DNA of 28,973 nucleotides from a virus: positions 1 through 28,973 of the IMG/VR virus record IMGVR_UViG_3300015366_000132, one strand, 5' to 3'. Positions 1 through 28,973 of the stretch are shown here, in pieces. The notes below the pieces were generated by a model, which saw only the letters and a program-made list of their open reading frames with translations, ran no database searches and was not told where the DNA came from. Position numbers and translations under genes: made by a program. Every line of letters begins with the position of its first letter. Positions within the stretch are counted from its first letter, which is position 1.

Positions 1-2
1 AA

Positions 3-2336
3 GACGTTTTCTTTACTAATAGAAGCGGAGCTTACAGCATAGCCCGCTCTGTGCGATTGCGTTCTAGTGCTAGTGCTTATTTGAATAGGACTCCTGCTAC
101 AGCAACTAACCGCAAAACTTTTACTTGGAGTGGTTGGGTTAAGCGAGGTATTTTAGGTTCTGCTCAAGCATTGTTTGAATCTGGTAATGGGGCTGGCATT
201 TATACATTGTTTTGGTTTACAAGCTCAGACCAAATTCAACTATTACAGGATAATGGTGGTGGTGGTGTTCTTACTATTACAACTAATGCAGTATTTCGTG
301 ACCCTTCAGCTTGGTATCATGTCGTTATTGCAATTGACACAACCCAAGCAACGTCAAACAATAGAACAATTATTTATATTAACGGTATAAATCAACCACT
401 TACTTATTCAACGCAATTATCGCAAAATGCTGATACATGGGTTAATTTTACTTATCAACATCGGTTAGGTGTTAGAACAGGTGGTACTTCTTACTTTGAC
501 GGCTACCTAACCGAAATCAACTTTATTGACGGTCAAGCCCTAACTCCATCATCGTTTGGAACAACCAACACTACAACAGGTGTATGGCAACCTATAAAGT
601 ACACAGGTACTTATGGGACAAACGGGTTTTATCTGAACTTTGGTAACAATGCTTCTACGACAACGCTTGGCTACGATACGTCTGGCAACGGAAACAACTG
701 GACACCCAACAACATCAGCGTGACTGCTGGCGTGACCTACGACAGCATGATCGACGTGCCTACGATGTGGGCTGATGGTGGGAATGGGCGTGGGAATTAT
801 GCTGTTCTGAACCCCTTACAAACTAGCAACCTGCCATCGCCAACGATTACTGTCGCTGATGGGAACCTAAAAGTAACGTTCGGCAATACAACGCAGAACG
901 GCATTTGCAACAGCACTATTTTCCCGCAGTCGGGGCAGTTCTATTGCGAAGCAACGCTGACCACAGTCGGTTCGAATTATCCGTTTGCTGGGCTGATACC
1001 AATCACAGCCAACGTAAATGGTGCGGTAAACTCATCAATCGCTTTCTTCTCGTCTAACTGGATTGGAAACGGGACTATCGCGGCCAATGACGTTATCGGC
1101 ATGGCGTTTGACGCGACCAACGGCACGTTGCAGTTTTATAAAAACGGCGCGACGAGCGGGTCGCAGATTACAGGTATCACGGGGCAATGGTGCTTTGCTG
1201 TGAGCGGCTTTAACGGTTGCGTGTGGAGCGCCAACTTCGGTCAACGTCCCTTCGCCTACACACCACCTACAGGCTTCAATGCACTGAACACCCAAAACCT
1301 ACCCACGCCTACAATTAGCAATGGTGCTAATTACATGGCGGCTAGTACATACACAGGTACAGGGTCAACATTAACAATATCAAATAGTACAAACAATCCT
1401 GCTGGAATTACGTTTCAGCCTGACTTTGTGTGGGTAAAAGGCAGAAGTGGTGCTACTGACCATGCGTTGTATGACTCTGTGCGAGGAACTACTTTAGACT
1501 TGGTAAGCAACAGTACGGCAGCAGAGACTACACAAACAACAGGTTTGACAGCGTTTGGCAGCACAGGATTTACTGTTGGTGCTTTGGCAAAGATGAACAC
1601 AAGTTCTGCTACTTATATCGGCTGGCAATGGAAGGCAGGTGGCACATCCTCATCCAACACTAACGGCTCTATCACATCTACTGTAAGTGCTGGTGCTACG
1701 CAAGGCTTTAGCGTGGTGACTTATACAGGTACAGGTGCTAACGCTACTGTGGGTCATGGGCTTGGTGTCCAACCTAAGTTGGTAATTGTTAAACAGCGCA
1801 ACGGTGTGACAAACTGGGCAGTAAACCACGTTGGAATTTGGTCTACTGGACAGGGTGTCATGTATTTGAATTTGACTAACGCAAATTCTAACGATGCGAC
1901 ATTTTGGAACAGCACTAACCCTACATCAACCAATATTTACTTGGGAACCAATGCCTCTGTAAACGGGAATACAAACACCTATGTAGCCTACTGCTTCTCA
2001 GAAGTCGCTGGCTACTCTGCGTTTGGCTCATACACAGGCAACGGTTCTACTGATGGTCCATTTGTGTTCACAAACTTTCAACCACGTTGGGTAATGGTTA
2101 AGCGTACTGACAGCACATCTGATTGGTATATTTGGGATACATCAAGAGACACATACAACGTAGAGTCAGCCACATTGCTTGCAGACACTTCTGGTGCAGA
2201 AACATCAGCTACATCCATAGATGGACTTTCTAATGGTTTCAAATGTCGTTCTGCAACAGTTGTTAATGCTTCTGGTGGGACATACATTTATGCGGCATTT
2301 GCATCTTCGCCGTTTAAGCTAAGTTTGGCGAGGTGA
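3..2336 (+). CDS. Tail fibre / receptor-binding protein with LamG-like and SPRY-like domains (5' end cut by window edge)
   Basis: The frame is open to the left edge and reads D-V-F-F-T-N-R-S-G-A-Y-S before the GTG at 51. That sequence is typical of the first residues of this fibre family, so the true start probably lies just outside the window. Residues about 1-185 form a LamG/concanavalin-like lectin domain (AYLNRTP, W-x-G-W-V-K-R-G, Y-F-D-G-Y-L-T-E). About 220-420 look like a SPRY domain (F-Y-C-E-A, G-M-A-F-D-A, W-C-F-A-V-S-G). About 425-760 hold repeated modules, each opening with Y-T-G-(T/N)-G and containing a V-W-V-K or V-M-V-K strand, as in the C-termini of many uncultured-phage fibres. 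It should sit at the tail tip and bind a surface glycan (inference). The middle third is visibly richer in G and C than the flanks. The stop overlaps the next gene by 4 bases. Confidence 0.85.
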   Translation, partial: DVFFTNRSGAYSIARSVRLRSSASAYLNRTPATATNRKTFTWSGWVKRGILGSAQALFESGNGAGIYTLFWFTSSDQIQLLQDNGGGGVLTITTNAVFRDPSAWYHVVIAIDTTQATSNNRTIIYINGINQPLTYSTQLSQNADTWVNFTYQHRLGVRTGGTSYFDGYLTEINFIDGQALTPSSFGTTNTTTGVWQPIKYTGTYGTNGFYLNFGNNASTTTLGYDTSGNGNNWTPNNISVTAGVTYDSMIDVPTMWADGGNGRGNYAVLNPLQTSNLPSPTITVADGNLKVTFGNTTQNGICNSTIFPQSGQFYCEATLTTVGSNYPFAGLIPITANVNGAVNSSIAFFSSNWIGNGTIAANDVIGMAFDATNGTLQFYKNGATSGSQITGITGQWCFAVSGFNGCVWSANFGQRPFAYTPPTGFNALNTQNLPTPTISNGANYMAASTYTGTGSTLTISNSTNNPAGITFQPDFVWVKGRSGATDHALYDSVRGTTLDLVSNSTAAETTQTTGLTAFGSTGFTVGALAKMNTSSATYIGWQWKAGGTSSSNTNGSITSTVSAGATQGFSVVTYTGTGANATVGHGLGVQPKLVIVKQRNGVTNWAVNHVGIWSTGQGVMYLNLTNANSNDATFWNSTNPTSTNIYLGTNASVNGNTNTYVAYCFSEVAGYSAFGSYTGNGSTDGPFVFTNFQPRWVMVKRTDSTSDWYIWDTSRDTYNVESATLLADTSGAETSATSIDGLSNGFKCRSATVVNASGGTYIYAAFASSPFKLSLAR

Positions 2337-2815
2337 GAATGGGAAAACTAATTGACATGGTTAAGCAAAAGTTTGGCAGACTCACCGTTAAGGAAAGAGC
2401 GTCAAATGATGGAACTCGTGCAAGATGGTTGTGTATATGTGATTGCGGCAAAGAACTTGTTGTTTGTGGAAAAAAGTTAAGAACAAGCCATACAAGGTCA
2501 TGCGGTTGTTATCGTGCTGAAGTTACTTGTCCACAACAAGGCAAAGCAAATTTGAAGCATGGACAATCCCGCACTAAAGGATACGCAAGATTTCACAGCA
2601 GATTGCGTGAAATTGCAGAAATAAAGCAAAGACCAAGCTGGGCAAACATGAACAAGATTCGTGAAATTTACGTTAATCGACCAGAGGGATACCATGTTGA
2701 CCACATTATTCCTTTGCGTGGAAAAACAGTATCAGGACTTCATGTTGAAAACAACTTGCAATATTTGCCAGCTTTGGAAAACATGAAGAAACACAACACA
2801 TTTAAAGGAATCTAA
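2333..2815 (+). CDS. HNH homing-type endonuclease
   Basis: This 160-residue protein has an N-terminal zinc-ribbon module of the common form F-G-R-L-T-V (14-19) followed by W-L-C-I-C-D-C-G (32-39) and S-C-G-C (56-59). At the C-terminus is an HNH core: H-V-D-H-I-I-P-L (121-128), then N140/N141 and N150 with K/H residues after it. This is the usual architecture of free-standing phage HNH endonucleases that nick DNA and spread to related phages. The GTG at 2333 overlaps the fibre stop (GTGA). ATG at 2339 is an alternative start, but the GAGGTGA before it lies too close for a normal ribosome site. The gene splits the fibre from its likely assembly partner, as expected of a mobile intron-less nuclease. 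The specific target is unknown. Confidence 0.85.
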   Translation: MRMGKLIDMVKQKFGRLTVKERASNDGTRARWLCICDCGKELVVCGKKLRTSHTRSCGCYRAEVTCPQQGKANLKHGQSRTKGYARFHSRLREIAEIKQRPSWANMNKIREIYVNRPEGYHVDHIIPLRGKTVSGLHVENNLQYLPALENMKKHNTFKGI

Positions 2816-3271
2816 ATGTTTTTACTTAATAACGTTCCACTCCCCATCGACACACCATTTGAAATAAATGGTACGCAATTCCCTGCCAATTGGCTACGTT
2901 TAACTTCTATTGAAGAAAAGAACGCTATTGGTATTACAGAGGTTGCAGACCCTGTAGGATGGGATGATAGATTTTACTGGGGTGTAGACCATCCTAAAGA
3001 CTTAACCCAATTAAAGGCTACATGGACTAACTGGGCTAATGATACGGTTTGGAATCTGCTACAAAAGACAGATTACATGGACTTTAGACATTTGTCTGAT
3101 ACAGGGTATACCGCACCTACCGCATGGGTTACATGGAGAGCCTCTATTAGAGAACAACTAAAGACTGTTAAATCTAACATTGCTTCTGCTACAGATGTTC
3201 CTACACTACAGACAGCTATTGCGGTTACTTGGACACCAGACCCAGATGAAAATAAACTTGTGCAGGATTAA
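2816..3271 (+). CDS. Tail fibre assembly-like accessory protein
   Basis: The 151-residue protein opens with L-L-N-N-V-P-L-P-I-D-T-P-F and N-W-L-R-L-T-S, followed by D-D-R-F-Y-W-G. The C-terminal half is helical and contains L-L-Q-K-T-D-Y-M-D-F-R and W-V-T-W-R-A-S-I-R-E-Q-L. The pattern (L-L-x-x-T-D-W/Y, then Y/W-R-x-x-I-R) is what phage tail-assembly-chaperone and DUF4376-like proteins show beside fibre genes. A role as chaperone or adaptor of the flanking fibres is inferred from this and from position. The ATG follows the HNH stop directly and has AAGGAA just upstream inside the HNH gene. No transmembrane segment or signal peptide is seen. Confidence 0.6.
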   Translation: MFLLNNVPLPIDTPFEINGTQFPANWLRLTSIEEKNAIGITEVADPVGWDDRFYWGVDHPKDLTQLKATWTNWANDTVWNLLQKTDYMDFRHLSDTGYTAPTAWVTWRASIREQLKTVKSNIASATDVPTLQTAIAVTWTPDPDENKLVQD

Positions 3272-3330
3272 TAAATGGATCAAAGTGTTAGTAATCCCAC
3301 AATTTCAACAGCATTTAAATAGGAAAAACC

Positions 3331-4116
3331 ATGTCAGCATCAGGTTACACACCAATACTTATATACGCTAGTGGTACAACCACTAACGTTCCTTCAGCCT
3401 CTAATCTGACTAGTGGATCAACTGGTGCTGAACTGGCAATAAATTATTATGACGGCAAATTGTTCTACAAGGACAATTCGGGCGCTGTTCAAGTTTTGGC
3501 AACTAAATCGTCGGCAAGTGGTAGTTTTACCAATGTAACTGTAGGCGGTACTCTAGCGGTAACAGGAACAACAACTTGTACTGGGGCGGTAGCATTAAAC
3601 GGAGGTGGAACATCAACTACCCCAACTTCTGGAGATAACACAACAAAGATTGCTACAACCTCATTTGTTACTACTGCTTTACAGGCAATTTACCCAGTTG
3701 GCTCTATTTACATGAACACCTCAAGCAGTACCAATCCAGGTACTTTATTTGGGTTTGGTACATGGGTGGCTTTAGCGGCTGGTCAAATGTTACTTGGGAA
3801 TGGTGGTGGATACACAGCGGGTACGACAGGCGGTTCATCTACGACCACAATTGGTTTAGCTAATCTTCCAGCCCACGATCACTCTATTACAGATAAGCAA
3901 CACAACCACAATTACCAAGCACCAAGTGGCGCGCTCCCACAATCTGGAAGCTCAACAAATGTATATACGTCCACAACAACTACCGCCACAACCTCTGCAT
4001 ACACAGGAATTACTGCGACAAACACTACTCAGTCTGGTGGAACGGCTTTTGCTAATACGGCAATGACAACCATTTCCCCGTACTTGGTCGTATACATGTG
4101 GCAACGTACTGCATAA
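3331..4116 (+). CDS. Short tail fibre with phage collar domain
   Basis: The 261-residue protein begins with a beta-rich attachment region (T-P-I-L-I-Y-A-S-G, A-E-L-A-I-N-Y-Y-D-G-K-L-F-Y-K-D) common at the N-terminus of podovirus fibres. A Thr/Ser/Gly-rich repeat shaft follows (about 60-115). The C-terminal collar-type domain starts at Y-P-V-G-S-I-Y-M-N (about 121) with F-G-F-G-T-W-V. It then has the histidine-rich L-P-A-H-D-H-S and H-N-H-N-Y segment that coordinates metal in short tail fibres of T4 gp12 type. It ends in a Thr/Ala-rich tip closing with S-P-Y-L-V-V-Y-M-W-Q-R-T. It is probably a second receptor-binding fibre. About 60 bases of short non-coding sequence separate it from the preceding gene. 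Confidence 0.75.
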   Translation: MSASGYTPILIYASGTTTNVPSASNLTSGSTGAELAINYYDGKLFYKDNSGAVQVLATKSSASGSFTNVTVGGTLAVTGTTTCTGAVALNGGGTSTTPTSGDNTTKIATTSFVTTALQAIYPVGSIYMNTSSSTNPGTLFGFGTWVALAAGQMLLGNGGGYTAGTTGGSSTTTIGLANLPAHDHSITDKQHNHNYQAPSGALPQSGSSTNVYTSTTTTATTSAYTGITATNTTQSGGTAFANTAMTTISPYLVVYMWQRTA

Positions 4117-4159
4117 GGGTGAGCCTGCTACCCAATCTTAGCGGGAACGGAGAATGAAG

Positions 4160-4330
4160 ATGGAAAAACTGCAAATTTCAACACAATTATTAAATAACAT
4201 TTTGGGATACTTGGGGGATCGTCCTTATAAAGAGACGTATCAACTTATTGAGGCAATCCAGACTGAGGCTAAAAATCAGATTTCTGCGCCAGAAAACGCG
4301 ATTGAATCGCACCCTGAACAGGCAAGTTAA
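4160..4330 (+). CDS. Small conserved-looking phage protein, 56 residues
   Basis: This short frame encodes a soluble, mostly helical peptide starting M-E-K-L-Q-I-S-T-Q-L-L-N-N-I-L-G-Y-L-G with R-P-Y-K-E-T-Y-Q-L-I-E-A-I-Q after it. Similar small proteins (Q-L-L-N-x-x-L-x-Y-L-G-x-R-P-Y) recur between fibre and lysis genes in related phages as far as I recall; their function is unknown. I chose ATG 4160 because GGAG at 4149-4152 sits seven bases upstream. The in-frame ATG at 4154 would leave one base. The stop is two bases before the next start, consistent with co-translation with the lysis block. Confidence 0.65.
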   Translation: MEKLQISTQLLNNILGYLGDRPYKETYQLIEAIQTEAKNQISAPENAIESHPEQAS

Positions 4331-4332
4331 TC

Positions 4333-4548
4333 ATGGGCGATGTGCATGAATTAGCTAATGAAACTGACAAGAAACTAGCAGTCCACGAGGCTGTTTGTGC
4401 ACAGCGTTATGCTGAGATTCAAAAGCGGTTTGACGACGGTTCTAAAAGAATGAAGCGCATAGAGCACATGCTTTATGTAATTGGTGCTTGCGTTCTATTG
4501 GGTCCAGGCGCCGCGGCTGAATTAATTCATAAGCTATTTGGGTTTTAA
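4333..4548 (+). CDS. Holin-like (XhlA-type) membrane protein
   Basis: The 71-residue protein has an N-terminal charged helix (residues 5-45, E-L-A-N-E-T-D-K-K-L-A-V-H-E to K-R-M-K-R-I-E), likely a coiled coil. One C-terminal membrane segment follows (about 46-62, M-L-Y-V-I-G-A-C-V-L-L-G-P-G) and a short tail. This is the layout of haemolysin XhlA-like and similar phage proteins beside holins. Its position at the head of the lysis block supports a role in membrane permeabilisation, but the sequence does not prove it is the holin. The start is two bases after the preceding stop. Confidence 0.55.
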   Translation: MGDVHELANETDKKLAVHEAVCAQRYAEIQKRFDDGSKRMKRIEHMLYVIGACVLLGPGAAAELIHKLFGF

Positions 4549-4559
4549 AAATTGAGTTT

Positions 4560-5255
4560 TTGCTTTTATTCCAAGCCGCCAATGCCGCATTCACAGGCAT
4601 TAAAGAGCTTTGTTCTATGTACAACGAAGGGAAAGCCCTTGTAAAAGATGTACAAAAGACTATTGGGGACGTTAAGCAGATTGGCAAGGAGGTTACAGGA
4701 ATTTGGAAATGGATTACAAGCTTATTTGCGGAATCAACTACAGATTTGGGAAGTCCGCAAGAGTCTAAGCCGAAGAAGAAAGAAAAAGTAAAGTTTGATG
4801 AAAAAGCAATTTATGCGGAAATCGGTGATCAGTTGGTAGCATTCTTTAAGAATTACAAAGCTTGTGCAGATGCGATTAGAGCAGAGGAAGAGCGGATAGA
4901 GAAGATATACGATCCAGACGGTGAAACATATGAGGTGGCGATTCGGTTAGTCATGGCAAAGACGCAGTTAGAAGACATGAGGATCAATCTGACTGAGTAC
5001 ATGATTTATCACGTTCCTCCAGAGTTAAAAGATCTTTATTCCCGTGTTAATGAAATGATTGGTACTGTAAAGACAAAGCAGGAATTGGCAAGAAAAGCAG
5101 AGATAAGGAAAAAAGCTCAGAAAGACGCAGAGGCTAGAGAGTTGGCTGATAGGGCTTGGTTTTTGAGTGCTTGCACAGTAATGATAGTTTTCGTGGCAAT
5201 ATATATAGCAGGACTGATGTGGGCAATAAATCGGATGAGTCATGGAAGTACGTGA
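4560..5255 (+). CDS. Membrane-anchored helical protein of unknown function
   Basis: The protein is about 231 residues and mostly helical and charged. Residues 1-60 hold L-L-F-Q-A-A-N-A-A and a conserved-looking E-L-C-S-M-Y-N-E-G-K-A-L segment. The middle is Lys/Glu-rich (P-K-K-K-E-K-V-K-F-D). A probable coiled coil (about 150-195) precedes one C-terminal membrane helix (about 201-222). I do not recognise a characterised family, though similar proteins occur in phage lysis regions. The start is unsettled. There is no ATG: TTG 4560 is the first ordinary candidate and ATT 4551 (I-E-F-L-L) is in frame upstream, neither with a clear ribosome site. A tail-anchored topology with a cytoplasmic coiled coil is inferred. 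Confidence 0.6.
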   Translation: MLLFQAANAAFTGIKELCSMYNEGKALVKDVQKTIGDVKQIGKEVTGIWKWITSLFAESTTDLGSPQESKPKKKEKVKFDEKAIYAEIGDQLVAFFKNYKACADAIRAEEERIEKIYDPDGETYEVAIRLVMAKTQLEDMRINLTEYMIYHVPPELKDLYSRVNEMIGTVKTKQELARKAEIRKKAQKDAEARELADRAWFLSACTVMIVFVAIYIAGLMWAINRMSHGST

Positions 5256-5419
5256 TTGTTATAGTCATATTGTGTTTGCTATTTGTGCTGATACTGCCTG
5301 TGATTGGTTTTATGTACATGGAGATACATCAAGAAAGAATTTTGATTGCTAACGATATAAAGCGAATGGAAAAGTTAAAGAAAGAGTTTGAGCGTCAAAA
5401 AGAAAAGAGGGAAGAATGA
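5219..5419 (+). CDS. Small single-pass membrane protein with basic coiled coil
   Basis: From GTG 5219 the 66-residue product has a short polar N-terminus, one strong membrane segment (about 12-35, V-I-V-I-V-I-L-C-L-L-F-V-L-I-L-P-V) and a highly charged helix ending K-R-E-E. AGGA at 5210-5213 lies five bases before the GTG. A longer TTG start at 5156 would place a polar stretch with no ribosome site in front. It overlaps the preceding gene by 37 bases and the next by 4 (ATGA). The topology matches an inner-membrane spanin, but a clear Rz follows downstream, so this may be an extra lysis or membrane protein of unknown role. Confidence 0.6.
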   Translation: MGNKSDESWKYVIVIVILCLLFVLILPVIGFMYMEIHQERILIANDIKRMEKLKKEFERQKEKREE

Positions 5420-5649
5420 GAATATGCGCTTTACTGATTATTTTGTTAGCGGGTTGCCAAGACCAGTACCGCTACTTTTGCCAAGACCCTGACAACTTCA
5501 GTAATGCTCGTTGCCAAAAGCCCCGTTGTGAGTTTACTCAAGACTGCCCAGAATACCTTGTAGCCCCTGTATTGGAGAAGAAAATTGAAGGAAATCTTGT
5601 TACTTCTGTTAACCCCCAACCCCAATCGGGAGCGGTTAACTGCCGATGA
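5416..5649 (+). CDS. Small cysteine-rich outer-membrane lipoprotein
   Basis: The 77-residue protein has a lipoprotein signal peptide, M-R-I-C-A-L-L-I-I-L-L-A-G-C, with lipobox L-A-G-C and lipidated Cys14. The mature part contains six more cysteines in the pattern F-C-Q-D-P, R-C-Q-K-P-R-C-E, D-C-P-E, plus one near the C-terminus, suggesting disulfides in the periplasm. It is translationally coupled (ATGA) to the membrane protein before it, so the pair could be a second spanin-like unit. It lacks the proline-rich mature region of a classic Rz1, and a better Rz1 exists at 6247. Its 3' end overlaps the next gene by 65 bases in another frame. Confidence 0.65.
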   Translation: MRICALLIILLAGCQDQYRYFCQDPDNFSNARCQKPRCEFTQDCPEYLVAPVLEKKIEGNLVTSVNPQPQSGAVNCR

Positions 5650-6055
5650 GATAGAAGCCCGTACACGGTCTTTTGTCATTGTGGTGGTTACTTTAATACT
5701 ATTTTTTATAGTAGTAACGCTCATATATAGCGTGATGTTTGTGTCTCAGCCTATTAAATCTATGGCTCCAATTGACCAGGCTTTCACTAAGATGCTGAAC
5801 GACATTGTATTGCTCATTGTGGGCGGTATAGGTGGGATTATGACCAAAGGGCTGACCAATGAGGCTACAGCCATGATGAACAACGTGAAGGGTGGGAAGG
5901 ATGCTTATGTAGCGCCACCTCCTCCCCCAATACAAAACATTACCGTATCGGCCCCAGCCAACTGGACGCCTCCACCTGCTCCCACATCCCAAGCTACACT
6001 AGAGGCTGATCATGAGCGTGAGCGTATGGCGCAAGCGAGGGCAGAACATGTTTAA
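5585..6055 (+). CDS. Two-helix membrane protein, holin candidate
   Basis: The product is 156 residues. The start is TTG, supported by GGAGA at 5574-5578 with six bases of spacing. The N-terminus reads L-L-L-L-L-T-P-N-P-N-R-E-R-L-T-A-D-E-I-E. Two membrane segments follow, about 29-53 (S-F-V-I-V-V-V-T-L-I-L-F) and 75-92 (I-V-L-L-I-V-G-G-I-G-G-I). The C-terminal half is hydrophilic with a poly-proline stretch (P-P-P-P-P-I) and a charged end (E-A-D-H-E-R-E-R). Two helices plus a charged C-terminus next to Rz and the endolysin make it a plausible class II-type holin, though larger than usual. The family function is not something I can confirm. It overlaps Rz by 8 bases. Confidence 0.6.
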   Translation: MKEILLLLLTPNPNRERLTADEIEARTRSFVIVVVTLILFFIVVTLIYSVMFVSQPIKSMAPIDQAFTKMLNDIVLLIVGGIGGIMTKGLTNEATAMMNNVKGGKDAYVAPPPPPIQNITVSAPANWTPPPAPTSQATLEADHERERMAQARAEHV

Positions 6056-6512
6056 CCCCTGGTTAATTATTGGTGCAATATCAACTTTTATAGGAGTGTA
6101 TTTCTATGGACATCATGCAGGCTATCAACAACGCGTTGACGAAGATCAAGCAGAAATTATCAGACTTAATGGCGAAGCTCGCGCCAAAGAAGCCGAACTA
6201 AATCAAAAGATAGCCGTAGCAACGACGGCTTTAAGAAAGGCAAAAGATGATGTTAAGACCAAGCAAGCTAGTACCGATGCTCGCATTGACTCTGGCGAGT
6301 TGCGGTTACCTCAAGCCACCTGTGGTGTACCAGCCAATCCAGGTACCCCCGCTGTCGCAGGAGATACAGCCAATGACGCCCAATCTCAACGAGAGGTTCT
6401 TAAAGCTATTAACGGATACACAGTCGAAGGGGACACAGCAATCATCTCCCTCAACGCCTGTATCAAGCAATACAACAGCGTCAGAGAAACGGTGAATAAG
6501 GGGGTCAAATGA
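6048..6512 (+). CDS. Rz: Rz-like inner-membrane spanin
   Basis: From ATG 6048, preceded by GAGGG with seven-base spacing, the 154-residue protein has an N-terminal membrane anchor (P-W-L-I-I-G-A-I-S-T-F-I-G-V-Y-F-Y-G-H-H-A-G). A periplasmic coiled coil (E-I-I-R-L-N-G-E-A-R-A-K-E-A-E-L-N-Q) follows, then a globular C-terminal part with two cysteines. This is the standard layout of i-spanins, which pair with an outer-membrane lipoprotein to fuse the two membranes in the last step of Gram-negative lysis. The partner Rz1 gene is nested inside it in the +1 frame. An earlier in-frame ATG at 6012 is less likely because it would add a charged extension and lacks a good ribosome site. Confidence 0.85.
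   Translation: MFNPWLIIGAISTFIGVYFYGHHAGYQQRVDEDQAEIIRLNGEARAKEAELNQKIAVATTALRKAKDDVKTKQASTDARIDSGELRLPQATCGVPANPGTPAVAGDTANDAQSQREVLKAINGYTVEGDTAIISLNACIKQYNSVRETVNKGVK
6247..6495 (+). CDS. Rz1: Rz1-like outer-membrane spanin lipoprotein, embedded within Rz
   Basis: The frame lies wholly inside Rz in a different reading frame. Its 82-residue product starts M-M-L-R-P-S-K-L-V-P-M-L-A-L-T-L-A-S-C, a lipoprotein signal with lipobox L-A-S-C (Cys19). The mature segment is proline-rich (Y-L-K-P-P-V-V-Y-Q-P-I-Q-V-P-P-L-S), then a Ser/Thr-rich tail. Nesting, lipobox and prolines are the three hallmarks of Rz1 o-spanins known from lambda. The product should sit in the inner leaflet of the outer membrane and contact the Rz C-terminus. 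A chance overlapping frame is unlikely to show all three hallmarks together. Confidence 0.8.
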   Translation: MMLRPSKLVPMLALTLASCGYLKPPVVYQPIQVPPLSQEIQPMTPNLNERFLKLLTDTQSKGTQQSSPSTPVSSNTTASEKR

Positions 6513-7105
6513 TTGGTGCGGATCAACTTCAAAAGCTGGGGATTGGTGCCGAATGGGTAGACCCTCTTAATTCAACCTTTAGCAAATTTGGAATAGATGA
6601 TGCTCATAAACAAGCGGCTTTTATCGGACAGTGCTCACACGAGTGCAACAAGTTCAGAACTCTTGAAGAGAATCTATCGTACAGCGCTGAGACGTTACAA
6701 CGGTTATTCGGACATAAATTTAAGCCCGAAGAGATTCAACTCTATTCTCGTAATCCCCAAAAAATCGGTAACAGAATCTACGCAAACCGTATGGGCAACA
6801 GAGACGAGGCAAGTGGGGACGGGTTCTTGTACCACGGTCGGGGGTGCATCCAGCTTACAGGACACGACAATTACTACCACTTCGGACAAAGCGTTGGACA
6901 AGACTTTGTAAAGAATCCCACCCTAGTAGCTCAACCTATGTGGGCGGCGATGTCAGCAGGCTGGTTCTGGTCTACGCATGGTTGTAACCAATTGGCAGAG
7001 TCCGAGAACTGGGAAGGATTGACCAAGCGCATCAATGGCGGAACATTTGGTTTAAATGAGCGAATTGCTCTGACTAAACATGCCCTTGAAGTTATGGTCA
7101 GGTAG
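6509..7105 (+). CDS. GH19 chitinase-like endolysin
   Basis: The 198-residue protein matches the glycoside hydrolase 19 endolysin pattern: A-A-F-I-G-Q-C-S-H-E-C-N-K-F (37-49, Glu45 the likely general acid), L-E-E-N-L-S-Y-S-A (52-60, Glu54 a candidate second carboxylate), R-I-Y-A-N-R-M-G-N-R (89-98), then G-D-G-F-L-Y-H-G-R-G-C-I-Q-L-T-G (103-118) and R-I-N-G-G (174-178). It cleaves the glycan strands of peptidoglycan. There is no signal peptide or membrane helix, so it should depend on a holin for release. It overlaps Rz by 4 bases, closing the lysis block. A 31-base gap follows before the connector gene. Confidence 0.9.
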   Translation: MIGADQLQKLGIGAEWVDPLNSTFSKFGIDDAHKQAAFIGQCSHECNKFRTLEENLSYSAETLQRLFGHKFKPEEIQLYSRNPQKIGNRIYANRMGNRDEASGDGFLYHGRGCIQLTGHDNYYHFGQSVGQDFVKNPTLVAQPMWAAMSAGWFWSTHGCNQLAESENWEGLTKRINGGTFGLNERIALTKHALEVMVR

Positions 7106-7136
7106 TGGGACAATAGGCTAACTATAAAGGGCAACA

Positions 7137-7784
7137 ATGGCAACGACGATTCCATCATGGGTGATGACGTACAACAGTTTGACGTCTATGGTGCTCTCAT
7201 ATTTAGAGCGCAATGACGCCGCTACTGTCGCCGCAATCCCAACATTTATTACCCTTGCAGAATTTGAGATTGCCCAAGAAATCAAGACTTTGGGACAATT
7301 ACAGGTTGTAACCGCAAGTATGCAATCTGGAGTGCCTAACATACAAAAGCCTGCCCGTTGGCGCAAGACTGTGTCTATGACGCTGACTAACCCTACTACT
7401 GGACAGACTCAGCCTGTACTACTACGTAAGCTTGAATACTTACAGAACTACTGGCCAAACGCCACACAGACAGCAACTCCTGTTTATTACGCTGATAGCG
7501 ATTATGAGCATTGGTACTTAGCGCCTACGCCAGACCAGGCATATACTTTTGAAGTATTGTTCTATGAGCGTATTGCTCCTTTGAGTTCAACAAACCAAAC
7601 AAATTGGCTAACTCAGTATGCCCCAAATGCTATGCTGTACGGTACGCTCTTGCAGGCGATGTTATTTTTAAAGAACGACAACCGTGCTGTATTCCAGCAG
7701 AAATATACTGAAGCCATTAACGCCCTGAAGACCGAGGATATTGCTCGTGTTGGGGATCGTCAAACCATTGCCGTGGATAGTTAA
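7137..7784 (+). CDS. Phage adaptor / head-tail connector protein
   Basis: The 215-residue protein resembles the podovirus adaptor family that docks under the portal. Its N-terminal helices hold [16 protein letters not shown] (about 37-52) and a P-A-R-W-R-K-T segment. A central beta region has [16 protein letters not shown] (about 117-132) and [11 protein letters not shown]. The C-terminal helices have [19 protein letters not shown] and Y-T-E-A-I-N-A-L. The P-L-S, N-x-x-N-W-L and L-Y-G-x-L pattern is characteristic. It starts the structural block after the lysis genes. AAAGGG lies upstream of the ATG. Confidence 0.8.
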
Positions 7785-7786
7785 TC

Positions 7787-9220
7787 ATGACTACATACAT
7801 TAATCCCTACACAGGGCAAACCGTTAACCAATCCCCAATTGGTTATGAATCACTCACCCTGAGTTCAACGACTCAATTACAGTGGCCAATCAACGGCAAC
7901 ACTACAAATGTTGTTGCTGGAATAATTGAAGTAAACGCCACGATGGGCGCAGGTTCTTATACTGGATCTATTAGTGGTACAACATTGACAATTAGCGCGG
8001 TTGCTTCTGGAGCACTGGCAGTTGGATCTGTTATTACTGGTTCAAACATTACCACAGGGACATACGTTACAGCCTTTATAAGTGGTACTGGAGGGATTGG
8101 AACTTACACAGTTTCTATTTCTCAAACAGTTAGTTCAACAACCATTACTACATCTGCTTTGCAATTACAGATGCCACCTGCAACTCAGGTGTCAACGGGA
8201 CAGGCGGTATTGATTCGTAACGTTGGTTCTATAGCGTTCACGGTAACTGATAACAGCGGAAACACAATCTCAAGCATAGCTTCTGGAGTTGCTGACTTTA
8301 TCTACTTAACAGACAACACAACTGTTAACGGTACATGGGCGGTCGTTGTATTTGGTACGGGTGTATCCCAGGCTAATGCATCAACATTGGCTGGCTACGG
8401 TCTAATGGCTATTGGAAGTACTTTAAATGAGTCTTATCCTCTTTCTACTGTTAGTAGCGCTTACACTTTCTTGCCTTCAGACAGGGCCGCATTTTATGTG
8501 TGGACAGGAGGCGCTGGAACACTTACATTGCCCAGTTCATCAGTTGTTGGGAACGATTGGTTTGTAATTGTTCGTAATAGCGGAACTGGTGTTCTGACTG
8601 TATCTCCAAACGGCACAAGTTCTGACACCATTGACGGAAACTCAAACCAACAGTTACAGTTAACAGAGTCTGTTGTATTAGTTTCTAATGGAACAAATGG
8701 GTATAGCACTTTTGCCTATGGACGTTCAAATACTTTTGTATACACCAACTTATTTGTAAACACGACAGGCGGAACAACTACGCTTACAACTGCCCAAGCC
8801 GCAAATGCAATCCAAACCTATACAGGAACATTAACCACTAATGCAACAATTATTTTGCCTTCAACGGTTAATTTGTATGCCCTTAAGAATAGTACAACTG
8901 GTTCATATTCTCTGACATTTAAAACTGCGGTATCTGGTGGAGCCACTTTAGCTTTAAATCAGGGCCAGACGATTATTGCGATTAGTGATGGTACAAACGT
9001 CTATAACTCGCAGACATCGACATCTTCAACAGTTGCCGCACTAACGGTAGGAAATGGATCTGCTGGTGCTCCATCTCTGAACTTCTCAGGGGATACTACA
9101 ACGGGTATTTACCTGGTAGCCAGTGGACAGTTAGGATTCTCTGCTAGTGGATCAAATGGCATGACGCTTACAACTACGGGGTTACTTGTTCCAGTAGGAA
9201 TTTTGGGCGGAGGATTCTAA
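7787..9220 (+). CDS. Beta-rich virion structural protein (decorated fibre/needle-like)
   Basis: The 477-residue protein is rich in Thr, Ser, Gly and Val and lies between the connector and the gp10-like gene, so it is a virion protein. Residues about 20-50 and 122-190 form one module ([27 protein letters not shown]). Inside it sits a self-contained segment at 54-121 ([16 protein letters not shown] to Q-T-V-S-S-T-T-I) of a kind that recurs in many phage surface proteins. Three further beta modules follow with [15 protein letters not shown] and similar lines. The C-terminus has [13 protein letters not shown], seen at the ends of phage fibre proteins. The exact place in the particle is not deducible. 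Confidence 0.6.
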
Positions 9221-11790
9221 TGACCTCAAAGGTTGTTGCCCTTCAAATAAAAGCTGGCATTCAAAGGGATGGAACCCAGTTCGCCTCACCAACTTATGTG
9301 GACGGTCAATGGGTTCGTTTTCAAAATGGATTGCCGAAAAAGATGGGGGGGTACAACGGATTGTTTTTGAATGCTACGGGCATATCTCGTGGCATGTACA
9401 TGAGTTCTGTTAATGGGCTTAACTATGTTGTATCGGGTTATAACAATGGTTTAGAGCAGTGGATTACAGATAATACAAGTGCGATTGGTTCTGGTCCTAC
9501 GTCAATATTTACAATTGGTGGAATTACAACTCAGTCAATTACAACTGCTGGTAGAGGGTACGTAAACGGTACTTATACTGGGGTGGTTCCAATAACAACT
9601 AGCGGGAACGGAACTGGGGCAACTTTTACGGTTGTCGTATCTGGGAATGTGGTAACAACTGTAACCAATACAGCAGTTGGAACTGGTTACGGATACGGAG
9701 ATACATTTACATTTGCAAACTCAGATATAGGCGGAAATGCTTTATCTAGTGTGGCTGTAACTGGTACTGCTGGACAATTCTCTTGTACAAGCACAATTAC
9801 TCTTGTTGCAGGCCAAGCTATTAGCGTAACTGGCATATTTAGTGGAACTGCTACGGGTATTGTGCCTGGTACTTATTATGTAATTACAGGTGGTACAACC
9901 AGTTTTACTTTATCTTCTCAACCAGGTGGTACGGCAATAACAACAACGGCTGGAACAACTACGGGATTGACGTTTAATCCAGTTACGCCGTTTCAGGGGA
10001 CTATTACATCTGTAACTTATTACGGAATTAACGTTGCTCCTTCCATCAATTATTTTCAGCCAAACAACAATAATTTGTGGCAATTTGAGATTGGTTATGA
10101 CTCAACAGGTGGCAACCAAAACAAGTTAATTGCCCATCCAGGACAAAACTTAAGTGCAATTGATAGTACGGTCAATACACGTCCATTGTTTGGCAACTTC
10201 AGCGGAACATCTGTTACCCCTGTAGGTGTATTTACGGCAACTGGTACAACAACAAATGGATCTCCGAACCTGACATTCTCTACACCCAACTATGCAATGG
10301 GGGCAGGATTAAGTGTTTCAGGTACAGGTATTCCAGCCAATTCAACGATTGTCTCGTCAAATCTTGTAAGCAATGCCTTTACATTAGCATCGGTTGCTGT
10401 GACGGGTACTGCTGGACAGTTCTCTTGTAGCGCAACGGCTAGTACGCTTATTACAGGCCAGCAAGTTATTGTGACAGGACAATTGACGGGTACTGCGACT
10501 GGTATATCAGCGGGCACTTATTACATTGTGGCTACCAACGGAAGCACGACATTTACCTTGTCAATTTTATCAGGTGGTACAGGTATTGTCACTACGGCAG
10601 GTACGACTGCTGGACTAACATTTATTGCCCAAGTAGCTAGTGTGTGGACTGTAATACTAAACAACAATGCAACTGCATCAGGGACTGTAACTCTGACTTT
10701 TGATAACAACATTGCAGTATCTGGTGGAGTTGTAATGCTTCACCCGTACTTATTTGTGTACGGGAATAACGGTCTGATTCAAAATTGCGCGGCAAGTGAT
10801 TTCAACAACTGGACGTCATCTGACGCTAATGCCAACAACGTATCTACTGGTAAGATTGTTAAAGGACTACCACTCAGGGGGGGTACAACGTCTCCTGCTG
10901 GATTATTTTGGTCATTAGACTCTGTTATACGTGTTAGCTATGCTCCTAGCACGGTGGGTAGTATTAATTACTACTGGAAGTATGATTTGATCACCAGTCA
11001 GAGTTCAATATTATCTTCGTCCTCAGTCATTGAGTATGACGGTCTTTTCTATTGGATAGGTGTTGATCGTTTCTTGATGTACAACGGCGTAGTCCAAGAG
11101 ATACCCAATAGCCAGAATCAGAACTGGTTCTTTGACAACTTAAACTATGCTCAGCGCCAGAAAGTCTGGTGTACCAAGATTCCTCGATGGGGTGAAATCT
11201 GGTGGTTCTACCCACGGGGTAATGCCACAGAGTGTACAGATGCGATTATTTATAACGTTCGTGAGAAGACTTGGTATGATGCTGGACAAGCGACGGGGGC
11301 TCAGCGTTCAGCGGGAACATATACAGAGGTCTTCCATTACCCTGTTATGGCTGGATACTCTCCCAATACAGCAGGCAAGTACACCTTATGGCAACATGAA
11401 GTTGGCACAGATCAGGTGTATACAAACCAAGTAGATGCGATTAATTCGTTCTTTGAGACGCCTGCGCTTGGTACATACGCAGGACTGGTAGGTTCTACAC
11501 AGCAACCAGGAGATAACGTCTGGACACGTTGTGAGAGGGTTGAGCCTGACTTTGTACAGTCTGGACAAATGTCAGTTATTGTGACTGGTAAGGGTTATGC
11601 TGATGATGCTGACATTACTTCTGATCCATACAACTTTGATCCAACAACCTTAAAGGTAGACATGCGTGAGCAAAGGCGTGAACTGCGATTACGTTTTACC
11701 TCTAACGTTGTTGGAGGTAATTACTTTATGGGTAAAGTCTTGATAAGTATGGACACAGGCGACATTCGCAGTACAGCGAATCCTTCGTAA
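9220..11790 (+). CDS. gp10-like packaged-DNA stabilisation / tail tube protein with inserted beta domains
   Basis: The 856-residue protein starts with a motif typical of podovirus tail-tube or DNA-stabilisation proteins (Y-V-D-G-Q-W-V-R-F-Q-N-G-L-P-K-K-M-G-G-Y, 26-45). It ends with W-T-R-C-E-R-V-E-P-D-F and S-D-P-Y-N-F-D, then M-R-E-Q-R-R-E-L-R-L-R-F-T-S-N-V and G-N-Y-F-M-G-K. The beta-propeller-like core includes L-H-P-Y-L-F-V-Y-G and N-C-A-A-S-D-F-N-N-W. Three insertions enlarge it: a glycine-rich domain at about 105-176 and two copies of a 76-78-residue repeat at 177-252 and 391-468, the second nested within another inserted domain. By analogy with P22 gp10 it would plug the connector and hold DNA in the capsid. 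The start overlaps the previous stop by one base (TAATG). Confidence 0.7.
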   Translation: MTSKVVALQIKAGIQRDGTQFASPTYVDGQWVRFQNGLPKKMGGYNGLFLNATGISRGMYMSSVNGLNYVVSGYNNGLEQWITDNTSAIGSGPTSIFTIGGITTQSITTAGRGYVNGTYTGVVPITTSGNGTGATFTVVVSGNVVTTVTNTAVGTGYGYGDTFTFANSDIGGNALSSVAVTGTAGQFSCTSTITLVAGQAISVTGIFSGTATGIVPGTYYVITGGTTSFTLSSQPGGTAITTTAGTTTGLTFNPVTPFQGTITSVTYYGINVAPSINYFQPNNNNLWQFEIGYDSTGGNQNKLIAHPGQNLSAIDSTVNTRPLFGNFSGTSVTPVGVFTATGTTTNGSPNLTFSTPNYAMGAGLSVSGTGIPANSTIVSSNLVSNAFTLASVAVTGTAGQFSCSATASTLITGQQVIVTGQLTGTATGISAGTYYIVATNGSTTFTLSILSGGTGIVTTAGTTAGLTFIAQVASVWTVILNNNATASGTVTLTFDNNIAVSGGVVMLHPYLFVYGNNGLIQNCAASDFNNWTSSDANANNVSTGKIVKGLPLRGGTTSPAGLFWSLDSVIRVSYAPSTVGSINYYWKYDLITSQSSILSSSSVIEYDGLFYWIGVDRFLMYNGVVQEIPNSQNQNWFFDNLNYAQRQKVWCTKIPRWGEIWWFYPRGNATECTDAIIYNVREKTWYDAGQATGAQRSAGTYTEVFHYPVMAGYSPNTAGKYTLWQHEVGTDQVYTNQVDAINSFFETPALGTYAGLVGSTQQPGDNVWTRCERVEPDFVQSGQMSVIVTGKGYADDADITSDPYNFDPTTLKVDMREQRRELRLRFTSNVVGGNYFMGKVLISMDTGDIRSTANPS
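9748..9975 (+). repeat. Intragenic repeat, copy 1 of a 76-78-residue surface domain
   Basis: This encodes S-V-A-V-T-G-T-A-G-Q-F-S-C through A-G-T-T-T-G-L-T-F in the gp10-like protein. It matches a second copy about 640 bases downstream in order and spacing of motifs (F-S-C, G-Q-x-I/V-x-V-T-G, G-T-A-T-G-I, G-T-Y-Y-V/I, F-T-L-S, T-T-A-G-T-T). The nucleotide match is clear but imperfect, so the duplication is not recent. Confidence 0.8.
10390..10623 (+). repeat. Intragenic repeat, copy 2, nested in another inserted domain
   Basis: This encodes S-V-A-V-T-G-T-A-G-Q-F-S-C through A-G-T-T-A-G-L-T-F. The flanks form the two halves of a different surface module: T-G-T-T-T-N-G-S-P-N-L-T-F and S-G-T-G-I-P-A-N-S-T before it, and N-N-N-A-T-A-S-G-T-V-T-L-T-F after it. 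Copy 2 therefore appears inserted inside that module between F-T-L-A and the closing strands. Confidence 0.75.
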
Positions 11791-12029
11791 TGGCTGTAAC
11801 TTACGACCCCAGAAACATGCAGTGGGACTACTGGTGCAGGCTTATGGAAGAGCAGTTTGCTCCAAATCAGTTGGGGAATGTGCCAGAGGAAAACTGGCGG
11901 TTATGGGTAGACGGAATGAACGGTATAGGATATTTTGTGCAATCGGGTATACCTGACCACCGAGGATTTGCCACATGGCAAGAATGGGCGGCGCAGTTAA
12001 CTGGAATTATGAGTTTGGATCCAAAATGA
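11790..12029 (+). CDS. Small conserved structural-region protein, 79 residues
   Basis: The protein is acidic and tryptophan-rich: Y-D-P-R-N-M-Q-W-D-Y-W-C-R-L-M-E-E-Q-F, then E-E-N-W-R-L-W-V-D-G-M-N-G-I and T-W-Q-E-W-A. The D-P-R-x-M-x-W-D-x-W-C and E-N-W-x-x-W patterns recur in small proteins following gp10-like genes in related phages. The function is unknown to me; a minor virion or assembly factor is likely from position. It is coupled at both ends, TAATG with the preceding gene and ATGA with the next. Confidence 0.65.
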   Translation: MAVTYDPRNMQWDYWCRLMEEQFAPNQLGNVPEENWRLWVDGMNGIGYFVQSGIPDHRGFATWQEWAAQLTGIMSLDPK

Positions 12030-12388
12030 CACCATCAGAAATTATCACAGCAGATGCTCAGCAACACCAAGTTGATCCACAAAAGGTTTTAACCTATGTG
12101 GCTAAAGAAGTGTCTGAGGGTAAAGGCAACATACTGCAACACGGTAACAGTGTTCTTTTTCTAGTCCACCTTGGAAAGCAAGCGGTTGAGTGCCATCTGT
12201 ACACGGTTGATCCTCCCAATACTTTGCGTAAAGCATTAACAAACTTTTTAAGTGTTATCAAACAAACCCCAGTTTTAAGGTTGTATGGTAAAGCCGACAA
12301 TCCTGGCATAGTGCAGATGTTGCACATGATTGGATTAAATGTGCAACATTCAGATTTGCCCCAGTTCAACTGGATGGCTAACATATAA
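12026..12388 (+). CDS. Conserved phage protein, possible GNAT-like fold
   Basis: The start at ATG 12026 gives 120 residues and the usual 4-base ATGA overlap. The longer frame from 11975 would overlap the upstream gene heavily. The protein runs T-P-S-E-I-I-T-A-D-A-Q-Q-H then V-L-F-L-V-H-L-G-K-Q-A-V-E-C-H-L-Y-T-V-D, A-L-T-N-F-L, L-R-L-Y-G-K-A-D-N-P and L-N-V-Q-H-S-D-L-P-Q-F-N-W-M-A. The strand-helix order with H-L-Y-T-V-D and Y-G-K-A-D-N recalls small acetyltransferase-like phage proteins found with ejection genes. I see no clear acetyl-CoA loop, so this assignment is weak. Confidence 0.6.
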   Translation: MTPSEIITADAQQHQVDPQKVLTYVAKEVSEGKGNILQHGNSVLFLVHLGKQAVECHLYTVDPPNTLRKALTNFLSVIKQTPVLRLYGKADNPGIVQMLHMIGLNVQHSDLPQFNWMANI

Positions 12389-12398
12389 GGTGAAATAA

Positions 12399-13844
12399 AT
12401 GGGAGTAGTATCATCAGCAATCAAATCGGTAGGGGATGGAATATCCACTATTGGTAGGGACGTGGGTAATTTTATTGAGAATCCTTCAGAGGCACTTCAT
12501 CAGGCTGGTAAAGTTATTGATGGAACTGTAAAGGCTATTGAGAAAAATCCTTGGTCAGCTATTGCGGATATTGGTGCGATTGCTACTGGTAATGCTTATC
12601 TTGTCCCATATCTTAATGCAGGTATTGGTATTGCCCAAGGTCAAGACCCAACAAAAGCAGTACTGAACGGCGTTGAAAGCGGTTTAATTGCAGGTGGCGT
12701 TAACATGGCTGGAGCAGATCTTGCCGGCATGACGGACAACGATGTATTGCAAAAGGCGGTATTGAATCCTTCAGTTCAGCAAGGCGTTAGTGGAACGCTT
12801 AACTCAATAGCTCATGGCCAAGATCCAAGTAAAGCATTAGAGAATGGTTTAATCAATGGCATTTCTGGAGCCGCTGGGTCAAACGTTGGTGATCTTACTG
12901 GTAGCAACTTAGTGGGAGGTATAACAGGATCTCTTGTTAATAGTGGACTACGTGGCACAAACCCAACCAATGCAATTGCTGGATCTCTAACCAACTCTGG
13001 AATTCAATCCGTAGGTAATTACGGTAAAAACTTGTTAAGCAAAGACAGCAATACATCCGATACTACTGTTTCCTCTGCTCATGGCGGTTCTATCCATTTA
13101 GACAAGATTGTTCCAGAGTTGATGGAAGTTTTAAAGAAACATATTCAGCCCAAACATTTTGTAACTGGAGGTACATCGGGTGGAGACCCTTCTGATCCTA
13201 ATTCAGTTGATTGGAAATCTATTCAAGATATGGCTAACCCAACTTTTGCAAAGACTTACGGGGCTACTGTATTAAACCCTGGAGGTGCTAAGACTGCGGC
13301 GGGGACTTTTGATCCAGTAAGGGAGATGCCAATTGTTCAGATGGCACAAGGCCCTTTGGCGTCCTTAATTCATAAGGCTGACGGTGGACTATCAAAGTAC
13401 CATAAAGCGGCTCCTAAAGGCCATAACCCTGAGTTCATTACAGGCGTGACTGGGTTCTATGCTGGTGGCCGTGGTACAGGTCAATCGGACGATATTCCAG
13501 CTATGCTACACGACGGCGACTATGTAATTGATGCTGATGCGGTTGCGGCTTTTGGGGATGGTTCTAGCAAGGCTGGTAATGATGCCTTGATGAAGTTCAT
13601 GCACCAAATACCCCATGAGGAGGCGAACCACGGGAATCCAGTACCAGCCAAAATAGCAGACGGGGAAGTTGTACTTCCAGCGTCTTTTGTAACGGCTTTA
13701 GGGCATGGAGACAACAAACATGGCGCAAAGATGCTGGACGCCATGAGAGAAGAGCTTAGAGAGCACAAAAGATCAGCACCAACAAGTAAAATACCACCAA
13801 AGGCAAAGTCACCTCTTGACTACCTCAAGATGGCGAAAGGTTAA
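12399..13844 (+). CDS. Internal virion / ejection-type protein with repeated DGD/DGE motifs
   Basis: The 481-residue protein has an N-terminal Gly/Ala/Asn-rich half with three imperfect repeats: G-Q-D-P-T-K-A-V-L-N-G-V (81-92), G-Q-D-P-S-K-A-L-E-N-G-L (140-151) and G-T-N-P-T-N-A-I-A-G-S-L (186-197). The C-terminal half carries two copies of a motif common in phage internal or tail proteins: G-Q-S-D-D-I-P-A-M-L-H-D-G-D-Y-V-I (361-377) and P-V-P-A-K-I-A-D-G-E-V-V-L-P (414-427), each followed by a short Gly/Asp/His stretch. The end is basic (R-S-A-P-T-S-K-I-P-P-K-A-K). It lies at the head of a run of four large genes of the kind that form a podovirus ejectosome; the role is inferred from this. 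AAGGTGA precedes the ATG. Confidence 0.6.
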   Translation: MGVVSSAIKSVGDGISTIGRDVGNFIENPSEALHQAGKVIDGTVKAIEKNPWSAIADIGAIATGNAYLVPYLNAGIGIAQGQDPTKAVLNGVESGLIAGGVNMAGADLAGMTDNDVLQKAVLNPSVQQGVSGTLNSIAHGQDPSKALENGLINGISGAAGSNVGDLTGSNLVGGITGSLVNSGLRGTNPTNAIAGSLTNSGIQSVGNYGKNLLSKDSNTSDTTVSSAHGGSIHLDKIVPELMEVLKKHIQPKHFVTGGTSGGDPSDPNSVDWKSIQDMANPTFAKTYGATVLNPGGAKTAAGTFDPVREMPIVQMAQGPLASLIHKADGGLSKYHKAAPKGHNPEFITGVTGFYAGGRGTGQSDDIPAMLHDGDYVIDADAVAAFGDGSSKAGNDALMKFMHQIPHEEANHGNPVPAKIADGEVVLPASFVTALGHGDNKHGAKMLDAMREELREHKRSAPTSKIPPKAKSPLDYLKMAKG

Positions 13845-13846
13845 AA

Positions 13847-14980
13847 ATGTCAAATCTGCTTAATTCAAGTCAAACCACAACAACAACAGCGCCAGGTTAT
13901 TACAACGACTATCTAGCAACGCTAGCTACTCAAGGTGGACAAGCCGCGCAAAACGCTCAATTTGCTGGTGTAACTGATTTACAAAATCAAGCTTTTAACA
14001 ATGTAACCCCTGCAAGTACTGCTTATCAGCCCACCTTAAATCAAGCTGGAACTACGTTATCTAATGCGGCTAATGCAACTTCTCCTTTGGCGGCAGGTGC
14101 TCAATACTTAAATTCAGCACAACAAGACCCATCACAACTTGCGGCTCAGTATATGAGCCCGTACACCAACACAGTTGTTAATCAACTGGGCGACTTGAAC
14201 AATAGGAATATCCAACAAAATCTTGCCCCATTGGCAATGGCTGGTGGAATCGGAAGCGGTCAGTTTGGATCACAACGTGCAAATCAAGTGCTTGGACAGA
14301 CTATAAACAACGCTAACCAAAACGCACTTGCTCAACAGTTCCAAGCATTAAATACTGGATATAACACAGCGTTACAGACTGCCGAACAACAAAACGCACT
14401 AGAGGGTCAACTTGGTGCAACGGCTGGCAACCAGGCTTATCAAGGTCAAACTGGACTTACAAATGCTGGACAGCAATTAGGTGCTTTAGCTCAGACAAAC
14501 CAGAATTTAGGTTTGAACACAATCAATGCACAAGATACTTTAGGTACTCAACAACAGACAATTGCTCAGAACGAGCAAAACTACCCATTAGCCAAATTGC
14601 AGGCAATGGCTGGTCTTATGTCTGGTCAGAGTATTCCTACTACTTCATCTACTTCGCTCAATGCTTCTCCATTGTCTGGAATAGCTACAGCCGCGGCATT
14701 AGGTGCTGGACTAATAAACTCAGGACTAGGGTCTACTTTAGCAAAAGGCGCAACAGGCTTGTATGACAAAGTAACAGGTTCAAACGATCCAAATACACCA
14801 ACAAGCAACGAGATAGCTACTGCTGTAAATTCTAAGGGTGCTCTTGCATCTGATCAAGCTTTAGAGGATGCCGCCGCTAATAATAATGCTCCGTTGAGCC
14901 CACCTCCTGATCAAACAAATCAAACAGATCAAACAGATCCAAATAAAAATCCTGATGATGGTACTTTAAATCCAGGTTAA
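13847..14980 (+). CDS. Gln/Asn/Ala-rich internal virion protein
   Basis: The 377-residue protein is very rich in Gln, Asn, Ala, Thr and Gly. A likely long helix spans about 100-260, with Y-M-S-P-Y-T-N-T-V-V-N-Q-L (105-117), G-G-I-G-S-G-Q-F-G-S-Q-R-A and N-E-Q-N-Y-P-L-A-K-L-Q-A-M-A-G-L-M-S-G. A hydrophobic glycine-rich patch lies at about 275-300, and a disordered tail carries a Gln/Thr/Asp tripeptide repeat. The Y-x-x-P-Y-x-x-x-V-V and G-G-x-G-S-G-Q-F-G-S motifs recur in internal or ejected proteins of environmental podoviruses. Function in DNA delivery is inferred from family style and position. Confidence 0.6.
   Translation: MSNLLNSSQTTTTTAPGYYNDYLATLATQGGQAAQNAQFAGVTDLQNQAFNNVTPASTAYQPTLNQAGTTLSNAANATSPLAAGAQYLNSAQQDPSQLAAQYMSPYTNTVVNQLGDLNNRNIQQNLAPLAMAGGIGSGQFGSQRANQVLGQTINNANQNALAQQFQALNTGYNTALQTAEQQNALEGQLGATAGNQAYQGQTGLTNAGQQLGALAQTNQNLGLNTINAQDTLGTQQQTIAQNEQNYPLAKLQAMAGLMSGQSIPTTSSTSLNASPLSGIATAAALGAGLINSGLGSTLAKGATGLYDKVTGSNDPNTPTSNEIATAVNSKGALASDQALEDAAANNNAPLSPPPDQTNQTDQTDPNKNPDDGTLNPG
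14909..14935 (+). repeat. Three 9-base tandem units (RATCAAACA)
   Basis: GATCAAACA, AATCAAACA and GATCAAACA follow head to tail within the 3' end of the Gln/Asn-rich gene and encode D-Q-T, N-Q-T, D-Q-T. The repeat keeps the frame and lies in the predicted disordered tail, so it probably varies in length between relatives. Confidence 0.75.
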
Positions 14981-14992
14981 TAAGGAATAAAA

Positions 14993-16480
14993 ATGACAAT
15001 GACAAGTAAATCTAATTTAACATTGCCTATGCTCGATGTAAGCAACGTTGATTCATCCAAACTTAATTTGGCAGGTTATTATGATAAAGAGCATCCAGAA
15101 ATTGCTAATTCAATTGATGAATTTATTGATCAACGGAAAAAATTTGCTGATTCTTTAGAAGAGCGTTACAAAAACCCTAATTGGTTCAAAGTTGCCGCTG
15201 GTCTGGCTAAACCACAACTTGGCGGGTTCATGGCGTCTTTAGGATCTGGGGCAGAGGCTCTTGGAGATTGGCAAGAACAACAACGTGCGGTTGTGCCAAC
15301 GATTGCTAAGATGAGAGCAGAAAATTCATTGTATGGAACGGCACTAAATCAACAATCCGTTTCCTCAAAAATTCTTTCTGATTGGAAAACCAATCATCCC
15401 AATGAACCATATCCTCCAGCATTGATTTCCAAAGTTGAAGAGTTAGTTGGTAAAGAGCATCCATTAGCAACTTCTGCTAAGACATTTCAAACAACAACTG
15501 GAACTGCTCAAGAACAAAGTTTGGCGGCTCAAAGAGCAAAAAATGAAAATCCTTTTTATCAAGTTTTACCTGGAACTTTGCCAGAAGATTGGGCACAAAA
15601 TACAGAATTAACTCGTAAAAAGTTGCAAGACGAACTCGTTGCTACAGGTAAATTTACTCCTGAAGCTCTTAAATTACTTCCAAACAAAGACTTGTTAGAT
15701 ACACATCAGCAAATGACAAAAACAAATGCTGAGCTTAAACTTAAAAATGCTCAAAGTGCTGGAGATGTTATTGCTGGTAACTCACAAGCGTTGCAAGATC
15801 TTACTGCGGCTCGTGATCTAGCATCTTCACCAAAACTTGAAAAAATGTTAGGCATTGGTTCTGGGCAAAATGCAGTATCTGCCCTTTTTGGATGGATTGC
15901 CGCTCCTACTGAGGCTGGAAAAATTGGTGCTCTCAATGAGGCCGCGGCCAAGCTTGCACAAAAAGATCCACAAGCATATGCGGACTTTCAGGTATTGCAA
16001 AAGACTTTGTCTAAAAACTTGGCTGATGCTCGTGCAACTATACAAAACCCATCAGTTGGGGCGCAAAACTTGTTATCACAGACACAACCTAGCGTACTTA
16101 ATTCCAAGCTTGCAATTGTAAAAATGCTTGATTTGATTGCGCATGAAAAGTCTTCCCAAACTCGTGAAGGTGTTTTAAGACAAACTTATCGAGGCAGAGA
16201 TCCTGCTGGGTTTGAATCTGATCCATCTTCTGGATTTGCAGAATTGCAAAGACAAATACAGGAAGAAAAAAGAGCTATTGAAAAATCTCCAACAGCCGAT
16301 TCAGAATTGCCAAAATTCTATAATCCGTATTCTTCTTTATATACCGCTTCATCTGCTTCAGCGCCATCTGTTAAGACAAAACCACAAGCATCATCTTCAA
16401 GTTCAAATAATAAATCTCGCATAACTAACAATACAGCAATTGAAGATCTTATGAGAAAACGTGGATTATTAACTGATTAA
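14993..16480 (+). CDS. Large helical internal virion protein
   Basis: The 495-residue protein is highly helical and lacks signal peptide and membrane segments. It contains an N-terminal R-K-K-F-A-D-S-L-E-E-R-Y region and a short Gly-rich segment (L-A-K-P-Q-L-G-G-F-M-A-S-L-G-S-G, about 71-86). A long Gln/Lys/Ala-rich central part has T-G-T-A-Q-E-Q-S-L-A-A-Q-R-A-K-N-E-N-P-F-Y. The Ser-rich, basic C-terminus ends I-E-D-L-M-R-K-R-G-L-L-T-D. Position between two ejection-type genes suggests a role inside the capsid. The sequence is noticeably more AT-rich than the earlier structural genes. AAGGAA lies upstream of ATG 14993; a second in-frame ATG at 14999 is possible. Confidence 0.55.
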   Translation: MTMTSKSNLTLPMLDVSNVDSSKLNLAGYYDKEHPEIANSIDEFIDQRKKFADSLEERYKNPNWFKVAAGLAKPQLGGFMASLGSGAEALGDWQEQQRAVVPTIAKMRAENSLYGTALNQQSVSSKILSDWKTNHPNEPYPPALISKVEELVGKEHPLATSAKTFQTTTGTAQEQSLAAQRAKNENPFYQVLPGTLPEDWAQNTELTRKKLQDELVATGKFTPEALKLLPNKDLLDTHQQMTKTNAELKLKNAQSAGDVIAGNSQALQDLTAARDLASSPKLEKMLGIGSGQNAVSALFGWIAAPTEAGKIGALNEAAAKLAQKDPQAYADFQVLQKTLSKNLADARATIQNPSVGAQNLLSQTQPSVLNSKLAIVKMLDLIAHEKSSQTREGVLRQTYRGRDPAGFESDPSSGFAELQRQIQEEKRAIEKSPTADSELPKFYNPYSSLYTASSASAPSVKTKPQASSSSSNNKSRITNNTAIEDLMRKRGLLTD

Positions 16481-16490
16481 AAGGTAAATC

Positions 16491-18182
16491 ATGGAATTAG
16501 ACCTTAAAGACCTGGAGAGGTTAAGCGATAACCAATTAAAGTTTTTGCACAAACATAATTTAAATGATGATCAATTAGCCCATGCTTTGGCTATTGATAA
16601 AGAAGCTAGAGCACAAAATGTCAACCCAGACTTTGTTTGGCCTATGGTTTATCAAGAAAGTAAATTTAACCCTGAGGCTCATTCAGAAAAAGATGCTCAT
16701 GGTTTAATGCAACTTACAAAAGAAACCGCAGAAGGTCTTGGTGTAGATCGTAATGATGTTAAAGACAATATTCATGGTGGTATTACTTTAATTAAACAGC
16801 TTATGTCCAATCCAAAGATTGGAAATGATCCATATAAGATATTGGCTGGATATAACGCTAGTACTAATACTAGAAATAAATTTTATGAATCTGGCAATTT
16901 AGATGTGTTGCCTAATGAAACATTATCATACATGCATGAAATTGCAAAATCATATGGCGGTGATTTGCCTAGTACATCTTTTGAAGAAAAACAAATTGAA
17001 CAACCAGACACTCAAGCAAATACAACAACTTCTGGTAACACTGTTGAACAAAAATCAGAACCAGAAGTAAATAGAACACTTGAAGATTCATTGTTGCTTG
17101 GGCCAGCAGGCGCTGTAGTTGGCGGCGGATTAGGTTTAACGCCAAAAATACAAATTCCATTCAAAATGGCTTCTGCTTATTTAAATAGGGATAAAGCGGT
17201 TGCGCCAATAAATGAGCCTACAAAAACACCTGGCATGACTTCAGAAGGATACCCAGCATCTGAATTTACACCTTCTGGGCAACAAGCCTCTACAAGTGGC
17301 CAAGAAAGAGCCAAACAAACGCGATCAGAAAGGGTTGTTAGAGGTGGTATTGATGAAGAGACTGGCGCTACTGGAAGAGAACGCCAAACTGGCTACAACA
17401 CTAGAACAGCGCAAGAAGCGGCAAGAGTTGCTGGACAACAAAAAATATTAAAGTCAGTTGGTTTAAATCCAGACAAACCTCTTGCAGAATTTCCTGATGT
17501 TTCTTCAACAAAACATGGATTTATTGTTAGTCAAGAAGAAAAAGATAGGATGGATGCTGAAAATAAACGTAAGCAAGAAATTCTTGAGCATAACCAAGAA
17601 TTACAAAATAGAGAAAGACAACGCAAAATTCAAAAAGTTGGATCTGAATGGCAACAACTTGCCAGTAAAGCTGAGGAGATGGCTAAGTCACCAGATGCTT
17701 CTATCAGGTCACGTGCTCAATCTGTTATGAATGAAGCAATAAGAATGTGGCACGAAGGATCTCCATCTTTAAGAACTCCACAAGCTTTTGGTTCCGCAGT
17801 TGGCGCCGGATTAGGTTTTTCTGCTCCGTATGCCTTAGATAAATATCAAGAGGGTGATACGCAAGGCGCATTGAGTACTTTGGGTGTTGGAGCAGGTTTG
17901 GGCACCGCTTTAACTACAGTTCCTAGACGGGCAGTTCCTGCGGTGAATTTAGGGCTTTCAAGTTCTGATGCATATAACCGCGCTACACGAGGAGATGTTG
18001 TTGGTTCAGCAACATCTGCTTTGGGTGCTGTAGCTCCGTATGTGGCTCCAATGATGCTTGGACCAGAGGTAGGTATACCAGCAGGTATCGCAACAGCAGT
18101 AGGTGCACCTATAGCCAATTACGTTAAAGATAAATATTTCCCATACAAGTCGGCGTTAGAGACTACTCAGCCGACTCAATAG
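16491..18182 (+). CDS. Internal virion protein with lytic transglycosylase (SLT) domain
   Basis: Residues 40-130 form a soluble lytic transglycosylase-like domain: V-W-P-M-V-Y-Q-E-S-K-F-N-P-E-A (49-63, catalytic Glu56), A-H-G-L-M-Q-L-T (69-76), D-N-I-H-G-G-I (92-98) and L-A-G-Y-N-A-S (118-124). The domain opens peptidoglycan without hydrolysis. After it come a long disordered or helical linker rich in Gln, Arg and Glu (about 160-420) and a C-terminal Gly/Ala-rich hydrophobic region (about 440-545, G-S-A-V-G-A-G-L-G-F and P-A-G-I-A-T-A-V-G-A-P) that could insert in membranes. This matches T7 gp16-like ejection proteins in concept: local wall digestion while DNA enters. It is the last gene before the late terminator. 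Confidence 0.8.
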   Translation: MELDLKDLERLSDNQLKFLHKHNLNDDQLAHALAIDKEARAQNVNPDFVWPMVYQESKFNPEAHSEKDAHGLMQLTKETAEGLGVDRNDVKDNIHGGITLIKQLMSNPKIGNDPYKILAGYNASTNTRNKFYESGNLDVLPNETLSYMHEIAKSYGGDLPSTSFEEKQIEQPDTQANTTTSGNTVEQKSEPEVNRTLEDSLLLGPAGAVVGGGLGLTPKIQIPFKMASAYLNRDKAVAPINEPTKTPGMTSEGYPASEFTPSGQQASTSGQERAKQTRSERVVRGGIDEETGATGRERQTGYNTRTAQEAARVAGQQKILKSVGLNPDKPLAEFPDVSSTKHGFIVSQEEKDRMDAENKRKQEILEHNQELQNRERQRKIQKVGSEWQQLASKAEEMAKSPDASIRSRAQSVMNEAIRMWHEGSPSLRTPQAFGSAVGAGLGFSAPYALDKYQEGDTQGALSTLGVGAGLGTALTTVPRRAVPAVNLGLSSSDAYNRATRGDVVGSATSALGAVAPYVAPMMLGPEVGIPAGIATAVGAPIANYVKDKYFPYKSALETTQPTQ

Positions 18183-18229
18183 TCACGTCGAAAAAGTCTC
18201 CTCGGCGTGATGGCCTTGCAGTTGGCCAT
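18183..18229 (+). other. Two hairpins directly upstream of the late terminator
   Basis: TCACGTCG (18183-18190) can pair with CGGCGTGA (18203-18210) using one G-U pair, and ATGGCC (18210-18215) pairs with GGCCAT (18224-18229). With the terminator stem at 18233-18254 this makes three consecutive hairpins right after the stop codon of the SLT gene. They may stabilise the mRNA 3' end or serve the converging leftward operon. Confidence 0.6.
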
Positions 18230-18232
18230 TTA

Positions 18233-18260
18233 ACCCCTACCGCGTGGTAGGGGTCTTTTT
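18233..18260 (+). terminator. Rho-independent terminator of the late operon
   Basis: The stem ACCCCTACC (18233-18241) pairs with GGTAGGGGT (18246-18254) around a GCGT loop and is followed by CTTTTT. It lies between convergent genes: the leftward gene stops at 18262, so the same stem may also slow leftward transcription. The U-tract is good only for rightward reading. Confidence 0.9.
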
Positions 18261-18261
18261 G

Positions 18262-18462
18262 TTACTCAGCGCGTACTTCCGCCAACTTCTCTCCAAGTAC
18301 ACGGTTAAGGTCGGTAACCACCTTAACGCAAATCTCCCGCTCTTCCCTGGCTCCTTCCCTTGCAAAAGCATCTGCCAATAGCTTTAGATCGTCCTCTAAA
18401 AAGTTATGGTTCTCTTCCATATGTACAGACCTAAAGATTTCGTTCATTCGTTCTAGGTTCAT
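18262..18462 (-). CDS. Small acidic helical protein, 66 residues
   Basis: Read leftward from ATG 18462, with GGAG six bases upstream, the product begins M-N-L-E-R-M-N-E-I-F. It contains D-D-L-K-L-L-A-D-A-F-A-R-E-G-A-R-E-E-R-E-I-C-V-K-V-V, a helical region with R-E-E-R-E-x-C. A similar R-E-E-C-A-K segment occurs in the 72-residue protein encoded at 25843, so the two may belong to one loose family of phage proteins of unknown function. It is the last gene of the leftward operon, one base after the nuclease stop. Confidence 0.65.
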   Translation of the reverse strand: MNLERMNEIFRSVHMEENHNFLEDDLKLLADAFAREGAREEREICVKVVTDLNRVLGEKLAEVRAE

Positions 18463-18463
18463 A

Positions 18464-19252
18464 TTAAGCTCCAAAGTTATTTTTGAGTTTCCAAAACTGT
18501 AAGAGACACTTGAACATCTCCCAGCCCTTTACAAGATCTTCCTCAGACCACTCAACCACTTTGATCAAACCAGGATGTGTGCGAGACACAAATACGTTTG
18601 CACAACGTGCGTGAGTAAGGTTGAGTCCGTATCGGTAACTGGCTAATTGCATGACGTGTTCGTCGTAGCCCTCTACCTTATCGTCTGGCCCAAAGTCTTT
18701 AGTCTTTGCGTCTAAAACAATTCCAGTAGGTGCTGACTCGTCTGGTTCGCAGTACATGTCCACCTTGCCACCAAAACCCAGGTTGCTGGAGAACGAGCGT
18801 TCAGTTTTCCAAAACTGAAGAGGATGGGTCTTAAAGTGATTGAAAACTGTCTCCTCAAAGGCTTTAGCCATCTCTGGGTGCTCAACATTCTTGTCTCCTG
18901 AGTACCACTTCTCAATGGATTCGTGAATGCGTGTACCGCGCTCTGCGGCCTGCTTTCCCGTCTCCTTTGAGTCAAACACGATACGAGCAATAAAGTCCTT
19001 CTCAGACTCATCTGGTCGCTTTGGCAGAGTTAACGCCGCCAAGAGCAACTGCTCATTCTTCCACACCTCTAGACCAGGCTTAGCCATGATTTTCATCACG
19101 GTCGTGACCGAAGGTACTAAGTTGAACTTACGCGCGTCTCTGAGCGTTGTGGGGCGGTCTGCCCCATCTTTTGCCTTGACGGTGTACTGTGGTGAGCCGT
19201 CTTGGCCGTACCAATGAACCGACTCAGCGGATCTTGCAATAATTGTTGTCAT
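18464..19252 (-). CDS. PD-(D/E)XK exonuclease, RecB/Cas4-like
   Basis: The 262-residue protein has V-P-S-V-T-T-V-M-K (46-54), G-T-R-I-H-E-S-I-E (106-114), then the catalytic core G-F-G-G-K-V-D (159-165), V-L-D-A-K-T-K-D (179-186) and M-Q-L-A-S-Y-R-Y-G-L (201-210). The D...D-x-K motif with a downstream Q-x-x-x-Y is the signature of RecB-like nucleases of the PD-(D/E)XK superfamily. Together with the ssDNA-binding protein heading the same operon, it would process DNA ends for recombination or degrade host DNA. AGGAAATTAA precedes the ATG. Family assignment is firm; the exact biological substrate is not. Confidence 0.8.
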   Translation of the reverse strand: MTTIIARSAESVHWYGQDGSPQYTVKAKDGADRPTTLRDARKFNLVPSVTTVMKIMAKPGLEVWKNEQLLLAALTLPKRPDESEKDFIARIVFDSKETGKQAAERGTRIHESIEKWYSGDKNVEHPEMAKAFEETVFNHFKTHPLQFWKTERSFSSNLGFGGKVDMYCEPDESAPTGIVLDAKTKDFGPDDKVEGYDEHVMQLASYRYGLNLTHARCANVFVSRTHPGLIKVVEWSEEDLVKGWEMFKCLLQFWKLKNNFGA

Positions 19253-19260
19253 TTAATTTC

Positions 19261-19416
19261 CTAGTTAAACCAAAGATAGAAACCGTGAAGGATTCCGATT
19301 GGGAAAAAGATTGCCCCTGCCAGTAGGAATCCCCACATGACATGACCAAAGCAATAAAACACGTGAGTTAGCCAAGCAAATAAGCAAAGCACACCAGCAA
19401 TAATTCCTATATTCAT
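19261..19416 (-). CDS. Tiny hydrophobic membrane protein, 51 residues
   Basis: The frame reads M-N-I-G-I-I-A-G-V-L-C-L-F-A-W-L-T-H-V, then a second hydrophobic stretch F-L-L-A-G-A-I-F-F-P-I-G-I-L-H-G. The two short membrane helices form a hairpin. GGAG lies just upstream of the ATG inside the preceding gene. L-A-W-L-T-H and A-I-F-F-P-I-G-I-x-H-G are familiar from small phage membrane proteins of unknown role. It is the fourth gene of the leftward operon and starts one base after the preceding stop. Confidence 0.75.
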   Translation of the reverse strand: MNIGIIAGVLCLFAWLTHVFYCFGHVMWGFLLAGAIFFPIGILHGFYLWFN

Positions 19417-19417
19417 A

Positions 19418-19546
19418 TTATTTCTCCGATGTGATTTTGATTGATTTGACTGTCTGTACGCCCTGATCTAGAACGCTGGCCATCTCTACGACGTTGTGTG
19501 TTGCGATGTATATCCCTAGGACAAAGCCCAAAATAAATTGAATCAT
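19418..19546 (-). CDS. Tiny single-pass membrane protein, 42 residues
   Basis: The product M-I-Q-F-I-L-G-F-V-L-G-I-Y-I-A-T-H has one N-terminal membrane helix, followed by a polar tail (V-L-D-Q-G-V-Q-T-V-K-S-I-K-I-T). AGGAG lies eight bases before the ATG. The Q-F-I-L-G-F-V-L-G-I-Y pattern recurs in small phage membrane proteins. Its tight placement between a lipoprotein gene and another membrane gene supports it being real despite its length. Confidence 0.7.
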   Translation of the reverse strand: MIQFILGFVLGIYIATHNVVEMASVLDQGVQTVKSIKITSEK

Positions 19547-19555
19547 TTAGGTCTC

Positions 19556-19813
19556 CTAGTAGAAATAGCGCGGAGCACATGTAATAGCTGTAGTTACATC
19601 CGTTATGTGCCCGCTCACTATCTTTTTTGATGTAATGGTGACCGCGCGCATACCGTTTGACTGGCAATCATGTATGCCGTTAATGACTTCCTGTCTACTC
19701 ATCTCAGAGACATGACTGTCAACTACAAGTTGTTGTGAAGGATACTGCGTGTAGCTGTTGCCTGTAGATGAACAGCCAACAAGCACCACCGCCAAGAGTG
19801 CTATGTATTTCAT
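19556..19813 (-). CDS. Early-operon lipoprotein
   Basis: The 85-residue protein starts M-K-Y-I-A-L-L-A-V-V-L-V-G-C, a lipoprotein signal with lipobox L-V-G-C (Cys14). The mature part has M-S-R-Q-E-V-I-N-G-I-H-D-C-Q-S-N-G-M-R-A-V and ends D-V-T-T-A-I-T-C-A-P-R-Y. Two conserved-looking cysteines could form a disulfide in the periplasm. The family is common in phages but has no role that I know. Because it belongs to the early recombination operon, not the lysis block, a surface or periplasmic role early in infection such as superinfection exclusion is possible; this is inference only. Confidence 0.75.
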   Translation of the reverse strand: MKYIALLAVVLVGCSSTGNSYTQYPSQQLVVDSHVSEMSRQEVINGIHDCQSNGMRAVTITSKKIVSGHITDVTTAITCAPRYFY

Positions 19814-19822
19814 GTTATCTCC

Positions 19823-20464
19823 TTAGAATGGAATATCTGAGTCTACGTCGTCATAACTAGGCTCAACGGATTGAGCTTGGCTACCCTTACCCTGCAACCT
19901 TTGCCACTCGGGTGACTGAGCAATCTTTGCCTTAAGCTTTTCGTGAAATGTGGCAAACATTTCCATGTCTGGGTTGTCCAGTTGGAATATTTGTAGCGGG
20001 TTAACTGGCTCTGGAAGACCAGACTTCTTAATGACCGCAGGCACTGGGGTGATTCCTTTGACGTTTGTGTACGTCTTTCCGTCGTTACCCTTGCTGTCAA
20101 TCAAGTTGAGCATGCACCATGCTCCGAGGACTGTTTTAAGGTCAAACCGACGCATCTCCTCTTCGGTGAACTCTTTGCCACGCCATGACTGTAAATCAAT
20201 GCGCAAATTGGCTTTGGGTGACCAGGACAACGTATAGTTCTGAAAAGCTCCAAAAGGACGACCATCGTTCATCTTGAGCGGTTGACCATCATCATCAACC
20301 CCATGGATTTCCCAATAGATTGTGATTTGGTGCAACATCTTTGCTACCCCTTTGAATTCCTTCTTTTGGGTACCTAAATCTACTATGCGATAACAACGAG
20401 CAAGGTGACTACCAGGTGGGCAACGCTCAAATTCTCCACCCTTGTCTTCTACGTAAAAACTCAT
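19823..20464 (-). CDS. Putative single-stranded DNA-binding protein
   Basis: From ATG 20464, with AAGGAG seven bases upstream, the 213-residue protein contains a beta-rich domain (Y-R-I-V-D-L-G-T, Q-I-T-I-Y-W-E-I, N-Y-T-L-S-W-S-P-K-A-N-L-R-I-D-L-Q-S-W-R-G-K-E-F-T). It then has L-G-A-W-C-M-L-N-L and a linker. The C-terminal tip is acidic and hydrophobic (D-D-V-D-S-D-I-P-F), the hallmark of proteins acting like bacterial SSB, where the tip recruits partners. It heads the leftward operon with the RecB-like nuclease. An upstream in-frame ATG at 20488 lies inside the leader and is rejected for lack of a ribosome site. Confidence 0.75.
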   Translation of the reverse strand: MSFYVEDKGGEFERCPPGSHLARCYRIVDLGTQKKEFKGVAKMLHQITIYWEIHGVDDDGQPLKMNDGRPFGAFQNYTLSWSPKANLRIDLQSWRGKEFTEEEMRRFDLKTVLGAWCMLNLIDSKGNDGKTYTNVKGITPVPAVIKKSGLPEPVNPLQIFQLDNPDMEMFATFHEKLKAKIAQSPEWQRLQGKGSQAQSVEPSYDDVDSDIPF

Positions 20465-20480
20465 TTTTAACTCCTTAAAC

Positions 20481-20492
20481 CGGCACATGCCG
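20481..20492. promoter_or_regulatory. Palindrome CGGCA-CA-TGCCG in the leader of the leftward operon
   Basis: CGGCA (20481-20485) and TGCCG (20488-20492) flank a 2-base centre. The site lies between the leftward -10 and the ribosome site of the SSB-like gene, at or just after the expected transcription start. This is a natural place for an operator. The bound protein is unknown; the Cro/YdaS-like protein encoded nearby is one candidate. Confidence 0.4.
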
Positions 20493-20499
20493 CAGACGA

Positions 20500-20518
20500 A
20501 CTATAACATAAAATTAAA
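20500..20518 (-). promoter_or_regulatory. Leftward early promoter, extended -10 element
   Basis: On the minus strand this reads TTTAATTTTATGTTATAGT, ending in an extended -10 (TG-T-TATAGT). The same element occurs on the plus strand at 24796-24814 with one substitution. No good -35 is present at normal spacing, as expected for an extended -10 promoter. The expected start is near 20493. Confidence 0.65.
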
Positions 20519-20529
20519 ACAATAGGCGT

Positions 20530-20562
20530 TTGTTGCAATTTAACAAAAAGTTATTGTAAAAT
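20530..20562 (+). promoter_or_regulatory. Dyad operator candidate overlapping a rightward promoter
   Basis: TTGTT (20530-20534) and AACAA (20542-20546) flank a 7-base centre. A rightward promoter overlaps it: -35 TTGCAA (20533-20538), 18-base spacer, -10 TAAAAT (20557-20562). Transcription would start near 20570 and reach the repressor gene at 20662 after about 90 bases of leader. A regulator bound at the dyad would block this promoter. Confidence 0.5.
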
Positions 20563-20661
20563 TCAGGACGTTGGCAATACGTAATACGGGTTAGCGCCGT
20601 ATGTAAGTTTGTACACACTGCTTTATGTGAAGCGTGTTGCCAGCAACTGTAAGGAAAAACA

Positions 20662-20862
20662 ATGACTCTGACGGAATACTTCTCAACAGAGCCACGGGGA
20701 TCCAAGATTGAAATGGCCGAGCACCTCGGTATTTCCCAGACGTGGCTGTCACTCATCATGAGTGGGCGTAAGCGCGCATCTGCCACCCTTTGTTTGAAGA
20801 TCGAAGATGCCACGCAAAAACTAGTTACGAGAAAAGAGTTGAGACCAGATATATTTTTGTGA
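20662..20862 (+). CDS. Cro/YdaS-like helix-turn-helix regulator
   Basis: The 66-residue protein contains a helix-turn-helix, K-I-E-M-A-E-H-L-G-I-S-Q-T-W-L-S-L-I-M-S-G (about 15-35). It ends with A-T-L-C-L-K-I-E-D-A-T, then L-R-P-D-I-F. The E-x-A-T and L-R-P-D endings are typical of YdaS/Cro-family regulators, which act as dimers on short operators. It is the only gene in the divergent control region and should set the balance between the leftward and rightward operons. AAGGAAAAACA precedes the ATG. No second repressor or integrase is visible, so temperate behaviour cannot be concluded. Confidence 0.8.
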   Translation: MTLTEYFSTEPRGSKIEMAEHLGISQTWLSLIMSGRKRASATLCLKIEDATQKLVTRKELRPDIFL

Positions 20863-20868
20863 TATAGT
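20839..20868 (+). promoter_or_regulatory. Promoter of element A / replication operon
   Basis: -35 TTGAGA (20839-20844), 18-base spacer, -10 TATAGT (20863-20868) preceded by TGA, so it is also an extended -10. Both boxes overlap the 3' end of the regulator gene. Transcription should start near 20874-20876, exactly at the first paired base of the RNA structure that follows. Confidence 0.65.
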
Positions 20869-20873
20869 TATTC

Positions 20874-20980
20874 AACGCTTGGCGGCGTTTTGTAGTGAGC
20901 TTCAGCCTAGGAACTGGGTGTACTACACACCTCCGCCAACATCCCACAAGGATGAGTTCCTAGCCTGAAGCTTTTTTTTT
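20874..20980 (+). ncRNA. Element A: structured RNA with two possible pseudoknots, leader of the ParB-helicase operon
   Basis: Hairpin H1 AACGC/GCGTT (20874-20878 with 20885-20889) exposes loop TTGGCG. That loop is complementary to CGCCAA (20934-20939). GTAGT (20892-20896) is complementary to ACTAC (20922-20926), the loop of hairpin P3 GGTGT/ACACC (20917-20931). P4 is CATCC/GGATG (20940-20954). The closing stem P2 pairs 20898-20914 with 20956-20972 at 16 of 17 positions, with one C-C mismatch. Nine T residues follow. The H1-loop and P3-loop pairings are nested in one another but cross P2. Almost every base is in a helix. The T-run is one base before the ribosome site of the next gene, so the RNA is either a free small RNA or a termination-controlled leader. 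Structure is seen in sequence; function is unknown. Confidence 0.65.
20898..20980 (+). terminator. Long-stem terminator or attenuator closing element A
   Basis: The 17-position stem with one mismatch encloses about 41 bases and is followed by T9 (20972-20980). Next comes GGAGAAAAAT and the ATG of the ParB-like gene. Reading through would be required to express the replication operon from the promoter at 20839, so this stem is well placed for attenuation. Confidence 0.6.
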
Positions 20981-20990
20981 GGAGAAAAAT

Positions 20991-21803
20991 ATGAGAGAAC
21001 AACACGCACTGAGTAAAGCATTCCCTCCGATGACAGATGAGGAATTTCAAGTTTTACAAGACAGCATAGAAGATTTAGGCGTTCAACAGCCTATTGTGAT
21101 TTTTGAAGACAAGGTCATAGATGGGTGGCATCGATATACCGCGGCAAATGAGCTTGGTATGCCATGCCCAGAGGTGGAACTAGAAGATGACATTGATCCC
21201 CGCAATTTTGTTTTGTCTCAGAACAAAGCTAGGCGTCATCTCACTAAAAGCCAATTGGCATTGTCTTATACCAAGGTTTATGAGTGGCAACCATCTGCCC
21301 AAAAAGCATCTAGGATGGAACTGGGTTCCACCATAAAAACCAATCAAGAATTAGCCGAGTTAGCAGGCACTAGCACTAAAACAATTCAACAGGCCAAGAC
21401 CGTTCTTACCAAAGGCGACGAAGAGGTCGTCAAGGCTGTAGAGGCTGGAAAGATCAGCGTCAAACGTGGCGCGCAGATCGCCAAGTTGCCCAAGGAACAG
21501 CAGGCAAAAGCCATTACTGAGTCGCCAGAGCCACGGCCTTCAATTTTGGACGGCACCGAGCCCAGCGAGGATGAATTAAAAGCTAATGAAATGGCCATGC
21601 AGGCTGATTTGGATGCTCTGAACAAGCTCCTTGAGGCAGACGATGCCCTGGCAACTGCCCATGCTGAAATCAAGCGCTTAAACTATTTGGTCGCCCAAAA
21701 AGAGGTTCGGATTGCGGCGATCATGAAAGAAAAAAGTGAATGTATTAAATTGTGTAAGAGCCTACAGTCCCAGTTAGATAAGATTCATAGGAACAAAAAA
21801 TGA
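20991..21803 (+). CDS. ParB-like DNA-binding protein
   Basis: From ATG 20991 (GGAG six bases upstream) the 270-residue protein has a ParB/sulfiredoxin-like N-terminal domain: M-T-D-E-E-F-Q-V-L-Q-D-S-I-E-D-L-G (14-30), Q-P-I-V-I-F (33-38) and V-I-D-G-W-H-R-Y-T-A-A-N-E-L-G (42-56). A helix-turn-helix follows at 118-139 (N-Q-E-L-A-E-L-A-G-T-S-T-K-T-I-Q) and the ParB-type segment A-G-K-I-S-V-K-R-G-A-Q-I-A-K-L (152-166). The C-terminus (205-265) is a coiled coil. It heads the replication operon and overlaps the helicase by 4 bases. Roles in origin recognition, segregation-like functions or transcription control are all possible. Confidence 0.8.
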   Translation: MREQHALSKAFPPMTDEEFQVLQDSIEDLGVQQPIVIFEDKVIDGWHRYTAANELGMPCPEVELEDDIDPRNFVLSQNKARRHLTKSQLALSYTKVYEWQPSAQKASRMELGSTIKTNQELAELAGTSTKTIQQAKTVLTKGDEEVVKAVEAGKISVKRGAQIAKLPKEQQAKAITESPEPRPSILDGTEPSEDELKANEMAMQADLDALNKLLEADDALATAHAEIKRLNYLVAQKEVRIAAIMKEKSECIKLCKSLQSQLDKIHRNKK

Positions 21804-23329
21804 GCGAAATCCTAGCCCCAAGTGAGGGTAATGATGGAACAAAATTCCCAAAACCAAGACCATTTCAACTATCAGCCCACGAACAACTTCGTAATGGCTT
21901 CAAGGCTGGACATAAGCGCCAGTTAATCATGGCACCTACAGGTGCAGGCAAGACCTACCTTGGTCTACGCATCTGTAACGAGGCTATTCAAAAGGGTAAG
22001 CGGGCAGTATTTCTGTGCGACCGTACTACCCTTATTAACCAGACGTCTGAGGTGGCTGACTCTTATGGCTTGGAAGAGCATGGTGTCATCCAGGCTAACC
22101 ATTGGCGCAGAATGCCTGACAAGCTCCTCCAGGTGGCGTCGGCTCAGACTATTGCCAAGCGTGAGTATTGGCCTGCGCTGGACGTCTTAGTCGTTGATGA
22201 AGCTCACACCCAGTACAAGGTATGGACAGAGTATGCGGTTGAATGTGGCGCGGCCGTTATAGGTCTGTCTGCTACTCCGTTTAGTCCTGGGCTCGGTAAG
22301 ATATTTACCAATCTGATTAACGCAACCACCATGCACGATTTAACCGAGTCGGGTGTGTTGGTACCTATGCGGATATTTAGTTGTACTAAGCCTGACATGA
22401 CGGGCGCCGCAACGAAAGGCGGTGAGTGGACAGACAAGGCCGCTGAAGAGCGTGAGATGGGGATTATTGGTGATGTAGTCAATGAGTGGTTAAACTTTGC
22501 TGAAAACCGCAAGACGATTGTTTTTGGGGCAACGATTAAGCATTGTGAGGAGTTGTGTCGTTCATTCATCAGCCAGGGGGTTATGGCCGCGGTGTTTACG
22601 TCTAATACGACAGCTAAAGAGCGCGAGGATCTACTGGAGGAGTACAGAAAGCCTGATAGCTACCTCAAGGTGTTGATCAGCGTAGAGGCTTTGGCGAAGG
22701 GATTTGATGTGCCTGACGTTGGATGTGTGTGTGATGCTAGGCCTTTGCGCAAGAGTCTGTCTACAGCCATCCAGATGTGGGGGCGCGGTCTTCGCAGTTC
22801 GCCTGATACGGGTAAGAAAGATTGTTATCTTCTGGACTTTAGCGGGAATATTATTCGCTTTGCTGAAGACTTTACAGATATATTTTTCAATGGTTTGTCT
22901 GAGTTGGACAGCGGAGAGAAGTTAGATAAGAAGATTCGCAAAGATGAAGATTATGAACTCAAGGGTTGTCCTAAATGTGGTTACAAGCCGTTTACAAAAA
23001 GGTGTATGGGGTGTGGCTATGAGCGTCCTGGTCGTGCGATGGAGGATGCTTTGCCTGGACACATGAAGGAGATCTATATTGGCGAGGGTAAGAATAAGAA
23101 GAAGCTTGCAGACAATGCTGAGCACTTATGGGCGCAAGTAGTGACGTATGCCCGTGCGCACAGTAAACCAGAGAACCAACAGGGTAGGGCTTGGCATTTA
23201 TTTAAAAGAATTACGGGGCAGGCGCCAACTTGGATGTTCTCAACTCAGAAAAATGTTGAAATAACGCGTAACGTACACAACAAAATAACACAGATGAACA
23301 TGGCTTGGAAAAAAGGACAACAGAGATGA
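21800..23329 (+). CDS. SF2 DNA helicase (DEAH/ResIII type) with zinc ribbon
   Basis: The 509-residue protein has Walker A A-P-T-G-A-G-K-T (45-52), motif II D-E-A-H (133-136) and motif III S-A-T-P (157-160). Helicase C-domain motifs follow: K-T-I-V-F-G-A-T (238-245), G-F-D-V-P-D-V (301-307) and Q-M-W-G-R-G-L-R (325-332). A four-cysteine zinc ribbon is at C390, C393, C402 and C405. The tail beyond 410 is specific to this type of phage helicase. It uses ATP to unwind or remodel DNA at replication forks or recombination intermediates. Position between a ParB-like protein and a primase indicates a replication role. Confidence 0.9.
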   Translation: MSEILAPSEGNDGTKFPKPRPFQLSAHEQLRNGFKAGHKRQLIMAPTGAGKTYLGLRICNEAIQKGKRAVFLCDRTTLINQTSEVADSYGLEEHGVIQANHWRRMPDKLLQVASAQTIAKREYWPALDVLVVDEAHTQYKVWTEYAVECGAAVIGLSATPFSPGLGKIFTNLINATTMHDLTESGVLVPMRIFSCTKPDMTGAATKGGEWTDKAAEEREMGIIGDVVNEWLNFAENRKTIVFGATIKHCEELCRSFISQGVMAAVFTSNTTAKEREDLLEEYRKPDSYLKVLISVEALAKGFDVPDVGCVCDARPLRKSLSTAIQMWGRGLRSSPDTGKKDCYLLDFSGNIIRFAEDFTDIFFNGLSELDSGEKLDKKIRKDEDYELKGCPKCGYKPFTKRCMGCGYERPGRAMEDALPGHMKEIYIGEGKNKKKLADNAEHLWAQVVTYARAHSKPENQQGRAWHLFKRITGQAPTWMFSTQKNVEITRNVHNKITQMNMAWKKGQQR

Positions 23330-23490
23330 AACCAACAACACTAGAAGCATTAATTTATAACAGAGAAGCTAGACTTAAGGACAGAATAGAAAGGCTAGGC
23401 GGTCTAAAAGACAAGATCAGGTTAGAAGAGGTACGTTATATAAAGAAGCTCATGCAAGAGATATTAAGGAACAAGAATGAACTTTGTTGA
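23326..23490 (+). CDS. Small basic helical protein, 54 residues
   Basis: ATG 23326 overlaps the helicase stop (ATGA). The product is one long charged helix (A-L-I-Y-N-R-E-A-R-L-K-D-R-I-E-R-L-G-G-L-K-D-K-I to K-K-L-M-Q-E-I-L). The high Lys/Arg content would allow nucleic acid or partner binding, but I recognise no family. It overlaps the primase gene by 14 bases, consistent with coupled translation. Confidence 0.6.
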   Translation: MKPTTLEALIYNREARLKDRIERLGGLKDKIRLEEVRYIKKLMQEILRNKNELC

Positions 23491-24349
23491 TTTTGCTAGA
23501 GCACATGGGGTGGAGATTGATTATTCGCAACTCTACCCATCTGACAGGATTCGAAGGTGTGGGACGGTTGATAAGCCTAACTCTACTAACGGCGCATTCT
23601 TTTACGACGGTGGGCGCGGTTGGGTGTTTAACTGGTCAGGCGAGGCTCGCGTGTGTTGGTTTGAATCTGACAAGCCTTGGACTGATGCTGAAAAGCGTGA
23701 GTGGGCTGTTAAGCGCCAGCAGGCAAGCTCTGAAAAAGACAGATCTTATGAGATTGCCGCGCAAAAGGCTGACGTCATTTTGCGATTGGCCAAGATGGAG
23801 CCACATCCCTACCTAGAGATAAAAGGGTTTAAAGACATGAAGGCGCTGGTGCTGGAGGACAAGCTCTTGATCCCTATGCGTAACGTAGTGACAGATAAAA
23901 TCCAGGGATACCAACAGATCTATTGGGACCAGGAGGCTAGAAAGTACGAAAAGAAGATGCTCCACGGCATGAGGGCTAAGAATGCTGTGCTGTGTATGGG
24001 TCCTAGAGAAGCCTTAGAGATTTGGTTTGTTGAAGGGTATGCTACAGGTCTATCGGTACACAAAGCGCTCCGTAGCATGGGATTACACGGCTCGGTGGTG
24101 GTTTGTTTCTCGGCATCTAACCTGGTGCAGGTGGCTGACCAGTTGAAGGGTGATAGGTTTGTTTTTGCAGATAACGATTTGAGCAAAACTGGAGAACAAT
24201 CGGCAATAAGTACTGGTTTGCCTTGGACGATGGCAGATGAGTGTGGTATGGACGCCAACGACCTGCACAAAAAGAAAGGTTTGATGGCTGTACAAAAGAA
24301 AATTATGGATTTACGAAAAGAGGTCTTGACACGGCTTGCAACGGTATAG
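23477..24349 (+). CDS. TOPRIM-domain DNA primase
   Basis: The 290-residue protein has an N-terminal part with R-R-C-G-T and a G-A-F-F-Y-D-G-G-R-G-W-V-F-N-W segment (about 39-53), reminiscent of small zinc-less primase starts. The link is H-P-Y-L-E-I-K-G-F (110-118), L-L-I-P-M-R-N (130-136) and I-Q-G-Y-Q-Q-I-Y (142-149). The TOPRIM domain has F-V-E-G-Y-A-T-G-L-S (184-193, Glu186) and F-A-D-N-D (230-234), then A-N-D-L-H-K-K-K-G (260-268). It should lay RNA primers for phage DNA synthesis. AAGGAACAAGA precedes the ATG. A consensus promoter overlaps its last codons. Confidence 0.85.
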   Translation: MNFVDFARAHGVEIDYSQLYPSDRIRRCGTVDKPNSTNGAFFYDGGRGWVFNWSGEARVCWFESDKPWTDAEKREWAVKRQQASSEKDRSYEIAAQKADVILRLAKMEPHPYLEIKGFKDMKALVLEDKLLIPMRNVVTDKIQGYQQIYWDQEARKYEKKMLHGMRAKNAVLCMGPREALEIWFVEGYATGLSVHKALRSMGLHGSVVVCFSASNLVQVADQLKGDRFVFADNDLSKTGEQSAISTGLPWTMADECGMDANDLHKKKGLMAVQKKIMDLRKEVLTRLATV

Positions 24350-24356
24350 TTATAAT
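24326..24356 (+). promoter_or_regulatory. Consensus promoter for element B
   Basis: TTGACA (24326-24331) and TATAAT (24351-24356) both match the sigma70 consensus exactly, with a 19-base spacer. The -35 and spacer lie in the primase coding end and the stop codon falls in the spacer. Expected start near 24363, two bases before the first paired base of element B. Confidence 0.75.
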
Positions 24357-24364
24357 TGTCATAT

Positions 24365-24510
24365 CGACGGGTTTGGTACCCCGTTGTAGTTTCAGTACAA
24401 ACGATCCGCAAGCCCATTGGTGAGCGGGCTTCGTCAAAGCTAAAGGTGCGTGGTACTGCACCCCTTTATGCGGCAACCAAGCCTAAAGCTCGTTCACCAA
24501 TGGGTTTTTT
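24365..24510 (+). ncRNA. Element B: structured RNA homologous in plan to element A
   Basis: Hairpin H1 pairs 24365-24372 with 24378-24386 (one bulged C, one G-U) around loop TTGGT, which is complementary to ACCAA (24476-24480). AGTAC (24394-24398) is complementary to GTACT (24453-24457), the loop end of hairpin P3 GGTGC/GCACC (24445-24462). The closing stem P2 pairs 24411-24431 with 24486-24506, 21 consecutive pairs including three G-U, and runs into T6 (24505-24510). The order of helices is the same as in element A, and both share a GTAGT segment just after H1. P4 of element A has no clear equivalent. No convincing gene overlaps it; the 89-codon frame from 24356 has unrelated composition. 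Confidence 0.65.
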
Positions 24511-24765
24511 GCTTTGTGGCCTTACCCGCCAAATCGGACGCGTATCGGCAGTAGCGATTTGGGGATACCTCTACTACGGGATAGATGTTGAGAGAGAGGC
24601 AAGGGTGGCGAAGATAGCGCCCTAACATCGAACGGCTGTCGGGTCATGTGGCTCCAGTTGGCAAACATGTGAAGGCTTAGCCCCTATGGGGAGGGCTGAG
24701 TCTGTCCACCAGTCAGCAATCAAAAGAAAGTGTTTAGAGAATGTTGAACAATTACTAGAAAATAC
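24511..24765 (+). other. Gene-free, structure-rich region downstream of element B
   Basis: Hairpins visible here include CCAAATCG/CGATTTGG (24529-24536 with 24555-24562) and GGCG/CGCC around 24607-24621. Another is CATGT/ACATG (24645-24649 with 24665-24669), whose loop holds TTGGC. A long stem CTTAGCCCC/GGGG-A-GGGCTGAG spans 24676-24700. CCGCCAA at 24526-24532 is identical to the segment of element A that pairs with its H1 loop. The last 45 bases are AT-rich and unstructured. With the terminator at 24766, the whole 24363-24785 could be one RNA of about 420 bases. I see no tRNA, tmRNA, RNase P or intron signature. Confidence 0.45.
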
Positions 24766-24785
24766 GGGGGATGCCCCCTTTTTTT
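24766..24785 (+). terminator. Rho-independent terminator
   Basis: GGGGG (24766-24770), loop ATG, CCCCC (24774-24778), then seven T residues. It closes the gene-free region and separates it from the right-hand operon. Confidence 0.9.
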
Positions 24786-24795
24786 GTTTAAATGC

Positions 24796-24814
24796 TTTAA
24801 TTTAATGTTATAGT
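24796..24814 (+). promoter_or_regulatory. Rightward promoter of the right-hand operon, extended -10 element
   Basis: TTTAATTTAATGTTATAGT matches the leftward promoter element at 20500-20518 at 18 of 19 positions and has the extended -10 TGTTATAGT. It lies ten bases after the terminator and about 40 bases before the first gene of the operon. A weak TTGTTT at 24784-24789 is 19 bases upstream of the -10. Confidence 0.65.
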
Positions 24815-24852
24815 ATGGTTACCACGATGTGTGGGTTTGATGGAGAGAAAAA

Positions 24853-25110
24853 ATGGAAAGAAACATGAGAAAAGCTTTTAACAAGTTGCAGAAGATGGGA
24901 TGCCCTGTGTATGAGCACCCAGATGACGGCAATAATTTTAGTATTGATGCTGAGCATCCTGAGAGTTATAGGTGGTGTGATTACTGGAATGAGAGCAGTC
25001 TTGTTTGGGATGGTGAGACAACCAATCCTAAGATTGATAAAGTTTTAAATCCACTTGGATTATTTGCTGAGTGGCACAACCCTGGGCGCATTGCGGTGTA
25101 CAACATATGA
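24853..25110 (+). CDS. Conserved-looking phage protein, 85 residues
   Basis: The protein begins M-E-R-N-M-R-K-A-F-N-K-L-Q-K-M-G-C-P-V-Y-E-H. It then has S-I-D-A-E-H-P-E-S-Y-R-W-C-D-Y-W-N-E and ends K-V-L-N-P-L-G-L-F-A-E-W-H-N-P-G-R-I-A-V-Y. The R-A-F-N-x-L-x-x-x-G-x-P-V-Y start and G-L-F-A-E-W-x-N-P-G ending mark a small phage family of unknown function. GGAG six bases before ATG 24853 supports this start. It is the first gene after the right-hand promoter and overlaps the next by 4 bases. Confidence 0.7.
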   Translation: MERNMRKAFNKLQKMGCPVYEHPDDGNNFSIDAEHPESYRWCDYWNESSLVWDGETTNPKIDKVLNPLGLFAEWHNPGRIAVYNI

Positions 25111-25391
25111 CTGAAGAAGAATTGGAGATTGCGGCGATTAAACATGAGAGACGTCGCAACACTTTTGCGGCTGAGGGCTTGAGTAATACGGATGCTTGGG
25201 AGTTGGCTGATAAGCTGATGGAGCGTGATCAAGACCCGCAAGACGATAGACGGTTGTGTTTTGAGTGCAAAAAGTACAACACAATTTACAAGACTTGCCC
25301 AATGATTGTCGATAAGAAAGGTATGCATCAAAGGCCACTTAGATTTACTCTCCAGCGCTGTGACTGGTTTGAGCTAAAGGGTAAGAAATGA
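25107..25391 (+). CDS. Small cysteine-containing phage protein, possible zinc binder
   Basis: ATG 25107 gives 94 residues and the ATGA overlap; the longer upstream frame from 25071 is a shadow. The N-terminal helix E-E-E-L-E-I-A-A-I-K-H-E-R-R-R is followed by D-A-W-E-L-A-D-K-L and D-D-R-R-L-C-F-E-C-K-K-Y. Two later cysteines are in T-C-P-M and R-C-D-W-F-E. D-R-R-x-C-x-E-C with two spaced cysteines suggests a zinc site, as in a family of short phage replication-region proteins without known function. Confidence 0.65.
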   Translation: MTEEELEIAAIKHERRRNTFAAEGLSNTDAWELADKLMERDQDPQDDRRLCFECKKYNTIYKTCPMIVDKKGMHQRPLRFTLQRCDWFELKGKK

Positions 25392-25846
25392 AGATGTACC
25401 TTGGCATAGATCCAGGTTTTAGCGGTGCATGGGGTCTTATTGATCACCACGGCAAGTATCAGTCCTGTGGAGATATGTTGAACAACGGCAAACACATTCT
25501 GTCACGGGCGGTGCATGCTGAGATAGTCCAAGCGATTGATCGACAAGACATTGAGGGGGTGATTGAGTCTGTGCATAGTATGCCTGCGCAGGGAGTTGCG
25601 AGCAGTTTTAAGTTTGGTGTTGCATTTGGTATGGCGATAGCAATCATAGAGCGGATTAACTGCCCTTGGATGCTAGTTACGCCACAGAAGTGGAAGAAGG
25701 ATATGGGGCTTACGTCTGATAAGACACAGTCGCTGGAGATGGCGAGGAGGCTATGGCCAAATGCTCCTTTGGCGAGACAGATGGACAACGGACGGGCAGA
25801 ATCATTATTAATGGCAGAGTGGTTAAGAAGACAGGAGCAAATATGA
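25388..25846 (+). CDS. RuvC-like Holliday junction resolvase
   Basis: The 152-residue protein has the RNase H-fold first strand with D8 (L-G-I-D-P-G-F-S-G-A-W-G), a second-strand carboxylate E60 (V-I-E-S-V-H-S-M), and a C-terminal D-N-G-R-A-E-S-L-L-M-A-E (133-144) supplying D133 and E138. S-F-K-F-G-V-A-F-G and T-P-Q-K-W-K-K match RuvC-like phage endonucleases. It should resolve four-way and branched DNA before packaging. It overlaps both neighbours by 4 bases. Confidence 0.85.
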   Translation: MKMYLGIDPGFSGAWGLIDHHGKYQSCGDMLNNGKHILSRAVHAEIVQAIDRQDIEGVIESVHSMPAQGVASSFKFGVAFGMAIAIIERINCPWMLVTPQKWKKDMGLTSDKTQSLEMARRLWPNAPLARQMDNGRAESLLMAEWLRRQEQI

Positions 25847-26061
25847 CAAAAGTAGACTTTTTATCTTTACTGAGAATTACAGGAATTGGCGAAAACGCAA
25901 TTATTTTGGCGGGTAATGCTTACGACATGGGTGCCGAATTTGAGCGTGAGGAATGTGCAAAATTAATGGATGAAATGGCAGTTAAAGACAATCTAACGAA
26001 TTATTACAAAGTTTCATCGAATGCAATCAAAGCGAGGGGACACAAGGGAGTAGTCGAATGA
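25843..26061 (+). CDS. Small helical protein, 72 residues
   Basis: ATG 25843 has AGGAG five bases upstream and overlaps the resolvase stop. The longer frame from 25753 lies inside the resolvase gene and is rejected. The product contains N-A-Y-D-M-G-A-E-F-E-R-E-E-C-A-K-L-M-D-E-M-A and ends S-N-A-I-K-A-R-G. The R-E-E-C-A-K helix followed by A-I-K-A-R-G is a recurrent pattern in small phage proteins of unknown role and resembles part of the 66-residue protein at 18262. Confidence 0.6.
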   Translation: MTKVDFLSLLRITGIGENAIILAGNAYDMGAEFEREECAKLMDEMAVKDNLTNYYKVSSNAIKARGHKGVVE

Positions 26062-26342
26062 TTCACTTTACAAAAGAAGGCGGTCGAAAGAAGGTTGGAC
26101 TAAACCTATACCGCACCAGAGGTGGATTTGTTGTTGCATGGGTTTGGTATTACCCAGAAACCCACGAACTCAAGGGTTGGCGCTTCCGCTTGCGTATGCA
26201 CATGAAGCCACGCATTTTGTGGTCAGTAGATTCTTGCAACGTTATTGCTAATTACTTGACCATCCATGACCTTCAGCTTGTAAACCGTGAGGTGTTGGTT
26301 GACCTTGTAGCGTCGGGTAATGAGGACAAGAATGATTTATGA
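26058..26342 (+). CDS. Hypothetical phage protein, 94 residues
   Basis: The product is basic and aromatic-rich: F-T-K-E-G-G-R-K-K-V-G-L-N-L-Y-R-T-R-G-G-F-V-V-A-W-V-W-Y-Y-P-E-T, then W-R-F-R-L-R-M-H. The first half looks like a small beta sheet. I recognise no family. It is coupled to the preceding gene by ATGA and overlaps the next small gene by 11 bases. Confidence 0.6.
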   Translation: MIHFTKEGGRKKVGLNLYRTRGGFVVAWVWYYPETHELKGWRFRLRMHMKPRILWSVDSCNVIANYLTIHDLQLVNREVLVDLVASGNEDKNDL

Positions 26343-26496
26343 ATTTTTTATGCCACCTAAACCGAATGTGTTTATTAAATTTGGAGAAGACAGCAATGTT
26401 TGTTTTGAGTCTTATGTACCAAAACCACCTAATTCTTTTCAAAAATGGATGTTAAAGATATTTTTTGGTATATACATGGAGGTAAAGAATGACTAA
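26332..26496 (+). CDS. Small protein of 54 residues with hydrophobic C-terminus
   Basis: The frame starts M-I-Y-E-F-F-M-P-P-K-P-N-V-F-I-K-F and ends W-M-L-K-I-F-F-G-I-Y-M-E-V-K-N-D. GAGGA five bases before the ATG is a good ribosome site. It fills what would otherwise be a 146-base gap in a region where genes abut. It overlaps both neighbours. The C-terminal amphipathic or membrane-associated helix is the only visible feature. Confidence 0.6.
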   Translation: MIYEFFMPPKPNVFIKFGEDSNVCFESYVPKPPNSFQKWMLKIFFGIYMEVKND

Positions 26497-26884
26497 AGAA
26501 ATATATTTAAGACGATATCAAGAGGCAAGAGGAACAATCACGATGCCTAATGAAACATTGTGGATCGATAAATTTGAGGTATGCGTTAAATTTGATTCAC
26601 TAGAAGAAGCAAGGTCTTTTAGGGATGAAATAGAAAACCCGAGACCCAACTTATCTATCACTATGCGTACCAAAGAAAATGAACCACATACGGGCATTGA
26701 AAAATTAAATTTAACTGTACGAACTGAAAAGTTTTTAAAAGCAGATGATGTTATTTCTATTGAGCAACTTCAATGTTGTACAGAACAAAGATTACTTAAA
26801 ACCCCCAACCTTGGACGCAAAGCAATAAATGAAATTAAAGAAAGAATGGCAGAGTTTGGGTATAAATTAAGGGGACAAGAATGA
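26489..26884 (+). CDS. RNA polymerase alpha-subunit C-terminal-domain-like protein
   Basis: Residues 69-129 closely follow bacterial alpha-CTD: I-E-K-L-N-L-T-V-R-T-E-K-F-L-K-A-D, then T-E-Q-R-L-L-K-T-P-N-L-G-R-K-A-I-N-E-I-K and E-F-G-Y-K-L. Aligned by eye with E. coli RpoA, the DNA-contact residues R265, N294, G296 and K298 are kept as R78, N107, G109 and K111. S299 is replaced by Ala. The N-terminal 65 residues are unrelated (F-E-V-C-V-K-F-D-S-L-E-E-A-R-S-F-R) and contain no alpha dimerisation domain. A GGAGG ribosome site with six-base spacing implies good translation. It could bind UP-element-like DNA or compete with or mimic host alpha-CTD; this is inference. Confidence 0.8.
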   Translation: MTKEIYLRRYQEARGTITMPNETLWIDKFEVCVKFDSLEEARSFRDEIENPRPNLSITMRTKENEPHTGIEKLNLTVRTEKFLKADDVISIEQLQCCTEQRLLKTPNLGRKAINEIKERMAEFGYKLRGQE

Positions 26885-27252
26885 CTAAAGAAGCATTGAA
26901 GCTGGCACTAGAGGCGTTGGAAAGCAGTGACAAGTTAATAAACGGCTCAGGAAATCATTTTGGTTTGGAGGGCGCAATGGACGGTTATTACAGTGGTTGT
27001 TTTGATGTTGGCGGAAACAATAAACTTTTAAACAAAGCCATCGCCGCCATCAAAGAAGCCTTGGCACAGCCAGAGCAGGAACCTGACCTTGAAGGCGAGC
27101 TGCAAACTATGAGTGATTTAATTGTGCTCATAACTCGGCAACGGGACGGGTTTGCGCATGAGCTTACGGAACACAGCAAACTTATTGCTGTCCAAACAGC
27201 CCGCATCGTTGACTTGCAGACACACATTGAAAACCTTGAAGGAGAAGAATGA
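26881..27252 (+). CDS. Modular phage hypothetical protein 1 (EALAQPEQEP type)
   Basis: The 123-residue product starts T-K-E-A-L-K-L-A-L-E-A-L-E and carries A-I-A-A-I-K-E-A-L-A-Q-P-E-Q-E-P (about 53-68). The C-terminal coiled coil has I-V-D-L-Q-T-H-I-E-N-L. This helical opening and the A-Q-P-x-Q-E-P linker belong to a large group of phage proteins without known function. It overlaps both neighbours by 4 bases and shares the linker with the next gene. Confidence 0.65.
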   Translation: MTKEALKLALEALESSDKLINGSGNHFGLEGAMDGYYSGCFDVGGNNKLLNKAIAAIKEALAQPEQEPDLEGELQTMSDLIVLITRQRDGFAHELTEHSKLIAVQTARIVDLQTHIENLEGEE

Positions 27253-27695
27253 TGAACAATTCAATTATTGCTGGCGCACTGTTTGACTTCATGGGCTGGC
27301 TTACATCACGCAAAGAGCGCCTTGTTTTGTCATCTACTGACGAAGCATCACCAGCAGTGGATGCAATCAAAGACTTTGCAAAGATGCGCGGCTTGTCTTT
27401 GGATGACGCACAAGTACAGACATGGCAAGAAGCACTAGCACAGCCGCAGCAGGAGCCGCTTGAATATTGGAATGCCGGCAATAGGGGGCAATGGGAAATA
27501 TTCCCTGCAAAGGCTTATCAGATATTTGAACGTGATCAACCCCTCTACACCACCACCCCACCACAACGCACATGGGTAGGGCTGACAGATGAGGAGATTG
27601 AGCAGGGTTGCAAAGAGTCATGGGTGACTGAGCAAGCGTGGCAGTCTGCTGTCTGGTGGGCCGAGGCTAAGTTGAAGGAGAAGAACAATGGATGA
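27249..27695 (+). CDS. Modular phage hypothetical protein 2 (RTWVGLT type)
   Basis: The 148-residue protein contains the linker E-A-L-A-Q-P-Q-Q-E-P (about 61-70), P-L-Y-T-T-T, then R-T-W-V-G-L-T-D-E-E-I-E-Q, and ends W-A-E-A-K-L-K-E-K-N. R-T-W-V-G-L-T and E-A-K-L-x-E-K-N recur in the next gene, so the two share a C-terminal module. AAGGAG precedes the ATG. Composition is more GC-rich than the alpha-CTD-like gene before it. Function is unknown. Confidence 0.65.
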   Translation: MMNNSIIAGALFDFMGWLTSRKERLVLSSTDEASPAVDAIKDFAKMRGLSLDDAQVQTWQEALAQPQQEPLEYWNAGNRGQWEIFPAKAYQIFERDQPLYTTTPPQRTWVGLTDEEIEQGCKESWVTEQAWQSAVWWAEAKLKEKNNG

Positions 27696-28062
27696 CAGAC
27701 AACTTATTGCAGACCTGTTGAGTGCGCTGGAATATCACACAGAGCAGACAAGACCGATTGAGTTCAGCAAGGTGGCGATTGAAGCCGCCCGTGAGTATTT
27801 GCGAAAGCCAGCACAGCAGGGGCCTGTGGCGTGGGGAGTCTTTGAAGGCAATCTGCACGATATGTTTTTTACTGAGGCCGAAGCAGTTGAAATGGCACAG
27901 CTAAAAGGAAACCATGCTGAAGTGAAGCCACTCTACACAGCAACACAGCGCACATGGGTTGGGCTGACTCACGAGGAACACATGGAAATCATGACTGGCA
28001 CAATGACAACATCAAGCCGGATGGCGGCAGTCGAAGCCAAGTTGCGGGAGAAAAATTTATGA
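27688..28062 (+). CDS. Modular phage hypothetical protein 3 (RTWVGLT type)
   Basis: The 124-residue protein has a helical N-terminus (R-Q-L-I-A-D-L-L-S-A-L-E-Y-H) and P-V-A-W-G-V-F-E-G-N-L-H-D-M-F, then the shared module P-L-Y-T-A-T-Q-R-T-W-V-G-L-T-H-E-E and V-E-A-K-L-R-E-K-N. V-A-W-G-V-F with F-F-T-E-A-E-A-V resembles small phage domains found singly elsewhere. The ribosome site GAAGGAGAAGAACA closely repeats that of the preceding gene, consistent with duplication of a cassette. Confidence 0.65.
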   Translation: MDDRQLIADLLSALEYHTEQTRPIEFSKVAIEAAREYLRKPAQQGPVAWGVFEGNLHDMFFTEAEAVEMAQLKGNHAEVKPLYTATQRTWVGLTHEEHMEIMTGTMTTSSRMAAVEAKLREKNL

Positions 28063-28199
28063 ACGACTTGTTTAAACCGCATCAATGCCCGCGATGCTTT
28101 GGCCTATTCAAAGTGGGTGACAGGTTCTGGAATGATTCAGGCACTGTTTACCACTGGGTTTGTTGGGTAAATAAATCAAAGGAGAAGACACATGACTGA
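28059..28199 (+). CDS. Small zinc-finger-like protein, 46 residues
   Basis: ATG 28059 with GGGAG upstream gives a product with C-P-R-C (C10, C13), then F-K-V-G-D-R-F-W-N-D-S-G-T-V-Y-H-W-V-C-W. The C-x2-C with H-x2-C can bind one zinc ion. It overlaps the preceding gene by 4 bases. Such short treble-clef-like proteins are frequent in phage right arms; the partner is unknown. Confidence 0.65.
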   Translation: MNDLFKPHQCPRCFGLFKVGDRFWNDSGTVYHWVCWVNKSKEKTHD

Positions 28200-28245
28200 C
28201 GTATCAGGATGGAGAAAAAGAGGAGGTGGTCGTGGAAGAAATTGA
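28192..28245 (+). CDS. Possible 17-residue basic peptide
   Basis: The frame encodes M-T-D-V-S-G-W-R-K-R-G-G-G-R-G-R-N and is preceded by a strong AAGGAG site. It bridges two genes and overlaps the next by 14 bases, so it may instead serve as a coupling frame for translation of the following gene. The Arg/Gly-rich end would bind nucleic acid. Very short, so uncertain. Confidence 0.3.
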   Translation: MTDVSGWRKRGGGRGRN

Positions 28246-28558
28246 CCCCAACAAAGCAATTGAATACATCCAAAGAGAGTCTAAGAACTATGCGGATGCA
28301 CTCGCCCAGGCTAATTACTTGGAGAGATACCTAAAAACCAAGAAGGCAGAATTAATGGGGGAGGAGGCTGGTTCATTGGGGGCTAAAGAGATTTATGCTT
28401 ATGCCCACAAAGACTACATTGCCCTGTTGGATGCCCTTAAAACCGCTGAAAACACCAAGGAACATCTCAAATATATGCTGGATGCTGCCAAGCTCAGGAT
28501 CGAGGTGTGGAAAGTCTTAGAGTACAACCGTAGAGTCGAAATAAAGAATGGAATGTAA
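28232..28558 (+). CDS. Helical phage protein of a common unknown family
   Basis: From GTG 28232, five bases after AGGAGG, the 108-residue product is helical: A-I-E-Y-I-Q-R-E-S-K-N-Y-A-D-A-L-A-Q-A-N-Y-L-E-R-Y-L-K-T-K-K-A-E-L-M, then A-Y-A-H-K-D-Y, and K-Y-M-L-D-A-A-K-L-R-I-E-V-W-K-V-L-E. The Y-L-x-x-x-x-K-T/S-K-K-A-x-L-M, A-Y-A-x-x-x-Y and A-R/K-I-E-V-W motifs recur widely in phage replication and nuclease regions. Function is unknown to me. GTG 28226 is an alternative but would leave no spacing to the ribosome site. Confidence 0.7.
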   Translation: MEEIDPNKAIEYIQRESKNYADALAQANYLERYLKTKKAELMGEEAGSLGAKEIYAYAHKDYIALLDALKTAENTKEHLKYMLDAAKLRIEVWKVLEYNRRVEIKNGM

Positions 28559-28822
28559 ATGCACTCAAAGAATTTAACAAAAAATGATCGAGAGCACTTT
28601 TTAAAAATTAAAAATATGAGTTGTGGAGTTTGTAGTGCTAGCCCCCCGAGTGATGCTCACCATATAAAACAAAAAATGCACTATACCTGCATACCATTAT
28701 GCAAAGATTGTCATCAAGGTGCATTCAATGGAATTCACGGTCAGGCTAGGATTTGGTCTGTTTATAAAAAAGATGAAATGACAGTCTTAAATGACACAAT
28801 AAGAACATTGTTGTCTCTTTAA
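28559..28822 (+). CDS. HNH / Ref-like zinc nuclease, 87 residues
   Basis: The protein has C-G-V-C (22-25), A-H-H-I-K-Q-K (33-39), I-P-L-C-K-D-C-H-Q-G (45-54), then G-I-H-G-Q-A-R-I-W. The C-x2-C, H-H-I, P-L-C-x-x-C-H order is that of small HNH-fold phage nucleases such as the Ref-like group, where the first His of H-H-I is catalytic. It starts directly after the preceding stop. It may act in recombination or DNA processing; activity is inferred from motifs alone. Confidence 0.7.
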   Translation: MHSKNLTKNDREHFLKIKNMSCGVCSASPPSDAHHIKQKMHYTCIPLCKDCHQGAFNGIHGQARIWSVYKKDEMTVLNDTIRTLLSL

Positions 28823-28837
28823 TGTTATGATTGTCAC

Positions 28838-28973
28838 ATGACATGGCATAAAAACAGATTCACATTTGATCCCAATAAATTTTTGTTAAATTGCATCATT
28901 TGCAATAAGGAAATGTATTTTCCTAAATCAAAATTTGGCAAGTATAAAACTTTTGGTGAAGACTGTAGAGAAA
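28838..28973 (+). CDS. Start of a zinc-ribbon (HNH-associated type) protein, cut by the right edge
   Basis: The frame opens M-T-W-H-K-N-R-F-T-F-D-P-N-K-F and reaches C-I-I-C-N-K-E-M-Y-F-P-K-S-K-F and F-G-E-D-C before the window ends. C-x2-C, a (Y/F)-x-P-K-S stretch and a later Cys are usual for the N-terminal zinc module of phage HNH endonucleases. The HNH core, if present, lies outside. An extended -10-like TGTTATGAT ends only six bases before the ATG, so a leaderless transcript is conceivable but unproven. Confidence 0.5.
   Translation, partial: MTWHKNRFTFDPNKFLLNCIICNKEMYFPKSKFGKYKTFGEDCRE

Follow-up and report, generated by a model that had tools for sequence, protein, structure and literature searches.

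Element A, a predicted double-pseudoknot RNA with a terminator directly before DNA-replication genes of freshwater phages

Element A (20874-20980, plus strand) is, as judged from comparative sequence analysis, a previously undescribed small RNA of freshwater phages that contains two pseudoknots and a terminator and lies directly before DNA-replication genes. The same analysis places A and a second RNA of this phage, element B (24365-24510, plus strand), each in its own structured RNA family, and the fold z-scores of the two are -4.2 and -6.1, respectively. Our preferred reading, to which we give a probability of roughly 0.55, is that A is a cis-acting leader that would work as a conditional terminator and meter expression of the replication genes, with the pseudoknots allowing read-through, and that B is not its partner.

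The window (the whole stretch of DNA analysed, 28,973 bases from one IMG/VR virus record) carries, in order and all on the plus strand, a YdaS/Cro-like gene, A, ParB-like, helicase and primase genes, B, and a Betaproteobacteria-1 RNA. The first gene (20662-20862) encodes a small HTH protein (Pfam YdaS_toxin, 1.6e-13; PHROG transcriptional repressor), and its stop codon overlaps the extended -10 region of A. The ParB-like gene (20991-21803; PHROG ParB-like partition protein, 2.9e-27), whose ribosome-binding site is immediately 3' of the A terminator, is followed by a DEAD/ResIII helicase gene (21800-23329; Pfam ResIII, 2.3e-18; PHROG DNA helicase, 6.9e-77) and a primase-like (Toprim) gene (23477-24349; PHROG DNA primase, 3.5e-28).

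The structure of A consists of helices P1, P2, P3 and P4 and two pseudoknots, with 41 pairs altogether. Hairpin P1 (20874-20889; AACGC/GCGTT) sits at the expected transcription start and is paired in 99.6% of alignment cells. Its loop holds the 5' strand of pseudoknot 1, TTGGCG (20879-20884), which pairs with CGCCAA at 20934-20939; the 5' strand of pseudoknot 2, GTAGT (20892-20896), pairs with ACTAC (20922-20926) in the loop of P3, and is joined straight to the P2 stem with a linker of 0 nt. The terminator hairpin P2 and its T run span 20898-20980, and 97.8% of P2 cells are paired. The two P2 strands (20898-20915/20955-20972) are 18 nt each with a central 1x1 mismatch, and they enclose P3 (20917-20931), the 3' strand of pseudoknot 1 and P4 (20941-20953), with the T run extending to 20980. 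In all 54 of 54 distinct rows the 5' strand of P2 is 18 nt long, with the mismatch near its middle.

Support for this fold comes from a model-made alignment (A5) of 56 distinct sequences, which leans towards the nested helices because these were fitted to the model, and in which the 41-pair structure has standard pairs in 98.0% of cells, compared with 73.3% after shuffling and 34-41% with slid partners. Two-sided changes are found at 36 of the 41 pairs, so that relatives with compensatory changes do exist, and the covariation is 0.662 (0.182 shuffled). The pseudoknots are absent from the covariance model used for this alignment. For pseudoknot 1, 100% of cells are paired across the 56 sequences, with two-sided changes at four of six pairs, and nearly all of the sequences have the identical hexamers UUGGCG/CGCCAA, the loop pair that the initial annotation had identified. 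The exceptions are UUGGUC/GACCAA in L028 and CUGCAA/UUGCAG in L113:4024-4143. For pseudoknot 2, 94.5% of cells are paired, five of six pairs show two-sided changes, and covariation is 0.689 (0.228 shuffled). The contig L113 has two A-type elements (L113:2214-2323 and L113:4024-4143), and it is the second of these in which the pseudoknot 1 pair is wholly changed (CTGCAA/TTGCAG in the DNA).

A promoter consensus scan gives a putative promoter for A at 20839-20868 (TTGAGA-18-TATAGT, with an extended -10, TG). The -10 box ends 6-9 nt upstream of P1 in 51 of 59 A elements and has a mean match of 4.9 of 6 (3.25 shuffled); in the same 59 elements the -35 is no better than shuffled. At the other end, at least six T occur in the next nine nt after the GC-rich stem in 53 of 54 elements, as in an intrinsic terminator. 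The start codon of the following gene lies 14-21 nt past the terminator stem in 46 of 52 cases, whereas start-codon distances after family B1, to which B belongs, are broadly spread (8 to >500 nt). These positions identify A as a predicted leader tied to the start of the following gene, unlike B1. The tested proteins encoded 3' of A are mostly replication proteins (ParB-like, DUF1376/primosomal, O-like, DnaD-like loader, and replication initiation), which bears out the proposed link to replication genes, and the occurrence of different protein families behind one leader is the best indication that the following gene is what A serves. Homing-type endonuclease genes also occur right after A, HNH-like in L199, L154 and L117 and GIY-YIG-like in L180 and L167, and these keep the same spacing to the A terminator. 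In one public phage record (MW202544.1; L290:1702-1944), a hypothetical protein is annotated opposite an A element, on the other strand; this is probably a spurious gene call.

When viral contigs were scanned with the primase and helicase proteins, the gene order of the window was recovered in more than 80 loci; A occupies the regulator-ParB gap in 21 non-duplicate helicase loci, window included. Pattern and profile searches gave further A elements in other phages, with 60 matches to covariance model R1 among the matches listed, 56 of them distinct; the broad pattern scan mixed real with chance matches, and the real ones were sorted out with nhmmer and model R1. No A turned up in a run over 88 further loci, mostly B1-carrying, so false positives for A are rare. 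For B1, 83 stretches in viral contigs have an exact core match, and the loci searched contain 62 full-strength matches to model R2. Whole-record searches gave at most one A and at most one full-strength B1 per record; weak opposite-strand B1 matches are the hairpin read backwards. Among 84,980 sequenced cellular genomes, the B1 core gave a single match, in a Flavobacterium contig; on direct reading it was judged to be chance, and it has no match to model R2. B1 was not found in isolate phages or plasmids. Among phage records, A was found in two Manatee Spring records by one of three queries and in none by the other two, and a search of plasmids gave no A.

Related phages that have no A usually leave a very short gap between the regulator and ParB genes. 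A short hairpin-plus-T, e.g. ACCCGATGTTGGGTTTTT, is present just before the ParB ribosome-binding site in 13 of 47 A-less phages (L001, L022, L039, L050 and others).

Element B matches model R2 with 152 bits and is predicted to be a separate, strongly promoted, self-terminating and free-standing sRNA in the slot behind the primase gene. Its promoter (TTGACA-19-TATAAT, 24326-24356) has both -35 and -10 hexamers, as does B1 generally, and the mean -35 match in the family is 4.9 of 6 (3.2 shuffled). P1 lies at 24365-24386, and its loop provides the TTGGT strand (24373-24377) of pseudoknot 1, which pairs with ACCAA (24476-24480). Pseudoknot 2 is formed by AGTAC (24394-24398) and GTACT (24453-24457), P3 spans 24441-24468, and a 19-bp terminator stem (24413-24431/24486-24504) is followed by T6. 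In L234, L217 and L249, members of the family have TGGC/GCCA in pseudoknot 1 in place of TGGT/ACCA. In 58 of 61 distinct B1 elements, despite very variable sequence, a best-complement search gave an unbroken run of five to seven pairs for pseudoknot 2; the mean run is 5.98, compared with 4.27 when partners are exchanged. The relatives conserve an outer stem (AAAGG/CCTTT in the window) and an inner stem of 3-4 bp, not the GGTGC/GCACC stem that had been drawn for B. The single-stranded linker between the pseudoknot 2 strand and the terminator stem is longer in B1 than in A, so that exclusion between pseudoknot and terminator is not expected in B1.

The initial annotation regarded A and B as paralogues that bracket a replication operon and as candidate members of a new pseudoknotted RNA family. 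The pairings it drew for the two elements are present where it placed them, with within-family covariation far above shuffled and slid controls, and the candidacy as new, pseudoknotted families stands, given the covariation in 56 A sequences and pseudoknot 2 in 58 of 61 B1 elements, with no match in Rfam 15. Paralogy finds no support in the models: with the A model B reaches 9.1 bits (E 1.3), and with the B model A reaches 8.0 bits (E 2.2), both among background matches, so the general design that A and B share is no evidence of common descent. Nor do they form a pair, since A occurs with B1, B2 or B3 (in 7, 6 and 8 loci, respectively) and the B RNAs also occur without A (8, 26 and 2 loci). 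The base changes between A and B had been offered as covariation; they are not valid as such, because A and B are not alignable homologues, and the valid evidence lies within each family. GTAGT after the first hairpin does form a pseudoknot strand in A. The TAGT that follows P1 in B, by contrast, is an unpaired flank of near-constant sequence, which makes the shared motif a coincidence. An Rfam 15 search of 20500-24900, up to E 5, gave only RF02932, outside A and B, and no C4 antisense RNA or riboswitch match; on 11 related loci, at the gathering threshold, no Rfam family matched A or B.

B2 and B3 are two further RNA families that replace B behind the primase gene (L018:3718-3839, L011:6585-6676 and about 50 other loci). 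Each has a strong promoter and a 5' hairpin, the loop of which finds its complement within the terminator hairpin; the mean run of this pairing is 7.4 for B3 (4.76 shuffled) and, with imperfect hairpin picking, 6.2 for B2 (5.1 shuffled). The Betaproteobacteria-1 RNA (RF02932) is directly 3' of B in the window (24527-24644; Rfam 101.4 bits, E 2.7e-18) and adjoins the B slot also at L083:11066-11183, L013:8902-9019 and L029:8575-8692, so that here phages carry this Rfam family; sequence like it seems to extend about 75 nt past the end of the Rfam model. Where this RNA is absent, the B slot is followed by a conserved non-coding sequence, CCGTACTCCGCACG...CTAGGGGGC (L024:4929-5133 and about 35 other loci), which has also carried the label R2 and is distinct from covariance model R2. 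Parts of it resemble tRNA and are repeated in tandem; ARAGORN calls no tRNA there, and it has no Rfam match at the gathering threshold. tRNA genes are found in the non-coding island near the B slot at L028:9348-9869, L025:6257-6423 and L022:9142-9296.

Pseudoknot 2 is the fastest-changing helix among those measured in B1: its mean pairwise difference per site is 0.615, while the P3 flanks differ by 0.499, the two P1 arms by 0.246 and 0.185, and one segment of the core by 0.011. Of 21 B1 pairs with near-identical promoter spacers, most differ at pseudoknot 2 (mean, 42% of sites), and by this yardstick the case for diversifying selection is suggestive. It is not decisive by the wider flanks: when the 120-nt flanks are at least 88% identical, 18 of 77 B1 pairs differ at pseudoknot 2, many of the 77 being identical or duplicate records, and in several of the 18 much of the remaining RNA is replaced too. 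Since the flank comparisons show unchanged pairs together with pairs in which the RNA was replaced, recombination can also explain the differences. One conceivable role for B1 pseudoknot 2, which we regard as improbable, is that of a self/non-self barcode, in which loop and complement change in step between close relatives, so that the RNA of one phage would recognise, through dimerisation or pairing in trans, no kind but its own; if true, this would give RNA-based superinfection or copy-number specificity.

In the mechanism that we favour for A, transcription would start at hairpin P1 from A's own -10 promoter, and the leader would end in the terminator, with the replication gene's ribosome-binding site directly behind it. 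The P3 loop is expected to emerge before the 3' half of the terminator, so that pseudoknot 2, and then pseudoknot 1, could form first. Eighteen base pairs of A-form RNA measure about 50 Å. With the 5' strand of pseudoknot 2 attached directly to one end of the 18-nt stem and its partner at the far end, a steric estimate suggests that pseudoknot 2 is incompatible with pairing in the lower half of the terminator. Pseudoknotted A would let the polymerase read into the replication gene; with the pseudoknots lost, transcription would end at A and a short RNA would be released, and some signal would set the level of read-through. No alternative antiterminator helix that uses the 3' terminator strand is visible in A, so read-through would have to come from steric exclusion, a protein, or kinetics.

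A different explanation, unlikely in our view, is that A is a trans-acting sRNA (a regulator or a decoy for host factors) whose position before the replication genes reflects early expression and compact packing. The promoter and strong terminator of A would yield a discrete RNA of roughly 105 nt, the almost invariant sequence of pseudoknot 1 is as expected of a protein site, and B1, B2 and B3 are free-standing RNAs of like general design. The tight spacing between A and the start codon could be mere compact packing of an sRNA gene; however, A is fixed to the gene start within a few nt, over unrelated genes, and B1 is not.

Self-limiting copy control, in which terminated A RNA would pair in trans with nascent A and favour termination as genome copies rise, strikes us as quite improbable. 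A carries both a loop and its complement, which covary as a private pair, and the genes downstream are replication genes. Such control would resemble Gifsy-1 IsrK in layout, as well as phage P4 CI RNA and pT181 countertranscript attenuation. P4 CI RNA and P1 c4 RNA are short leader-derived RNAs that control early or replication gene expression, and the C4 family is in Rfam, unlike A and B, which match no family there. In IsrK of the Gifsy-1 prophage, a phage promoter, a structured sRNA and a terminator precede a gene reached by read-through, and PMC4825925 indicates that an RNA so arranged can affect, in trans, the transcript that reads through its own terminator. IsrK acts on an antQ locus, the cited passages describe no double pseudoknot for it, and the likeness to A is one of layout. 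Against copy control of this kind, no specificity turnover is seen at pseudoknot 2 of A, which close phage pairs usually keep unchanged, and a consensus scan found no minus-strand promoter-like site near 20870-21050.

That scan also bears on the IncI-like antisense system suggested in the initial annotation, which is not borne out: at the end of A there is an intrinsic terminator instead. In the repZ/repA leader of the IncI-complex plasmid ColIb-P9, a UUGGCG loop pairs with a distal CGCCAA in a pseudoknot; like A, it is a leader RNA before a replication gene. The UUGGCG loop motif of ColIb-P9 is named in the title of a paper cited in PMC10724649. Unlike this leader, A has an intrinsic terminator and a second pseudoknot, and its CGCCAA is part of the terminator hairpin, in the window some 50 nt upstream of the start codon, and not at the ribosome-binding site. 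The match may be convergence. Coupling of a pseudoknotted 5' domain to the folding of an intrinsic terminator during transcription is described for the fluoride riboswitch in the cited part of PMC11077080; in A, unlike the riboswitch, the pseudoknot strands are inside and beside the terminator hairpin itself, and there is no riboswitch match in Rfam.

Very unlikely, we think, is a put-like processive antitermination RNA that would modify RNA polymerase as soon as early transcription begins. A begins at a promoter and a terminator follows at once, and HK022 likewise makes a pair of structured early RNAs that work without any phage protein, the cis-acting put RNAs, which occur twice per genome and are linked to termination control (PMC9378689). 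As presented in the cited part of that paper, however, put RNAs are about 70 nt, consist of two stem-loops, are mutually similar in sequence, and have no terminator described at their end, whereas the A terminator stem belongs to the structure and A is found in one place per genome. That A is only a promoter and an insulating terminator, with pseudoknots that merely stabilise the RNA end, is scarcely credible: the short hairpins in the same gap of A-less phages would fit, but the fixed 18-nt stem strand, the two covarying pseudoknots and the near-invariant UUGGCG/CGCCAA exceed a terminator's needs.

A and B1 are thus two strongly supported phage RNA families that are missing from Rfam, and the A family is tied to replication gene starts across unrelated replication systems. 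If the reading of pseudoknot versus terminator is true, A would be a compact RNA device that meters phage replication. That A shares its key loop pair with the pseudoknot of IncI plasmid replication would mark either a striking convergence of replication control in phages and plasmids or a kinship that has been lost.
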